The position numbers and the translations under genes were made by a program. A DNA stretch of 64,000 bases from Allomuricauda sp. CP2A (lineage in GTDB: Bacteria > Bacteroidota > Bacteroidia > Flavobacteriales > Flavobacteriaceae), in the NCBI RefSeq assembly GCF_001683915.1, contig NZ_LXTT01000117.1, positions 1 to 64,000 of the forward strand, in the 5' to 3' direction. How positions within the stretch are numbered: the first letter of the stretch is position 1; the number at the start of each line of letters is the position of its first letter. The notes beneath the pieces are model-generated. The model made no database searches. It saw only the letters and a program-made list of their open reading frames with translations, and had not been told where the DNA came from. Positions 1-64,000 of the stretch are shown piece after piece.

Positions 1-21
1 ATTTGATATATAGCTTATGAA

Positions 22-67
22 GCTCATAACCCGAAGGTCACTGGTTCGAGTCCAGTCCCCGCTACTA
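22..67 (+). tRNA. 3' half of initiator tRNA-Met (CAU), 5' half absent: probable att-site scar
   Basis: From position 22 the sequence matches a tRNA 3' half: anticodon loop 23-29 with CAT at 25-27, 3' anticodon strand CCCGA at 30-34 (the CCC is the initiator hallmark), a perfect 5-bp T stem (40-44 with 52-56), acceptor strand CCCCGCT at 57-63 and discriminator A64, followed by CTA instead of an encoded CCA. The 5' anticodon strand should be TCGGG, but bases 18-22 read TGAAG and pair only at the two ends. The bases further left are AT-rich and do not resemble a D arm. A functional tRNA is therefore unlikely. The displaced 3' end is what site-specific integration into a tRNA gene leaves at the far border of an island. 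Missing context left of the window is the main uncertainty. Confidence 0.72.
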
Positions 68-76
68 AGTCAGAAG

Positions 77-99
77 CCGTTCAATTGAACGGTTTTTTT
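77..99 (+). terminator. Intrinsic terminator after the tRNA fragment
   Basis: A perfect 16-nt palindrome (CCGTTCAATTGAACGG, 77-92) is followed directly by seven T residues. It lies 10 nt after the tRNA 3' end and is most simply the original terminator of the tRNA gene, retained beside the 3' fragment. Confidence 0.75.
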
Positions 100-227
100 G
101 TTTCTACTAAAAGCTATTGAAAAATGGCCCCTCTACGTTCCCATATCCCTAAACATAGAAAAACCTGTATTTTTAAGGGGTTAGGTGGTATTTTGACAAT
201 ATTCTAAGCGACCCTTTTAGCCAATCA

Positions 228-1067
228 TCAGTTTTTCAACCTTACCCGGGCAAAAACTGGTAGATGGTCTGAAGGATATCTCAGGTCTTTGGAGTCGCTC
301 AAAATAGCACTTTTAAGCACCTCAATAGTATTAGGGGAAACAAAAATATAGTCGATTCTTCGTTCCACGGGTTTGGTGAAATCAAAGCCATTGAAAGTTC
401 CATTGGGCCCAAAAGCATCTTTCCCTGCCGCTATGTGGGCATCTTCCATTTCCCCTAAAATCACCTGAACGCCCGGGCTATCACTTTCCAGATTAAAGTC
501 GCCCATTAAGATTACAGCTAATCCATCTGGATTCAGCTCCTTAATTTTTTCGAGAATCAATTTGGAACTTTCTTCCCTAGCCTTCACCCCAACATGGTCA
601 AAATGGGTGTTGAAAACCATGAATTTGTTCCCATCTTCCTTATTTTCAAAAAGCCCGTAGGTGCAGATTCGTGGTAAAGCGGCATCCCATCCTTTGGATG
701 GAACCTCTGGCGTTTGCGACAACCAAAAGGTAGATTGTTCCAATACCTTCAGCTTTTTCGTATTGTAGAAAATAGCTGTAAACTCGCCTTGATCATCTCC
801 ATGGTCCCGTCCCACACCAAAATAGGTGTAATCTTGCAGGCCATCATCAATAGCCTTTAATTGGTGGGCAAGCCCCTCTTGGGTTCCAAAAATATCGGGG
901 GCGTAAAAATTTAGTTGTGCAATGAGAAAATCCTTGCGGTTATCCCAATGATTTGGTTTATCGTTAGGATTGTCATACCGAATATTATAGGAAATAACAT
1001 CTACGTTTTGACCATTAGCATTCAATAGGATGCCCAAAACAAATAGGATCAGTATGCTTTTTTTCAT
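228..1067 (-). CDS. Secreted endonuclease/exonuclease/phosphatase (EEP) family hydrolase
   Basis: This 279-residue protein has an N-terminal signal peptide ending near residue 20 (LLNANGQ). The metal-dependent EEP fold is recognisable from its motifs: N28 in SYNIRYD, E64 in GTQEG, H155 in NTHFDH, GDFN at 189-192, D239 in RRIDYIF and the terminal SDH at 266-268. All core catalytic positions are present, so it should be an active phosphodiesterase or phosphatase acting outside the cytoplasm. The substrate cannot be read from sequence; family members cleave nucleic acids, sphingolipids or inositol phosphates. It stands alone, divergent from the PQQ dehydrogenase, and is the first complete gene right of the tRNA scar. 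Confidence 0.9.
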   Translation of the reverse strand: MKKSILILFVLGILLNANGQNVDVISYNIRYDNPNDKPNHWDNRKDFLIAQLNFYAPDIFGTQEGLAHQLKAIDDGLQDYTYFGVGRDHGDDQGEFTAIFYNTKKLKVLEQSTFWLSQTPEVPSKGWDAALPRICTYGLFENKEDGNKFMVFNTHFDHVGVKAREESSKLILEKIKELNPDGLAVILMGDFNLESDSPGVQVILGEMEDAHIAAGKDAFGPNGTFNGFDFTKPVERRIDYIFVSPNTIEVLKSAILSDSKDLRYPSDHLPVFARVRLKN

Positions 1068-1364
1068 TGAATGAATATTTTCTTCGTTTTTTGTTTTTCT
1101 TTTGAGAATCTTTTAAACCCCTTGCAGGACACTATCAATAAACCGCAAGCTATCCATTTTTTGGTGTTTTTAGGTTACAATATCTTTATATTTTCATATT
1201 GGTTGCGGTCCATAAAAAACCCTCAATCTGAATCAAGATCGCCCAGATTTCCCAAATAAATTGTATTTTTCACACCGTAAAATACCTAGACGCCCTTAGG
1301 TGTTTTATTCCAGAGCAACGATAGAAAGGGCCAAAGCCATAAGAATGAATAATTCTAACAAACA
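1068..1364. other. Divergent intergenic region, no convincing gene
   Basis: This 297-nt AT-rich spacer separates two divergent genes and should hold both promoters. No clear TAnnTTTG box was found. A 62-codon plus-strand frame at 1071-1259 has no recognisable family and an unremarkable composition. A hairpin (1279-1288 with 1297-1306, 9 of 10 bp, followed by TTTTATT) lies downstream of that frame and about 60 nt before the PQQ gene; it could be an attenuator or the end of a short transcript. Confidence 0.5.
1279..1306 (+). terminator. Hairpin with T-rich tail upstream of the PQQ dehydrogenase
   Basis: AAAATACCTA (1279-1288) pairs with TAGGTGTTTT (1297-1306) with one G-T wobble, and a T-rich tract follows. 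It sits in the leader of the downstream gene with no clear upstream plus-strand gene, so it may end a short leader transcript or be a leader structure. Confidence 0.4.
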
Positions 1365-3602
1365 ATGCATGCACGTTTCTCTGCTACTTTTTTTACATCA
1401 TTAACTTTTTTTACAATCATTTTAGTAGTCGGATGTAGTTCCGAAAAAACCGAAAATCCACATACCACTTGGACACATTATGGCGGTTCCCCCGACCAGT
1501 CCCGATACTTTGAAGCTTCCGAGATCACCAAAGAAAATGTTGATGAAATGGAAGTTGCATGGGTCTACCCCACGGGGGATGAATTCAATTTCTTTAGTCC
1601 CATCATTGTGGATTCCACCATGTACGTCCTTGGAAAAAGCAATTCCCTTATTGCCCTAAATGCAAGGACAGGTGAAGAAATATGGATCCATGCCAATCTA
1701 AAGGGAATAACCCGAAGAGGTATCAATTACTGGGAAAGTCAGGATAAAAAGGACAAAAGATTACTGTTTACCTTGAACAATTCCCTACAGGCCATTGATG
1801 CCACTACGGGAAAATCGATCACGGATTTTGGGGATGGTGGTTATGTTGATCTTCGGAAAGATTTGGGCAGGGACCCATCGACCATTGTACGAATTCAAGC
1901 AATGATGCCCGGGGTCCTATATAACGATCTTCTCATTTTAGGTTCCTCAACCGGTGAAACCTATTTTTCCCCGCCCGGGCATATAAGGGCCTATAATGTG
2001 GTGACCGGGGAATTGGAATGGACTTTTCATACCATTCCCCATCCTGGAGAATATGGTTATGACACCTGGCCCAAAGAAGCCTATAAATATGTTGGGGGTA
2101 CCAATGCTTGGAGTGAAATATCGGTTGATGAAGAACGTGGCATCGCCTTTGTACCTCTTGGATCACCAACTTACGACTATTATGGTGCAGACCGGTTGGG
2201 GAGCAATCTCTTTGCCAACTCATTGGTTGCCTTGGATGCCCGTACCGGTGAACGTCTTTGGCATTTTCAAACCATTCACCACGACCTTTGGGATTACGAT
2301 CTTGCCAGTGCTCCGCAATTGCTTACGGTGAAACGTGGCGGCAAATCCATAGATGCGGTTGCCGTTGCCACCAAACAGGGTTTTGTTTTTGTTTTTGACC
2401 GTGTAACCGGCGAACCCATATTCCCCATTGAGGAAAAACCCTTTCCCCCGAGCAATATGCCCGGTGAAAAAGCTTGGCCAACACAACCCATACCTTCGCT
2501 TCCAAGTTTTACCAGACATGAAGTGAACCTTGATAATCTAAATCCCTATTTTCCGGATAGTATCAAGCAAGCATGGCATAAACGATTGGATTCTTCCAAA
2601 TCCCAGCTATATCTTCCTCCATCCGACAAATATGAAACAGTTGTGATGCCGGGAGCTTTGGGCGGGGTTAATTTTGGAAACACGGCCGGTGATCCATTCG
2701 ATGGGATCATGTACATCATGACCCAAGAATATGCTTCAACCTATCGATTGAACAAGGTTGAGCCTCCCAAGGAGGACCTTTCCCAAAATGATGTGGAAAG
2801 GGTACAGAACCTATATAGTTCTTCATGTATTGCCTGCCATGGACAAAACATGGAGGGTGGTGCAGGTCCCTCACTCTTGAACATTGGGCACCATATGAGG
2901 TACGATGACTTTAAGGAAATTGTGACAAACGGTCGTGGCCAAATGCCAGGACTGGTCCATGTGGATGAAGAATCCCTTAAGGCCTTGTTCAAATTTTTGG
3001 GTGGAAATCCTGTTAGCAATCCTTTTAGAAGAGGAAATACTGAAGAGAGCATTCCGGAAGGGCCTGTTGTGGCCTCAGGAGGTGTTGAGATGAGACCAGA
3101 TGCCCAAAGAGGTGCTCCCATGAAGGATTATCCGGAAGGCGCAGACCGTCCTGATGCACAATACACTACGGAATATGGACTGGATTGGCCTGCCCTTATT
3201 GACCCGCCTTGGTCATCCGTTGTAGCCTATGATCTTAACGAGGGTACCATTAAGTGGAAAAAACCTGTGGGAATCGATTCCCTTTATGCCAAAGGCGACC
3301 CCAGCAAAGGTGCTCCAGAGGGAGTCCGACGGAAAGGTTTGGTGGTTACTTCCACAGGATTGGTCTTTGCAACCGCAAAGGGTGCAAAATTGTACGCTTT
3401 TGACCAAGACACTGGAGAAACCTTATGGGAAACCACTATGAGCCACGAAACAAACGCCCAACCTAGTATGTACACCCTAAATGGCAAACAATACTTGGTT
3501 GTGAACGCCAATTCCAATTTTTTTCGAGGTACGTATGACCAGTCCAAGAAACCTGGCGCATTACCAAGAGGGTATGTGGTATATGCATTACCTGAAAAAT
3601 AA
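1365..3602 (+). CDS. PQQ-dependent dehydrogenase lipoprotein with inserted cytochrome c domain
   Basis: This 745-residue quinoprotein of the PQQ-dependent glucose/alcohol dehydrogenase type has a lipoprotein signal with lipobox VVGC (C24). The propeller starts at about residue 34 (WTHYGGSPDQSRY), with repeated tryptophan-docking motifs such as ALNARTGEEIW and ALDARTGERLWHF. A class I cytochrome c domain lies at roughly 475-545, with heme motif CIACH at 488-492 and a likely Met ligand in GRGQMPGL. The propeller then resumes to the C terminus (WSSVVAYDLNEGTIKW). The predicted role is periplasmic oxidation of a sugar or alcohol with electrons passed through the in-chain heme. PQQ synthesis genes are not in the window. 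It is followed 72 nt later by a secreted cupin protein, a possible partner. Confidence 0.88.
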   Translation: MHARFSATFFTSLTFFTIILVVGCSSEKTENPHTTWTHYGGSPDQSRYFEASEITKENVDEMEVAWVYPTGDEFNFFSPIIVDSTMYVLGKSNSLIALNARTGEEIWIHANLKGITRRGINYWESQDKKDKRLLFTLNNSLQAIDATTGKSITDFGDGGYVDLRKDLGRDPSTIVRIQAMMPGVLYNDLLILGSSTGETYFSPPGHIRAYNVVTGELEWTFHTIPHPGEYGYDTWPKEAYKYVGGTNAWSEISVDEERGIAFVPLGSPTYDYYGADRLGSNLFANSLVALDARTGERLWHFQTIHHDLWDYDLASAPQLLTVKRGGKSIDAVAVATKQGFVFVFDRVTGEPIFPIEEKPFPPSNMPGEKAWPTQPIPSLPSFTRHEVNLDNLNPYFPDSIKQAWHKRLDSSKSQLYLPPSDKYETVVMPGALGGVNFGNTAGDPFDGIMYIMTQEYASTYRLNKVEPPKEDLSQNDVERVQNLYSSSCIACHGQNMEGGAGPSLLNIGHHMRYDDFKEIVTNGRGQMPGLVHVDEESLKALFKFLGGNPVSNPFRRGNTEESIPEGPVVASGGVEMRPDAQRGAPMKDYPEGADRPDAQYTTEYGLDWPALIDPPWSSVVAYDLNEGTIKWKKPVGIDSLYAKGDPSKGAPEGVRRKGLVVTSTGLVFATAKGAKLYAFDQDTGETLWETTMSHETNAQPSMYTLNGKQYLVVNANSNFFRGTYDQSKKPGALPRGYVVYALPEK

Positions 3603-3674
3603 ATCAGGATCCAACAAATACAACTATCATTCAACACTAATATAATCGAATTACAAACCAAAACATTCAGTATC

Positions 3675-4880
3675 ATGAGAGCACTTATTGCCATCATTTT
3701 AATACTAGTAACAGGCGGTCTTTCGGCGCAGTCGATACAGGACCGTGTTATCCACAACGACCCATCAACCTATAGGAATTTAACCGATGTACATGCTGGT
3801 GCGGGCAGTATGGGATTCACCCAACTCATTGGCCGGAACGATCTATCCACCAATTTCCTTTATCTGCACACAGGCACCATTGCCGGCAAATCTGGGATTG
3901 GCCATCATTTTCATCACAGCATAGAGGAAATGTATGTTCTTCTTTCGGGAGAGGCTGAGTTTACCATCAACGGTAGAACCTCAAAAATTAAAGCACCGGC
4001 CCTTGTTCCTTGTAAAATGGGTGATTCACATGCTATTTACAATACAACGGACCAACCTGTACAATGGCTCAATTTTGCGGTCAGCACTGTTAAGGCTCGT
4101 GGTGATGCTTTTGATTTGGGCGATGACAGAGTGGGTGCAACCCTTGACCCTATTCCTGCTTTTGTTTCCGGGAAATTGGATAAGGAATTGCTTAAACCCG
4201 AAAGAACACCCTATGTAGGAAAAGGGGTGTCGTACCGACGCGTATTGGGGCCCGAAGTTTTCTCAACGGATTGGAGCTACGTAGACCATTTGACCATTCC
4301 TTCTGGAACCAAGACCGATCCTTACCAACTTGAAGGCATGGAAGCCGTTTATTACGTCATCAACGGGTCGGGTACGGTAACAGCCGATGGCAAATCCGGT
4401 ACATTTGGCAAGGACGATGCATTTTATGGAAGGATTGGAGAAAACATCACGCTGGAAAATACAGGCAATGAAACCGTGGAATTGCTGATCATTGGAATCT
4501 CAGCATCAAAGAAATGGGACATTAAAAAGCCATTAAAAGAGCCAAAGGCCATGGTCTTGGAAATGGATTTTGTGGTTGAAAAGAAAAATGCCCAAGCCTT
4601 TGAGGAAATGTACTATTCCATTTATGTACCCGCTATGATCGTTCAGGACGGGTATTTAAGTTCGAAACTAATGCGTTTGTACTCGCCAGATCAAGCCAAG
4701 GAAATTGAAGCGGAACCCACCACGTACAATTATCAGATCCTCATCTCTTTTGAAACTGAGGAAAAACGACGGAAATGGGTGGCGAGCGACCAGCATCAGA
4801 TTGCATGGCCTGCCGCAACATCCCTGGCCAAAGAATTCAAATGGCGTGGCTATCATGTCATGGGTGATGATGACCAATAA
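3675..4880 (+). CDS. Secreted double-cupin protein with C-terminal dimeric alpha/beta-barrel-like domain
   Basis: This 401-residue protein has a signal peptide (about 1-19, ending GLSAQ). The first cupin (about 40-140) has the motif GHHFHHSIEE at 76-85, giving histidines and a glutamate for a metal site. The second cupin (about 195-280) has a degenerate version around LEGMEAVYYVINGSGTV, with few obvious metal ligands. Residues about 290-395 (from MVLEMDFVVEKKNAQAF, with SFETEEKRRKWV) resemble the ABM-type ferredoxin-like fold. A two-cupin plus ABM-like architecture is unusual. Co-orientation with the PQQ dehydrogenase suggests a shared carbohydrate or aldehyde pathway, but the reaction is unknown. 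Confidence 0.75.
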   Translation: MRALIAIILILVTGGLSAQSIQDRVIHNDPSTYRNLTDVHAGAGSMGFTQLIGRNDLSTNFLYLHTGTIAGKSGIGHHFHHSIEEMYVLLSGEAEFTINGRTSKIKAPALVPCKMGDSHAIYNTTDQPVQWLNFAVSTVKARGDAFDLGDDRVGATLDPIPAFVSGKLDKELLKPERTPYVGKGVSYRRVLGPEVFSTDWSYVDHLTIPSGTKTDPYQLEGMEAVYYVINGSGTVTADGKSGTFGKDDAFYGRIGENITLENTGNETVELLIIGISASKKWDIKKPLKEPKAMVLEMDFVVEKKNAQAFEEMYYSIYVPAMIVQDGYLSSKLMRLYSPDQAKEIEAEPTTYNYQILISFETEEKRRKWVASDQHQIAWPAATSLAKEFKWRGYHVMGDDDQ

Positions 4881-5560
4881 GCCCGATTAAAAGTCAAGGT
4901 ATAGGATATGCCCCAAGCTGAGGGCAGCTTACAAGTATTGCAAAAAGCCTTCCATATTGGTGCGTATCCTATATACTTTATTATCATGGCTCACCCTGTA
5001 GAGCGTCTTCATATCCTCTCCGCCAAAGCAAAGACTTACCAGAAAACCGGGCAAGTTGATTATTCCCACGTAATTTCCTTTAGAATTAAATATCTGAACA
5101 CCCTAATAGATAGCCATATAAATATTGGCTGGAATTAAGCATTTTGTTGCATCTCTGGAGGTCTAAAAAGCACCAAAAGTTTGAATTTGTCAGGTTGAGC
5201 CTTCGTCTATGCTCAGGATAAACTAAAGTCGAAACCCATTGATTATTAGTATTCTTTAGGTTCTCGACTGCGCCTGTCTGCCGACAAAGGCAGGCTCGAA
5301 CTGACAGATAACGCGCTTTTTGGACACCCTCATTTTTTCAGTAAAGAGCAAAAAAACACGCTAGGAAAGGAAGCAATTGGGCAAACGAATTTCAGATTCC
5401 CCTTTTAGGGTATTGATGTGGATTTTACCTGAAATCTGCCTCCTTTTTCGTCTAAGCATTAGTTTATTACCCAATAGTTATACTATATTATCCACAAAAT
5501 TGTACGAATGGAAAAATGTTAGTACTTTTTTACAAAGAAACTGCAAATATCCTCCGAAAA
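4881..5560. other. Long intergenic region carrying a MITE-like repeat
   Basis: This is a 680-nt gap between the cupin gene and the AraC gene. The stretch 4881-5150 shows no convincing gene; short frames there have no family features. A structured repeat occupies about 5156-5331. The remainder (5332-5560) is AT-rich and should contain the AraC promoter, but no consensus TAnnTTTG box was seen. Confidence 0.6.
5156..5331. repeat. MITE-like intergenic repeat, copy A
   Basis: The core 5189-5305 is nearly identical to the core at 59421-59516 and in the same orientation. It is bounded by imperfect inverted repeats beginning GTCAG and ending CTGAC. The outer arms (left 5162-5188, right 5306-5327) end in an imperfect TIR with an AAAAAGC/GCTTTTT core. 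Relative to copy B the two arms are exchanged and inverted: the left arm matches the complement of the right arm of B in 26 of 27 bases. Copy A also carries a 22-nt nested insertion at about 5274-5295 that can form a CTGCC/GGCAG hairpin. No coding capacity is present. Confidence 0.8.
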
Positions 5561-6439
5561 ATGAAAATTCTCCCTTTTAAAATTCCCAAACCTGAGCAAG
5601 AGGCTTTGGTCTACCAAGAAGATTCTGGCATTATTTTCTACGACAAACTGCATCAACATGAAGAAATTCAGATAAGCTACATTGTTTCTGGCGAGGGATC
5701 TATTGTGGTTGGTGACACCATTAGCGATTTTAAAGCCAACGATATCCTTGTTATTGGTGAAAACGTTCCCCACGTTTTTAGGAGTGATTCAAAAGCATCC
5801 TCCAAATCGATTATGTACACCTTGTTCTTTACAAAGGAGTCATTTGGAAAAGAATTTTTTACGCTTTCCGATATGACAAGACTTCAAAACTTTTTTGAGG
5901 AATCTGGGTATGGCATGAAAATCCTATCTGAGAGTGAACGGCTTGGTTTACTTTTTGACAACTTAAAAAACCAAAGTCGAATCCAGCGTATCGCCACACT
6001 ATTGAATATACTGGATATTATGATTTCTTCCGACAAGCAGCCTTTATCCACATTTGTCTATCGCAAAAAATACACGGAAGATGAAGGCAATCGTATGAAC
6101 AACGTCATAGATTATGCCTTGAGCAATTTTCACGAACCCTTCTCTTTGGAAATGGTAGCGGAAAAGGCGAGTATGAGCAAAAATGCATTTTGTCGCTACT
6201 TTAAAAAGAGGACCAACAAGACCTTTTTCCAATTCTTGATAGAAATTAGAATTGAACATGCATGCAGACTGCTTTTTAAGGACAACGATCTTCCCATTTC
6301 GGAAGTCTCTGAACAATGTGGTTTTTTGAACATTGCCAATTTTAATCGAAAATTCAAGGAACTTAAGGGCGTAACCCCGACCCAGTACCGAAAATTCACC
6401 ATAGAAAAGTGGCGGGACAGATACTCCATATCTGCCTAG
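5561..6439 (+). CDS. AraC-family transcriptional regulator with N-terminal cupin
   Basis: This protein has 292 residues from the ATG at 5561. An upstream in-frame ATG at 5516 would add 15 residues, but homologous AraC proteins typically begin near MKILPFKIPKPE, so the later start is preferred. The N-terminal half is a cupin-like effector-binding barrel (HQHEEIQISYIVSGEGSI, then ILVIGENVPHVF). The C-terminal 100 residues hold the two AraC helix-turn-helix motifs (FSLEMVAEKASMSKNAFCRYFKKRT and ISEVSEQCGFLNIANFNRKFKE). It is probably a ligand-responsive activator of nearby catabolic genes such as the PQQ/cupin pair. No operator could be assigned. Confidence 0.88.
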   Translation: MKILPFKIPKPEQEALVYQEDSGIIFYDKLHQHEEIQISYIVSGEGSIVVGDTISDFKANDILVIGENVPHVFRSDSKASSKSIMYTLFFTKESFGKEFFTLSDMTRLQNFFEESGYGMKILSESERLGLLFDNLKNQSRIQRIATLLNILDIMISSDKQPLSTFVYRKKYTEDEGNRMNNVIDYALSNFHEPFSLEMVAEKASMSKNAFCRYFKKRTNKTFFQFLIEIRIEHACRLLFKDNDLPISEVSEQCGFLNIANFNRKFKELKGVTPTQYRKFTIEKWRDRYSISA

Positions 6440-6511
6440 GAATTTCATGGATTTTCTGTCTTCCAATAAATCAGAGGGAGATAAAACCGAATGTAAACAT
6501 TAGCCACCATT

Positions 6512-8287
6512 TCATTGTTTTGGTGGATCGTAGAACTTCCATTTGGCCTTATAGTTTTTGCTGATTTTCTGATCGGTCATAATGGCCTTGATCATCTCAA
6601 CAGGCATGGCATTCATGGTAATGATCCTGTCATGGAATTCCTTGTCGGTCATTTTTCCACTTTCAACAAGCTCTTTATGCAAAGCATAAAACTGACGGCC
6701 TCCTGTTAAGTACGCCAACTGGTACAACGGTGGATAGTTGCCCACAAAAGAGCGTCTTACCTCTCCCTCTGCATTGGCACGTTCATGTCCGACACGATCT
6801 ACCAAAAAGTCGATACATTCCTGAGGTGTCCATTTTCCCAAATGATAATTCAGTGAGAAAATAATACGTGCACAACGGTGCATGTGCCAGAAAAGCATTC
6901 CTATGCGGTCTTCCGGACCTTGTGGAAAGCCTTTGTCCCACAAGAGAAGCTCCCAATACAATGCCCATCCTTCTGTCCAAAATGGCGTCTTGAAATTGCG
7001 ATAGGTACGGTAACGACTGTTCATGAATCCTTGGAGGTTATGTCCTGCAATCAATTCGTGGTGTACGGTTGCCATTGAAAAATGGGGGTTGTTTCCCCGC
7101 ATGCTCATCATTCGTTGCTCATAGGTCATGGCATCGGTGGGGTATGAAATGGTGATGGAGGTGCCACCGGTAAAAAATGGATTTACCAACTGGCGCTCAG
7201 GTGACATCATTTGCATACCCCAAACTTCTTCAGCCAAGGGGGGAACCGTAATTAAATCGTTCTTTTTTAGGAAATCGACTGCTTCATTGTACAAACGAAG
7301 AATCATCTCGGGTTGTTTACCAGGTTCCACGTAGGCATTCTTCACCTTTTCCTGGGCAGCTTTCCAATCATCGCCAAATCCCATTTCCCGTGATGCCTTA
7401 AGCAGTTCGGCATCGCACCATGCAAATTCTTCATTGGCCAATTCTATCAGTTCTTCGGGAGTATAATCTATCATTTCATACTCAAGCTGTTTCATCAGCT
7501 CTTCCCTACCCACTGGGTTGCCAACAATTCCACTTTCATCAACAGGTTTCCCCTTGTCAATCTTGTTTTTGAACACTTCGGCATACGCATCAAAACTGGT
7601 GCCCATGGATTCATATACCGTAGGCATCCACCATGTGAAAAGCGGATCGTAACCATTGTAAAATGAGTACACATTTTCAGCGGAACTTTTCAAATCCTCA
7701 ATAACACGTAAAGCTTCTTCAACCTCATCCTTGCCCAGGGAAGTCACTCCTTCAAGTTGACCTTTCAAAGTCTCCATCTGTGCCACAACATCATTCCATT
7801 CTTTGGCCATTTTAGTGGCATCGGGCTGGTGTCCCCTTCTTCTGGCCTTTAAGTAGGAATAAATTTTATCGGAAAACGGAAACCATTTTTTAATTTTTTG
7901 ATACACCGCTTCCTGTTCTTCGGCCTCGGCGTTTTCCATTTCCAGGTCTCTTTTGAACAAAACATAATCGGCCTTACATTCTTGGGACAGTGCATTAAAA
8001 TCCAGTTCTTGCAATTTTGCCAAATAGTCGTTTCTCAATTTGGTCATTCTTTCCCGACGCTCTGGGGAGCCTCCCGGATCAAACGTTCTTCCCCAGCGTC
8101 CACTTGCTCCGGGCGCATAAAAACGAACCAATGCACTCTGGTCTGCACTGTACTTGGTCATTAAATCTGGCATTTCCTCACAAGGCACAAACAAGGCAAC
8201 TTCTTGGGACTGTGCGTTCAAGGACATTGAAATCGAACCCATCAATAGCATAGCAGAGGCAATCCCCAACATTTTATTATTTCTCAT
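6512..8287 (-). CDS. Secreted DUF885 family metallopeptidase-like protein
   Basis: This 591-residue protein has a signal peptide ending near residue 26 (MSLNAQ). The domain is DUF885, a gluzincin-like family of predicted zinc peptidases. The diagnostic motif reads HHELIAGHNLQ with H410, E411 and H416, whereas the family usually has a proline before the GH. The charged helical N-terminal half and the YRTYRNFKTPFWTEGWALYWE segment downstream of the motif are typical. It probably hydrolyses peptides in the periplasm or on the cell surface. It stands alone, transcribed toward the AraC gene (convergent). Confidence 0.85.
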   Translation of the reverse strand: MRNNKMLGIASAMLLMGSISMSLNAQSQEVALFVPCEEMPDLMTKYSADQSALVRFYAPGASGRWGRTFDPGGSPERRERMTKLRNDYLAKLQELDFNALSQECKADYVLFKRDLEMENAEAEEQEAVYQKIKKWFPFSDKIYSYLKARRRGHQPDATKMAKEWNDVVAQMETLKGQLEGVTSLGKDEVEEALRVIEDLKSSAENVYSFYNGYDPLFTWWMPTVYESMGTSFDAYAEVFKNKIDKGKPVDESGIVGNPVGREELMKQLEYEMIDYTPEELIELANEEFAWCDAELLKASREMGFGDDWKAAQEKVKNAYVEPGKQPEMILRLYNEAVDFLKKNDLITVPPLAEEVWGMQMMSPERQLVNPFFTGGTSITISYPTDAMTYEQRMMSMRGNNPHFSMATVHHELIAGHNLQGFMNSRYRTYRNFKTPFWTEGWALYWELLLWDKGFPQGPEDRIGMLFWHMHRCARIIFSLNYHLGKWTPQECIDFLVDRVGHERANAEGEVRRSFVGNYPPLYQLAYLTGGRQFYALHKELVESGKMTDKEFHDRIITMNAMPVEMIKAIMTDQKISKNYKAKWKFYDPPKQ

Positions 8288-8462
8288 TCCGATAGTTAGT
8301 TTGGTTTAAAAAATATGCAATTCCACAATAAAACAACCCTTACAATGCCATTGTATGAGTCATTTTAGGCATCGCTAAAACTTCTGTACTCTTAAATCAC
8401 TTTAAAGGTATTGTAGATTTCCCCTAATACATAATAACATATTAACTGTAATTGATATTATG

Positions 8463-8495
8463 TTGTCTAATGTGGGATTACGGGGCATACCTTTG
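8463..8495 (+). promoter_or_regulatory. Bacteroidota-type promoter of the small RNA candidate
   Basis: TTG at 8463-8465 and a perfect -7 box TACCTTTG at 8488-8495 are 22 nt apart. The expected start is near 8501. The box points away from both flanking genes, which lie on the minus strand. Confidence 0.5.
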
Positions 8496-8500
8496 ATATT

Positions 8501-8579
8501 GAGCTGGTTAGCCGAGGAAAAGTCCTAAGGCATCAAAATAATGCCGGGACAATTTCTGCAAATCCTTCAGAATTTTTTA
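8501..8579 (+). ncRNA. Candidate small RNA (two hairpins, terminator-like 3' end)
   Basis: Downstream of the promoter-like element a stem forms from GTCC 8522-8525 with GGAC 8547-8550 and GGCAT 8529-8533 with ATGCC 8541-8545. A second stem (TTCTG 8554-8558 with CAGAA 8568-8572) is followed by six T residues, as in an intrinsic terminator. The predicted transcript is about 80 nt and does not match a small RNA family I can name. A short GAGGAAAAGTCC segment resembles a conserved RNase P RNA motif, but nothing else of that RNA is present. Expression is unproven. Confidence 0.4.
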
Positions 8580-8593
8580 ATTGGAATACCATC

Positions 8594-8776
8594 TTACTGT
8601 CCCAACTCCCTAACCTCAAAAACCGTTAATTCTTGATGTTCAAAACCGGCCCTGACTTCAATGGGATTACAACAGACTTCGCAATCTTCCACATAGGTTT
8701 GGTCAGAAACGGAGCTATCCAAAAGAAAGGATATTTCTTCCCAACAATAAGGACATTGAAAGAAATGCTCGTACAT
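8594..8776 (-). CDS. CPXCG motif cysteine-rich small protein
   Basis: This 60-residue protein matches the CPXCG zinc-ribbon family. C8 and C11 (CPYC) form the first knuckle, and C32, C35 and C36 (CEVCCNP) the second. The family is short, cytoplasmic and of unknown function; zinc binding is inferred from the paired cysteines. It starts 480 nt downstream of the 5' end of the DUF885 gene and follows the RND operon on the same strand (11 nt after its last gene), so it may be co-transcribed with the efflux genes. Confidence 0.85.
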   Translation of the reverse strand: MYEHFFQCPYCWEEISFLLDSSVSDQTYVEDCEVCCNPIEVRAGFEHQELTVFEVRELGQ

Positions 8777-8787
8777 AGTTAAATCCC

Positions 8788-10113
8788 TTAAAAATCCACA
8801 TTGAGGAGCTGCCCACTGATCTGCAACATTTGCAATTCGGCGAGTTTGGCATTGTACTTGGCCTGGCTTTTGGCCAGTTCAGCATTCAACAGGTTCAATT
8901 GTGCCTGCCTGAACTCAATGGAGGTTACTTGCCCCAATTGGTACCGTTCATCGGTTCGGTTAAAGTTGTTTTGGTTGGTCTGCAGGTTTTTTTCCTGCAC
9001 TTCCAATACGTAAAGGGCATTGGTGTAGCTGTCCCAAGCATTACGAATGTCCCGTTCCACCTCCAATTCTATCTGTTTTTTGAACAGTTCTTGGTTCTCA
9101 TAGGTGATTTTGGCATTTTTCGCGCCCGTAATCGCCCTTCCGCCATCAAAGAGGTTCCAGCTTAGATTAATGGCTCCCGAGACCCCTGTGGATGTATTTT
9201 GAAGGGAAAATGCAAGCGGACTGTTGTTGGTGGACTCATTCCAACCATAGGTCCCGGTAAGTCCGATGGTAGGCAAGAAATTGCTTCTGGCCACTTTCAT
9301 GTTGTAATTGCTGATGTTGATGTCTTTTTCAACGATTTGCAGCCGAACATTATTTATTTTGGCTTCGTTGTGCATATTTTCCATCTCTAACCCTGGCACA
9401 AAGTTAACTGTGGTATCTATTTCAAATTGGGTGGAAAGTTCCCGGTTCAGGATAAGATTCAAATCTCGCATGGTATTGCGCAATTGCTGTCTGGAGTTCA
9501 ATAGATTGATACTGTCCGTATTGATGTCCACCTCAGCGTTCAACACATCCAAACCTGTATTTTGTCCATATTCAAATTGATAGCGTGCCCTTGTGAGCCT
9601 ATCTTTTGAAATTTCAAGGGCTTCCTCCAAATTAGCGGTGTTCTCGGTCAATCGGGCCACTTCATAATAGACGGAGAAAAGCTGTAAAATGGTCGTCTCA
9701 ATGGTCTGTTTTACTTCCAATTCCGACTGCTGGGAACGCTCCTTGAAGCTTTGATAGTTGTAATAGCGTCCTAAACCATCAAACAAGGTGTAATTAAGAT
9801 TGAGGGAAGCATTGTACCTTCGGGTTTCAGCTCCATCCGCGGTACGCGTCTCACCATTTGCCAACACTCCCTCGGTGTTCTGGCGGTCAATGGTACCCGT
9901 TCCATTTGCCGTAAGGGTGGGCAAATAACCAGAATTGAGAATACTGGCATTGTTTTCATCAATTCTTTTGGTGTTTCGGGCCACTTGAATGCCCAAATTG
10001 TTTTCCAGCACCAAATCTATGGCCTCTTCCTTGGAAAGGGTCTCTTCCTGGGCTTGTGCTGCATGACCAAAAAACAATAAAAAAAGGGGTAGCGTATAAA
10101 AAATACTTTTCAT
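8788..10113 (-). CDS. TolC-family outer-membrane efflux protein
   Basis: This 441-residue protein has a signal peptide (about 1-21, ending HAAQA) and two repeats of the outer membrane efflux protein domain. These are long coiled-coil helices with the conserved segments SLNLNYTLFDGLGR in the first half and AINLSWNLFDGGRA in the second. It should trimerise into the outer-membrane channel of the pump encoded directly upstream. Its start codon overlaps the last base of the RND gene, so the two genes are translationally coupled. Confidence 0.92.
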   Translation of the reverse strand: MKSIFYTLPLFLLFFGHAAQAQEETLSKEEAIDLVLENNLGIQVARNTKRIDENNASILNSGYLPTLTANGTGTIDRQNTEGVLANGETRTADGAETRRYNASLNLNYTLFDGLGRYYNYQSFKERSQQSELEVKQTIETTILQLFSVYYEVARLTENTANLEEALEISKDRLTRARYQFEYGQNTGLDVLNAEVDINTDSINLLNSRQQLRNTMRDLNLILNRELSTQFEIDTTVNFVPGLEMENMHNEAKINNVRLQIVEKDINISNYNMKVARSNFLPTIGLTGTYGWNESTNNSPLAFSLQNTSTGVSGAINLSWNLFDGGRAITGAKNAKITYENQELFKKQIELEVERDIRNAWDSYTNALYVLEVQEKNLQTNQNNFNRTDERYQLGQVTSIEFRQAQLNLLNAELAKSQAKYNAKLAELQMLQISGQLLNVDF

Positions 10114-13100
10114 TATGTTGTCTCTTCTAAAACTTTTGAAGTCTCTTCTTCCGATTCTTCATGGTTTAAATGCCCATTTAGGCTGCTTCCTTTTTCCTCA
10201 AGCATCTGCTGTTCTTCATGTTGTTCCCTAATGGCGCGTTCCACTTCTTCATGGGATACTTTTTCCCCGGTCCACAACGTTTTGGCCCATACTTTTACAT
10301 TGTTGCCAAAAGAAAGGAAGAGTGGCAGCATTAAAAGGGTAAGCACTGTGGCAAATCCAATTCCATAAGCAATGGAAATGGCCATGGGCTTTAAAAATTG
10401 TGCTTGTCTACTTTTTTCCAATAAGAGCGGTGCCAAACCTGCAATGGTTGTGATCGAGGTTAAAAATATAGCCCTAAAACGGGATTTTCCAGCTTCGTAG
10501 AGTGCCTCATCAAACTTTAACCCATTGCGTAAGTTGATATTGAATTTTCCTATCAAGACGAGACCGTCATTCACCATAATTCCAATTAGGGCAATGATGC
10601 CCAACATGGAAAGAATGTTGATGGGGAATCCATGGAACCAGTGGCCCCAAGCGACTGCCGTTAAACTGAATGGCACCAAAAGCAGTAGCAATAATGGCTG
10701 GCTAAAGCTTCTGAAGGTGAATGCAATGGTGATGAAAATGAGAAATAAAACGGTCAATCCCACAAACCTCAATGAGTTTATAAATTTGTTCGCTTCTCTA
10801 TTCTGACCTTCATAGGAAGGGGTTATGGTGGGGTATTTTGATAAAATACCGGGCATTACCTCACTACGAATCCAGCCCATGGCATCTGTTCCGCTGGTGG
10901 TTTCGGGATCCGTTAAATCGGCTGAGACCTGAATCTCACGCTGTCCATCCAAATGGTTTATGGCCACATCGCCCCTTTCAATGGAATAGGATGCAATTTC
11001 CTTTAACGGGATACGCTCTCCGGTGGGGGTCAAAATTCGCATTTCATCCAAATCTGTAATGGATGACCGATTTTCACGATCATACCGCACCCACACCCTG
11101 ATCTCATCCTGCCCACGTTGAAAGCGTTGTGCCTGGGCTCCAAAGAAACCTGCACGGACCTGGTTCATCACGGAACGGAGGTCCAAGCCCAGCAAATAGG
11201 CATTTTCTTTTAATTGTAACCGTATTTCCTTGATTCCGGCCGGGTCATTGTCCGTAACGTCCTTTAAATTACCATTGTTGAGCATGGCTGTTTTCAATTC
11301 TTCCTTGGCCGCTTTTAGTTCGGTAATATTATTTCCCAGCAGCGAAACCGATACGGGAGATCCACCAAAATTTCCTCCTGAACCATAGATTAAGCTTTCC
11401 ACACCTATTACGGGGCCAACCAATTCCCTGAGCCGGGTGGTCACCATGTCTGCCCTAATTTCATCTGGGCGTTCCTCACCGGGCAACAAATTGATTTCCA
11501 AGGTGGCTGCCGATGAACCGGGGCCCACATTTTTGATCATATTTTCGAAAAGATCCTTATCCGTTTCTCGCAAATACTTATCGGTAAGTTCTTGGTTAAC
11601 AATATGGGCCTTCTCCTGAATCAAACTGATTATGGAATCGGTAACTTTTTCATTGGTGCCATTGGGCATACGCAGTTCGATGGAAATCTGATCACTGGCA
11701 ATCCTTGGGAAGAACGATGTTCTGATGACGCCCCCACCAATGGATCCCAAGGTCAACACCAGTGCCATAAAGAATATGGCAAACGTTAAAAACTTGTAAT
11801 CCAAAGCAAATTTAAGAGTAGGGCTGTACCATTTATCCCGCATCCATGCCATGAATTTATCCCCCATCCTATTGATCACCCGTAATTTTGCAAAAACCTT
11901 GGCTATTCCGGTCTTGGGCCCTTCTTTCTGTGGATGAAGTGCCTTGGAATGTGCCAAGTGTGCTGGAAGAATGATCAAGGCCTCTATCAGGGAAACTACC
12001 AAGGTCAAAATCACAATTACGGAAACCTCTCCAAAAAACTCGCCTATACGTCCATCCAAAAACAGGATAACCGAAAAAGCCAATACAGTGGTTATGATCG
12101 CTGAAATAATTGGGGGAATCACCTCCATGGTACCATCTATGGCCGCACGTACCGGGGTTTTTCCTTTTTCATAATGCTGATAGATATTTTCGGCTATCAC
12201 GATACCATCATCCACCAAAATACCAATAACGATGATCATCCCGAAAAGGGACAAAACATTTATGGTAACGTTGAACAGTGGTGCAAAAACAAACATTCCC
12301 AAAAAAGCAATGGGCAGACCAAAGGCCACCCAAAAGGCCAAACGTGTGTTTAAAAAGAGGGAGAGGAAAATGAGCACCAAAATCATTCCCACAATGGCAT
12401 TTTCTGTAAGCAATTGTGTACGTTGGGTCAATATTTTGGAGCGATCATCAATGATTTCCAATTGAACATTGGCGTTTTTCTCGTTGAAATCCTTCATGTA
12501 TTCCTTGATTTTCTCGGCCGAACCGATCAAATCTTCGGTATTGGTACTGGTAACGGTGATATTTACCGCGAGATTTTCATTAAAATAGGATGCATTTGGG
12601 GTTTCAGAGAAACGATCACGGATTGTTGCCACATCCTTTAACCGAACGGTACGGCCCGAAGCATCAGCGCGCACCACAATATTGGAAAGTTCATCTCCAT
12701 AATAGGAGCGGTTCTTTGCCCTGATCAGGTACTCTTCCGTAACGGTTTTAATATTACCCCCGGTCACCAAAATATTGGCATTGGCCACCGCTTGGGCCAC
12801 TTCAGTAAATGATAGATTGTAGGCCAACAGACTGTTCTCGTCCACAGCGATCTCAATTTCCTCATCAGGATAGCCTGAGGGTTGAATTTGGGAGATTCCA
12901 TCAATGGCCCTAAGGTCATTCTCAATTTGACGCCCAATTTGTTTTAAGGTGGCCAACGGAACGCCTTTGCCATTTATCGCAAAACTAATGGTGGGCCGTA
13001 CCGGTTCTTGCTTGGAAACGATCAAGGGTTCCATTCCCGTAGGGAAAGTTGGGACCCTATCCACGGCATTTTTGACCTCCAACAGCATAAAATCAATATT

Positions 13101-13400
13101 CCTTCCCTTTTCAATCTCAACATTGATGGATCCACTGTTTTCCCTTGATGTGGACGTAACCCGCTCCACGCCTTGCAATCCCTTTAGGTTGTCCTCAATC
13201 TTTAAGGTGATCCCTTCCTCTATTTCTTGTGGTGATGCGCCAGGGTAAGTAATGTTGATCATGATGTTCCTTGACTCCGATAGTGGAAAAAAGGAGGATT
13301 TTAAGGTCAGTGCACCAACTACACCAAAAACCAAAAATGCCACAACGATGACATTAACGGCTACATGGTATTTTATAAAATAAGAGATTACATTTCTCAC
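10113..13400 (-). CDS. HAE1-type RND efflux transporter permease
   Basis: This 1095-residue RND pump of the hydrophobe/amphiphile exporter type has 12 predicted membrane helices and two large periplasmic loops. TM1 starts at about residue 10. The TM4 proton-relay aspartates are present in ILVDDGIVIAENI, and the matching TM10 region has GIMVNDGLVLIGKF. The C terminus (after about 1040) is a charged, Glu-rich cytoplasmic tail. The start codon is GTG and overlaps the adaptor stop by 4 nt (13397-13400). The likely role is proton-driven export of drugs, bile-like compounds or other hydrophobic molecules; the substrate is not deducible. Confidence 0.93.
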   Translation of the reverse strand: MRNVISYFIKYHVAVNVIVVAFLVFGVVGALTLKSSFFPLSESRNIMINITYPGASPQEIEEGITLKIEDNLKGLQGVERVTSTSRENSGSINVEIEKGRNIDFMLLEVKNAVDRVPTFPTGMEPLIVSKQEPVRPTISFAINGKGVPLATLKQIGRQIENDLRAIDGISQIQPSGYPDEEIEIAVDENSLLAYNLSFTEVAQAVANANILVTGGNIKTVTEEYLIRAKNRSYYGDELSNIVVRADASGRTVRLKDVATIRDRFSETPNASYFNENLAVNITVTSTNTEDLIGSAEKIKEYMKDFNEKNANVQLEIIDDRSKILTQRTQLLTENAIVGMILVLIFLSLFLNTRLAFWVAFGLPIAFLGMFVFAPLFNVTINVLSLFGMIIVIGILVDDGIVIAENIYQHYEKGKTPVRAAIDGTMEVIPPIISAIITTVLAFSVILFLDGRIGEFFGEVSVIVILTLVVSLIEALIILPAHLAHSKALHPQKEGPKTGIAKVFAKLRVINRMGDKFMAWMRDKWYSPTLKFALDYKFLTFAIFFMALVLTLGSIGGGVIRTSFFPRIASDQISIELRMPNGTNEKVTDSIISLIQEKAHIVNQELTDKYLRETDKDLFENMIKNVGPGSSAATLEINLLPGEERPDEIRADMVTTRLRELVGPVIGVESLIYGSGGNFGGSPVSVSLLGNNITELKAAKEELKTAMLNNGNLKDVTDNDPAGIKEIRLQLKENAYLLGLDLRSVMNQVRAGFFGAQAQRFQRGQDEIRVWVRYDRENRSSITDLDEMRILTPTGERIPLKEIASYSIERGDVAINHLDGQREIQVSADLTDPETTSGTDAMGWIRSEVMPGILSKYPTITPSYEGQNREANKFINSLRFVGLTVLFLIFITIAFTFRSFSQPLLLLLLVPFSLTAVAWGHWFHGFPINILSMLGIIALIGIMVNDGLVLIGKFNINLRNGLKFDEALYEAGKSRFRAIFLTSITTIAGLAPLLLEKSRQAQFLKPMAISIAYGIGFATVLTLLMLPLFLSFGNNVKVWAKTLWTGEKVSHEEVERAIREQHEEQQMLEEKGSSLNGHLNHEESEEETSKVLEETT

Positions 13401-14533
13401 AATTGCGCACTTTTGGGTTCCTTCTCTTCAAACACCTTTACCAACATCCCGGCATAGGCGCCAGATATTGGTTTAGCCACAATAACTACACCATTGGGCA
13501 CATTCTTGAGCACTACTTTTTTGTCGGTAAAGTAAACTGGATTTACATCGATCAGGTCCAAAATGGAATCCCTAACCACAAAAATCTGGTTGTTCTCCAA
13601 CAATAGGGAGCGGTTTATCTCAATGGCATCGGTTTCTTCCTTCGCTTCAAGATTGGCCTCAAGGTATTGGCCTTCCTTAAGATTATCGCCACTCACCTCA
13701 ATAAAAACGGTTATGGTCTGTGAGTTTTGATCAACCCGGCCATTCACACGGATTACTTCACCTGTATAGGTTTGGGTCTTGTCCAAATTGAAAAGCTCCA
13801 CCTTTCTTCCAACCCTTAAAAAGTCGCCATAGGTTTTTCCTACGGAAACTTCAAGCTCATATACCCCGGTATTGATAAATTCCCCCAATTTTTGGCCCGA
13901 ACGGATCAATGTGCCCTCGGTGACCAACGCTTCGGTCAATACACCATGGAATGGTGCCGTTATGGTATATTTGGACAAACGCTGTTCCATATTCTTTACG
14001 CTGTAGTAATTGGTTATAATGCCTCTACCCGTAATGAAAAACTTTTCCTTTTCGGTGGACATTTCGGGAAGTTCGGGTGTGGTCTTGGTCAGGTCAAAAC
14101 TGTTTAAATACTCCTGCCATTTGGGATATATCTCTGGATAGTCCAACCGAAGGTCGGGCATAATGGAGGTAAGCAGATTGTATAGGTTACTTTTGGCCGA
14201 TTGTACACTGGCATAGTACTCATTGGCATCTATGCGAATCAAAGTTTGTCCTGCACTGTATTCTTGTCCCGTTCTGAACAATTTGCTGCCCTGCCTAAAA
14301 ACGCCTTGTACCTCTGAATAGAGTTCAACCCTTTTCTTGGCCCTTAGATTACCATTGGCGGGAACCATAATGGGAACCGTAGCATTTTGTACCGTATCCA
14401 CAAAAACGGTCTTGACCACTTTTTGTGATTCTGGCCTTCCAGTATCCTTGCTATTGGCAATAAGCCCTGCAAAATACAAGGATCCAAATATGATTATGCC
14501 GCCCACAACGGCAGAGATGATCAGCTTGCGCAT
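13397..14533 (-). CDS. RND efflux periplasmic adaptor (membrane fusion protein)
   Basis: This 378-residue protein has an N-terminal membrane anchor (about 5-26). A lipoyl/barrel-sandwich domain is split around an alpha-helical hairpin, with conserved segments VPANGNLRAKKRVELYSEVQG and ITAPFHGVLTEALVTEGTLIRSGQ. A beta-barrel domain follows, then a membrane-proximal domain. It links the inner-membrane pump to the TolC channel. It is the first gene of a three-gene operon (adaptor, pump, channel) with overlapping start and stop codons. Confidence 0.92.
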   Translation of the reverse strand: MRKLIISAVVGGIIIFGSLYFAGLIANSKDTGRPESQKVVKTVFVDTVQNATVPIMVPANGNLRAKKRVELYSEVQGVFRQGSKLFRTGQEYSAGQTLIRIDANEYYASVQSAKSNLYNLLTSIMPDLRLDYPEIYPKWQEYLNSFDLTKTTPELPEMSTEKEKFFITGRGIITNYYSVKNMEQRLSKYTITAPFHGVLTEALVTEGTLIRSGQKLGEFINTGVYELEVSVGKTYGDFLRVGRKVELFNLDKTQTYTGEVIRVNGRVDQNSQTITVFIEVSGDNLKEGQYLEANLEAKEETDAIEINRSLLLENNQIFVVRDSILDLIDVNPVYFTDKKVVLKNVPNGVVIVAKPISGAYAGMLVKVFEEKEPKSAQL

Positions 14534-14557
14534 GCGTAAGTTTTGAATTAGTCGCTA

Positions 14558-14565
14558 CAAAACTA
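14558..14565 (-). promoter_or_regulatory. -7 box candidate for the RND operon
   Basis: The minus strand reads TAGTTTTG, a perfect match to TAnnTTTG, 25 nt upstream of the adaptor start. No TTG was found at the expected -33 distance, so the element is only half supported. Confidence 0.4.
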
Positions 14566-14670
14566 TTCCCTAGACCGTTCTTGAAGGGTTAAATATTTCA
14601 TAATTGTTACTGAAAAAAAAGGGGATACACACCTGTATCCCCAAACCAAACAAACTAAAGTATTAACTAA

Positions 14671-15558
14671 CTACTCATTTTCGTTTTCATCTTCAAATTT
14701 AGTATCCGCCATGCGGGTACGTTCAAAGTGAATTTCATTGAATCGTGGTTCAAGGGATTTGTCATCTGAATCGAACACCAAAAACTGATTGGCATCCATT
14801 GCTTTTAACCCTGTGTATGAATTGAACCTATTGTTCTGAAGTTGGAGAATCTGTAAGCTTGCCAATTGACCAAATTCCGCTGGAATATCTCCTCCCAGTT
14901 GGTTATTGGCCAATACCAATTCCTTGAGTTTGCCCAAATTCCCTATTTCTTGTGGGATGGTGCCTTCCAAACTATTTTCAAAGAGTCCCAAAGTCTCCAA
15001 TTTTGTAAGATTGCCTATGGCACTTGGGATAACGCCCTTTAGATTATTACTGGATAGGTTGAGTTCCCTCAAATTCTTGAGCTCTCCCAGAGATTCTGGT
15101 ATGGGGCCGCTCAAAAAATTATTGAACAGGGAAAGAATCTCCAAATCTCCAAGTTGCCCAATCCCTTCGGGAATAGCACCTTTAATTCGGTTCATCTCCA
15201 ATCGAAGCTCCTTTAAATTTTTAAGCTCTACAATATCTTTAGGCAGTACGCCAGTGATACTGTTGAATGCCAAGTTTAATTGGGTCAGGTGTTTTAATTT
15301 TCCGATGCTTTCCGGAAGCACACCTTCTAAATTGTTCATGAACAATCTAAGGCCCACCACATGTCCATCTTTAACCTCTACGCCTTTCCAGGTGTTAACT
15401 GGTGCTTCCAAATCCCAGGTAGTGTTCCATTTGCTCCCATTGGTACTGTTGTACAAATCAATAAGAGCATTCTTTTCCTTTTGGGAAACTTCCGCATTGG
15501 CAGAGACTTGACTTAGGGGGGACATCAAGAATATGAAAAAAATGGCCAATCGAATCAT
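14671..15558 (-). CDS. Secreted plant-type leucine-rich repeat protein
   Basis: This 295-residue protein has a signal peptide (about 1-20, ending VSANA). A cap resembling the plant LRRNT domain follows (EKNALIDLYNSTNGSKW). About eight 24-residue repeats of the plant-specific LRR type come next, as in LRELNLSSNNLKGVIPSAIG and LEILSLFNNFLSGPIPESLG. The C-terminal 50 residues are acidic and non-repetitive. Such proteins bind proteins or glycans at the surface. No type IX secretion C-terminal domain is visible. The neighbouring operons give no functional clue. Confidence 0.85.
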   Translation of the reverse strand: MIRLAIFFIFLMSPLSQVSANAEVSQKEKNALIDLYNSTNGSKWNTTWDLEAPVNTWKGVEVKDGHVVGLRLFMNNLEGVLPESIGKLKHLTQLNLAFNSITGVLPKDIVELKNLKELRLEMNRIKGAIPEGIGQLGDLEILSLFNNFLSGPIPESLGELKNLRELNLSSNNLKGVIPSAIGNLTKLETLGLFENSLEGTIPQEIGNLGKLKELVLANNQLGGDIPAEFGQLASLQILQLQNNRFNSYTGLKAMDANQFLVFDSDDKSLEPRFNEIHFERTRMADTKFEDENENE

Positions 15559-15693
15559 TGATTACTTATTTATAGCAAAGAATTTACCTACAAAGTACGA
15601 AGAATACGTAAAAACTTACAAATATAATCGGCAAAAGGGTGGTAAAATGTTGTGAACGAGAGTAAAAGTGTGGTCTGAGCGTTCTATTTGGTG

Positions 15694-17607
15694 TTAATCC
15701 AGCAGCTCCAACTCATGGGACAATTGCTCCCAGTCTTCCATGAGGGACTCCAAGTTCTTCTTTTTCCTTTGATAATCGTCAAAAAAGTTGGGTTTGGCGA
15801 TGGTTTTGTCATAATCCATCAAAAGGCCATGGTCTATTTCACCGATCTCCTTTTCCAGTTGCGAAATCTTCTTTTCAACCCCACTGAGCCTATTTTTCAA
15901 TGATTTTTGCTTTTTCTGGGTGTGATAATCGCTCTCTTTTTCTTCAACTTGATTTTTTTCCTCAACCTTTTTCTCCCCTTTTTCAATTTTTCTGAAATCT
16001 TCTGCCTTGCGCTGCTCCAGATAAAAATCGATATCACCCAAATACTCCTTGATGCTACCATTTTTGAACTCATACACCCTATCGGTGAGGCCTTGTAGGA
16101 AATCCCGATCGTGGGAGACCAAGATCAGGGTGCCCTCAAAATTTTGAAGTGCCTGTTTCAGCACATTCTTGGATTTGATGTCCAAATGGTTGGTAGGCTC
16201 ATCCATGATCAACACATTGAAGGGCTGCAACAACATTTTGGCCAGCGCCAAACGGTTCCGTTCCCCTCCGGATAAGACCTTAACATATTTTTCCACCTCA
16301 TCGCCACGGAACAGGAAAGAGCCCAGAATATCCCTCACCTTGCTTCGGTTTTTTTCATTGGCAGCATCGGTCATGGTATCCAAAATGGTTTTCTTACCAT
16401 CCAGATATTCGGCTTGGTTTTGTGCAAAATAGCCCACTTGCACATTATGTCCCATTTTCACATCGCCTGTATGGTCCAGTTCCCCCACAATAATCTTGGC
16501 CAAAGTGGTCTTTCCTTGTCCATTTTGACCCACAAAAGCGGTCTTGCTGCCTCGTTCTATGAGCAAATCAATATCCTGAAGCACTTCGTTCTTCCCATAG
16601 CTTTTGGAAAGATTTTCCAGCTCTACCACCACTTTTCCGGGGTTTATTGAGATTGGAAACCGAACATTCATCACACTGTTGTCCTCCTCATCCACCTCAA
16701 TACGTTCCATTTTGTCCAACTTTTTGATGAGCGATTGCGCCATGCTCGCCTTGCTGGACTTGGCCCGGAACTTTTCTATCAATTTCTCGGTCTGTTGGAT
16801 CTGTTTTTCTTGGTTTTTCTGGGCACTGAGCTGTTGTTCCTTGATTTCTTTTCGCAATTCCAAAAACTTGGAATACGGTTTTGGGTAATCATAGATTCGG
16901 CCCAAAGAAATCTCAATGGTACGGTTGGTGACGTTGTCCAGGAACATTTTATCGTGGGAAACGATCACCACCGCCCCTGGATAGCCGTTTAGAAACTGTT
17001 CCAGCCAGATGATGGATTCTATATCCAAGTGGTTGGTAGGCTCATCCAGCAGCAGTACATCGTTGTTTTGAAGCAAGAGTTTGGCCAATTCAATCCGCAT
17101 ACGCCATCCCCCGGAAAAGGTATCTGTCAACTTGTTGAAATCTTCCCGTTTAAAACCCAATCCCAACAAGACTTTTTCGGTGTCTCCCTGATAGTTGTAG
17201 CCGCCCAAAATCTCATAATGGTGCGTTACATCGTTCAGGTCCACCATGAGTTGGTGGTAGGAATCGCTTTCATAATCGGTGCGCTCCGCCAAAGCTGTAT
17301 TGATTTCTTCCAACTTCGCTTCCAAGGCCTGAATTTCGGAAAACGCTTGGTAGGATTCCTCCAAAACGGTTCTGCCCTGCTCAAAATCGATGTCCTGCTT
17401 TAAAAATCCGATCTTTACATCTTTCTCGGTGGCGATGACACCTTCATCCGGGGCCATTTCCTTGGCCAATAATTTGAGAAGGGTGGATTTTCCGGCACCG
17501 TTTTTTCCAATTAGCCCAACACGGTCGCCTCCGTTCAAACGAAACGCGATTTCCTCAAAAAGATATTCGCCCCCAAAGGCTACCGAAAGATTATGAATAT
17601 TTAGCAT
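15694..17607 (-). CDS. ABC-F family ATPase (ribosome-associated, Uup/YheS-like)
   Basis: This 637-residue soluble protein has two ABC ATPase domains and no membrane segment. The Walker A motifs are GKNGAGKST (about 36-44) and GQNGQGKTT (about 357-365). The signatures are FSGGWRMRIELAK and LSGGERNRLALAK, each followed by the DEPTNHLD Walker B characteristic of ABC-F proteins. A charged inter-domain linker (P-site tRNA interaction motif region) and a C-terminal coiled coil (about 540-637) complete the Uup/YheS type. Its inferred role is translation-related, acting at the ribosomal E site, not transport. Confidence 0.92.
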   Translation of the reverse strand: MLNIHNLSVAFGGEYLFEEIAFRLNGGDRVGLIGKNGAGKSTLLKLLAKEMAPDEGVIATEKDVKIGFLKQDIDFEQGRTVLEESYQAFSEIQALEAKLEEINTALAERTDYESDSYHQLMVDLNDVTHHYEILGGYNYQGDTEKVLLGLGFKREDFNKLTDTFSGGWRMRIELAKLLLQNNDVLLLDEPTNHLDIESIIWLEQFLNGYPGAVVIVSHDKMFLDNVTNRTIEISLGRIYDYPKPYSKFLELRKEIKEQQLSAQKNQEKQIQQTEKLIEKFRAKSSKASMAQSLIKKLDKMERIEVDEEDNSVMNVRFPISINPGKVVVELENLSKSYGKNEVLQDIDLLIERGSKTAFVGQNGQGKTTLAKIIVGELDHTGDVKMGHNVQVGYFAQNQAEYLDGKKTILDTMTDAANEKNRSKVRDILGSFLFRGDEVEKYVKVLSGGERNRLALAKMLLQPFNVLIMDEPTNHLDIKSKNVLKQALQNFEGTLILVSHDRDFLQGLTDRVYEFKNGSIKEYLGDIDFYLEQRKAEDFRKIEKGEKKVEEKNQVEEKESDYHTQKKQKSLKNRLSGVEKKISQLEKEIGEIDHGLLMDYDKTIAKPNFFDDYQRKKKNLESLMEDWEQLSHELELLD

Positions 17608-17648
17608 TTTATGTGACCTGAATTACAAAGCAAAAGCCGGTGAATCCG

Positions 17649-17656
17649 TATTTTTG
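17649..17656 (+). promoter_or_regulatory. -7 box candidate for the DUF983 gene
   Basis: TATTTTTG matches TAnnTTTG and ends 18 nt before the ATG. No TTG is seen at the -33 distance. Confidence 0.4.
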
Positions 17657-17673
17657 CATCAAAATCGCTGCAA

Positions 17674-18084
17674 ATGTTAAAAAAAGGAACCAAACTGTAC
17701 AGTATTTTAACAGGAAGTTGTCCCAAATGCCATGAGGAGAGTATGTATGAAAACACTAATCCTTACGCACTTTCCAAACTATTTAAAATGCACGAACGCT
17801 GTTCGCACTGCGGCACCAAGTACAAGATTGAGCCGTCATTTTTCTACGGTTCCATGTATGTAAGTTATGGGGTTGGGATTGCTTTTGCAGTGGCCGCTTT
17901 TGTAATCACTTTTTTGTTCTTGGGAACTTCATTGACAACGACTTTTATCGCCATTGTGGGCACTTTGGTTGTTTTTATGCCCATTATCATCCGATTGTCG
18001 CGAAATATTTGGATCAATTTCTTCATCAAATATGACCCTTCTGCGGCAAAGAGCAAAGCTGTTTTGGAACATGAAATGAAATGA
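17674..18084 (+). CDS. DUF983 membrane protein with zinc-ribbon motif
   Basis: This 136-residue protein is of the DUF983 family. Its N-terminal zinc-ribbon pair is C16/C19 (CPKC) and C43/C46 (CSHC). The family motif PSFFYGSMYVSYG precedes two transmembrane helices (about 70-92 and 95-118). Function is unknown. It is divergent from the ABC-F gene across a 66-nt promoter region and followed by a tandem hairpin repeat. Confidence 0.88.
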   Translation: MLKKGTKLYSILTGSCPKCHEESMYENTNPYALSKLFKMHERCSHCGTKYKIEPSFFYGSMYVSYGVGIAFAVAAFVITFLFLGTSLTTTFIAIVGTLVVFMPIIIRLSRNIWINFFIKYDPSAAKSKAVLEHEMK

Positions 18085-18137
18085 TTCTTTTTCTATCAAA
18101 AACTTAACTCCCAACATCTGACCACCGCAGGCAGGGG

Positions 18138-18191
18138 TACTTTTCCTTCGGAAAAACTCGGTTCTCGATACTTTTCCTTCGGAAAAACTCG
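18138..18191. repeat. Tandem pair of 23-nt hairpin units
   Basis: A 23-nt unit occurs at 18138-18160 and again at 18169-18191, identical in both copies. Each holds a TTTTCC-TTC-GGAAAA hairpin. The second unit runs into CTCGAACTGAC, the same end sequence as the MITE-like repeat cores. The pair lies between convergent genes and could act as a bidirectional terminator or be a degenerate dispersed repeat. Confidence 0.75.
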
Positions 18192-18205
18192 AACTGACGA
18201 TTAGG

Positions 18206-19261
18206 TCAGGGATTGTAGTGTTTTTTTGTGAATCTTTGGATATTGATTTCGGGGTCTAGTGCATCTTGGCGTTCAATATAATGGAACAGCTGCTGGGAAG
18301 CATAAGGGGCTATGAGCACGCCCCGTGATCCAAACCCGTTCAGCACATAGAGGTTTTTGTGTTCTGGATGTTGGCCTACCAATGGTCTACGGTCAACAAC
18401 CGTAGGGCGGATACCGGCTACATGCTCGACCACCTGAAAATCACATTTCAAAAATGTTCTCAATTTGTCCAAAAGTTCCATTTTGGATTCCTCAGTGGGT
18501 TCATTGGTCTTGTCCTTCCATTTGTAGGTGGCGCCAATTCTATACAAATCATTACCCAACGGAATAGTGAACACGGAAGATTTTATCACATTTTCTTCCT
18601 TATAATCCGGTGCCTTTATGGTCAAAAGCTCTCCCTTGGTCCCATTTAGGGGGAGGTAGTTGAAAAATGGGTTGTTTTTAAGACCATAGCCACATGAAAA
18701 TACAATTTGCTTGGCCTGCATGGATTTGTATGAAATATGTCCGCCTTGCTGCTCAAAACAAGAAAAATCGAAGGATTCTTGTTCCAAAAGCCCCTTCCTT
18801 TGCAAATAATCCCTGTAGGATTCAACCAGCTTTGCAGTGTCTATCCTACCCGTATATTTTACCTCTCCAAATCCGAAGGGAGCATCAATATTGGAATTGT
18901 TATTGGGAATAAGGTTTGTGGACAAAAAATGATCAAGGCCGGGCTTGTCCGAAGCTTCAAACCATGCGTTTTGCTCTTCAATGGAAGCAAACCTTCGAAG
19001 TATTGGAACCTTATAATCCAAGGTCTTCCCCAGTTTTTGCTCTAAATGGGCGTAGAAGGGTTGTGCCAGTTCCATTTGTTCCCTGGCCTTCCATGCCATG
19101 GTAAACCGTTTTAAAATGACAGGGTTATAGAGTCCCCCGGCCACTTGGGAGGCGTGTTGGGAATCGTCAGAAACCACCTTGAAGGATTTGCCTTCTTTTT
19201 CCAACACCTCGCAGAAAGAGATTCCTGCCAAACCGAGACCTACTACAATGTAATCCACCAT
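18206..19261 (-). CDS. FAD-dependent oxidoreductase (DAO family)
   Basis: This 351-residue protein has an N-terminal Rossmann motif (VVGLGLAGIS, glycines at 8, 10 and 13), a central DAO-type substrate domain and a late FAD-binding stretch YVLNGFGSRGVLIAPYAS. It resembles glycine/D-amino-acid oxidases and the FAD half of MnmC-like enzymes. The substrate is unknown. A TAATTTTG box on the minus strand at 19266-19273 lies only 5 nt upstream of the start codon, which would predict an almost leaderless mRNA. Confidence 0.85.
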   Translation of the reverse strand: MVDYIVVGLGLAGISFCEVLEKEGKSFKVVSDDSQHASQVAGGLYNPVILKRFTMAWKAREQMELAQPFYAHLEQKLGKTLDYKVPILRRFASIEEQNAWFEASDKPGLDHFLSTNLIPNNNSNIDAPFGFGEVKYTGRIDTAKLVESYRDYLQRKGLLEQESFDFSCFEQQGGHISYKSMQAKQIVFSCGYGLKNNPFFNYLPLNGTKGELLTIKAPDYKEENVIKSSVFTIPLGNDLYRIGATYKWKDKTNEPTEESKMELLDKLRTFLKCDFQVVEHVAGIRPTVVDRRPLVGQHPEHKNLYVLNGFGSRGVLIAPYASQQLFHYIERQDALDPEINIQRFTKKHYNP

Positions 19262-19320
19262 AGGGCAAAATTAGCCATCTCCATTGGTATTTTACCGGAC
19301 CTACCCCTTTTTTCTTAAAA

Positions 19321-19349
19321 CAAAAAAACGCCGCACTTTTGTGCGGCGT
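19321..19349 (-). terminator. Intrinsic terminator of the gld operon
   Basis: On the minus strand a 9-bp GC-rich stem (19341-19349 with 19328-19336, loop of four A) is followed by a run of seven T. It lies about 110 nt after the gldN stop. A second 8-bp hairpin (19386-19393 with 19398-19405) lies between gldN and this terminator. Confidence 0.8.
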
Positions 19350-19457
19350 TGTATGAATTGAATTGGAAAATAATTTGCTGTGGGTATCCCGATATTCATC
19401 GGGATTAATTCAGCTTTTGGTTTTATATGACCCCAAGGTCTTTAAAACCAAGCTTCA

Positions 19458-20360
19458 TTAATACGCCCACATATCTTGCTCCCTGTCCCTTATTTGCTCT
19501 TTGATTCTTTGCGCTTCCAAGAGCTGGAACAATGAGTTGTCAAAAATGTAATCGTCTATTTCACGGTCTTCGTGAACATTTTCCTCTTTATAGATAACCC
19601 CATTGAAGCGACGTGCGTTCAACAGCATATCAAAGGAAATTGGTCTTGCTGAATTGCGTTGGTTGTATACCTTGGCATCGTGCAAAATCTTTCTTGCAGC
19701 GGGATACCATACCCAGAACAATTCCACTTTGTTCTGTCCTGGATCAACGGACTCATCATCGATGAAGTTAACGTCAGGTGCAACGGGGGCAATTCCCAAC
19801 AAACGATACTTAAGCTCTCCTTGGCGCTTATCGAAATACCAGATTCCTTTAATCCGGTACTCTTCAATATCTGCGGCGGTAAGATCTCTTTTGTTAATGA
19901 ACTCTGGAGAAATTTGCTCGCCCGCATTGTATTGCTCATACCCTAAATCTGTGGTATCTATTTTGCTCAAGGTTGCTGAAAGATCTTCCAACTTCCGCTT
20001 TTCGGTAAAGTAGGAGTCGGTATAGACCTCGGTCAATTTCCCATTTCTGATGTTTTTCATCAAGACATGGTAAAGCGACCTTCTGTCCTTTCCAATACCA
20101 ATGGTATCGGTTGGGTAGTATAGTGGAAAGTTTACTCTCTCGTCAAGATCGATGATTTCCCATACGGTCTTGGACCAAAGGATATCCCTGTCATCCACAT
20201 AACCGTACTCTAGAGGCTCATCGGCATCTTGCTCTATTTGAGCTTGGGTCTTTTTACCTATCTCTTCCGGCAACTTGGCATTCAAAATGTTTGCCTGTCC
20301 CATCATTGATACGGGCAATACACCCAACAATCCGATTACTAATGCATTTTTCCAATTCAT
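19458..20360 (-). CDS. gldN: Gliding motility / type IX secretion protein GldN
   Basis: This 300-residue protein starts at the ATG at 20360; a GTG two codons earlier is possible. A signal peptide covers about 1-21 (ending SMMGQA). The mature protein carries GldN segments such as YGYVDDRDILWSKTVWEIIDLDERVNFPLYYP and the VELFWVWYPAARKILHDAKVYN region. In the type IX system GldN forms a periplasmic ring with lipoprotein GldK beneath the outer membrane. It is the last gene of gldK-gldL-gldM-gldN, 18 nt after gldM, and is followed by a terminator. Confidence 0.95.
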   Translation of the reverse strand: MNWKNALVIGLLGVLPVSMMGQANILNAKLPEEIGKKTQAQIEQDADEPLEYGYVDDRDILWSKTVWEIIDLDERVNFPLYYPTDTIGIGKDRRSLYHVLMKNIRNGKLTEVYTDSYFTEKRKLEDLSATLSKIDTTDLGYEQYNAGEQISPEFINKRDLTAADIEEYRIKGIWYFDKRQGELKYRLLGIAPVAPDVNFIDDESVDPGQNKVELFWVWYPAARKILHDAKVYNQRNSARPISFDMLLNARRFNGVIYKEENVHEDREIDDYIFDNSLFQLLEAQRIKEQIRDREQDMWAY

Positions 20361-20378
20361 GATCACTTATATACTTTT

Positions 20379-21950
20379 TTAGTTTGTAATCTCAACCACA
20401 ACAGGAGATACCTTTTTCAATTTGTAGGTCTTGTTGTTGGTGATGTACGCTTGGATATCAAAAATCTGAACAGCATCACCCCTACCTGCCCTTCTCAAGG
20501 CTGATTTGGCTCTGTCGTCCAATTTGTTACCGTTGACCACTACTGTAGGTTGACCTGGCACTTTAAACTTGAACTGGCCTACGGCGAGGTTCAAATCAAA
20601 GTCAAAGTCTTCCAACATGGCCCCAATGGTAGAAATCTCAAGGTTTCTTCTTGGCATTTGAATGCTACCAGACTCACCACGCACAGTACCGGCTGGTCTT
20701 GGAATATCCTTGATACGGAACTCAGATTTGGTGGAGATACCTTTACCATCAGGCAATGTACCTGAAGCAGTAATGGTTACACTTCTACCAGTACCTGGGT
20801 TCATAATGTAATTGCTTCCACTTCTTCTGCTCAAACCTGGAGCAGATGCAGTAACTTTATTGTCTGGAATTCCAGGAATGGAAATGGTCATTGGGTTGGC
20901 CACACCACGGTACACCACATTCATTTTATCGGCAGAGATAACCGCTGCATTGGGCATGGAGATTGTTGCAAAAGTGTTGTTCACTTCAACAGGTACTTCA
21001 ACACCGTCCTGCATATAGGTCATGGTTCCTTTAATGGTGTGGTCACCTGGAGTACCGGCACTGATCAACATTTTGATCCCACCAGCTTCCAATTCGTAGT
21101 CCTTACCTTCGGTCAATGGTCTTCCGTCCAAAGTCAATTCCGCTTTTACAGGCGTGGAAGTTCTGTCAGTTTTGCTAACAATAATTCTTCCATCGTATTT
21201 TTCACCTGCGTAGTAAGCAGATTTTGGAGCGTCCAATGCACTGGCAAAGTTGGTCAAGGACACAGCCTCGGTCAATTCACCTTCCAAAAGAGTTTTCAAA
21301 ATCTCTTGTTCCGTGGTTTTGATATCGGCCTGCAACTGGGTCATTTTGGTCAAAGAGGCCACCAATGGGAACCCTTCGTAATGGTAGTTGATCCAATCTT
21401 GGCGTGTACCGTCTCTTTTTTCAACCTTACCATCTTCGTCTCCTGTTGCAAAACGAGTTCTAACAGCAGATTTCAATGATTCAAATTCACCTTCTGGCAA
21501 AGCGTTGATCACACCTTCACGGTAGGTATTGATCTGATCCATGAACTTTTTTCCTTCTGGGCCCAAATTGTCGCCTTGAAAGAATTTTTGGTCCAAATAA
21601 TCAGACTTGTCCATAACCACATAGTCTTTGGGATCTTCCAAATCTGCGGTCATTTCTTTTTTCAATCCTTCCAAATAGCTATAGTAACTATCTGAAAGTT
21701 GTTTGATCTCTTGAGCATCTTTGTAAAGTTCGCCGTACTCCTCTTCGTTTTCAGAAGCTTTGGTTTCCAAGCTTGCAAAAAAACTGGAGTTGTTTTCGTC
21801 CATGTTACTGTTGGAAGTTTCCAGCTTTTCGTTCATAAGTCCGAAAGCGGCAAGTACTTCCTTGCTCATATTAAGGGCCAACATCGCGATGAAGATCAAG
21901 TACATAAGGTTGATCATCTTCTGACGTGGCGTTTGTTTTCCTGATGCCAT
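20379..21950 (-). CDS. gldM: Type IX secretion / gliding motor protein GldM
   Basis: This 523-residue protein has a short cytoplasmic N terminus with R9, one transmembrane helix (about 13-33, MINLMYLIFIAMLALNM) and a long periplasmic part made of helical and then immunoglobulin-like domains. It pairs with GldL to form the proton-driven motor that powers secretion and gliding. Its periplasmic shaft contacts the GldK/GldN ring. Length and N-terminal helix match the family. It lies between gldL and gldN on the same strand. Confidence 0.96.
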   Translation of the reverse strand: MASGKQTPRQKMINLMYLIFIAMLALNMSKEVLAAFGLMNEKLETSNSNMDENNSSFFASLETKASENEEEYGELYKDAQEIKQLSDSYYSYLEGLKKEMTADLEDPKDYVVMDKSDYLDQKFFQGDNLGPEGKKFMDQINTYREGVINALPEGEFESLKSAVRTRFATGDEDGKVEKRDGTRQDWINYHYEGFPLVASLTKMTQLQADIKTTEQEILKTLLEGELTEAVSLTNFASALDAPKSAYYAGEKYDGRIIVSKTDRTSTPVKAELTLDGRPLTEGKDYELEAGGIKMLISAGTPGDHTIKGTMTYMQDGVEVPVEVNNTFATISMPNAAVISADKMNVVYRGVANPMTISIPGIPDNKVTASAPGLSRRSGSNYIMNPGTGRSVTITASGTLPDGKGISTKSEFRIKDIPRPAGTVRGESGSIQMPRRNLEISTIGAMLEDFDFDLNLAVGQFKFKVPGQPTVVVNGNKLDDRAKSALRRAGRGDAVQIFDIQAYITNNKTYKLKKVSPVVVEITN

Positions 21951-22014
21951 GTTTATCTAATTAGAATTATAAATTAATTTGATTTGGGTTTGGTTTATCA
22001 ACTAAATACCCTAA

Positions 22015-22671
22015 TTAGTTTCTTCCGCCCATGGCTGTAAGCATACCACCATATACTCCGTTCAATGAAGATAGGTTGGTTGCCAAAGATTCCATTTGAT
22101 CTTTCAAAGCACCTGCATTTTGTACCACTTCCTCGTTGATGGAAGCTTGACGGCTAGCGCTTTCCAATTGAACTTTGTACAAGCTGTTCAAAGATTCCAT
22201 TTGAGCAGCGGCATGCGACAACTCCTCAGAGTATTTCTTGGTGTGCTGGATCGCATCTGTGGTAGGGGCAATATTTTTAGCGGCACCTTCAAAACTCTTG
22301 ATACTCTCACCCAAGCTTGAGAAAAGCTCAGAATCAATATTGGCTTCTTTTAAAAGGTCATCCAATTTTCTGGAAAGGATTCCTTCAGCTTCTTTGGCGT
22401 CTTTAGCATCTTGCTTTCTTTTGGAATCTGCTTCACCACCGGCCAATTCTGGGTATACCAAAGACCAATCGAATTCGTCGTCTACTGGTTCAAATGCGCT
22501 GATCGCAAAAATCAATGCTTCAGTAATAAGTCCAACCGCAAGAAGTAGTCCACCTGTAAGTGGTCCGAACTCCCAGTGAAGGATCTTGAACAATGCACCA
22601 ATAATTACTACCGATGCTCCAAGCCCGTAGGCCATGTTAAACAGCTTTTTTGTTGATTTTGACTGTGCCAT
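22015..22671 (-). CDS. gldL: Type IX secretion / gliding motor protein GldL
   Basis: This 218-residue inner-membrane protein has two N-terminal transmembrane helices (about 10-30 and 36-56) and a cytoplasmic helical C-terminal part. The second helix contains the membrane-embedded glutamate (GLITEALIF), the residue known in the family to be needed for proton-driven rotation. It forms the stator-like pentamer around GldM helices. It sits 64 nt upstream of gldM. Confidence 0.96.
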   Translation of the reverse strand: MAQSKSTKKLFNMAYGLGASVVIIGALFKILHWEFGPLTGGLLLAVGLITEALIFAISAFEPVDDEFDWSLVYPELAGGEADSKRKQDAKDAKEAEGILSRKLDDLLKEANIDSELFSSLGESIKSFEGAAKNIAPTTDAIQHTKKYSEELSHAAAQMESLNSLYKVQLESASRQASINEEVVQNAGALKDQMESLATNLSSLNGVYGGMLTAMGGRN

Positions 22672-22748
22672 AATTCTAGTTTTAATTAAGTTATATAAAT
22701 AAGTATTTGGTTACTGGTTTATTTATATAATGTTCTCTATTTGTTATT

Positions 22749-24128
22749 TTATAATCCGCTTCTTGCTCCATTGGTGGAGTCTTCCTCTCCCATATAGTCC
22801 TGTACCGTTCTGAACCCGATATAGCTTCTTGCAGAATCTTGGTATTCATAATCACGGGTACTCACCTGAAGGAAGTACGCAACATCTTTCCAAGAACCGC
22901 CTCGGATCACCTTACGCTTATTGTCTTGGGAACCAATGTTGGGGTTCATTGTGGACAAATATTGGTAGGCACCTTGATCAAAGCTTGAATTGGTCCATTC
23001 CGATACGTTACCGGCCATGTTGTACAAGTTGTAATCGTTTGGCTCAAAGGATTTTGCCTCCACAGTGTACAAAGCGGCATCTGCGGCGTAATCCCCACGT
23101 TGCGGCTTAAAGTTGGCCATAAAGCAACCGGTATCACTGATCACATACGGACCACCCCAAGGATACGACCCTCCTTCAATACCACCTCTGGCGGCATATT
23201 CCCATTCAGCTTCGGTAGGCAATCTAAATTGGTTCACGAATTGCTTTCCCCTGCTTTTTTGGTCGTCGTTCTTAAACTTGGTCCTCCAATTGCAAAATGC
23301 CTTGGCCTGCATCCAGTTCACCCCAACAACAGGGTAATCGCTGTATGCATCATGCCAAAAATAATCATTGTGCATGGGTTCGTTATAGGAATATTCAAAA
23401 TCCCTGATCCACACGGTGGTATCTGGATAAATCTCCAATTCCTCTTGTTTGATAAAGTCTTTTCTGCTTCCGGTTCTGGCGCGTGCGGCAGCCTCAATGT
23501 CCATCCAGTTGTATTTGTATTTTAACTGGGTTACATCTATGGACCTCAACCCATTATAGCTTTCCTCTTCAGGAAGGTAAATGGAGTCCATGACCTCGGC
23601 ATAGTACTCATCTGGGTACTCAGATGTGTCCCATACCAAATCCACATCCTTGTTCAATGCCCTGCCTTCATATCCGGTCTCTCCAAGTCCGGAATAATTG
23701 TCGAGCATGTACTTGTCATAAGCTGAAAGTTCGGTAGTGTCAGTATCCTTAAAAGCATACTCACCAATACCTTCATCTTCGGGGCTTATGCCCAATTCGT
23801 CGGCCAAAATGGCCAATTTGGTTCTGACAATGGAATCTTTTACCCACTCTACAAACTGACGGTACTCACTATTTGTAATCTCCGTGTCATCCATATAAAA
23901 AGAACGTACGGTAACCGTTCTTGTAGGTGCGTTCAAAACTTTAGCTTGGTCCTCTTCGGCTTTTCCCATTACGAAGGCGCCACGAGGAATAAGTTCCATT
24001 CCATACGGTTTCTCTGGATGCCATTTTTTTCCAGGGGCCCCAACTAGCTCACCTTTTGACCTTGATTTTGACCCACAACTGGTAAGCAAAAAAACAAGTG
24101 CTATAGATGAAAAGAATAGCTTTCTCAT
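22749..24128 (-). CDS. gldK: Type IX secretion lipoprotein GldK
   Basis: This 459-residue lipoprotein has lipobox LTSC (C18). The body is a formylglycine-generating-enzyme (SUMF1) type fold, seen from the LPTEAEWEYAARGG, NMAGNVSEWTNS and VIRGGSWKD motifs. It has no role as a sulfatase modifier; the gliding paralogues are structural. GldK is an outer-membrane-anchored ring partner of GldN. It is the first gene of the cluster. Confidence 0.95.
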   Translation of the reverse strand: MRKLFFSSIALVFLLTSCGSKSRSKGELVGAPGKKWHPEKPYGMELIPRGAFVMGKAEEDQAKVLNAPTRTVTVRSFYMDDTEITNSEYRQFVEWVKDSIVRTKLAILADELGISPEDEGIGEYAFKDTDTTELSAYDKYMLDNYSGLGETGYEGRALNKDVDLVWDTSEYPDEYYAEVMDSIYLPEEESYNGLRSIDVTQLKYKYNWMDIEAAARARTGSRKDFIKQEELEIYPDTTVWIRDFEYSYNEPMHNDYFWHDAYSDYPVVGVNWMQAKAFCNWRTKFKNDDQKSRGKQFVNQFRLPTEAEWEYAARGGIEGGSYPWGGPYVISDTGCFMANFKPQRGDYAADAALYTVEAKSFEPNDYNLYNMAGNVSEWTNSSFDQGAYQYLSTMNPNIGSQDNKRKVIRGGSWKDVAYFLQVSTRDYEYQDSARSYIGFRTVQDYMGEEDSTNGARSGL

Positions 24129-24188
24129 ACTTTAGGTTAAATTATTCGATTCAAGATTATAAACTGCTCTACACAAATTCATTACTCT

Positions 24189-24196
24189 CAAAACTA
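24189..24196 (-). promoter_or_regulatory. -7 box candidate for the gldKLMN operon
   Basis: The minus strand reads TAGTTTTG, a perfect TAnnTTTG, about 60 nt upstream of the gldK start. A closer near-match (TAATCTTG, one mismatch) also exists. No TTG lies at 19-22 nt. Confidence 0.35.
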
Positions 24197-24248
24197 CTTT
24201 TTGAATGAATTATTGTGTAAAATCAATTAATGCCAAAAATTAATTTGT

Positions 24249-25406
24249 TTAGTTAAAGCCCTTTCTGTAGGCCTTGAACCACCTTTCTGGAATGTTTTGG
24301 TTGCAAGCATCCAAATAGTCCCCTTCGGTGCAAGGTAATAACGCAACCGAATTTGTTTTAGTATGTTCAGGTAAAATAGATGGGACCTCTACCCACCACC
24401 GTTCGGTAACATGGCTTTTGTAAAAGACCAGTTCCTCCGTATCGGTAGGTACAGTAAATTTGGTGAAGTCTTCACTCTTTGAAGTTGGGGTTTCCTTGAC
24501 CCTAAAGCTCAACCCCTCAATAAAGTACCAAATGATCTGTGCAATCATTTGAAAGGCCTGATGGGAGTTCTCCCCTTCGTAGATGCCGAACAACGATACG
24601 CGGTCACTGATACCAGCGTACCTGGCTATGGTGCAGATTTCCCTTCCGGTAAACCCATTGGGTGAAAAGTTTTTGGACAATCCCATTTCGCAGGCGCGTA
24701 TGGCACGAAGGTCCAAGCTAACAATATCACTGCTTCGCAACACCGGTTCGGTCAATTCCAAGTTAGCCGCTATCTCTCCCAATCGGTAGGCATCAAAGAA
24801 AAGACGCTCCATAAGATCAACCTCTTCTTGGGCGTTAAAATAGCTTTGGTATCCTATGTTGGAAAAGTTGAAAAGATTATTCGGTTTGTCCGTTATGATC
24901 CGGCTCATATAAGAATGGGAGGAAATCAACTCATCATCCTCCCCAAAGTCAAACCGACTGTCAATGGAAACCAAATTGACCATTTCCTTAATCTTATCAA
25001 AAGCGCGATAGGTGGGAAAAGTAATGTCCTGGGTGCATCCTATTACAATGGGAATGATGTTTTCTTCCAGAAGTCCTGCCACAATCTCCTTCACCACAAA
25101 GTAGGTGTCTTCCACCGTGTCGCCTTCTTCCACATCGCCAATATCGATGATGGTGGAGTTCCAATTGCCCATCATTAGGCGATACAATTGGATTCGGATT
25201 TCATCCACATCCAATAGCTCGGTCTTCTTCTCAAATGCATTTCTGGATTCCAACACCCCGAAAATGGCAACATCGGCGTGGGCAAAGACGGGAAGCCCAT
25301 CCTTTTCTGTATGTACAAAGATATTTTTGCCCAATGATTGTTGCGGCAATAATTCTGAAAATGCCAGCACTTTGTCCGTAACAGGAACCAAAAAATCGAA
25401 TGCCAT
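24249..25406 (-). CDS. Arginase-fold protein with missing metal ligands
   Basis: This 385-residue protein starts at the ATG at 25406 (MAFDFLVPV). A longer frame extends upstream but overlaps topA and has no ATG. It follows the arginase/agmatinase/formimidoylglutamase fold, but the metal motifs are altered. The GGDHS position reads GCTQD (123-127, His to Gln), DAHxD reads DSRFD (149-153, His to Arg) and SxDxD reads SLDLR (230-234, the second Asp to Arg). About half of the binuclear manganese ligands are therefore absent, and catalysis of the usual type is unlikely. It starts one nucleotide after the topA stop and precedes gldK, so a structural or regulatory role is plausible. Confidence 0.82.
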   Translation of the reverse strand: MAFDFLVPVTDKVLAFSELLPQQSLGKNIFVHTEKDGLPVFAHADVAIFGVLESRNAFEKKTELLDVDEIRIQLYRLMMGNWNSTIIDIGDVEEGDTVEDTYFVVKEIVAGLLEENIIPIVIGCTQDITFPTYRAFDKIKEMVNLVSIDSRFDFGEDDELISSHSYMSRIITDKPNNLFNFSNIGYQSYFNAQEEVDLMERLFFDAYRLGEIAANLELTEPVLRSSDIVSLDLRAIRACEMGLSKNFSPNGFTGREICTIARYAGISDRVSLFGIYEGENSHQAFQMIAQIIWYFIEGLSFRVKETPTSKSEDFTKFTVPTDTEELVFYKSHVTERWWVEVPSILPEHTKTNSVALLPCTEGDYLDACNQNIPERWFKAYRKGFN

Positions 25407-25407
25407 A

Positions 25408-27891
25408 TTATTTTTTAGCTTTTGACTTGGCTTTTTTCTTAGGGGCTTTCTTTTCCAAAAGGGCCTTGGCCTCTTCCAAAGAAACTTTGGCAGCATCCAC
25501 GTCTTTGGACAATTCCACCTTGATCCTACCTTTTATTATGTTGTGCCTTCCCCATCTGGCCTTTTCTATACGGATTTTTTCCTCGGGCCACTCCTGCACC
25601 ACCTTTTCGGCTTCTTTTTTCTTCTTGTCCTCAATGAGTTCCTCAATATCGGATTGGGAAAGGTTATCAAAATCGTATTTCTTGTTCACATTGATGAACA
25701 TCCCATCCCATTTGATGAATGGGCCAAACCGACCTTTGCCCTTGGTCACTTCCTTGCCTTCGTAACTGGCAATGGGTGCATCCGCTTTTTCCTTTTCCTT
25801 GATCAATTCAATGGCTCGATCTAAATCTACGTCAAAAGCACTTTCTCCTTGACCCAAGGAAATGAATTTTTTTCCGAAACGCACATAAGGTCCATAACGC
25901 CCCACATTGGCCTCAACCTCTTCTCCTTTATACTCACCCAATTTTCTGGGCAGTTGAAAAAGCTCCATGGCCTCTTCAAAAGTAATGGTGTTGATGGATT
26001 GATCGGGCAATAGACTTGCAAACAATGGTTTTTCTTCTTCATCCACGGTTCCAATTTGGACCATGGGACCAAATCGGCCCAATCTCGCTGCCACCTGCCG
26101 TCCCGTTTTAGGGTCGGTGCCCAAAACACGTTCCCCACTGGCACGCTCCGCATTCTCCTCAACTTCAATGACATTGGGGTGGAACTCCTTATAGAATGAC
26201 TTCATCATGTGCTGCCAATCTTCATCCCCAGCAGCAATCTCATCAAAGTCTTCTTCTACTTGTGCTGTGAAATTATAATCGAGGATTTTGGTGAAATTAC
26301 TCACCAAAAAATCGTTCACGATCATTCCAATATCGGTTGGGACCAATTTCCCTTTGTCCGACCCCACCATTTCGGATAATTTTTTCTCCGTAAGTTTTCC
26401 TTCCTCCAAAACCAATTGAAGATAGTTGCGCTCCGTACCTTCCACAGTACCTTTTTCCACATACCCCCGGTTTTGGATGGTAGAAATGGTTGGCGCATAG
26501 GTTGATGGTCGCCCAATGCCCAATTCTTCCAATTTCTTTACCAAAGACGCTTCCGTATATCGATACGGTGGCCTTGTGAAGCGTTCGGTGGCGGAAATGA
26601 AGACATTTTGTAATGCTTCACCCACCTGCATGGCCGGAAGCATTCCTTCCTGTTCCTCGGCACTGTCCTCTTCGTCGGTGCCTTCCAAATACACTTTGAG
26701 GAAACCATCAAACTTCACCACTTCTCCGTTGGCCGTGAATTCTTCTTGATGCGAATTGGCCTTGATCTTTACATTGGTACGCTCCAATTGGGCATCGCTC
26801 ATTTGCGAAGCAAGGGTACGTTTCCAGATCAGTTCATAAAGCTTGGATTGGTCCCGCTCCAAAGAGGGGGACTGTAATTTCATATCTGTGGGGCGAATGG
26901 CCTCGTGGGCCTCTTGTGCTCCTTTGCTCTTCCCGGTATAGTTTCTGGTTTTACTGTACGACTCCCCATAATTTTGAACAATGGCATCCTTGGCCGCGCC
27001 CAAAGCTTCATTGGAGAGGTTGACGCTATCGGTTCGCATATAGGTGATCAGACCTGCTTCATACAAGCGTTGGGCCACCTGCATGGTTCGGCTGACCGAA
27101 AAATACAATTTACGGGACGCCTCTTGTTGCAAGGTGGATGTGGTGAACGGTGGTGCCGGCGATTTCTTTGCCGGTTTTTTATCCAAATCGGCCACAGAAA
27201 AATCGGCACCCCTATTTTGTTTCAAGAAAGCTTCTGCGGCTTCCTTGGTAGGAAAGGTCTTGTTCAGTCGCGCAGAAAAGACATTGCCATCCTCTGTTTT
27301 GAATTCGGCCTTTATTCGGAACGAAGCTTCGGGAGTGAAGGCATCAATCTCACGTTCGCGCTCCACGATCAACCGTACTGCCACGGACTGCACCCGACCT
27401 GCGGAAAGACCCGGCTTTATCTTTTTCCAGAGTACAGGGGAAAGTTCATACCCCACCAACCGGTCCAATACCCTTCGGGCCTGTTGGGCATTCACCAAGT
27501 TATAATTGATCTCCCTTGGATTTTCTATGGCTTTTTGAATGGCGGATTTGGTGATGGAGTTAAAAACAATGCGCCTTACTTTGCTTTTGTCCAATTTCAG
27601 CTCCTCGGCCAAGTGCCACGATATGGCCTCCCCCTCCCGGTCCTCATCACTGGCCAACCAAATGATGTCAGCCTTTTGGGCAAGGTCTTTGAGCTTTTTT
27701 ACCAAGGCTTTCTTCTCCTTGTCTACCGTATATTTTGGCTTAAAATCGTTTTCTACATCAACGCCAAGTTCTTTGGAAGGAAGGTCTACGATATGTCCAA
27801 AACTAGATTCAACTTGGTACTCTTTTCCGAGAAAACGTTCGATGGTCTTTGCCTTTGCGGGGGACTCAACAATAACTAAATTCTTTGGCAT
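25408..27891 (-). CDS. topA: DNA topoisomerase I
   Basis: This 827-residue type IA topoisomerase has an N-terminal Toprim domain (MPKNLVIVESPAKAKTIERFLG, with the acidic segment WLASDEDREGEAISWHL). The catalytic tyrosine lies in the GLITYMRTDS motif. The C terminus has zinc-free topoisomerase repeats (RLGRFGPMVQIG, NVGRYGPYVRFG, GKGRFGPFIKWDG) and a lysine- and alanine-rich tail (after about 800). It relaxes negative supercoils. It is the first gene of a unit with the arginase-like gene. Confidence 0.97.
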   Translation of the reverse strand: MPKNLVIVESPAKAKTIERFLGKEYQVESSFGHIVDLPSKELGVDVENDFKPKYTVDKEKKALVKKLKDLAQKADIIWLASDEDREGEAISWHLAEELKLDKSKVRRIVFNSITKSAIQKAIENPREINYNLVNAQQARRVLDRLVGYELSPVLWKKIKPGLSAGRVQSVAVRLIVEREREIDAFTPEASFRIKAEFKTEDGNVFSARLNKTFPTKEAAEAFLKQNRGADFSVADLDKKPAKKSPAPPFTTSTLQQEASRKLYFSVSRTMQVAQRLYEAGLITYMRTDSVNLSNEALGAAKDAIVQNYGESYSKTRNYTGKSKGAQEAHEAIRPTDMKLQSPSLERDQSKLYELIWKRTLASQMSDAQLERTNVKIKANSHQEEFTANGEVVKFDGFLKVYLEGTDEEDSAEEQEGMLPAMQVGEALQNVFISATERFTRPPYRYTEASLVKKLEELGIGRPSTYAPTISTIQNRGYVEKGTVEGTERNYLQLVLEEGKLTEKKLSEMVGSDKGKLVPTDIGMIVNDFLVSNFTKILDYNFTAQVEEDFDEIAAGDEDWQHMMKSFYKEFHPNVIEVEENAERASGERVLGTDPKTGRQVAARLGRFGPMVQIGTVDEEEKPLFASLLPDQSINTITFEEAMELFQLPRKLGEYKGEEVEANVGRYGPYVRFGKKFISLGQGESAFDVDLDRAIELIKEKEKADAPIASYEGKEVTKGKGRFGPFIKWDGMFINVNKKYDFDNLSQSDIEELIEDKKKKEAEKVVQEWPEEKIRIEKARWGRHNIIKGRIKVELSKDVDAAKVSLEEAKALLEKKAPKKKAKSKAKK

Positions 27892-27910
27892 GCACTGGGT
27901 TTTGTGTCAA

Positions 27911-27918
27911 CAAAAGTA
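27911..27918 (-). promoter_or_regulatory. -7 box candidate for topA
   Basis: The minus strand reads TACTTTTG, a perfect TAnnTTTG, 19 nt upstream of the topA start. The -33 element is not visible. Confidence 0.4.
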
Positions 27919-27956
27919 TACCAAAAATTCGATTTTGGATTTTTTGTGACATCCTT

Positions 27957-27990
27957 ATCAAAAAAATATCCCGCAAAAAACGGGATATTT
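27957..27990 (-). terminator. Intrinsic terminator after the LVIVD lipoprotein gene
   Basis: The minus strand has a 10-bp stem (27981-27990 with 27964-27973) around a short loop and then a T run (27960-27966 region). It lies 20 nt after the stop of the gene at 28010. Confidence 0.75.
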
Positions 27991-28009
27991 CAAATTGATA
28001 TTGTGTTTT

Positions 28010-29263
28010 TTAGTCGAGCCCAATCTGACTGATGAGCTTAATATCGTTGTCCAAATACTCATATTGATAGAGCACTCCATCCCCTACCATTATTAAATGG
28101 TTTTCCAAGGGAATGACATCAAACGTAACAATATTTTCAAAATGATTTAACTCAATCAAATCATTGACGTCGGTTTTGTCATAGACTTTGAGACCGGAAT
28201 CCCCATCACAAACAAAAAGCTTTTCATCCCTGATGCCCAACCCGTAGGGACCATCCAAGGGGTACTGGACCGCCAATTCAGGATTTTGAATATCGGAAAT
28301 GTCCACAATGAACAATCCACTCTCCGTGGCACCACACCAATTTCCACCCCTCAAAGTAACATAGGCATAATCCCCATCCACTACAACAGGGTCACAGGCG
28401 GTACCGTGTTGAAATTCTGAGATAAAGGATGGCACTGCTGGATCGGTGATATCATAAATGTACATGCCCCGCATACTTCCCAAGAAAAGATAAGTACCGT
28501 TATAAAAAATGGTCTCAATGTCAAACCCCGCATACACATCATCCAAATTCTGTGGGTTCTCCAAATCGGAAATGTTGAATACATTAATATTATGGCTGTC
28601 CACGGCGTAGAGGTAATCCTCCACAATTTTAAAACGCGCCAAGGAACCACCCTGTCCAGTGCCACTTCCTGCATCATTGGCAAGGGCAAAGTCTTCCATA
28701 AATACGCCCCCAGTATTTCTTTCATCAACTTCAGAAATCAGTCTTCTTTCAGTGGTGGTCTCCCAACCTATGATCATCTCTGAATCATAGTCAATGTCAT
28801 CACTTTCCACCAAATCCGCTTCAAACGGAAAGAAAATAGTGCTGTAGAGTACGTCTTCCAAACGGTTCACCACTTCAATGTCATTGATATTGGAAATATC
28901 CAGTACCACCAAATCCATCAAACTGTCCGCATACAGATAATCCTCCTTCACAGAAATATCCACGTTCCCGGGGATGGTGATAAAGGCAATCTTTACAGGT
29001 TGTTGCGGATTGCTGTTATCGATCACATGAATTCCTTGATACTTATCGTTGATGAAAATATAATCTTTATAGGTATATACCTTTCCAGATTCATGAATCG
29101 GTTGCGGAGCAATAATAGCAACACTGGTGGCAAATTCGGCCTTACTGATCACAAGCGGGCGTGCCACGACATAATCGGCATATTCGCCATTGGTATCATC
29201 TTGATCACAGGAAATAAAAAATAATGTGGTAAACGCTAGCAGGACGGCTATTTTCGTTTTCAT
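28010..29263 (-). CDS. LVIVD repeat lipoprotein
   Basis: This 417-residue protein starts at the ATG at 29263; a GTG two codons earlier is possible. The lipobox is FISC (C19). The mature part is a beta-propeller of LVIVD repeats: LVVLDISNINDIEVV, INVFNISDLENPQNL, MYIYDITDPAVPSFI, LFIVDISDIQNPELA and LKVYDKTDVNDL. It should be an outer-membrane lipoprotein of unknown function. It has its own terminator and is not operonic with topA. Confidence 0.85.
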   Translation of the reverse strand: MKTKIAVLLAFTTLFFISCDQDDTNGEYADYVVARPLVISKAEFATSVAIIAPQPIHESGKVYTYKDYIFINDKYQGIHVIDNSNPQQPVKIAFITIPGNVDISVKEDYLYADSLMDLVVLDISNINDIEVVNRLEDVLYSTIFFPFEADLVESDDIDYDSEMIIGWETTTERRLISEVDERNTGGVFMEDFALANDAGSGTGQGGSLARFKIVEDYLYAVDSHNINVFNISDLENPQNLDDVYAGFDIETIFYNGTYLFLGSMRGMYIYDITDPAVPSFISEFQHGTACDPVVVDGDYAYVTLRGGNWCGATESGLFIVDISDIQNPELAVQYPLDGPYGLGIRDEKLFVCDGDSGLKVYDKTDVNDLIELNHFENIVTFDVIPLENHLIMVGDGVLYQYEYLDNDIKLISQIGLD

Positions 29264-29355
29264 GTGCACTTGTTTTTCTGATTGAAACTCTGGACATTAG
29301 ATAAAATCACAGCAAAAAAGTTGCGTTGTTTTTTGTCTAAATTTTAACTGCCAAA

Positions 29356-29387
29356 TTGTCACTAAAATGATATAAGCACTATCTTTG
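29356..29387 (+). promoter_or_regulatory. Promoter of miaB
   Basis: TTG (29356-29358) and TATCTTTG (29380-29387) are separated by 21 nt, matching the Bacteroidota sigma-factor consensus. A start near 29393 gives a 12-nt leader before the miaB ATG. Confidence 0.65.
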
Positions 29388-29404
29388 CAGCCCATTGCAC
29401 GAAT

Positions 29405-30868
29405 ATGATAAAGGACGAAAGCGTAGAAAAGATAATAGACGAAAGCCAGCAAGGAAGCACCTTGGCCTTGGAGAAAAATGAGAGAAACAGCCGTAAACTC
29501 TATATCGAGAGTTATGGGTGCCAGATGAATTTTTCCGATAGCGAGATAGTTGCCTCCATTTTGGCCAAGGAGGGATTCAATACCACCCAAATTTTGGATG
29601 AAGCCGATTTGGTCCTGGTGAACACCTGTTCCATCCGCGAAAAGGCAGAGCAGACCGTTCGCAAGCGTTTGGAAAAATTCAATGCCGTTAAAAAGACCAA
29701 TCCCGGAATGAAGGTGGGTGTACTCGGCTGTATGGCGGAACGATTGAAGAGCAAATTCCTCGAAGAGGAAAAGATTGTGGACATGGTCGTAGGCCCCGAT
29801 GCCTACAAAGACCTGCCCAACCTTATCCAAGAAATTGATGAAGGTCGCAATGCCGTTAACGTTATCCTTTCCAAGGATGAAACCTATGGTGACGTGGCTC
29901 CTGTGCGGTTAAATTCCAACGGAGTCTCCGCCTTTGTTTCCATTACCCGCGGTTGCGATAATATGTGCACCTTCTGTGTGGTTCCCTTTACTCGCGGAAG
30001 AGAGCGCAGTCGTGACCCACAATCCATTTTGGAGGAGGTGAACGATCTTTGGGAAAGAGGTTTCAAGGAAATTACCTTATTGGGGCAGAATGTGGACAGC
30101 TACCTCTGGTATGGCGGCGGATTAAAAAAGGATTTTGATAAAGCTTCCGATATGCAGAAGGCCACTTCCGTAAACTTTGCCAAACTTTTGGAACTGGTCG
30201 CCGAGGAACAACCCAAAATGCGCATCCGTTTTTCCACCTCCAATCCGCAGGACATGACCTTGGATGTCATTGAGGCCATGGCCAAACATGAAAACATCTG
30301 CAAATACATCCATTTGCCCGTGCAAAGTGGAAGCAATCGCATTTTAAAGGCCATGAACCGCCTGCATACCCGTGAGGAATATTTTGAGTTGATCGACAAC
30401 ATCCGAAAAATTATTCCCGATTGTGCCATCAGTCAAGATATGATTGCTGGCTTTCCTACGGAGACCGAAGAGGACCATCAGGACACCTTAAGTTTGATGG
30501 AATACGTGAAATATGATTTTGGTTTTATGTTCGCCTATTCGGAACGACCCGGAACCCTCGCAGAGCGAAAAATGGAAGATGACATTCCTGATGAGACCAA
30601 GAAAAGACGTTTGCAGGAAATCATTGAAATACAACAAAAGCACAGTCATTATCGCACCCAACAACATCTGGGCAAAACCGAAGAGGTCCTTATCGAAGGG
30701 ACTTCCAAAAAATCCGATGCCCATTGGATGGGACGCAATTCCCAAAACACGGTGGTGGTCTTTCCAAAGGAACACTACAAAGTGGGCGATTTTGTCAACG
30801 TAAAGATCAATGAATGCACCTCAGCGACCCTTATTGGAGAAGCAGTAGGGTATTCAGAAAACAATTAA
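29405..30868 (+). CDS. miaB: tRNA-2-methylthio-N6-dimethylallyladenosine synthase MiaB
   Basis: This 487-residue radical-SAM methylthiotransferase has an N-terminal UPF0004 domain with cysteines C39, C75 and C109 for the auxiliary [4Fe-4S] cluster. The radical-SAM motif is C184-x3-C188-x2-C191 ([10 protein letters not shown]), and a C-terminal TRAM domain lies at about 410-480. It methylthiolates i6A37 of tRNAs that read UNN codons. The first 25 residues are a low-conservation extension. A promoter lies just upstream, and a structured repeat separates it from the sigma-54 activator. Confidence 0.97.
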
Positions 30869-30875
30869 TAACCCT

Positions 30876-30988
30876 TTGTCATTCCGCATGGATGCTTCGA
30901 CTACGCTCAGCACCCGTGCGGAATCCAAAAATAAAATAAGATTCCTGCTGAAGTTTATGCTAAGCTAGACGAAGTACAGGAATGACAA
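30876..30988. repeat. Structured intergenic repeat, miaB-sigma-54 activator gap
   Basis: The outer inverted repeat is perfect (30876-30885 with 30979-30988, 10 bp). Inside are two stem-loops: 30881-30891 with 30914-30924 (10 of 11 bp) and 30941-30947 with 30977-30983. It fills nearly all of the 123-nt gap and ends 3 nt before the next ATG. The same plan (outer TGTCATTCC/GGAATGACA with two inner stems) is seen at 34538-34617. Confidence 0.8.
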
Positions 30989-30991
30989 CAA

Positions 30992-32263
30992 ATGGAAAAT
31001 ATACAATCCATTAAACAACGGTTTGAGCTCATCGGAAACGATGTAAAGCTCAATCGCGCCATAGAAAAAGCCATGCAAGTGGCACCAACGGACATTTCGG
31101 TGTTGGTGACCGGGGAGAGTGGGGTCGGTAAGGAAGCCATTCCAAAGATCATCCATTCCCTTTCGCACCGCAAACACGCCAAATATATTGCCGTAAACTG
31201 TGGTGCCATTCCTGAGGGAACCATAGACAGTGAGCTGTTTGGACACGAAAAAGGAGCCTTTACCGGAGCCACCCAAACCCGCAGCGGGTATTTTGAGGTA
31301 GCCGATGGGGGCACCATTTTTTTGGATGAAGTGGGGGAGCTTCCCTTGACCACCCAAGTGCGACTGCTCAGGGTTTTGGAGAACGGGGAATTCCTTAAAG
31401 TGGGGTCTTCCCAAGTCCAGAAAACTGATGTTCGGATTGTGGCCGCTACCAACATCAACATGTTCGAGGCTATTAAAAAGGAAAAATTCAGGGAGGATCT
31501 GTACTACCGATTGAGCACCGTGGAAATTCATATTCCACCGCTCCGCGAACGGCAGGACGACATTCATTTGTTGTTCCGAAAGTTTGCTTCGGATTTTGGA
31601 CAGAAATATAAAATGCCGACCATCCGGCTGGAAGACGATGCCGTTGGATTGCTGATAAAATATCGTTGGCCCGGAAACATCAGACAGCTACGGAATATTG
31701 CCGAACAAATTTCAGTGCTCGAGGAAAACAGAATCATTTCCGCTACCACCTTGAACAGTTATCTGCCCAATGCCAATACCTCCAATCTACCTGCGGTGGT
31801 GGGCCAGGCCAAAAAGGAAGGCGATTTTAGCAACGAAAGGGAAATATTGTACAAGGTGCTTTTTGATATGAAGAGCGACCTCAACGATTTGAAAAAACTC
31901 ACCCTGGAACTGTTGAAGCACGATAATTCTGAAAAGGTGCAGGAAGAAAATGAAACTTTGATCCGAAAAATTTACGGAAACAAAGAAGAGGACGTGGAAG
32001 CTGAAGAAAGCAGCATGGCCGAAGTCCTCCATTTGCCAGAACCTGTGGTGGAAAAGCCAGTTAGCGTACCGCAGCCCCAAGAAGACCGCTATCATTTTGC
32101 GGAGGAAATTGAAGAGGAAGAAACCCTATCTTTACAGGAAAAGGAAATAGAACTGATCAAAAAATCGCTGGAACGCAACCGTGGAAAACGAAAAGCTGCA
32201 GCAGCTGAATTGGGCATTTCGGAACGGACTTTGTATCGAAAAATTAAACAATACGATTTGTAA
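30992..32263 (+). CDS. Sigma-54-dependent transcriptional activator (no receiver domain)
   Basis: This 423-residue bacterial enhancer-binding protein has its AAA+ domain beginning near residue 10. Walker A is GESGVGKE (41-48), the sigma-54-contacting GAFTGA loop is at 88-93, Walker B/DEVGE lies at about 109-116 and the WPGNIRQLRN sensor motif follows. An acidic low-complexity linker (about 310-385) leads to a Fis-type HTH at the C terminus (AAAELGISERTLYRKIKQY). There is no receiver, GAF or PAS domain, so activity must be set by protein level, a partner or the linker. It heads a unit with lptE. Confidence 0.93.
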   Translation: MENIQSIKQRFELIGNDVKLNRAIEKAMQVAPTDISVLVTGESGVGKEAIPKIIHSLSHRKHAKYIAVNCGAIPEGTIDSELFGHEKGAFTGATQTRSGYFEVADGGTIFLDEVGELPLTTQVRLLRVLENGEFLKVGSSQVQKTDVRIVAATNINMFEAIKKEKFREDLYYRLSTVEIHIPPLRERQDDIHLLFRKFASDFGQKYKMPTIRLEDDAVGLLIKYRWPGNIRQLRNIAEQISVLEENRIISATTLNSYLPNANTSNLPAVVGQAKKEGDFSNEREILYKVLFDMKSDLNDLKKLTLELLKHDNSEKVQEENETLIRKIYGNKEEDVEAEESSMAEVLHLPEPVVEKPVSVPQPQEDRYHFAEEIEEEETLSLQEKEIELIKKSLERNRGKRKAAAAELGISERTLYRKIKQYDL

Positions 32264-32285
32264 ATTGCCCATTGTAATGCGCGAA

Positions 32286-32813
32286 ATGAAAATGAAGAAA
32301 AAAATTGGTTTTAAGATTGGCCTTCTTACTTTGGTCTTGAGTCTATATAGTTGTGGTGCCTATAACTTTTCTGGTGCCGATATTGGAACGGCTACGACCT
32401 TTCAGGTGAATTTCTTCCAGAATTATGCCGATCAGACCCCAAGGTCGGTCATTGTTCCTGGTTTGGACCGTGATTTTACGTTGGCCCTGCAGGATATGAT
32501 CAACAATCTCACCAGTCTCTCCCTCACGGGAAGCAATGGGGATTTGTTGTACGAAGGGGAAATTGTGGAATACAAGGTGGTGCCCATGACCGCAACTGCC
32601 GATCAACGAACAGCACAAAACCGGCTCACCATGAGTGTGAACGTGCGGTTTTTTAACAATACCAAGGAAGATGCGGATTTTGAACGTCGTTTTTCCTTTT
32701 TTTACGATTTTGATGCAGCAGCTTCCTTAACATCGGTTCAGGCAGCGGCCCACGAAGAAATCTTTGAACGGCTCACCCAGGATATTTTTAATGCCTCCTT
32801 GGGAAATTGGTAA
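32286..32813 (+). CDS. lptE: LptE-like LPS-assembly lipoprotein
   Basis: This 175-residue protein starts at the ATG at 32286; alternatives lie at 32277 and 32292, and an upstream in-frame start at 32181 would sit inside the activator gene. The lipobox is LYSC (C23). The mature domain (VPGLDRDFTLALQDMINNLTSLSL, then GEIVEYKVVPMTATADQRTAQNRLTM) matches the Bacteroidota LptE family, the lipoprotein plug of the LptD translocon. It begins 22 nt after the sigma-54 activator. Confidence 0.88.
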   Translation: MKMKKKIGFKIGLLTLVLSLYSCGAYNFSGADIGTATTFQVNFFQNYADQTPRSVIVPGLDRDFTLALQDMINNLTSLSLTGSNGDLLYEGEIVEYKVVPMTATADQRTAQNRLTMSVNVRFFNNTKEDADFERRFSFFYDFDAAASLTSVQAAAHEEIFERLTQDIFNASLGNW

Positions 32814-32818
32814 CAACT

Positions 32819-33733
32819 ATGAACGTATCGGATTTTATACAGATTCTTCAAAACTCAAATACCATCCTGTCCCCAAAACAGACACGGGAACTGGAGGATA
32901 TCATTGAAGAGTATCCCTATTTTCAGGCTGCCAGGGCTTTGCATTTGAAGGGGCTAAAAAATCTTGATAGCTACAAATACAACAACGCCTTAAAAGTTGC
33001 TGCGGCCCATACTGCGGATAGGGACGTACTTTTCGATTACATCACATCGCAGGAATTTGTCCAAAACAACATTGCCGACACCATTGCTGGGCGACGGTCA
33101 AAGCTTGAGGATCAAAATGCCATTTCCGAAGAAATTGAGCCCAGTGAAAATGTTAATGCCATGTTGGTTGAGGCCGAAGAGGTGGCACTCCCCCAAAACA
33201 TCCAGGATGCAGAGCAGATATTGAACCCGGCACTGTTCAAATCCAAAACTCCTGAAAAAGTTGAAGAGGAAGAGGAGAAAAAAGAGGAACCCTCTAAGGT
33301 CCAAAAAGAGACCACACCCGAAACCGACCTACAACTGGGCAAACCCATTCCCTTTACCAAAAAGGAAAAACATTCCTTTACCGAATGGTTGCAATTGACC
33401 TCCAAAACTGTGGAGCAGGAGGAACCCGAGGAGGATGTGATGGAAGAATTGGAAAAGAAGAAAAAATTTGAACTTTTGGATAAGTTCATCGAGAACAACC
33501 CCAAGATCGTCCCCGTCGAAAAGTCAACTCCAAAAGTGAACATTAAGGATTCAAACAAGTTCGATAATAACGAACTGATGACCGAGACACTTGCCAAGGT
33601 GTATCTCGAACAAAAAAAGTACAAAAAAGCCATTCAGGCCTTCAAAATATTGAGTTTGAAATATCCAGAAAAAAGTGGTTTCTTTGCAGATCAAATTCGG
33701 GCGGTGAAGAAGCTGCAGAAAGAAAAAGAATAA
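32819..33733 (+). CDS. Conserved Flavobacteriia protein with C-terminal TPR
   Basis: This 304-residue protein starts at the ATG at 32819 (MNVSDFIQILQ), 5 nt after lptE; an in-frame TTG at 32807 lies inside lptE. The N-terminal 100 residues are helical. A Glu- and Lys-rich low-complexity stretch follows at about 130-210. The C terminus has one TPR-like pair (LAKVYLEQKKYKKAIQAFKILSLKYPEKSG). No catalytic motif is visible. It is cytoplasmic by prediction, and its position between lptE and secG suggests an envelope-biogenesis accessory role. Function unknown. Confidence 0.8.
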   Translation: MNVSDFIQILQNSNTILSPKQTRELEDIIEEYPYFQAARALHLKGLKNLDSYKYNNALKVAAAHTADRDVLFDYITSQEFVQNNIADTIAGRRSKLEDQNAISEEIEPSENVNAMLVEAEEVALPQNIQDAEQILNPALFKSKTPEKVEEEEEKKEEPSKVQKETTPETDLQLGKPIPFTKKEKHSFTEWLQLTSKTVEQEEPEEDVMEELEKKKKFELLDKFIENNPKIVPVEKSTPKVNIKDSNKFDNNELMTETLAKVYLEQKKYKKAIQAFKILSLKYPEKSGFFADQIRAVKKLQKEKE

Positions 33734-33742
33734 GATAAAAAA

Positions 33743-34111
33743 ATGAGCACGTTTACAATTTTTTTGATATTGATCATTATCGTGTGCCTTTTGTTGGTAT
33801 TGGTCATTATGGTCCAAAACCCTAAAGGAGGTGGGTTGTCCTCATCTTTTGGAGGTGGTGGAAACCAAGTTGTGGGAGGTGTAAAAAAGACTGGGGATTT
33901 TTTGGATAAAAGTACCTGGACCCTTGCCACATTATTAATTGTATTGATTCTTTTGTCCAATGTTTCCCTAAAGGGAAGCTACAGTCAGGCAGATTCAAAA
34001 TTGTTGCAGGGCGATGATACGGAGGCCACTGTTCCAGAAACAGTCCCCGAGGAAGTTCCTGAGCAACTTCCGCCAACTGACAGTGCCGATCCAACGGACA
34101 CCATCAATTAA
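33743..34111 (+). CDS. secG: Preprotein translocase subunit SecG
   Basis: This 122-residue membrane protein has two transmembrane helices (about 2-22 and 56-72) joined by a glycine-rich loop with the SecG signature VQNPKGGGLSSSFGGG. An acidic, proline-rich tail (after about 90) is typical of the Bacteroidota version. It stimulates SecYEG translocation. It lies 9 nt after the TPR gene and is followed by a strong terminator. Confidence 0.95.
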   Translation: MSTFTIFLILIIIVCLLLVLVIMVQNPKGGGLSSSFGGGGNQVVGGVKKTGDFLDKSTWTLATLLIVLILLSNVSLKGSYSQADSKLLQGDDTEATVPETVPEEVPEQLPPTDSADPTDTIN

Positions 34112-34127
34112 TAGTGACAAAGCATAC

Positions 34128-34162
34128 AAAAATGCCAGCTTGAATGACAAGCTGGCATTTTT
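34128..34162 (+). terminator. Strong intrinsic terminator of secG
   Basis: A perfect 15-bp stem (34128-34142 with 34148-34162) around a 5-nt loop ends in a T run. It closes the secG unit and separates it from groS. Confidence 0.9.
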
Positions 34163-34189
34163 GTTTTCCATAATGTCAGTTTTTGGGCA

Positions 34190-34206
34190 TTGGCACAATT
34201 TCTGCC
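34190..34206 (+). promoter_or_regulatory. Sigma-54-like -24/-12 element upstream of groS
   Basis: TTGGCAC (34190-34196) is followed by GC at 34204-34205, with exactly 10 nt between the GG (34192-34193) and the GC, the sigma-54 spacing. The -12 part reads CTGCC instead of TTGCA/T, so it is imperfect. The expected start, about 12 nt downstream, leaves a leader near 35 nt before the groS ATG. No CIRCE repeat was seen here. A sigma-54 activator gene lies about 2 kb upstream. Confidence 0.45.
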
Positions 34207-34252
34207 CCCATCTTTCGAGAATTTTTAAACCAAATACATAAAAATTATAAAT

Positions 34253-34531
34253 ATGGCTAAAGTTAATATCAAACCATTGGCAGACAGGGTTCTTATTGAG
34301 CCACTACAGGCCGAGACCAAAACTGCCTCCGGTATCATCATCCCGGACAACGCAAAGGAAAAACCTCAAAAAGGCAACGTAGTAGCCGTTGGACCCGGAA
34401 CCAAAGATGAAAAAGTGACCCTTAAGGTTGGTGATACCGTACTATATGGAAAATATGCCGGTACCGAACTCAAATTGGACGGTATTGACTATTTGATGAT
34501 GCGCGAGAGCGATATTTTGGCAATAGTATAA
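34253..34531 (+). CDS. groS: Co-chaperonin GroES
   Basis: This 92-residue GroES of normal length carries the [23 protein letters not shown] segment and the mobile loop. It caps the GroEL ring during folding. It is followed by groL after 102 nt, most of which is a structured repeat. Confidence 0.98.
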
Positions 34532-34537
34532 TCAACA

Positions 34538-36265
<1,728 letters not shown>

Positions 36266-36292
36266 TAGCATCCCATTCGGATTAAAAATAGG

Positions 36293-36320
36293 AACGCCCC
36301 GATCTTCATCGGGGCGTTTT
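36293..36320 (+). terminator. Intrinsic terminator of groL
   Basis: An 11-bp GC-rich stem (36293-36303 with 36308-36318) with a 4-nt loop is followed by TTTTC-TTTTC. It is 28 nt after the groL stop. Confidence 0.88.
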
Positions 36321-36364
36321 CTTTTCTATTTTGTTATAGGGCTCAATAGAGTCCAGAAACCAAG

Positions 36365-36460
36365 TTACTTCTTCTTACCAGTAGCTTGGGTAGTCTTCTT
36401 TGCATTTGGCTTAACTGCCTTTGCAGGAGATGACTTTCCAGTTGACTTCGCTTGTTTCAT
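36365..36460 (-). CDS. Lysine-rich 31-residue microprotein
   Basis: An ATG at 36460 opens a 31-codon frame ending in TAA at 36365. The product has 10 lysines, several alanines, threonines and prolines, and no acidic residues (it starts MKQAKSTGKSSPAKAVK and ends TGKKK). This composition resembles the lysine/alanine/proline tails of histone H1-like and HU-extension proteins, suggesting nucleic-acid binding, which is an inference. It lies convergent to groL, just after its terminator. The unusually coherent composition argues for a real gene, but its length makes chance possible. Confidence 0.5.
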   Translation of the reverse strand: MKQAKSTGKSSPAKAVKPNAKKTTQATGKKK

Positions 36461-36692
36461 GAGTCAAATAAATTTAAAACTGGAGTAAATGTATTTCAGT
36501 TTTGAATCCGAAAATTTTATTTGGCTAAATATTAACTAAAACTGTCAGCCCGTTTTTTCAAACAAAAACGAAAAAAATCTTTGCTGGAATTGCCCATAAA
36601 TTTGTTATCGGTATACTTCAAACCGTTCTTGGTCTAAAACATTGGCCATTCGCTCTATTTTGCATTACTTTCTAAAAACTAAATCATTTAAG

Positions 36693-37892
36693 ATGAAACA
36701 TCTCCGCCCCATCATTCTTTTGGTCCTTTTCGGATTGGTTACCGCATTTTCAGTTCTAAAAAATCGCTCCGATTCCAAAGAACCCTCGGTAGCGGTCATG
36801 GCCTATTACGTTCCAGAGAAGGAGTACCATCCCGAAGAACTTCCGTTGCATCAATTGACCCACATTATTTTCTCCTTTACCCATGTGATCGATGGTAAAA
36901 TGCAATTCAGGAATGAGGAAGATGGAAAAAAGCTTGAACAATTGGTGGAGCAGCGTAAAAATCATCCCAATCTTAAGGTAATGATCGCCTGCGGCGGATG
37001 GGGTGCCGATGGTTTTTCGGATATGTCGCAGACCGCTGAAAACCGGAAAAAATTTGTGGAAAGTGTGGTGGAGTTCAATCAAAAGTATCAATTGGATGGG
37101 TTGGACATTGATTGGGAGTACCCTGCTATTCCCGCTGCAGGAACCGGGGCAAGACCCGAAGACAAACAAAACTTCACTCTTTTGATGAAGGAATTACGGG
37201 AAGCTTTGAATACCCTGGACAGGGAACAGACCCTGACCTTTGCCTCAGCAGGCTGGAAACCCTACTATGACAATATTGAACTGGAAAAGGTGATGGGTTA
37301 TGCAGACTACATGAACATTATGACGTATGATCAGGTGGGATCTAATTCACCCTATACCGGCCACCATACCCCTTTGGGGTATATCAAAGAAAGGGACCTC
37401 GAGGGAACACCTGCTGCCGAATTCATTACCAATTGGAAAAAAGAACAAGGTGATGACAGGGATTATGGTCCCAGATCAGCGGAAAAAATTGTGGAATACT
37501 GTCTTGAACAAGGTGTAAAACCAGAACAGCTAGTCATTGGTTCCGCATTTTACGGAAGAGCTTGGAAAGGCGTTCCCCCCAAGAACAATGGCCTTTACCA
37601 ATCCAACTCAGGCCCATATATTGGGTGGGCTGCCTACTACAATATCCGAAGTGAATTTGAAAAGGACCCGAATTTTAAACGCTATTGGGATTCTGTGGCC
37701 AAAGCACCTTATCTATACAATGCCAAGGACAGTATTTTTATCAGTTATGATGATACGGTTTCTGTACGGATGAAAACCGAATATGCCCTAAAAAAGAAGT
37801 TGGGCGGCATCATGTTTTGGCAATTGGGCAATGACACCAAGGAAAAAAATAGTCTTTTAAAGGCTATGTTCAATGCAGCTAGCCAAAACTAA
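36693..37892 (+). CDS. Glycoside hydrolase family 18 (chitinase-like) enzyme
   Basis: This 399-residue protein starts at the ATG at 36693 (MKHLRPIILL); an upstream TTG-initiated extension is less likely. An N-terminal membrane or signal segment covers about 5-21. The GH18 barrel has the catalytic motif DGLDIDWE (D135, D138, D140 and acid E142), plus ACGGWGADGFSDM and the MNIMTYD strand. The predicted role is hydrolysis of chitin or other N-acetylglucosamine glycans. No carbohydrate-binding module or T9SS C-terminal domain is present. It is monocistronic and convergent with the copper cluster. Confidence 0.92.
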   Translation: MKHLRPIILLVLFGLVTAFSVLKNRSDSKEPSVAVMAYYVPEKEYHPEELPLHQLTHIIFSFTHVIDGKMQFRNEEDGKKLEQLVEQRKNHPNLKVMIACGGWGADGFSDMSQTAENRKKFVESVVEFNQKYQLDGLDIDWEYPAIPAAGTGARPEDKQNFTLLMKELREALNTLDREQTLTFASAGWKPYYDNIELEKVMGYADYMNIMTYDQVGSNSPYTGHHTPLGYIKERDLEGTPAAEFITNWKKEQGDDRDYGPRSAEKIVEYCLEQGVKPEQLVIGSAFYGRAWKGVPPKNNGLYQSNSGPYIGWAAYYNIRSEFEKDPNFKRYWDSVAKAPYLYNAKDSIFISYDDTVSVRMKTEYALKKKLGGIMFWQLGNDTKEKNSLLKAMFNAASQN

Positions 37893-37900
37893 TACAGGAT

Positions 37901-39628
37901 CTACCAAGAATGGACAATGCTTCCGCAGGTCAACATTCCTTCGCCGTAATAGGGATTCCTGATTTCTTTTTCTGAACTCAGCCAATTGGCTCCATTATCA
38001 TTATTGGCCATGGGGCAATGCTGCACATAAATTTCCCCGTCCAGTTCCTTCATTTGGTTTCCAATTTTTATCATACTTTCAGATAAGACCATGAAATGGT
38101 TGCGCTGTGCCGCTATGGAATTCTCTTTGGCTATACCGGAAAGGGATTCTGCAATTTTTTCAACTTGAATTTTTCCGGTTTCATTCATTTCCATCTTCTT
38201 AAAATTTTCTACTTTCTGTTGAGCTTCATCAGCCCATTTTTGAGCTTGTTCCATATTGGAATCAACCAGGGCATCCTTAAGTTTTAGATAAGAATCCAAC
38301 ACTGTTTGAAAACCATTTTGGGTCTGTTTGGAAAAATTCGCGCCCATTTGCATTCCCCCGTGGCCCTCATGACCCGTCATGGTTGCTCCACCACTCTTGT
38401 TCATCATGGATTTTTTCCCCTGCAACTGGGCAGCGGCATCCACAGTAAAAGTTCCTTTGGCCACAATTTCTTCACCGATTTCAAGACCAGAGACCACAGC
38501 ATAACTTCCGTTGCTCAAATTTCCCAATTGCACTTCCCGCATCTCAAAAACGGGCTCACCAAGATTTGGTTGCACGTAAACTACAGACCGCTCACCCGTC
38601 CATAGTACGGCACTTTCTGGGAGGGTGATGGCTCTTTCTGTACTTGATTCGATCATTTTTATCTCACCGGTCACAAACATTCCCGGTTTTAAGAGTCCCT
38701 TTTGGTTGTCCAATTCCGCACGAACCTCCAACGTCCTGCTGGAATTGTTGAGCAAAGGATCCACAAAGGAAATCTTGGCCTGAAAGGTTTCATTGGGATA
38801 TGCCTTGGTGGTCACCTCAAGGGTTTGTCCTTTTTTGAACAATGCCAATTGGTTTTCATACGCATCAAAAATCGCCCAAACCGAATTCAAATTGGCCACT
38901 TTCACCAAAGGTGAACCTGTTTTAATGTAATCACCTTCCTCCACCATAATCCCGGAAACTACACCACTCACATTGGAATACACTGGGAAATTCTCCCGGA
39001 CCTGTCCAGAACTTTCGATTTCGTCTATTTGGGTGTCAGACAATTTCCAAAGCTTCAATTTGTTCCGAACGGCTTTGTACAATTGGGGCTGTGATTCCTT
39101 TAAATTGACAGCGGTCAATAACTCTTGTTGGGCGGAAACCAATTCTGGGGAATAAATAGTGGCCAATTGTTGTCCCTTTTTCACCTCTTCCCCTTCATAA
39201 TTAATATTCAACCGTTCAATCCTTCCATTAAAATAAGCGGATTGAACAGCATCAGACTCCTGATTGATAGCCACTTTTCCCGAAAGTTTCACATGACCTC
39301 CACCGGCAATTCCTTCCCCTATGGTTATGGTTTCCACACCGGCCAAAGCCATGGCGTTCTCCGTCATTTTTATTTGATTGGCCATCAGTCCCTCTCCGCT
39401 ACTTTCTGCTGGAATCAAATCCATCCCACAAATGGGGCACGATCCTGGCTCTGGTTGCATAATTTGTGGGTGCATGGAACAGGTCCACATTTCGCCCGAA
39501 GCAATTTCCGTGCTATGGTCATGCTCCGCTCCGTTTGTGGCATTGGCACCATTTCCAAATATGAGGTATCCGGCCAATAATCCCACCACAACAGCAATTC
39601 CAATGTATATGATGTTTTCCTTTTTCAT
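37901..39628 (-). CDS. CusB-type RND adaptor with heavy-metal-binding domain and DUF3347-like C-terminus
   Basis: This 575-residue protein has an N-terminal membrane segment (about 5-24) and a heavy-metal-binding domain at about 47-73 (MWTCSMHPQIMQPEPG, then CPICGMD; C50, C64, C67). A CusB-like adaptor core with barrel-sandwich and beta-barrel regions covers about 90-400. A His/Met-rich linker (GHEGHGGMQMG) precedes a DUF3347-like helical domain (about 430-575) whose end, YVQHCPMANNDNGANWL, is typical of metal-resistance proteins. It is the last gene of the copper cluster and partners the CusA pump. Confidence 0.9.
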   Translation of the reverse strand: MKKENIIYIGIAVVVGLLAGYLIFGNGANATNGAEHDHSTEIASGEMWTCSMHPQIMQPEPGSCPICGMDLIPAESSGEGLMANQIKMTENAMALAGVETITIGEGIAGGGHVKLSGKVAINQESDAVQSAYFNGRIERLNINYEGEEVKKGQQLATIYSPELVSAQQELLTAVNLKESQPQLYKAVRNKLKLWKLSDTQIDEIESSGQVRENFPVYSNVSGVVSGIMVEEGDYIKTGSPLVKVANLNSVWAIFDAYENQLALFKKGQTLEVTTKAYPNETFQAKISFVDPLLNNSSRTLEVRAELDNQKGLLKPGMFVTGEIKMIESSTERAITLPESAVLWTGERSVVYVQPNLGEPVFEMREVQLGNLSNGSYAVVSGLEIGEEIVAKGTFTVDAAAQLQGKKSMMNKSGGATMTGHEGHGGMQMGANFSKQTQNGFQTVLDSYLKLKDALVDSNMEQAQKWADEAQQKVENFKKMEMNETGKIQVEKIAESLSGIAKENSIAAQRNHFMVLSESMIKIGNQMKELDGEIYVQHCPMANNDNGANWLSSEKEIRNPYYGEGMLTCGSIVHSW

Positions 39629-39632
39629 GTGT

Positions 39633-40340
39633 TTATTTTTTTCTTTTTACAACTTTTCTCATCGTTGGTGACGAGGTAAACCAAAGCAAAAATCCGCTCA
39701 ACACGGTAATCAATCCCAAAAGGGAAAATGCCCGAAGCAAAGTGGTATTAAAATCATCACGACTTTCATAGTCCATCGTGTGGGTCATCCAAAGAAAATC
39801 GAACCATCTCCAATTCCGATGTCGCACCGTTTGAAATGAACCATCGGCCACCGAAACGTAGGCCTTAATATTTTCTGGTGAATCATACGTAATCACATAA
39901 GCGGGCAATTTCTTTTCCCTATACTCGTGATGTTTATCGGTCTCATTGATGACCTCAACCCCTTTAACTTTTAATTCTGGTGACATTTGGCGCGCCGCAA
40001 CTGCCAAGGCTTCTTGTTCCGAAACACCTTCCTTTATGTTTCCGTTTTTAGCATCTACCAAATATTCGTTATTGATCCAGTAATACGGTTTGCCTGCTAT
40101 TTCCTTAAGGCTCAACGAACTTATTTTAGATGGAATATTGATTTGTGAAAGCCCAATGAGTCCATCAAATGCAACGGGTTCATAATCCATGTTCCTAAAA
40201 TGGTCCCCATGGATTTCGTCAATATCGGTCCAGCTGAAGTAGAGTCCACTGGCTGTCCACATAATGAATTGAAGGCCCAAAAATATTCCCAAATACCTAT
40301 GGGCTTTTCTAATCTTAACCGCTGTTGTTCGTTTTACCAT
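39633..40340 (-). CDS. PepSY domain membrane protein
   Basis: This protein has 235 residues from the ATG at 40340 (MVKRTTAVKIRKAHRYLG), 7 nt after copA; an upstream ATG at 40382 would overlap copA by 35 nt. It has a PepSY-associated helix near the N terminus (about 14-34), a periplasmic domain with PepSY-like repeats (ISEQEALAVAARQMSPELKVKGVE; YVSVADGSFQTVRHRNWRW) and a second helix near the C terminus. PepSY membrane proteins often accompany metal or heme reductase systems. In this cluster it may assist copper handling, but no redox motif is visible. Confidence 0.82.
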   Translation of the reverse strand: MVKRTTAVKIRKAHRYLGIFLGLQFIMWTASGLYFSWTDIDEIHGDHFRNMDYEPVAFDGLIGLSQINIPSKISSLSLKEIAGKPYYWINNEYLVDAKNGNIKEGVSEQEALAVAARQMSPELKVKGVEVINETDKHHEYREKKLPAYVITYDSPENIKAYVSVADGSFQTVRHRNWRWFDFLWMTHTMDYESRDDFNTTLLRAFSLLGLITVLSGFLLWFTSSPTMRKVVKRKK

Positions 40341-40347
40341 TTCGTTC

Positions 40348-42846
40348 TTAGTCGATTGATTTAGTTCGTAATCGTAATGCATTGGCTATAACCGACACCG
40401 AGCTAAAGCTCATGGCCAGGGCCGCGATCATGGGCGAAAGCAAAATCCCAAAGAAGGGATAGAGCACCCCTGCTGCCACCGGCACACCAATGGTGTTGTA
40501 TATCAATGCAAAAAATAGGTTTTGTTTTATGTTTTTCATCACGGCCTCACTAAGGTTCCGTGCTTTTACAATACTGTGCAGGTCACCTTTCACTAAAGTG
40601 ATCATGGCACTTTCAATGGCCACATCGGTGCCCGTACCCATGGCAATACCCAAATCGCTTTTGGCCAATGCAGGGGCATCGTTGATACCATCACCCGCCA
40701 TGGCGACCACTTTGCCGTTGTTTTGAAGTTGTTCCACTTCCTTCATTTTATCCTCGGGCAAGGTCTCGGCTTTAAAATCATCCAAATGTAACTCACTGGC
40801 CACTGCTTTTGCGGTGGTGGCATTGTCGCCTGTAAGCATGATCACCTTTATTCCCTTATCTTGAATAGCCTTGATAGCCTTGGCACTTGTTTCCTTGATT
40901 TTATCTCCAATGGCCACAAAACCGTGACATTTACCATCAATGGCCAAATAGGAAACCGTTTTACCTTTCTCTTGTGCTTTTTTGACCTTTTCCATTATAT
41001 CATCAGAAATGTCAACATTGGCTTTTTCCATCAATTTGATGTTCCCCAACTGAATCTCCAAATCCTTGATCTTGCCTTCAACACCCATACCCGTCACGGC
41101 ATTGAAATATTTTGTCTTTAGAATTTTGATTTCCTTTTCTTTACCATAATTCACCGTCGCTTGTGCCAAAGGGTGTTCGCTATTGGCATTTACCGACACC
41201 AGATATTGCAGCAATTCTTCTTCTGAATAATCATCCGAAAACACTACCAATTGATCAAAAGTAGGCTTGCCCTCGGTGATGGTACCCGTTTTATCAATGA
41301 TCAGGGTGTCCACATCGGCCATTTTCTCCAAAGCTTCGGCATTTTTGATCAACACTCCATTTTGAGCGCCTTTTCCTACCCCTACCATTACGGACATGGG
41401 TGTGGCGAGACCGAGTGCACACGGACAAGCAATAATCAATACGGCAATGGCATTGATCAAAGCGTAAACATAGGTTGGCTGGGGACCCCATATCGCCCAA
41501 ACTGCGAATGTCAAAATAGAAATGATGACAACTGCTGGCACAAAATAAGCGGATACTTTATCAGCCAAATTTTGAATGGGTGCACGGCTTCGGCTGGCTT
41601 CGTTCACCATCTTGATGATTTGTGAAAGCAGGGTGTCGCTGCCCACTTTTTCAGCTTTCATCAAAAAGGTTTGGTTACCGTTGATGGTACCACTGCTTAC
41701 TTTGTCATCCACTGTTTTTTCAACGGGAATGGGTTCACCCGTGATCATGGATTCATCCACCGAAGTTTCTCCCTCCGTAATGATGCCATCCACAGGAATT
41801 TTTTCGCCAGGTTTCACACGGAGAATATCATCCTTTTCTATATCATCAATGCTTACCTCAACTTCTTCCCCATCCACAACTTTGATCGCTTTGTTGGGCG
41901 CCAATTTTAATAATTCCTTTACGGCATTATTGGTTTTGCTGTGCGCCCTAGCCTCTAACAATTGACCCAAAAGCACCAAGGTGAGGATTACGGTTGCTGC
42001 CTCAAAATATACGTGAACCGCACCTGTTTCCCCCTTGAACTGGTCAGGGAAAAATCCTGGGAACAACAATGCGAGCACACTAAATATAAAAGCCACGCCC
42101 GCACCGATACCAATCAAGGTAAACATGTTCAGGTTCCACGTTTTAATGCTTCGATAAGCCCTTTCAAAAAACATCCAAGTAGCGTAAAAAACCACAGGAA
42201 GCGATAGGGCAAACTGTACCCAATTCCAATGGCTTGGCACCATTAGTTTGTACAATGGGTTCTCGGGTATCATCTCACTCATGGCTATCAAAAAAATGGG
42301 CAGCGTAAAAGCTACTGCTATCCAAAATTTCTTGAGCAGTTTTTTATAGGTTTTTTCCTCTGCGCTGGCTTCGGGCTCCTTGGGCACCAACTCCATTCCA
42401 CATTTTGGGCAGGAACCTGGGCCATCTTCCACCACTTCGGGATGCATGGGACAGGTCCATTGCTGTTTGGAACTGGACGAAGTGTTTTGTTCCTCCACCA
42501 AATCCATCCCACAAACAGGACAATCGCCAGGTTCATCATAGGTTTTGTCTCCCTCGCATTGCATGGGGCAATAAAAAGTGCCATTTCCATTGGAAACCGA
42601 TTTTTTCTCTTTTTTCTTTGGTTTATGATGGTGGCCTTCGGCATGAATACTGTAACCGCCCCCATCTTTTTCCAAAGCTTCCTCGAACTTTTTAATTGGA
42701 ATGTGCTCCTCCATCTCAATCACGGCCTCGGCTTTTTCCAGATTTACCTCAACCCCGGTAACCCCATCCACTTTGGAAAGGGTTCCTTCTACATGATTTC
42801 TACAGCCATTACAGCTCATTCCGTGTATGTGATAGGTATGTTTCAT
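40348..42846 (-). CDS. copA: Copper-translocating P-type ATPase CopA
   Basis: This 832-residue P1B-type ATPase has an N-terminal HMA domain with CNGC (C12/C15), then two heavy-metal-binding domains (about 89-117, YCPMQCEG and CPVCGMD; about 128-154, TCPMHPEV and CPKCGME). The core follows: CPC in [12 protein letters not shown], the phosphorylation motif DKTGT, the HP motif SEHPLAQ and [11 protein letters not shown]. It exports Cu(I) from the cytoplasm. Two HMBD modules in one ATPase is an uncommon arrangement. Confidence 0.95.
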
Positions 42847-42865
42847 CTTGTTTGTTTTTTTTATT

Positions 42866-42873
42866 CAAAACTA
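42866..42873 (-). promoter_or_regulatory. -7 box candidate for copA
   Basis: The minus strand reads TAGTTTTG, a perfect TAnnTTTG, about 20 nt upstream of the copA start. An inverted repeat abuts it directly upstream. No -33 TTG at the usual distance. Confidence 0.4.
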
Positions 42874-42887
42874 GCTGAACACCAGCT
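42873..42887. promoter_or_regulatory. Possible operator at the copA promoter
   Basis: AGCTG (42873-42877) and CAGCT (42883-42887) form an inverted repeat with a 5-nt spacer that abuts the copA -7 box. Its position fits a repressor or activator site, perhaps for the HMA-AraC protein encoded just upstream. Short palindromes arise by chance, so this is weak. Confidence 0.3.
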
Positions 42888-42915
42888 GGAAGCTTTTCAC
42901 AATTCTGGGTATCTT

Positions 42916-43467
42916 TTATACAATTTGATCTAAAGGCCTCCGATTCCAATCTTGCACTTTTCGGTATTCACTCATGGACATTCCTGTTATCGATTTAAAC
43001 TGTTTGGCCAAATGGCTACTGCTCTTATAGTTCAAATCATAAGCTATTTCAGAAAATGTCTTGTTATCCATCTGGATTTCTTCCTTTACCCGCTCAATTT
43101 TCAAGAGGATAAAATATTTTTCAATGGTCAGCCCCTCCTTGGCACTGAACATTTTACTGAGCACCGAATAATCCTTGTTCATTTTTTCTGACAGGTATTC
43201 CGAGAGATTTTGATGCATATCGTCTTTCAAAGCATTGATCAGGTGTTTTTTAATGTCAGCTATATAACTTTCATTCACACCCTCGATCAATTCAAAACCA
43301 TTTTTGACCAAAATCTCTCGAATACGCTCCAATTGGTTTTGGGCTCCATCAGAAAATTGGACTTCTCCCAAATCCATATGTACCACCTCGATGCCCGCAT
43401 TCTGAAACTCTTGTCTCAGAACGCCTTTGCATCTATCGCAAACCATATTTTTTACTTTAATCCGCAT
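42916..43467 (-). CDS. Metal-binding HMA-like domain fused to AraC HTH regulator
   Basis: This 183-residue protein begins with an HMA-like fold (MRIKVKNMVCDRCKG, with C10 and C13 in CDRC). A C-terminal AraC helix-turn-helix region follows (about 95-175; FSEIAYDLNYKSSSHLAKQFKSITGMSMSEYRK). The N-terminal cysteines give a plausible direct copper-sensing site on a DNA-binding protein that is much shorter than normal AraC. It lies between the HMBD lipoprotein and copA, so local regulation of the copper cluster is the likely job. Confidence 0.85.
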   Translation of the reverse strand: MRIKVKNMVCDRCKGVLRQEFQNAGIEVVHMDLGEVQFSDGAQNQLERIREILVKNGFELIEGVNESYIADIKKHLINALKDDMHQNLSEYLSEKMNKDYSVLSKMFSAKEGLTIEKYFILLKIERVKEEIQMDNKTFSEIAYDLNYKSSSHLAKQFKSITGMSMSEYRKVQDWNRRPLDQIV

Positions 43468-43490
43468 CGCTGGTACAATTCAAACTTTAA

Positions 43491-43835
43491 TTAATTGTGG
43501 GTATGTCCGTCCGCCATGTGCTCCTCGTTCAATACATAGGTCATCCCGCAAACTGGGCATTTCCCCTCTTCATCGCTTCCACTGCCTTCACAATGCATTG
43601 GACAAACATATGTGGAGGTATATTCCTTACCTTCCATTTTTGCGGTTTCCATGCCTTCCATGTCATGCCCTTCATGATCCATCTTTTCCATGTCATGGCC
43701 TTCATGTTCCATGGTTGCTTCCGTAGAAGTTTCTTTTGCTTCCTCCGTTTTTCCCTTGCACGATACCGTAAGTACCAATACTGAAGCGAATGCGATTCCG
43801 ATAATAGTTCTAATGTTTGTTCTCATTTTTGACAT
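43491..43835 (-). CDS. His/Met-rich heavy-metal-binding lipoprotein
   Basis: This 114-residue protein has lipobox LTVSC (C26). A tandem decapeptide-like repeat (about 42-62, EHEGHDMEKMDHEGHDMEG) supplies many His and Met ligands. A heavy-metal-binding domain follows, with CPMHC (78-82) and CPVCGM (93-98), then a His-rich end (EEHMADGHTHN). It should capture copper in the periplasm or at the outer membrane and pass it to the efflux channel. An alternative ATG three codons in (43826) is possible. Confidence 0.85.
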   Translation of the reverse strand: MSKMRTNIRTIIGIAFASVLVLTVSCKGKTEEAKETSTEATMEHEGHDMEKMDHEGHDMEGMETAKMEGKEYTSTYVCPMHCEGSGSDEEGKCPVCGMTYVLNEEHMADGHTHN

Positions 43836-43842
43836 TTTAAAT

Positions 43843-45063
43843 TTACTTGTTAATTAAATAATTGATGATGGCAGATTGTAGATAATACAACTGCACCGAT
43901 TGTATTTGATTGGTCTGAAATTTTAATTGTAACTCTTGAATGTCCAACACATCGTTAAAATCGATGGTGCCCGTTTCGTAATTCTTGATCAGTATTTCTT
44001 CGGCATCCTTGGCCTGTTTTAGGTTTTTTGCTTGGGTTTGATGCGTAATGCGTGCCTGGTTCCGTTGCGAAATGGCATTGGCATAGGCATTTTCCAGCAC
44101 GTTCAGCCGCTCCTCTTTTTGCAGTTCAATCTCTTTTTGACGAAGCTCGTTCTGTTTGGTGGTCGATTTAAACTTATTGTTGAAAATGGGAACCGAAAAA
44201 GTGACCATCGGCATTACAATATCCTTTCCGTTATCGCTAAAAACCATATTATCCCGTTCCGAAACAGGGATATAATCCAACCCTACCCCAAAACTTGGAG
44301 CATTCTCCTTTTGGTTGAGCAGTTCCGATTGGGTTACCGATTCATACAATTGATCATATTTGAGCAACTCTGGATTTAGGGTTAAATCTTCTTTGTTGAA
44401 AATGGGGTCGTCCTCAGGAATATCCATTACATTCACCACCTCAACTGCAATATTTTCATCTCGATTGAGGAGGTTATTGAAAACGGCCTGCTCTGCTAGG
44501 TACGATTGCTCCAACACTTCTTTTTGTTGCTGCAGTTCATTTTGACGAATTTGAAGTTTTAAAACATCAACCGCGGAGGCATTTCCCACCTCAACAGAGG
44601 TTAAGGCCAAGGTCTCGTAGGTTTTAAGCAGTTCTATATTTTCCTGCAACACTTTTTGCTTCGCCTGAATTCCATAGAGCACATAATAGGATTGTGCCAC
44701 GGACAAGGCCAATTTTCGTTTGGCGATCACAATTTCTACATACTCGGTCTCCGCCATGGAACTTGCATAGTTTTCCCGTGCGGTGATCGTCCCAAACCAA
44801 GGCAACATTTGCGATACCGAAAATCTAGCACGCTGTGCTCCTGTTCTGGTCTCTGGTTCGCTCACAAAATATCCTGCTGCTATGGTGGTATTGGGCAAAG
44901 TGTTCATTTCGACCACCTTTTCCTTTGCGATGTTATAGCGGAGTTCCAACGCTTGGATCATGGGACTGTTCAACTCAGCTTCTTGCAAATAGCTTTCCAA
45001 GGACTGGGCGTTAACCCCAAAAGCCGTTAAAGCAAATAGTATGTATATGAATCTCTTTTTCAT
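43843..45063 (-). CDS. TolC-family (CusC-like) outer-membrane channel
   Basis: This 406-residue protein has a signal peptide ending near residue 19 (AFGVNAQ). Two outer membrane efflux helical repeats follow, with segments such as ARFSVSQMLPWFGTITARENYA. It overlaps the CusA gene by 4 nt and is the channel of the CusA/CusB pump. Confidence 0.9.
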   Translation of the reverse strand: MKKRFIYILFALTAFGVNAQSLESYLQEAELNSPMIQALELRYNIAKEKVVEMNTLPNTTIAAGYFVSEPETRTGAQRARFSVSQMLPWFGTITARENYASSMAETEYVEIVIAKRKLALSVAQSYYVLYGIQAKQKVLQENIELLKTYETLALTSVEVGNASAVDVLKLQIRQNELQQQKEVLEQSYLAEQAVFNNLLNRDENIAVEVVNVMDIPEDDPIFNKEDLTLNPELLKYDQLYESVTQSELLNQKENAPSFGVGLDYIPVSERDNMVFSDNGKDIVMPMVTFSVPIFNNKFKSTTKQNELRQKEIELQKEERLNVLENAYANAISQRNQARITHQTQAKNLKQAKDAEEILIKNYETGTIDFNDVLDIQELQLKFQTNQIQSVQLYYLQSAIINYLINK

Positions 45064-48000
45064 CGGTTTTGCATTTTAAGTTGCAGCTCACTTTTCCAAC
45101 TGTATAGCACGGGCACCACAAACAAGGTGATCAATGCGATCAGCATACCTCCAAAACTTGGAATAGCCATCGGAATCATGATGTCACTTCCTCTACCCGT
45201 ACTGGTAAGCACGGGCAGAAGTGCCAAAATGGTGGTCGCTGTGGTCATTAAACATGGTCTGATTCGTTTTTCGCCTGCTTCCAATACCGAAGCACGGATG
45301 TTTTTCAAGTTGTCCGGTTTGTTCTTATCAAAAGTTTGGGTAAGGTAGGTGGCCATCACTACCCCGTCATCCGTGGCAATTCCGAACAAGGCAATAAAAC
45401 CTACCCAAACGGCCACACTCAGGTTAATGGTGTGCATTTGGAAAAGGTCTCTTAGGTTTTCACCCATAAAACTGAAATTCAAGAACCAATCCTGACCGTA
45501 GAACCAAATCATTAAAAAGCCACCTGCAAAAGCTACCGCAATTCCAGAAAATACCATCAAGGATGTGGCCACCGACCTAAACTGAAAGTAAAGAATCAAA
45601 AAGATGATCAATAGGGCCAAGGGAACCACCACGGACAAGGTTTTTTCGGCACGTAACTGGTTCTCATACGTCCCGGTAAATTTATAGCTGATGCCTTTTG
45701 GCACCACCAATTCGCCACTTTCTATTTTTTCTTCAATCTTGGCTTGTGCATTTTCCACCACATTGACCTCTGCATAGCCATCTTGCTTATCAAATAGCAC
45801 ATATCCCACCAAAAAGGTATCCTCGCTTTTAATGGCCTGTGGTCCTTGTTCATAACGGATGCTTACCAATTCGCTCAATGGAACAGGACTTCCTTTTTGC
45901 ACGGGAACATAAATATTTTCCAAATCGGTTGGGTTTTCCCGAAGTTCCCTTGGGTAGCGCACCCGAACACCGTAACGCTCCCTTCCTTCCACGGTTTGGG
46001 TCAATGTCATACCGCCAATGGCAACCTCAAGAATTTGCTGCACATCTTCAATCACAAGTCCATAGCGCACCAATTTTTCACGGTCAATATCAATGAGAAG
46101 ATAGGGTTTCCCAACAATTCGGTCTGCAAAAACAGCTTCATCTTTAACCCCTGCAGCTTCTTTTAAAATAGGTTCGAGTTGAAGGCCAAAGTCCTCAATT
46201 TCTTTTAAATCCTGGCCTTTCACTTTAATTCCCATCGGAGCTCGCATTCCTGTTTGAAGCATCACCAGACGCGTTTCAATGGGTTGCAGTTTTGGTGCGG
46301 AAGTGACACCTGGCAATTTGGTCACCTTTACAATTTCATTCCAAATATCATCCGGGTTTTTAATCTCGGGACGCCAGTTACGGAAGTATTCACCATCAGT
46401 ATTAGGAATTAAAAGACTACGATCTATTCGCAATGGTTCGCTCACGTGGTCTTCAGCATAATTCTGCTCGTTACTCACTTCCAAATTTGGATTGGCCAAT
46501 ACTTTTCCGTTGCTCAGCTCAAAATATCCATCGGGATTGATTTTGAATCGTTGTGGACTTCCAGCATCATTTTTCTGGTACTCTGACCGATACTGAATAA
46601 TGTTCTCGTACATGGAAAGTGGTGCGGGGTCCAATGCCGATTCCGTCCGCCCTGCTTTCCCCACTACAGTTTGAATTTCAGGGATGGTGGCCACGGCCAT
46701 ATCCAATTGCTGCAACACCCTTTTGTTTTCCTCCACGCCGGCATGTGGCAAGGAAGTGGGCATCAACAAGAAAGAACCTTCATTTAAGGAAGGCATGAAC
46801 TCTTGGCCTGTATTCCGCATGATCATGAATCCAAATACCACAATCACCGTCGGAATGGACAAGAACAACAATTTGTTTTCCAAGGCCCATGTCAAAATGC
46901 GGCTGTAATTTTTTCTGAAGAGATAAAAGCCCCCTAACAATACGCCACAAATCAGTGCAACAAAAATCAAGTTGATGAAAATACTACGGTCAAAGCCCAA
47001 GGGTCTCCAATAGGTGGCCAACAAGAATGCAATGGTAGTAATGCAAATGCCCACATTGAGCATTCCTGCTTGTTTTTCATCAATAATCTGCTTCAATTTG
47101 AGGACTCCTGAAACGCCAAAGGCCAGCAATGCCAAGCCCAACCAATATCCAAAACCGATAGCAACCATTCCCAAGGCAATCAAAATCCCGTTCCAGATAT
47201 ATTTGAATAGGTGATTTGGGCTTTTCTTTCTAAAAATGATGGCCGCAAAAGGCGGAATCAAAAAGAGCGCTACAATGATGGAAGCCGTTAACGCCATGGT
47301 CTTGGTAAAAGCCAACGGACGAAACAATTTTCCTTCGGCACCCACCATGGTAAAAACAGGGATAAAACTGATGATGGTCGTTAAAATGGCCGTTAAGATC
47401 GCCCCTGAAACTTCAGCGGTGGCATTGTAGACCACTTCATCAATAGGGAGGTTTCCTTCATTCTCATCCCTATGCCTAATAATGTTTTCGGATAAAATTA
47501 CCCCAACATCCACCATGGTTCCAATAGCAATGGCAATACCCGAAAGGGCCACAATATTGGCATCAACTCCAAAGAGTTTCATGGAAATGAACACCATGAG
47601 CACTGCAATGGGCAACAGGCCAGAAATCAAAATAGAGGCCCTGAGATTGAACACCATGACCACGATCACCAAAATGGTGATAAGAATTTCAAGGGTCAAG
47701 GCTTCATTTAGGGTTCCCAGGGTTTCTTGGATGAGTTCTGTTCTATCATAAAAAGGAACAATGGTAAGTTGCGAAGTGGTTCCATCTTTCAATTCTTTGG
47801 ATGGAAGCCCTGCACTCAATTCTTTTATTTTTTCCTTTACGTTATTGATGACCTCCAGTGGGTTGGCTCCATATCGGGCCACAACCACACCGCCCACCAC
47901 TTCTGCGCCTTCCTTGTCCAAAATCCCTCTTCGAACAGCAGGCCCCAAGGAAACATTGGCTACATCCTTAATTCGAATAGCCGTATAATCCGTTGAAGTG

Positions 48001-48797
48001 ACCACGGCGTTTTTGATGTCGTCCAAAGATTTGATGTATCCCAACCCACGCACCAAATATTCCGCTTTATTGATCTCCAAGGTCTGTGCCCCAATATCCC
48101 GATTGCTCTGCTTTACGGCCATCACAATTTGGTCAAGGCCAATGTTGTACTGCTTCAACAATTCTGGGTCTACATCCACTTGGTATTCCTGAACAAATCC
48201 ACCGATGGAAGCCACTTCAGACACACCCGATGCGGAAGACAGGGCATATTTTACATAGTAATCCTGTACGCTTCGCAGTTCTTGCAGATCCCATCCTCCC
48301 GTTACATTACCATCTTTATCACGGCCCTCCAAAGTGTACCAAAAAATTTGTCCCAAAGCGGTGGCATCGGGTCCCAAGGCCGGGTTTACCCCTTCTGGCA
48401 GTAAATTATTGGGCAAGGAATTGAGTTTTTCCAGAATTCGACTGCGGCTCCAATAGAACTCTACTTCTTCCTCAAAAATGATATAGATACTCGAAAACCC
48501 GAACATCGAAGAACTTCGGATGGTCTTCACCCCTGGAATACCCAATAAAGAAGTCGTTAACGGATAGGTAATCTGATCCTCAATATCTTGTGGAGAGCGT
48601 CCTGGCCATTTGGTGAACACAATTTGTTGGTTTTCACCAATATCTGGGATGGCATCCACAGCAACGGGGTTACTTGGCAAAAATCCCGTATTCCAATTGA
48701 AAGGTGTATGTACCGTTCCCCAACCAATAATAAGCAGGAGCAGCAAAATGGCCACTAATTTGTTGTCTATGAGAAATTTGATGCTTTTGTTCAGCAT
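45060..48797 (-). CDS. cusA: CusA/CzcA-family heavy-metal RND efflux pump
   Basis: This 1245-residue heavy-metal-efflux RND pump begins with a typical first helix (IDNKLVAILLLLLIIGWG), then AVDAIPDIGENQQIVFTKWPG. The TM4 proton-relay region is IGTMVDVGVILSENIIRHRD. A Met-containing central segment reads MLQTGMRAPMGIKVKG. The protein is about 200 residues longer than E. coli CusA, because of an inserted membrane block (about 525-640) and an expanded periplasmic segment (about 725-840). It exports Cu(I)/Ag(I) or related metals across the envelope with CusB and the TolC-like channel. Confidence 0.93.
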   Translation of the reverse strand: MLNKSIKFLIDNKLVAILLLLLIIGWGTVHTPFNWNTGFLPSNPVAVDAIPDIGENQQIVFTKWPGRSPQDIEDQITYPLTTSLLGIPGVKTIRSSSMFGFSSIYIIFEEEVEFYWSRSRILEKLNSLPNNLLPEGVNPALGPDATALGQIFWYTLEGRDKDGNVTGGWDLQELRSVQDYYVKYALSSASGVSEVASIGGFVQEYQVDVDPELLKQYNIGLDQIVMAVKQSNRDIGAQTLEINKAEYLVRGLGYIKSLDDIKNAVVTSTDYTAIRIKDVANVSLGPAVRRGILDKEGAEVVGGVVVARYGANPLEVINNVKEKIKELSAGLPSKELKDGTTSQLTIVPFYDRTELIQETLGTLNEALTLEILITILVIVVMVFNLRASILISGLLPIAVLMVFISMKLFGVDANIVALSGIAIAIGTMVDVGVILSENIIRHRDENEGNLPIDEVVYNATAEVSGAILTAILTTIISFIPVFTMVGAEGKLFRPLAFTKTMALTASIIVALFLIPPFAAIIFRKKSPNHLFKYIWNGILIALGMVAIGFGYWLGLALLAFGVSGVLKLKQIIDEKQAGMLNVGICITTIAFLLATYWRPLGFDRSIFINLIFVALICGVLLGGFYLFRKNYSRILTWALENKLLFLSIPTVIVVFGFMIMRNTGQEFMPSLNEGSFLLMPTSLPHAGVEENKRVLQQLDMAVATIPEIQTVVGKAGRTESALDPAPLSMYENIIQYRSEYQKNDAGSPQRFKINPDGYFELSNGKVLANPNLEVSNEQNYAEDHVSEPLRIDRSLLIPNTDGEYFRNWRPEIKNPDDIWNEIVKVTKLPGVTSAPKLQPIETRLVMLQTGMRAPMGIKVKGQDLKEIEDFGLQLEPILKEAAGVKDEAVFADRIVGKPYLLIDIDREKLVRYGLVIEDVQQILEVAIGGMTLTQTVEGRERYGVRVRYPRELRENPTDLENIYVPVQKGSPVPLSELVSIRYEQGPQAIKSEDTFLVGYVLFDKQDGYAEVNVVENAQAKIEEKIESGELVVPKGISYKFTGTYENQLRAEKTLSVVVPLALLIIFLILYFQFRSVATSLMVFSGIAVAFAGGFLMIWFYGQDWFLNFSFMGENLRDLFQMHTINLSVAVWVGFIALFGIATDDGVVMATYLTQTFDKNKPDNLKNIRASVLEAGEKRIRPCLMTTATTILALLPVLTSTGRGSDIMIPMAIPSFGGMLIALITLFVVPVLYSWKSELQLKMQNR

Positions 48798-48888
48798 AAG
48801 GGTTTGATTTAAACATTAGATCGACACAAAACATGCATAAATGCACACGCCCAATCGCGTGGATCGGGTTAATTCAATCTATGTTAAA

Positions 48889-49275
48889 TCAAATACGGAA
48901 AGTCTGATCAAGAATCTGCACATCCCGTATCAATGGAGGCGGGTTGTACTCACTGAAGGGAGTAGATTCTTCCGAATCAATTTCGAAAAGTTGAAAATAG
49001 GTATGGACAAAGCTTACCAAGAAGACTTGCTGGTCCAAACTAAAGTTTTCAAAGGACATTTTTAGGTCGTCTTGACCTTGAACGGTGAACGATTCATCAT
49101 CACAGCACGATTTTTCCATCTTCATGTCCATGCCGCAATCATCGGCGTGCGCAAAGAAAGAAATATCCATCACCCGACCCATACAAATATGCTTGTCCAC
49201 TGTCCAGGAAACCGTGGAAGCCAACAGCAAAAATGCCATTACCGAGGATACTATTTGATGAAAAATCTGCTTCAT
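48889..49275 (-). CDS. HYC_CC_PP family protein
   Basis: This 128-residue secreted protein has a signal peptide (about 1-24). The family pattern is visible: H29/C31 in DKHIC, C47, a CC pair at 57-58 and PP near the end (NPPPL). The Met/Cys content (CGMDMKMEKSCC) suggests metal binding. It lies first in the copper cluster, 91 nt upstream of the CusA gene, and may be the leading gene of the unit. The exact function of the family is not known to me. Confidence 0.8.
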   Translation of the reverse strand: MKQIFHQIVSSVMAFLLLASTVSWTVDKHICMGRVMDISFFAHADDCGMDMKMEKSCCDDESFTVQGQDDLKMSFENFSLDQQVFLVSFVHTYFQLFEIDSEESTPFSEYNPPPLIRDVQILDQTFRI

Positions 49276-49282
49276 TCGACTA

Positions 49283-49290
49283 CAAAACTA
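49283..49290 (-). promoter_or_regulatory. -7 box candidate for the copper cluster
   Basis: The minus strand reads TAGTTTTG, a perfect TAnnTTTG, 7 nt upstream of the HYC_CC_PP start. The -33 TTG is not at the usual spacing. Confidence 0.35.
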
Positions 49291-49359
49291 CAAAATATAT
49301 CAATTTATTGCTTTGTTTAACAGAAGATTAAAAACAACCGGACCGTAAGTTACACTTTC

Positions 49360-49392
49360 TTTGTCGTACAAATTCACTATTCAATACATTTG
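49360..49392 (+). promoter_or_regulatory. Promoter of the GAF-domain gene
   Basis: TTTG (49360-49363) and TACATTTG (49385-49392) are 21 nt apart, matching the Bacteroidota consensus. The predicted start near 49398 leaves about 10 nt of leader. An in-frame TTG at 49390 lies inside the -7 box, which excludes it as the translation start. Confidence 0.7.
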
Positions 49393-49407
49393 CAAAAAAA
49401 TTACCCC

Positions 49408-49860
49408 ATGTTGAAATCATTGGAACCCAAGGTGCTTGAAATTGTGCAAGAAAAAACCAAATCCGTGGACACCCGCTTGGGTGAAATCTGCGAACTTTTG
49501 CGCAATAATGTCGATTATTACGATTGGGTCGGGTTTTACTTTAAAAATGGGGACAAACAGGAGTTAAAGTTGGGACCCTACGCCGGAGCCCCCACCGACC
49601 ACACCATTATCCCCTTTGGGAAAGGCATTTGCGGACAAGTGGCCGTGAGCAACCAAAACTTTGTGGTGCCCGATGTAGCTGCGCAGGACAACTATATTGC
49701 CTGTAGCATTACGGTGAAGGCCGAAATTGTGGTTCCCTTGTTCGTGAATGGTGAAAATGTGGGTCAAATCGACATCGATTCCAACACCCCGGACCCCTTT
49801 ACGGAAGAGGACGAACGCTTTTTGGAATTCATCAACCAAAAGGTGGCCGAAATTCTGTAA
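49408..49860 (+). CDS. GAF-domain protein, free-methionine-(R)-sulfoxide reductase-like
   Basis: This protein has 150 residues from the ATG at 49408. It is a single GAF domain resembling fRMsr: YYDWVGFYFKNG, then LKLGPYAGAP, IPFGKGICGQVAVSN (C75), VPDVAAQDNYIACS (C99), IVVPLFVNGENVGQIDIDS. Two of the usual three conserved cysteines are present; the first, normally in the segment after GPF, is replaced (GAPTDHTI). Reduction of free methionine sulfoxide is the family activity, but recycling chemistry may differ here. It stands just upstream of purH. Confidence 0.82.
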   Translation: MLKSLEPKVLEIVQEKTKSVDTRLGEICELLRNNVDYYDWVGFYFKNGDKQELKLGPYAGAPTDHTIIPFGKGICGQVAVSNQNFVVPDVAAQDNYIACSITVKAEIVVPLFVNGENVGQIDIDSNTPDPFTEEDERFLEFINQKVAEIL

Positions 49861-49912
49861 AACTATTTCCATTTTGTTGATAACCCGTTCTGCTTTTTAG
49901 GTACAAATCGAG

Positions 49913-49920
49913 TACTTTTG
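49913..49920 (+). promoter_or_regulatory. -7 box of purH
   Basis: TACTTTTG matches TAnnTTTG and ends 31 nt before the purH ATG. No TTG at the expected -33 distance. Confidence 0.45.
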
Positions 49921-49951
49921 TGTGCTTAAGAAATTGATTTTTAAGACACCA

Positions 49952-51484
49952 ATGAAGACTGCCAAAAAAGCCTCTGCTGCATTAATTTCCGTATTTCATA
50001 AAGACGGATTGGAACCTATTGTAAAAAAACTGGATGAACTCGGTGTAACCCTTTATTCTACTGGGGGAACCGAAAAGTTTATCCGTGACCTGGGCATCGA
50101 TGTGGTGCCTGTTGAGGATGTTACCAGTTACCCTTCCATTTTGGGAGGCCGCGTTAAAACCCTGCACCCAAAAGTGTTTGGCGGCATTTTGAACCGTCAG
50201 GACAATGATAGCGATGTGGCCCAAATGGAGGAATTTGAGATTCCGCAGTTGGATATTGTCATTGTGGACCTTTACCCTTTTGAAAAAACGGTGGCCAGTG
50301 GGGCATCGGAACAAGATATTATAGAAAAAATTGATATTGGAGGCATCTCTCTCATCAGGGCCGCTGCCAAAAATTTCAAGGATGTGCTTTGTGTTTCATC
50401 CATGGAAGATTATGAAGATTTCCTGAACGTAATTTCCGAAGGAAATGGCATTACAACCTTGGAAGACCGCAAGCGATTTGCCACCAAAGCGTTCAATGTT
50501 TCATCCCATTACGATACGGCTATTTTTAACTACTTCAACAAGGAAAAAGAAGAAACCGTATTGAAAATCAGCGAGACCAAAGGTCAAGTATTGCGCTACG
50601 GAGAAAACCCCCATCAAAAAGGGTATTTCTTTGGCGACTTTGAGGCCATGTTCACTAAATTGCACGGCAAGGAACTGTCCTACAACAACCTTTTGGATGT
50701 GGATGCTGCCGTAAACTTAATGGGCGAATTTAAAAACGATGACCCGACTTTCGCCATTTTAAAACACAACAATGCTTGTGGGTTGGCCACTCGCAGCACC
50801 ATCAGTCAAGCCTATGTGGATGCCTTGGCGGGCGACCCGGTCTCGGCCTTTGGGGGAATCTTGATTTCAAATGTTGAAATTGACAAGCCTACCGCAGAGG
50901 AAATCCATAAATTGTTCTGTGAAGTGGTCATTGCGCCAAGTTATGCGGATGATGCTTTGGAAATTTTGAAAGGCAAGAAGAATCGAATCATTCTTGTCCA
51001 AAATGAAACAGCATTGCCAGACACTTTGGTACGGACTTGTTTGAACGGTGTTTTGGTTCAGGATAAAGATTCCAAGACCGATACGAAAGAAGACCTCAAC
51101 CCTGTTACAGATAAAAAACCAACTCCAGAAGAAATTGAGGACTTGATTTTTGCCTCCAAATTGTGCAAGCACACCAAAAGCAACACCATAGTTTTGGCCA
51201 AGAACAAACAATTGTGCGCCAGTGGAACAGGTCAGACCTCACGTGTGGATGCCTTGAACCAAGCCATACACAAAGCGCAGTCTTTTAATTTTGATTTGGA
51301 GGGGGCTGTAATGGCGAGCGATGCGTTCTTCCCTTTCCCCGATTGTGTGGAGATTGCAGATAAGGCAGGCATTAAAAGTGTAATCCAACCCGGAGGGTCC
51401 ATAAAAGATCAATTGAGCATTGATTATTGCAACGAAAATGGATTGGCCATGGTGATGACAGGCACACGGCATTTTAAACATTAA
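49952..51484 (+). CDS. purH: Bifunctional AICAR transformylase / IMP cyclohydrolase
   Basis: This protein has 510 residues from the ATG at 49952 (MKTAKKASAALISVFHK); an upstream GTG frame is less likely. The N-terminal MGS-like IMP cyclohydrolase half has GTEKFIRDLGI and GGRVKTLHPKVFGGIL. The C-terminal AICARFT half has LRYGENPHQKGYFFG, LKHNNACGLA, DPVSAFGGI and SDAFFPFPD. It catalyses the last two steps of purine synthesis to IMP. It is followed by mreB 54 nt later. Confidence 0.97.
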   Translation: MKTAKKASAALISVFHKDGLEPIVKKLDELGVTLYSTGGTEKFIRDLGIDVVPVEDVTSYPSILGGRVKTLHPKVFGGILNRQDNDSDVAQMEEFEIPQLDIVIVDLYPFEKTVASGASEQDIIEKIDIGGISLIRAAAKNFKDVLCVSSMEDYEDFLNVISEGNGITTLEDRKRFATKAFNVSSHYDTAIFNYFNKEKEETVLKISETKGQVLRYGENPHQKGYFFGDFEAMFTKLHGKELSYNNLLDVDAAVNLMGEFKNDDPTFAILKHNNACGLATRSTISQAYVDALAGDPVSAFGGILISNVEIDKPTAEEIHKLFCEVVIAPSYADDALEILKGKKNRIILVQNETALPDTLVRTCLNGVLVQDKDSKTDTKEDLNPVTDKKPTPEEIEDLIFASKLCKHTKSNTIVLAKNKQLCASGTGQTSRVDALNQAIHKAQSFNFDLEGAVMASDAFFPFPDCVEIADKAGIKSVIQPGGSIKDQLSIDYCNENGLAMVMTGTRHFKH

Positions 51485-51538
51485 TTTTAGTACATTAGCC
51501 GATAATTTTTACCGTTAATCCGAAAATAAACGCTTTTT

Positions 51539-52567
51539 ATGGGATTTTTCGATTTCATGACCGAGGAAATTGCCATTGACCTCGGCACCGCAAATACCCT
51601 GATCATCCATCTGGACAAAGTGGTGGTTGACAGTCCTTCCATTGTAGCGAGGGATCGCGTATCAGGGAAAATAATCGCGGTGGGACGCGAAGCCAATATG
51701 ATGCAGGGGAAAACCCATGAAAACATCAAGACCATAAGACCGTTAAAGGATGGGGTAATCGCCGACTTTGATGCTTCGGAAAAGATGATCAATATGTTCA
51801 TCAAAAATATTCCGGCACTGAAGAAAAAATGGTTTCCGCCGGCTTTGCGGATGGTCATCTGTATCCCCTCAGGAATTACGGAAGTGGAAATGCGTGCGGT
51901 ACGTGAGTCCGCGGAACGCGTGAACGGTAAAGAAGTCTATCTGATCCACGAGCCCATGGCCGCTGCCATTGGTATCGGTTTGGATATTATGCAGCCCAAA
52001 GGGAATATGATCGTGGATATTGGTGGAGGAACTACCGAGATTGCGGTAATTGCATTGGGCGGTATTGTTTGTGACAAATCAGTGAAAATTGCGGGTGACG
52101 TGTTCACCAACGATATTATTTATTATATGCGCACCCAACACAACCTCTATGTGGGGGAGAGCACTGCCGAGGCCATAAAAATTGAGATTGGATCCGCTAC
52201 CGAGGATTTAAAATCCCCGCCAGATGACAAATCCATCCAAGGTCGGGATCTTTTGACCGGAAAACCCAAACAGGTTCAGGTTTCTTATCGAGAAATTGCC
52301 AAAGCTTTGGACAAAAGTATTTTGCGGGTCGAGGATGCTGTTATGGAAACCTTGTCCCAAACCCCTCCAGAATTGGCTGCTGATATTTACAACACCGGAA
52401 TTTATTTGGCCGGAGGTGGTTCCATGTTGAGAGGGTTGGACAGAAGGTTGTCGCAAAAGACCGATCTACCGGTCTATATTGCAGAAGATCCTCTAAGGGC
52501 CGTGGTACGGGGAACAGGGATTGCGCTTAAAAATTTGGAACGCTACAAGAGCATCTTGATCAAGTAG
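51539..52567 (+). CDS. mreB: Rod shape-determining protein MreB
   Basis: This 342-residue bacterial actin has the phosphate-1 motif AIDLGTANTLI, the central DIGGGTTEIAVI motif and adenosine-region AGGGSMLRGLDRRL. It polymerises beneath the membrane and directs the elongasome. It is the first gene of mreB-mreC-mreD-mrdA-rodA. Confidence 0.98.
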   Translation: MGFFDFMTEEIAIDLGTANTLIIHLDKVVVDSPSIVARDRVSGKIIAVGREANMMQGKTHENIKTIRPLKDGVIADFDASEKMINMFIKNIPALKKKWFPPALRMVICIPSGITEVEMRAVRESAERVNGKEVYLIHEPMAAAIGIGLDIMQPKGNMIVDIGGGTTEIAVIALGGIVCDKSVKIAGDVFTNDIIYYMRTQHNLYVGESTAEAIKIEIGSATEDLKSPPDDKSIQGRDLLTGKPKQVQVSYREIAKALDKSILRVEDAVMETLSQTPPELAADIYNTGIYLAGGGSMLRGLDRRLSQKTDLPVYIAEDPLRAVVRGTGIALKNLERYKSILIK

Positions 52568-52628
52568 ATTGAAACTTCGTTGTTTCTTACGGCTTGATGC
52601 GTTCAAACTTTCTTAACGATACGATTGC

Positions 52629-53444
52629 ATGCAACGGATCATCAACTTTATCCTACGTAATAGAAATGCCTTCCTCTACAGCTTTCTTGCGCTTATTTCG
52701 TTGGTGATCACCGTCCAATCACATTCCTACCATCAGTCCAAATTCTTTAATTCTTCCAAGTGGTTAACAGGCAATGTCTATGGCACGGCTTCGGATATAT
52801 CCTCTTATTTTAACCTCAGGGAAGAAAACAATAGATTGGTCAATGAAAATGAGCGTCTCCACAGAATGCTTTTCAATGCCGAAAATTCCGTGATTGAACC
52901 TTTGGATTCAACCCTTTTGGATTACGGAGTCTTGAGTGCACATCTCATTAAGAACAGTTTTACTTCGCCCCGTAATTATGTCACCATAGACAAAGGAAAA
53001 AAACAGGGCGTGAAACAGGATATGGGCGTGATCACCACAAAAGGTATTTTGGGGATCGTTGAGAATGTTTCCAACAATTTTGCCACGGTACAGAGTGTAC
53101 TCAACACAAAATCAAACATTAATGCCAAAATCAAACATACCAATTACTTTGGGTCGCTTGTCTGGGATGCCAAAGATTACACAGTGGTGCAATTGGTGGA
53201 CATTCCAAGATTGGTGCCCTTGGTGGTCGGGGATACCATTGTAACTGGGGGAATGTCAAGTATTTTTCCAGAGAATGTTCCCATTGGGATCATAAAAAAA
53301 TATGACCTCAATGCATCCAAAAGTTTTTACAATATTGATGTTGAACTGTTCAACGACATGGTCAACATAAAGAACGTTTACCTTATAGAGAACAAAAATC
53401 GGGAAGAAATAAAAGCTTTGGAATCAACCACCGCAAATGAATAA
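52629..53444 (+). CDS. mreC: Rod shape-determining protein MreC
   Basis: This 271-residue protein has one N-terminal membrane helix (about 10-30), a coiled-coil segment (about 55-85, REENNRLVNENERLHRML) and the periplasmic MreC beta domains (GKKQGVKQDMGVITTKGILGIV; DTIVTGGMSSIFPENVPIG). It links MreB/MreD to penicillin-binding protein 2. Its stop overlaps the mreD start by 8 nt. Confidence 0.95.
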   Translation: MQRIINFILRNRNAFLYSFLALISLVITVQSHSYHQSKFFNSSKWLTGNVYGTASDISSYFNLREENNRLVNENERLHRMLFNAENSVIEPLDSTLLDYGVLSAHLIKNSFTSPRNYVTIDKGKKQGVKQDMGVITTKGILGIVENVSNNFATVQSVLNTKSNINAKIKHTNYFGSLVWDAKDYTVVQLVDIPRLVPLVVGDTIVTGGMSSIFPENVPIGIIKKYDLNASKSFYNIDVELFNDMVNIKNVYLIENKNREEIKALESTTANE

Positions 53445-53943
53445 CACTGTATTCCTAAATACCATTCGGTTCGTTCTACTGGTCCTTACCCAGGTGTTGA
53501 TCTTTAACAATCTTCACTTTATGGGGTACATAAACCCAATGGTCTATGTGATATTCTTTTACTGGTACCCCATAAAAAGCAACAGGGCCTTGTTCATGGT
53601 CACTTCCTTTTTGTTGGGGTTCATCATTGATGTTTTTTCAGACACTCTGGCGCTCCACGCCATGGCGTCTTTGACTATTGCCTATGCAAGACCGGTTATC
53701 ATGCGGTTTTGTTTTGGCGTAAATTACGAGTTTCAAAATTTCAGTTTTAAGAACACTACAAAGGTGCAACGTATCACCTTTTTGGCCTTGCTCATTTTTA
53801 TACATCAAATTGTATACTTTTCCTTGGAAATTTTAAGTATTTCCCACTTCCTTTTAATTTTGAAAAAGGTTTTTACCACAGGTATTGTAACTTTGATACT
53901 TTGTACACTCTTTAGTTCACTTTTTAGCCCGCAAAGCGAATAA
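53437..53943 (+). CDS. mreD: Rod shape-determining protein MreD
   Basis: This 168-residue hydrophobic protein has about five membrane helices. The position between mreC and mrdA, the size and the overlapping start identify it; the sequence itself is weakly conserved, as usual for MreD. It is part of the elongasome membrane complex. Confidence 0.88.
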   Translation: MNNTVFLNTIRFVLLVLTQVLIFNNLHFMGYINPMVYVIFFYWYPIKSNRALFMVTSFLLGFIIDVFSDTLALHAMASLTIAYARPVIMRFCFGVNYEFQNFSFKNTTKVQRITFLALLIFIHQIVYFSLEILSISHFLLILKKVFTTGIVTLILCTLFSSLFSPQSE

Positions 53944-54000
53944 AACAGGTATTGCTTCGTTGAAGTACTGTAGGGCTTTGGGTTTATAAATAGGTCTTAA

Positions 54001-55869
54001 ATGAAAAAGCTGCTGTTATCGTCCATAATTGTTATCATAGGATTTACCTTTATCGGTAGACTTTCCTATCTGCAGTTATTTCGCTTTTCTCCCGACCAAA
54101 TTTTGGACGACCCGGCCATCAAAAAAATATATGATTACCCAGAACGTGGCTATATCTATGACAGAAACGGAGAACTTATGGTGGGGAATCAGCCTGCCTA
54201 TGATGTCATGGTCATTCCCCGAGAGGTAAAACCCTTGGACACCTTGGAGTTTTGTGGCCTTTTGGGAATTGACAAAAACACTTTTATCGCCAAAATGGAA
54301 AAAGCTAGGGTGTATTCTCCCAGGCTTCCATCCGTTTTGGTCCCCCAACTCTCCAAAGAGGATTATGCCACACTTCAGGAAAAAATGCGGCATTACGTTG
54401 GTTTTTATATCCAGAAAAGGTCTTTACGCTATTACACCACCAACAGTGCAGCCAATGTGCTGGGCTACATTAGTGAGGTAAATGAATGGGATTTACAGAA
54501 CAATCCCTATTATGTGGCAGGAGAACTAAAAGGGAGAACCGGCATTGAAAAACAGTATGAAGAGGTGCTGAGGGGGCGAAAAGGGGTGAAACATATCCAA
54601 AAAGATCGTTTTAATCGCGATATAGGCCCTTACAAGGATGGCAAGTTGGATACGTTGCCAGAGCAGGGCACGGAAATACACATTACTTTGGATAAAAAAC
54701 TCCAAGAGTATGGCGAAAAATTGATGCATGGAAAAAGAGGCGGCATTGTGGCCATTGAACCCAAGTCCGGTGAAATCCTGGCCATGATCTCCGGCCCTAC
54801 TTACGACCCATCACTCTTGGTGGGTAGGGAGCGTTCCAAAAATTACAGTAAACTCCATTACGACACCATTTCCAAGCCCACATGGGACCGTTCCATCCTG
54901 GCAGAACCCTCCCCCGGATCACCTTTTAAGACCTTGAATGCCTTGGCTGCCCTTCAGGAAGGAGTGGTTGACCCCAGTACCAAATTCCGGTGTTACCATG
55001 GTTTTTATGTTGGAAACACCTTAAGAGGATGCCATTGCGGCGGCGGTGTCCGTGATATGAATTCCGGTATTTACCAATCGTGCAATGCCTATTTTGCCGG
55101 AGTGTTTAGAAGACTTTTTGATAAATATTCCACTACGGATGAAGCCATGGACGTTTGGGAAAGGCACATGGAAAGTTTTGGGCTGGGCAATTATTTGGGC
55201 ACGGACCTTCCAACGGGAAGACCTGGAAGAATTCCAGATAAAACTTTTTACGATAAATGGTACGGCGATGGAAGATGGGCCGCATCAACCATCATATCCA
55301 ATTCCATTGGCCAAGGAGAAATTGCCGCTACCCCGTTACAATTGGCCAATATGACAGCTGCCATAGCCAATCGGGGATATTTTTACACCCCACATGTCAT
55401 AAAAAGTATGGGGGGCTCAGGATCTATCGACCCTGCTTATACCGAACCCCACTATACCACCATTGATCGAAAGCATTTTGAACCTGTGATCAAAGGAATG
55501 GCCAATGTGTACAAATATGGAACGGCCAGATGGGTTCAGATTCCAGATATTGAAATAGCGGGCAAGACCGGTACAGTGGAAAATTTCGTGAGGGTCAATG
55601 GGGAACGAATGCAACTTACGGACCATTCCGTCTTTGTGGCCTTTGCCCCGGTTGAGAACCCTCAAATTGCCGTGGCCGTCTATATTGAAAACGGATATTT
55701 TGGATCTCGATATGCCGGACACATAGCTTCCCTTCTGATTGAAAAGTACATAAAGGGAGAAGTTACAAGAAAAGATTTGGAGAAACGCATGTTGGAGAAA
55801 ACATTGGAACATGAGTATGCCAAGCCCTATAGCGGTGAACCTTTCAAGATAAATGAGTATGTCTGGTAG
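54001..55869 (+). CDS. mrdA: Penicillin-binding protein 2 (elongasome transpeptidase)
   Basis: This 622-residue class B PBP has a membrane helix at about 5-25. The pedestal domain begins at about 50 (YPERGYIYDRNGELMVGNQPAYDVMVIPRE). The transpeptidase motifs are SPFK (S307/K310), SCN (360-362) and KTGT (522-525). The Bacteroidota-specific CHCGGG insert precedes the SCN motif. It crosslinks peptidoglycan during elongation with RodA. Confidence 0.96.
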   Translation: MKKLLLSSIIVIIGFTFIGRLSYLQLFRFSPDQILDDPAIKKIYDYPERGYIYDRNGELMVGNQPAYDVMVIPREVKPLDTLEFCGLLGIDKNTFIAKMEKARVYSPRLPSVLVPQLSKEDYATLQEKMRHYVGFYIQKRSLRYYTTNSAANVLGYISEVNEWDLQNNPYYVAGELKGRTGIEKQYEEVLRGRKGVKHIQKDRFNRDIGPYKDGKLDTLPEQGTEIHITLDKKLQEYGEKLMHGKRGGIVAIEPKSGEILAMISGPTYDPSLLVGRERSKNYSKLHYDTISKPTWDRSILAEPSPGSPFKTLNALAALQEGVVDPSTKFRCYHGFYVGNTLRGCHCGGGVRDMNSGIYQSCNAYFAGVFRRLFDKYSTTDEAMDVWERHMESFGLGNYLGTDLPTGRPGRIPDKTFYDKWYGDGRWAASTIISNSIGQGEIAATPLQLANMTAAIANRGYFYTPHVIKSMGGSGSIDPAYTEPHYTTIDRKHFEPVIKGMANVYKYGTARWVQIPDIEIAGKTGTVENFVRVNGERMQLTDHSVFVAFAPVENPQIAVAVYIENGYFGSRYAGHIASLLIEKYIKGEVTRKDLEKRMLEKTLEHEYAKPYSGEPFKINEYVW

Positions 55870-57142
55870 AGGGCTTTTTGGAAGGATAGATTGGATCACT
55901 ATTTTTCTCTATGCCCTTTTGGTCTTCATTGGATGGATCAATATCTATTCCACTTCATTGGTTGACCCAAGCCTTTCCATTTTTGATTTTTCAACACTTT
56001 ACGGAAAACAGCTCTTTTTTATTGGGCTGGCCGCTTTGGGCATAATTTTGGTCCTTTTTGTGGAGTCCAATTTCTTTGAACGCTTTGCCTCCATCTTTTA
56101 CATCATTTCCATTCTTTTGTTGTTGGGCCTCTTTGTATTTGGAAAAACCATTGCAGGGGCCACCTCTTGGTATAACCTGGGGTTTTTCAACCTTCAGCCC
56201 TCCGAGCTTGCCAAGGTGGCAACGGCACTTGCCCTGGCCAAGTTTTTAAGTGATATACAAACCGATATTCGAACAGGAAGACACCAAATATATGCGCTCA
56301 TCATTGTCCTTCTTCCAGCATTGCTTATCCTGCCCCAACCCGATCCTGGTAGCGCCTTGATTTATTTTTCCTTCTTTTTTGTGTTGTTCCGGGAAGGTTT
56401 TCCTTTGTATTATTTGGGAATATTGGTTTTTATGGTCATTCTTTTTGCCACCACTTTAATGTTCGGTACCGTTTGGGTTGCCATAGGCTTGATTATATTG
56501 ACCGTATTGATCTACACCTTTAAAAAAGCATCCGTTAAGATTCCTGTGCTTCCCGTAACAGGCGTTATTGTGCTTTCCATTTTGTTCTCATTATCCGTGG
56601 ATTTTGTTTATGAAAACGTGTTTGAGCAACGCCACCGCGATAGAATTGCACTTTGGTTGAGCTTGGAAAAGGATGAAGATAAGCTGGAAGAAATCAGAAA
56701 GACCATCGGGTACAACACCTATCAATCTGAAAAAGCCATTGAATCCGGTGGATTCTTTGGAAAGGGCTTTTTGGAGGGCACACGCACCAAAGGTGACTTT
56801 GTTCCAGAGCAGCATACCGATTATATTTTTAGCTCCGTGGGTGAGGAATGGGGGTTTTTGGGCACTGTAACCGTAATCCTGCTGTTTTCCGTTTTCTTTT
56901 TACGATTGATCCATATTGCGGAACGGCAAAAAAGTGATTTTAGCCGAATGTACGGCTATGGGGTCATTTCCATTTTGGTGTTCCACTATTTCATCAATAT
57001 AGGGATGGTGATTGGTCTTTTGCCCACCATTGGGGTGCCCCTGCCCTTTTTCAGTTATGGGGGGTCCGGACTTATCTTTTTTACCATGTTGCTCTTTATC
57101 TTCCTAAAATTGGACTCCAACCGATTAAAGGACGGGATTTAA
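55853..57142 (+). CDS. rodA: Rod shape-determining protein RodA (SEDS glycosyltransferase)
   Basis: This 429-residue SEDS protein has about ten membrane helices. The conserved blocks are GATSWYNLGFFNLQPSELAKVA, the LPQPDPGSALIYFSFF region with the essential aspartate, EQHTDYIFSSVGEEWGF and GVPLPFFSYGGSGLI. It polymerises glycan strands. Its start overlaps mrdA by 17 nt (a second ATG at 55859 is possible). Its end overlaps the convergent nuclease gene by 4 nt. Confidence 0.96.
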   Translation: MSMSGRGLFGRIDWITIFLYALLVFIGWINIYSTSLVDPSLSIFDFSTLYGKQLFFIGLAALGIILVLFVESNFFERFASIFYIISILLLLGLFVFGKTIAGATSWYNLGFFNLQPSELAKVATALALAKFLSDIQTDIRTGRHQIYALIIVLLPALLILPQPDPGSALIYFSFFFVLFREGFPLYYLGILVFMVILFATTLMFGTVWVAIGLIILTVLIYTFKKASVKIPVLPVTGVIVLSILFSLSVDFVYENVFEQRHRDRIALWLSLEKDEDKLEEIRKTIGYNTYQSEKAIESGGFFGKGFLEGTRTKGDFVPEQHTDYIFSSVGEEWGFLGTVTVILLFSVFFLRLIHIAERQKSDFSRMYGYGVISILVFHYFINIGMVIGLLPTIGVPLPFFSYGGSGLIFFTMLLFIFLKLDSNRLKDGI

Positions 57143-57930
57143 AACTTCCACCCGGAAGCATTCACTTTGCTTTCAATTTCTTCTTGCCATGCAATGCTCT
57201 GTTTTTCAAAAAAATTGATGCCGGTTTGTTTCTCAATGGTATCAATCGGCACTAAAAAGTGATGTAACGGCTGCTGACTTTCTTCACCGGGTATCAAAAA
57301 AGCGAGTGCCGCTTCAGAATCTTTTCTAAAAACAATCTTGTAAAAAGTTCGGGGCACATCTACATCCTCATCCCCTATTTCTTCCAAACCATCCTCTAGA
57401 ATTCCGCCTGTGACCACCACCAAATCACCATAGGTTTTACACCAATGGCGCACTTGCTGTTCCAAACGGTTCCACACCCCTGCATTAAAGTCCCTGTCCT
57501 GTGGACTAATGTTACTCGTATAAAACGTCTCGTTATAGGCATATTCCGAAAAGCGGCGATCTCCTGCGGGGCATAAGTGGCCTCGGTCATAGCCAGAGCC
57601 TCTGTAATTTCGCCAATCGGCTGATTTGGTCTTCACTTTTGGATCTTCAATAAAATAAGGCCGCTTTCTATCTTCATAGGTAAGATGGCTTTTTTTGAGC
57701 TCATACAGCACCCACTCTGCCTGCTCATACGGTTCATTATAGGAAAGCATATAATGTTGGTGCCGTACAATATCACCCGTTGTTGAACTGGGCAAAAAGG
57801 CATCAGAAATGACTTCATCACTTGACTTTTCTGTATTGGAATAGGTCGCTGGGGTATAAAAATTCTCAAACAGCCAAAATCCTATCACACAAGCCAAAAA
57901 AAGTAGTGTATAAATGGTTCTATTTTTCAT
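57139..57930 (-). CDS. Membrane-anchored or secreted DNA/RNA non-specific endonuclease
   Basis: This 263-residue protein of the NUC1 family has an N-terminal hydrophobic segment at about 5-25. The catalytic motif is DRGH (D115-H118), followed by the metal-binding NETFYTSNISPQDRDFNAGVWNRLE region. It degrades DNA and RNA without sequence preference in the envelope or medium, probably for nutrient scavenging. It is convergent with rodA. Confidence 0.92.
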   Translation of the reverse strand: MKNRTIYTLLFLACVIGFWLFENFYTPATYSNTEKSSDEVISDAFLPSSTTGDIVRHQHYMLSYNEPYEQAEWVLYELKKSHLTYEDRKRPYFIEDPKVKTKSADWRNYRGSGYDRGHLCPAGDRRFSEYAYNETFYTSNISPQDRDFNAGVWNRLEQQVRHWCKTYGDLVVVTGGILEDGLEEIGDEDVDVPRTFYKIVFRKDSEAALAFLIPGEESQQPLHHFLVPIDTIEKQTGINFFEKQSIAWQEEIESKVNASGWKF

Positions 57931-58052
57931 TTCCCTTAAAAAGTTCTGTCAACAAAGGGTAAAGTTCATCAAAATATACCTTTCCAAAAAACGCGATCAT
58001 TACCAGGATATGATTATATTGGAAGTGTACCAACCAAAACAATTCAATTTTC

Positions 58053-59357
58053 ATGGTAAAGAAAGCCATCTACGTTACGCTTCTTTTTGTCGCACTTATC
58101 AATAACAAAATTCAAGCACAGAGTTATGCTCCCACCAAAGAAAATTTGGAAAACCGGGAATGGTTCCAAGATGCAAAATTTGGTATGTTCATCCACTGGG
58201 GTGTTTACTCCGTTTTGGGGGTGCACGAATGGGTCATGGAAACGCAATCCATTGACAAAAAGACCTATGAAAAGGTGGCTCCCTTTTTCAATCCTACCGA
58301 GTTTGATGCCGAGGCGTGGGTGCTTTTGGCCAAATCCTCGGGGATGAAATACATCACCATTACATCCAAACACCACGACGGATTTGCCATGTTCGACAGT
58401 AAGTTGACCGATTGGGACATCATGGACCGAACCGTATACCAAAAAGACATCTTGAAACAACTGGCCGAGGCCTGCAGAAAGCACGGATTAAAGCTTTTTT
58501 TCTATTATTCCCAATTGGATTGGAACCATCCCGATTATTATCCCCGAGGTGAAACGGGAAATAAAACAGGTAGACCAGATGAGGGAAATTGGGAAAATTA
58601 CCTCGATTTTATGAATGGACAGCTTACGGAGTTGTTGACCAATTACGGCGATGTGGCCGGAATCTGGTTTGATGGTTGGTGGGACAAAAAGAAAGCGGAT
58701 TGGCAACTGAGAAAAACCTACGAGCTTATTCATGAGCTGCAACCACAGACACTTATTGGCAGCAACCACCACCAAGCTCCCATGGAAGGTGAGGATTTCC
58801 AAATGTTTGAAAAGGACCTACCCGGTGAAAACAAAGGCGGTTTCAGTGCAGATGCCAAAGTGGGTCAGTTACCGTTGGAGACAGCTGAGACCATGGCGCA
58901 TCGCTGGGGATTCTCATTGCAGGACAAGGAATATAAGTCCTCAAAAGAACTCATACACTACTTGGTAAAAGCGGCGGGGTATAACAGCAATTTTCTGTTG
59001 AATGTGGGGCCCATGCCCAATGGAAAAATTCAACCAGAGTTTGTGGACACCTTGAAAGTCATTGGGGAATGGACATCAAAAAATGGGGAAACCATTTATG
59101 GTACCCGAGGGGGGCCTGTTCCTCCACAGTCGTGGGGTGTTACCACCCAAAAAGGGGATACAGTCTTTGCGCATATCCTCAATTGGCAGTCCAATTCTTT
59201 TTTATTGCCGAAAATTTCAAAAAAAATAGAAGGCCTGGTGGATTTTAAGACCAAAAAACCTTTGGTTTATGAGACAACTTCTTATGGCACCTTAGTTCAA
59301 CTTCCTGATGATTGGAATGGTGAAGTGGATTACATTATGGAAATAAGGGTGAAATAA
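58053..59357 (+). CDS. Glycoside hydrolase family 29 alpha-L-fucosidase
   Basis: This 434-residue protein has a signal peptide (about 1-22, ending KIQAQ). The GH29 barrel is clear: MFIHWGVYS (H48), TSKHHDGFAMFDS (H107/H108) and the nucleophile D207 in GIWFDGWWD. The later DVGP-like LLNVGPMPNG motif is typical. It removes fucose from glycans, for example from algal or host polysaccharides. It stands alone and does not lie in a SusCD cluster. Confidence 0.9.
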   Translation: MVKKAIYVTLLFVALINNKIQAQSYAPTKENLENREWFQDAKFGMFIHWGVYSVLGVHEWVMETQSIDKKTYEKVAPFFNPTEFDAEAWVLLAKSSGMKYITITSKHHDGFAMFDSKLTDWDIMDRTVYQKDILKQLAEACRKHGLKLFFYYSQLDWNHPDYYPRGETGNKTGRPDEGNWENYLDFMNGQLTELLTNYGDVAGIWFDGWWDKKKADWQLRKTYELIHELQPQTLIGSNHHQAPMEGEDFQMFEKDLPGENKGGFSADAKVGQLPLETAETMAHRWGFSLQDKEYKSSKELIHYLVKAAGYNSNFLLNVGPMPNGKIQPEFVDTLKVIGEWTSKNGETIYGTRGGPVPPQSWGVTTQKGDTVFAHILNWQSNSFLLPKISKKIEGLVDFKTKKPLVYETTSYGTLVQLPDDWNGEVDYIMEIRVK

Positions 59358-59573
59358 AAACTTCACCCTAGAAGATATCAATATGCCACAAAAAGAGGCT
59401 GTTTAAAAAGCTCGTTACCTGTCAGGTTAAGCCCTTCGACTTCGCTCAGGATGAACTAAAGTCGAAACCCATTGATTACCAACATGCTTTAGGTTCTCGA
59501 CTGCGCTCGAACTGACAAATTCAAACTTTTGTTGCTTTTTAGACAGCCTCTCTTATATGAATGATTCTATTTT
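59358..59573. other. Convergent intergenic region filled by a MITE-like repeat
   Basis: This is a 216-nt gap between the fucosidase and the protease. It holds MITE-like repeat copy B at 59394-59551 and no gene. The repeat ends may also terminate both convergent transcripts. Confidence 0.6.
59394..59551. repeat. MITE-like intergenic repeat, copy B
   Basis: The terminal inverted repeat is 18 bp with one mismatch (59394-59411 with 59534-59551). The core 59421-59516 is bounded by GTCAG and CTGAC and matches copy A (5189-5305) in the same orientation. The arms are exchanged relative to copy A: the right arm 59517-59543 is the complement of the left arm of A in 26 of 27 bases, and the left arm 59399-59420 matches the complement of the right arm of A in 17 of 22. 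No obvious target-site duplication was found. Confidence 0.85.
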
Positions 59574-61757
59574 TTAGTCTTTATTGGCACTGGCCAATTT
59601 TTGTTCGCCGCCTTTAATGTTGTTCAACTGCAAATCTTTGAGCACATTCACGGCCTCTTCCACATAGATGTCCTTGGCCAAATCTTTGTGCCATCTGTCC
59701 CTTTTCTCGCGAAGAACGGAATCTTGGGTGAACAACTCTGTTTCATAACGAAGTGATCCAAAGGTCAACTTGGAATCATAATCCCGTAGACTCTTGAATT
59801 TTTCGGACCGCTTTTTAGCTTCACTTTCCTTCGTTACAAATGTGTCGTAGTTTAGTGAAACAACGGTCTCATCTTGCTGTTCTTTGATCCATTGGGCGTT
59901 TTCCTCAATCAATTTGATCTGCGGATTGTTTGCCATACGTTTTTTACTATTGGCCACAGTGGTTTCAAAATCGATGTAACCATCCCAAACTTTATAATCT
60001 GCAGGTGTGATCTTGTCCCAACCCAGTGGATTTTCTTGATCACGCTCACCCAAATCGATATAACTGTATCTGTCTGGAACAACGATGTCACTTTTTACAC
60101 CTTCCAATTGGGTAGACCCGCCATTGATCCTATAGAACTTCTGGGTGGTCAATTTAATGGCTCCCAGATCGCCATGCTCATTGCTCCGGACAATGTTGTC
60201 CAGTGGAATTACATTCTGAACGGTTCCTTTACCAAAAGTTTGTTTGCTACCAATGACAACGGCTCGCTTATAATCCTGCATGGCCGCTGCCAAAATTTCA
60301 GAAGCGGATGCTGAAAGTTCATTTACCATAATGACCAAGGGGCCATCCCATTGAATGCGTTCGTCCTTGTCTTCATGGACTTCTTTTCGTTCTCCAGAAG
60401 AGCGAACCTGTACTATGGGCCCATCCTTGATGAAGAGCCCGGCCATTTCCACAACGGTTTTCAATGAACCGCCGCCATTATCCCTAAGGTCAAGGATAAT
60501 GCCTTCCACACCATCTTCTTTTAGGCGTTCCACCTCTTTGGCCACATCGGTGGCTGCATTTCGTTCTGTATAATCTTCAAAATCCACATAGAATTTGGGA
60601 AGATTGATGATCCCATATTCGTGGTCATCACTTTTAATGGTTGCGGATTTTGCGTAGGATTCTTCCAACTCAACCACATCGCGGGTAATGGAAACCTTTT
60701 CAATGGTGCCATCAACTTTTCTAACGGTGAGATCTACAACAGTACCTTTGGGCCCTTTGATGAGCTTAATGGCATCATCAAGGCGCATTCCTACAATATC
60801 AATGGGTTCCTCTCCTTCTTGTCCTACTTTTAAAATTTCGTCGCCCACTTCCAAGCTTTGGTCTCTCCAAACGGGTCCACCGGAAATAATTTCCACGATT
60901 TTGGCACCTTCGGGTCTTTTTTGCAAGCGGGCACCGATGCCTTCAAACTTACCGGACATGCCAATATCAAATCGTTCTTTTTCCTCTGGTGCGAAATAAA
61001 AGGTGTGGGGGTCAAATTCATCCACAATGGTGTTGATGTACTGCACAAACCAATCCTTGCGCTCCAAATCGTCAATAAAGTCGAAATATTCGTCCAAGTT
61101 TTCCTTGACATTCTCGCGGGATTCTTCCTCGGTCAATGTTTTATCCACATCATTGGGTATTGCATCAAACAAATAAGTCTGTCCTTCACCAGCATCCTCT
61201 TTTATCATTGGTTCAGTTGCATCGGAAATCTTGTTTTCCACTTTGTTCCCAAAGATTGCCAGGGCATTGTACTTCAATTGTTTTCTCCAACGCTCCTTAA
61301 GTTGTTTCCTGTTTGCGGCAAATTCTTGCTCGCTATAATCAATGTCTATGGTTTCATCCAATGTATAGTCAAAAGGTTCGGAAAGCACTTCTTTGTAAAT
61401 TTCCTTGGCCTCGTTCATACGCAACATTAAACGTTGGTACACAATATTGAAAAATGTGATTTCGGTATTCTTGATCTCATCATCGATCATGAACCGATAC
61501 TTTTCAAATTCCCGAACATCGCTTTCCAGAAAATAGCGTTTGGTAGGATCTAGAATGTCGATAAAATCATCAAAAACACTGGAACTAAAAGTATCATCCA
61601 AAGCTTTTGGCTCATAATGTCCCCGTTCCAGGACATACGTAATCAGGTCCAGCAACAGTTTATCCTTGTCGTCATTATCAAAAGACTTGTTTGTGAAACT
61701 GCAGGAGGCTACTGCAACAAGAATTACCAGAAGTGCCAAAATAAAATTCTTCTTCAT
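59574..61757 (-). CDS. C-terminal processing (tail-specific) protease, S41A family
   Basis: This 727-residue lipoprotein has lipobox VASC (about C19). An N-terminal TSP domain precedes a PDZ domain (about 250-330; GIGARLQKRPEGAKIVEIISGGPVWRD). The S41 catalytic core has the serine in ELSASASEILAAAMQDYKR and the lysine in SKQTFGKGTVQ. A C-terminal DUF3340-type extension (about 580-727) resembles Prc/Tsp of E. coli. It degrades or trims periplasmic proteins from their C termini. Confidence 0.94.
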   Translation of the reverse strand: MKKNFILALLVILVAVASCSFTNKSFDNDDKDKLLLDLITYVLERGHYEPKALDDTFSSSVFDDFIDILDPTKRYFLESDVREFEKYRFMIDDEIKNTEITFFNIVYQRLMLRMNEAKEIYKEVLSEPFDYTLDETIDIDYSEQEFAANRKQLKERWRKQLKYNALAIFGNKVENKISDATEPMIKEDAGEGQTYLFDAIPNDVDKTLTEEESRENVKENLDEYFDFIDDLERKDWFVQYINTIVDEFDPHTFYFAPEEKERFDIGMSGKFEGIGARLQKRPEGAKIVEIISGGPVWRDQSLEVGDEILKVGQEGEEPIDIVGMRLDDAIKLIKGPKGTVVDLTVRKVDGTIEKVSITRDVVELEESYAKSATIKSDDHEYGIINLPKFYVDFEDYTERNAATDVAKEVERLKEDGVEGIILDLRDNGGGSLKTVVEMAGLFIKDGPIVQVRSSGERKEVHEDKDERIQWDGPLVIMVNELSASASEILAAAMQDYKRAVVIGSKQTFGKGTVQNVIPLDNIVRSNEHGDLGAIKLTTQKFYRINGGSTQLEGVKSDIVVPDRYSYIDLGERDQENPLGWDKITPADYKVWDGYIDFETTVANSKKRMANNPQIKLIEENAQWIKEQQDETVVSLNYDTFVTKESEAKKRSEKFKSLRDYDSKLTFGSLRYETELFTQDSVLREKRDRWHKDLAKDIYVEEAVNVLKDLQLNNIKGGEQKLASANKD

Positions 61758-61957
61758 AAATCTATTTTTTTCGGAGTGATGGAATCTGATTTTTTCATCA
61801 AGTTTTCATCCCCTTATCCGTCATTTCTATTCGTATGAATTCCCTAAGATACTGAAAAAACCATGCCAGTTCGGGCATTGTCATTTAATTTTTTGTTAAA
61901 CAGTCAGGACTCCATATCCTTATGAAAAACGTATTTTTATGCCATTAATTATCCAAA
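61758..61957. other. Divergent promoter region between the protease and surE
   Basis: This is a 200-nt spacer between divergent genes. A near-consensus TATTTTTA at about 61931-61938 lies 20 nt before surE. No other structure was seen. Confidence 0.4.
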
Positions 61958-62740
61958 ATGAAAAAACCACTCATTCTGGTCACCAATGATGATGGAATTA
62001 CAGCCCCAGGGCTGCGGGCATTGATACGCACCATGAAACAATTGGGCGAGGTGGTGGTTGTGGCCCCGGACAGTCCCCAATCCGGTATGGGACACGCCAT
62101 AACTGTAGACAGCACCCTGTTTTCCAAAAAGGTGGTGGTGGACCATAAAGAGGGCGCCCCTAGCGAGTATAGTTGTAGCGGAACCCCCGCAGATTGCGTA
62201 AAATTGGCGCTTCGGGTACTGTTGGACCGTACTCCGGATATTTGTGTGAGCGGTATCAACCACGGCTCCAATTCGTCCATAAATGTAATTTATTCGGGCA
62301 CCATGAGTGCTGCCATTGAGGCAGGTATTGAGGGAATCCCCGCCATTGGGTTTTCATTGTGCGATTATTCTTGGAATGCCAATTTTGAACCTTCCCTGGA
62401 AGCCATCAAAAAAATAGTCGCTGAAGCCTTGGCCAACGGAATTCCCAAGGGAACCGTGCTCAATGTGAACATTCCCAAAACCGAAGGTGCCCCACCAAAA
62501 GGCATAAAGGTCTGTAGACAGGCGAGGGGCAATTGGAAAGAGAAATTTGATGAACGGACCAGCCCCTCGGGCAAGGATTATTACTGGCTGACCGGTGAAT
62601 TTGAACTGCTGGACAAGGGAGAGGATACCGATGAATGGGCTCTGGCACAAGGCTATATATCGGTGGTACCCACTCAATTTGACCTTACGGCACATCACGC
62701 CATCCCACAAATAAACAACTGGAACTTAAATGAACACTAA
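61958..62740 (+). CDS. surE: 5'/3'-nucleotidase SurE
   Basis: This 260-residue metal-dependent phosphatase has the LVTNDDGITAPG motif (D11/D12), PDSPQSGMGHAITV and CVSGINHGSNSSINVIYSGTMSAA. It dephosphorylates nucleoside monophosphates under stress and in stationary phase. Its stop overlaps the next start by 11 nt. Confidence 0.96.
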   Translation: MKKPLILVTNDDGITAPGLRALIRTMKQLGEVVVVAPDSPQSGMGHAITVDSTLFSKKVVVDHKEGAPSEYSCSGTPADCVKLALRVLLDRTPDICVSGINHGSNSSINVIYSGTMSAAIEAGIEGIPAIGFSLCDYSWNANFEPSLEAIKKIVAEALANGIPKGTVLNVNIPKTEGAPPKGIKVCRQARGNWKEKFDERTSPSGKDYYWLTGEFELLDKGEDTDEWALAQGYISVVPTQFDLTAHHAIPQINNWNLNEH

Positions 62741-63017
62741 AAAAGAAATTTTAATCGGTTTTGCCGTAGGAATCATTGCCAATGTCTTTGGAACGCTAAT
62801 CTATATTTTGTTGTTTTCCGATTTAAGTATCGTGGAAACCTTCAATGCCGCTATGGGTCAGGGACATATGGGCAGCTTATTGGCATTGGGGGCCATATTG
62901 AATTTGGTGGCCTTTTTTGGGTTTCTTCGGATTAAAAGGGACCATAGAGCCAGAGGAGTCATGATTGCCACTTTGGTCACCGCATTGGTTATTTTGTTTT
63001 ATAAAGTGTTTGCTTAA
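62730..63017 (+). CDS. Small two- or three-helix membrane protein of unknown function
   Basis: This 95-residue protein has hydrophobic segments at about 7-28, 45-66 and 76-94 and a basic stretch (RIKRDHRARG) between the last two. No known family is recognised. It overlaps surE and precedes lpxB, so it may be co-expressed in envelope maintenance; that is only context. Confidence 0.75.
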   Translation: MNTKKEILIGFAVGIIANVFGTLIYILLFSDLSIVETFNAAMGQGHMGSLLALGAILNLVAFFGFLRIKRDHRARGVMIATLVTALVILFYKVFA

Positions 63018-63084
63018 ATAAGTACTAGCCCAAACTCAAAATGCAAGTGCAAAAAAGCATTCCAAATGAAACTTGACATTGAGT

Positions 63085-63109
63085 TTGAACTTGAAACTTG
63101 AACTTGAAC
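63085..63109 (+). repeat. Short imperfect TTGAAC tandem repeat
   Basis: The hexamer TTGAAC occurs at 63085-63090, 63098-63103 and 63104-63109, with a related TTGAAA between. It lies 8 nt before the lpxB ATG. It is likely noncoding and may affect translation initiation if copy number varies. Confidence 0.55.
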
Positions 63110-63116
63110 TTTCTAC

Positions 63117-64000
63117 ATGAAGTACTACATCATCGCTGGCGAAGCTTCAGGGGACCTGCACGGTTCCAACCTCATCAAGGGTCTTAAAAAAGAGGACCCC
63201 TCTGCTGAAATACGGTGTTGGGGCGGCGACCTGATGCAACAAGCAGGCGGGCAGTTGGCCAAGCATTACAAGGATATGGCCTTTATGGGATTTTTGGAAG
63301 TGGTCATGAACATTCCAACCATCTTCAAGAACATTGCTTTTTGCAAGGAGGATATTAAAAAGTTCAATCCCGATGTGGTCATTTTCATTGATTTTTCTGG
63401 TTTCAATCTTCGGATTGCCAAATGGGCCAAGAAAAATGGATTCAAGACCAACTATTACATTTCTCCCCAAATTTGGGCATCAAGGGAAGGCCGAATCAAA
63501 AAAATAAAGCGGGATATTGATGCCATGTACGTCATCCTCCCCTTTGAAAAAGAATTTTACGAAAAAAAGCATGGCTACCCGGTTCAATTTGTGGGACACC
63601 CGCTTATCGATGCCATTGAAAATACCCCAATTGTTGATGAGGCCACTTTTAGAAAGGAAAATGGTTTGGATGCCGAAAAACCCATCATTGCATTGCTTCC
63701 CGGAAGTCGAAGGCAAGAGGTCCAAAAAATGTTGGATGTAATGCTCTCCATCAAAGGGGATTTTCCGGACTATCAATTTGTCATCGCGGGAGCACCCAGT
63801 CTCCCCGATGAATTCTATTCACCTTTTTTAAAAGGTAACAAAGTGGGTTACATTTCCAACAAAACCTACTCGCTTTTGAAGCACTCACATGCGGCATTGG
63901 TGACCAGCGGAACGGCCACTTTGGAGACAGCCCTTTTTGAAATCCCTCAAGTAGTATGCTATAAAGGCAATTGGATTTCCTACCAAATCGCCAAGCGAAT
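63117..64000 (+). CDS. lpxB: Lipid-A-disaccharide synthase, truncated by the window end
   Basis: The first 294 residues of LpxB (family length about 370) are present. The GT-B N-terminal strand is YIIAGEASGDLHGSNLI; the substrate-binding loop DFSGFNLRIAKW and LPGSRRQEVQKMLDVML follow, then the acceptor-side SGTATLETALFEIPQVVCYKG. It joins two acylated glucosamine units in lipid A synthesis. The C-terminal end lies beyond position 64000. Confidence 0.93.
   Translation, partial: MKYYIIAGEASGDLHGSNLIKGLKKEDPSAEIRCWGGDLMQQAGGQLAKHYKDMAFMGFLEVVMNIPTIFKNIAFCKEDIKKFNPDVVIFIDFSGFNLRIAKWAKKNGFKTNYYISPQIWASREGRIKKIKRDIDAMYVILPFEKEFYEKKHGYPVQFVGHPLIDAIENTPIVDEATFRKENGLDAEKPIIALLPGSRRQEVQKMLDVMLSIKGDFPDYQFVIAGAPSLPDEFYSPFLKGNKVGYISNKTYSLLKHSHAALVTSGTATLETALFEIPQVVCYKGNWISYQIAKR

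Follow-up and report, generated by a model that had tools for sequence, protein, structure and literature searches.

The first 67 bases of the window, as the whole analyzed stretch of 64,000 nucleotides from Allomuricauda sp. CP2A is called here, are very probably the distal junction (attR) of two elements, designated E1 and E2, that have integrated site-specifically and in tandem at the initiator tRNA gene (tRNA-fMet) of this Allomuricauda-group flavobacterium. In the proposed mechanism, the crossover made by a tyrosine integrase would fall within the anticodon loop, the tRNA 3' part carried by the newly arriving element would restore the gene at the left end, and the resident 3' part would be displaced to the right end. 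Two such rounds would give the order host, intact tRNA, E1, displaced half, E2, displaced half (window 22-67), host, for which we infer the contig order C12-C59-C37, C37 being the contig that contains the window. E1 is predicted to be mobilizable through its relaxase, and E2 would be stranded, its integrase appearing to be cut by an IS21-family element as assembled.

Displaced tRNA half at the start of the window

A 46-nt 3' part of tRNA-fMet occupies window 22-67 on the forward strand, beginning one base 5' of the anticodon loop and extending to the 3' end, and forms the core of the attR. All 46 positions agree with a copy on contig C59 of the same genome and with the corresponding stretch of the intact tRNA-fMet in the sister genome G027, and 45 of 46 agree with the intact tRNA-fMet on contig C12 of CP2A itself, with one A/G difference at about tRNA position 49. 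The intact C12 gene has G at this variable site and the C59, C37 and G027 copies have A. The G agrees with a 3' part that would have been donated by E1, which is weak evidence because the site is polymorphic in the genus. No tRNA was called by ARAGORN over the window, which excludes a complete tRNA-fMet ending at base 67. The Rfam search of the first 3 kb of the window returned no tRNA, just two sub-threshold chance hits to other families, and inspection of the letters upstream of base 22 revealed no tRNA 5' half. An earlier sequence-only reading, which took bases 22-67 for a tRNA-fMet 3' half and bases 1-21 for something other than tRNA, was borne out on both points, but the latter bases do resemble the right ends of integrated elements.

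Base 1 of the window is also base 1 of C37, which measures 85,363 bp and is one of the 173 contigs of the assembly, so that the left neighbor of the tRNA half is represented by 21 bases only. Compared in fixed register beside the displaced half, window 1-22 matches the element right ends of genomes G001 and G018 at 19 and 17 of 22 positions, respectively, against 5 to 11 of 22 for five other element right ends, and none of the 127,820 22-mers of the window (both strands) reaches 16 matches. The likeness to the G001 and G018 ends indicates that the left neighbor is the end of an integrated element, and window 1-21 (forward strand) is read as the terminal 21 bases of E2 on its right side, the remainder of that end lying past the contig start. 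The right end in genome G022, whose end repeat is that of E2, matches window 1-22 at just 11 of 22 positions.

To the right of the tRNA half, a hairpin and T run at 74-99 on the forward strand (inverted self-match at 74-95) is probably the native tRNA terminator. The first host gene rightward, at 228-1067 on the reverse strand, encodes a protein of 279 amino acids of the endonuclease/exonuclease/phosphatase family (PF03372). A TolC-like host gene follows at 8788-10113 on the reverse strand and, from translations compared by eye, is also present past the displaced half in G018.

Elements E1 and E2 in the CP2A genome

Copies of the tRNA are found on three separate contigs, the intact gene on C12, which is the sole intact tRNA-fMet fitting the search pattern in the assembly, and the fragments on C59 and C37. 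On the 5' side of the tRNA, C12 carries genes that, judged by their translations, appear to be era, der and that of a sodium/alanine symporter. Upstream of the intact gene, the 5' part of tRNA-fMet recurs in degenerate copies (L013:100-180 and L003:1660-1770), and also in G018. On the 3' side lie an end repeat and genes for a Schlafen/AlbA_2 protein, a MobA/VirD2-like relaxase (PF03432) and a NikA-like protein (PF21983), and E1 accordingly has the relaxase of its own by which an integrative and mobilizable element is recognized. Deeper on C12, E1 encodes SusC- and SusD-type proteins, GH92 and GH3 proteins, a ROK protein, a sugar transporter, a DUF4185 protein and a GntR-UTRA protein, a cargo that is read as a mannan-type polysaccharide locus.

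The displaced half on C59 is flanked on its two sides by different element ends. On one side, a tyrosine integrase assigned to E1 starts 170 bp off, and on the other lies an element left end. The E1 integrase is intact and has an arm-binding domain (Arm-DNA-bind_5, PF17293), a SAM-like domain (SAM_5, PF13102) and a catalytic domain (Phage_integrase, PF00589), the same three as the G018 integrase. The known parts of E1, which is incomplete, measure about 36.9 and 9.6 kb, and E2 is known for 14.5 kb as far as an IS21-family element. This insertion sequence, with IstB and rve domains, lies at C59:5150-7693 within the E2 integrase, of which only the last 123 residues adjoin it (C59:7662-8027; 94 % identical to G018). 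A search of the CP2A assembly with the G018 protein did not recover the first 321 residues of this integrase, nor was about 1.1 kb of the E2 right end found there. As assembled, E2 apparently could not excise by itself. The IS21-family element is present in multiple copies and breaks contigs, with five other contig ends (C31, C87, C113, C10 and C163), so that C59 past the IS21 may be a mis-join or a rearrangement.

The sequence-only reading had expected one element with an intact tRNA-fMet at its other end and a second copy of the 3' half next to an integrase gene. The intact gene (on C12) and the second half (on C59) both exist, but the elements are two in tandem rather than one, and in elements of this integrase family the integrase adjoins the displaced half (at about 170 bp), not the intact tRNA. 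Its general reading of the junction as an island border is supported by the further half copies, the intact tRNA-fMet, the integrase close to one of the halves and a related genome that lacks the insert.

Two further displaced 3' halves were observed inside E1 on C59, behind the integrase, one resembling tRNA-Leu(TAG) (L009:13722-13772) and one identical over 45 nt to tRNA-Asn (L009:13994-14038), each broken near the anticodon loop and then followed by a repeat of about 11-bp period. A similar layout is found at the tRNA-Leu of the same genome, with the intact gene on C71 (L133) and a displaced Leu half near an integrase on C16 (L132), the two sharing the repeat GGGTACAACATAGGTACAACA.

Comparison with related genomes

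The relative lacking the insert, which the sequence-only reading had called for, is the sister genome G027, whose near-empty site contains one extra gene. A single G027 contig carries the symporter (32,599-34,017), the intact tRNA (34,181-34,254) and the orthologue of the first gene of the window, the nuclease (35,461-36,297), all within 3.7 kb. The orthologue is 86 % identical and lies 1.2 kb from the intact tRNA-fMet, and window 232-2002 aligns to G027 at 84 %. Between the tRNA and the nuclease, G027 has about 1 kb, with one apparent gene, that is missing from the window.

A complete element is found in the congener G018, where one contig contains the symporter, the intact tRNA, a 13.3 kb element, the displaced half and host genes including the TolC-like gene. 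In G018 the fragment has the same orientation as the intact gene and the two bracket the insert on one contig; for CP2A, with its separate contigs, this arrangement is implied by the synteny of G027. The G018 element matches E2, the second element on C59, at 95 % over 234 bp of the left end and at 91 % over 1,095 bp of the recombinase end. Elsewhere in the G018 element, blastn matches were confined to the tRNA part and up to 308 bp around related integrase ends, indicating that the cargo DNA differs between the G018 element and that of CP2A.

Paired 11-bp repeats at the element ends

All seven elements readable at both ends carry an identical pair of 11-bp direct-repeat units at each end, with 20-23 nt in common between the two ends, and the longest string common to different repeat classes is at most 14 nt. 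Four of the seven have both ends on one contig (G016, G018, G020 and G028) and three were paired across contigs (E1 of CP2A, G001 and G022). The right end of E2 in CP2A is too short to show the repeat, and for a second G020 element the left end was obtained with no right partner. The C12 end and one C59 end share a 21-nt repeat, which identifies them as opposite ends of E1. At the other C59 end the repeat is of a 22-nt version, as in the right ends of G018, G001 and G022, and this, together with the likeness of window 1-22 to the G001 and G018 right ends, assigns the two ends of E2 to C59 and C37. An 11-bp period was also the best short-period repeat in 74 of 80 integrase upstream regions, compared with 3 of 1,600 shuffled ones.

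Alternative explanations

The location of C12, C59 and C37 on separate contigs would also suit a single island that has the C12 tRNA and the C37 half as its borders, with C59 holding an unrelated element from elsewhere in the chromosome. This account is improbable, since the C59 half, with a different element end on each side, is a tandem junction in itself, the two sides match the C12 end (21 nt) and the G018/G001-type right ends (22 nt) that window 1-22 resembles, and the assembly has a single intact tRNA-fMet matching the pattern. On the strength of the C59 junction and the end repeats, a single island was rejected. It is extremely unlikely that misassembly produced the 21 bases at the start of C37 and that the tRNA is complete in the cell. 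The truncation does fall at a contig end, and repeats of this genome do break contigs, but the first bases of the window match element right ends of two other genomes in fixed register, and G018 has the same arrangement inside one contig. A decayed tRNA duplicate formed with no mobile element involved, to which the degenerate 5'-part copies upstream of the intact gene in this lineage might point, is hardly credible either, because the break is at the anticodon loop, element sequence adjoins it and the insert is absent from G027. Both the contig-end artefact and the pseudogene were rejected on the right-end homology and the G018 locus.

The tandem array of E1 and E2 has points against it as well, namely the separate contigs, the missing part of the E2 integrase, the IS21 ends, the extra gene in G027, the 11/22 match of the G022 right end and the displaced halves in the genus that have no E1-type integrase nearby (8 of 15).

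Distribution in the genus and among named genomes

Across 36 genomes of the genus, including CP2A, the pattern of the tRNA-fMet 3' part gave 56 matches, comprising 16 displaced halves in 13 genomes and 40 copies with a tRNA 5' part, one of which (G002, C56) retains just 20 bases of the 5' part before the contig end. Fifteen displaced halves had upstream sequence, and seven of these have an E1-type integrase that starts 160-176 bp away and is oriented divergently. For the other eight, which are found in G009, G015, G020, G021, G025, G026 and G033, the sequence examined on the element side, mostly about 3 kb and in G025 12 kb, contained no E1-type integrase. In some of these eight a few more tRNA bases survive on the 5' side of the anticodon loop, and another recombinase or decay may be responsible.

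The integrase alignment was also used to scan named genomes, and the best 80 of 105 confirmed relatives were evaluated; at least three of these 80 (L171, L218 and L224) are contigs that also gave members of the query alignment. By their recognized names, the 80 loci are presumably from Bacteroidota, the exception being a contig of 4.4 kb that is recorded as part of an Oleispira metagenome bin. Among these best 80 of 105, 68 have a tRNA-fMet half 157-314 bp upstream of the integrase, its 5' part represented by no more than 17 of 31 bases, a half of another CAT-anticodon tRNA is present in nine, and neither type of half was found in three, one of which has only 321 bases upstream. A literature search for tRNA-Met attachment sites of integrative elements or integrases in Bacteroidetes found none; its thin coverage of subscription literature makes it weak on novelty.

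Integrase N-terminal domain and the repeat unit

Co-variation of the integrase with the repeat was analyzed in 73 of the 80 loci, seven being dropped for a repeat that did not fit the scoring or a short frame. The nearest neighbor has the same repeat unit for 66 of 73 loci when judged by the N-terminal domain, compared with 52 by the core-binding segment and 55 by the catalytic part. With the catalytic part controlled for, the partial rank correlation between the N-terminal domain and the repeat is 0.65; with the roles of the two parts exchanged it is 0.22, and none of 999 permutations reached the observed co-variation, in a test that ignores relatedness. Mean distances are 0.40 for the N-terminal domain, 0.46 for the core-binding segment and 0.29 for the catalytic part, so that a faster rate alone does not explain the co-variation of the N-terminal domain. 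The N-terminal codons adjoin the near repeat, and co-inheritance may therefore account for it.

The 11-bp units are candidate arm-type binding sites of the integrase. A wider proposal, put forward tentatively and given somewhat less than an even chance, is that a Bacteroidota-wide integrase subfamily specializes in CAT-anticodon tRNAs, with the anticodon loop as its target, and that a class-specific end code of paired 11-bp units, identical at the two ends of an element and read by the N-terminal arm-binding domain, may decide which integrase excises which tandem neighbor.

Relation to known elements and implications

Crossover in the anticodon loop with restoration of the tRNA is a classic mechanism of tDNA islands, as described in the available text of the Islander work (PMC4383910). 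The present elements resemble the islands described there in having a tyrosine integrase, a restored tRNA at one end and a displaced fragment at the other, in the anticodon-loop class. The CP2A genome has the intact tRNA and fragments of the same tRNA, on separate contigs, and an integrase within the island. The array may likewise correspond to the Islander tandem arrays, whose islands, in the same text, each have their own fragment and integrase: two fragments are present here, with an intact E1 integrase and an E2 integrase reduced to its last 123 residues next to the IS21. Unlike in the islands of that text, the integrase here adjoins the displaced fragment, and that of E2 is interrupted as assembled.

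The part of PMC5704250 that was available describes an accretion pattern in which integrative and mobilizable elements lie next to decayed ones in tandem, and E1, with its relaxase and NikA-like proteins and its decayed tandem neighbor, is similar. It differs from the elements in that part of the paper in its initiator tRNA target and polysaccharide-locus cargo, and its mobility is predicted from genes. According to the accessible portion of PMC8138268, CTnDOT-type integrases use their arm domains to bind arm sites in a subterminal position, and the E1 and G018 integrases have the domains of the IntCTnDOT subgroup, to which they may belong. Common to both are the occurrence in Bacteroidota and the arm-binding, SAM-like and catalytic domains, as in CTnDOT and NBU1; the CAT tRNA anticodon-loop target and the two 11-bp repeats at each end set the present elements apart from those in that portion, in which NBU1 uses a tRNA-Leu gene. 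The 10K island of Riemerella anatipestifer, for which integration and excision were shown by experiment (PMC6764341, available in part), is likewise flavobacterial with a tyrosine integrase at a tRNA gene, but it occupies a tRNA-Arg locus and has a 53-bp direct repeat.

The island border in a tandem array is well supported and of a kind already known, and it serves as a clear example of islands accreting in tandem in a marine flavobacterium, the cargo here being a polysaccharide locus. Of most interest are the end repeats and the way in which they co-vary with the integrase N-terminal domain. Matching pairs of 11-bp end repeats offer a simple means of pairing the ends of islands that are split across contigs. 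If the arm domain uses the repeats as a binding code, tandem arrays at a single tRNA would offer ready-made tests of which integrases are compatible, and in CP2A the integrase of E1 would not rescue E2.
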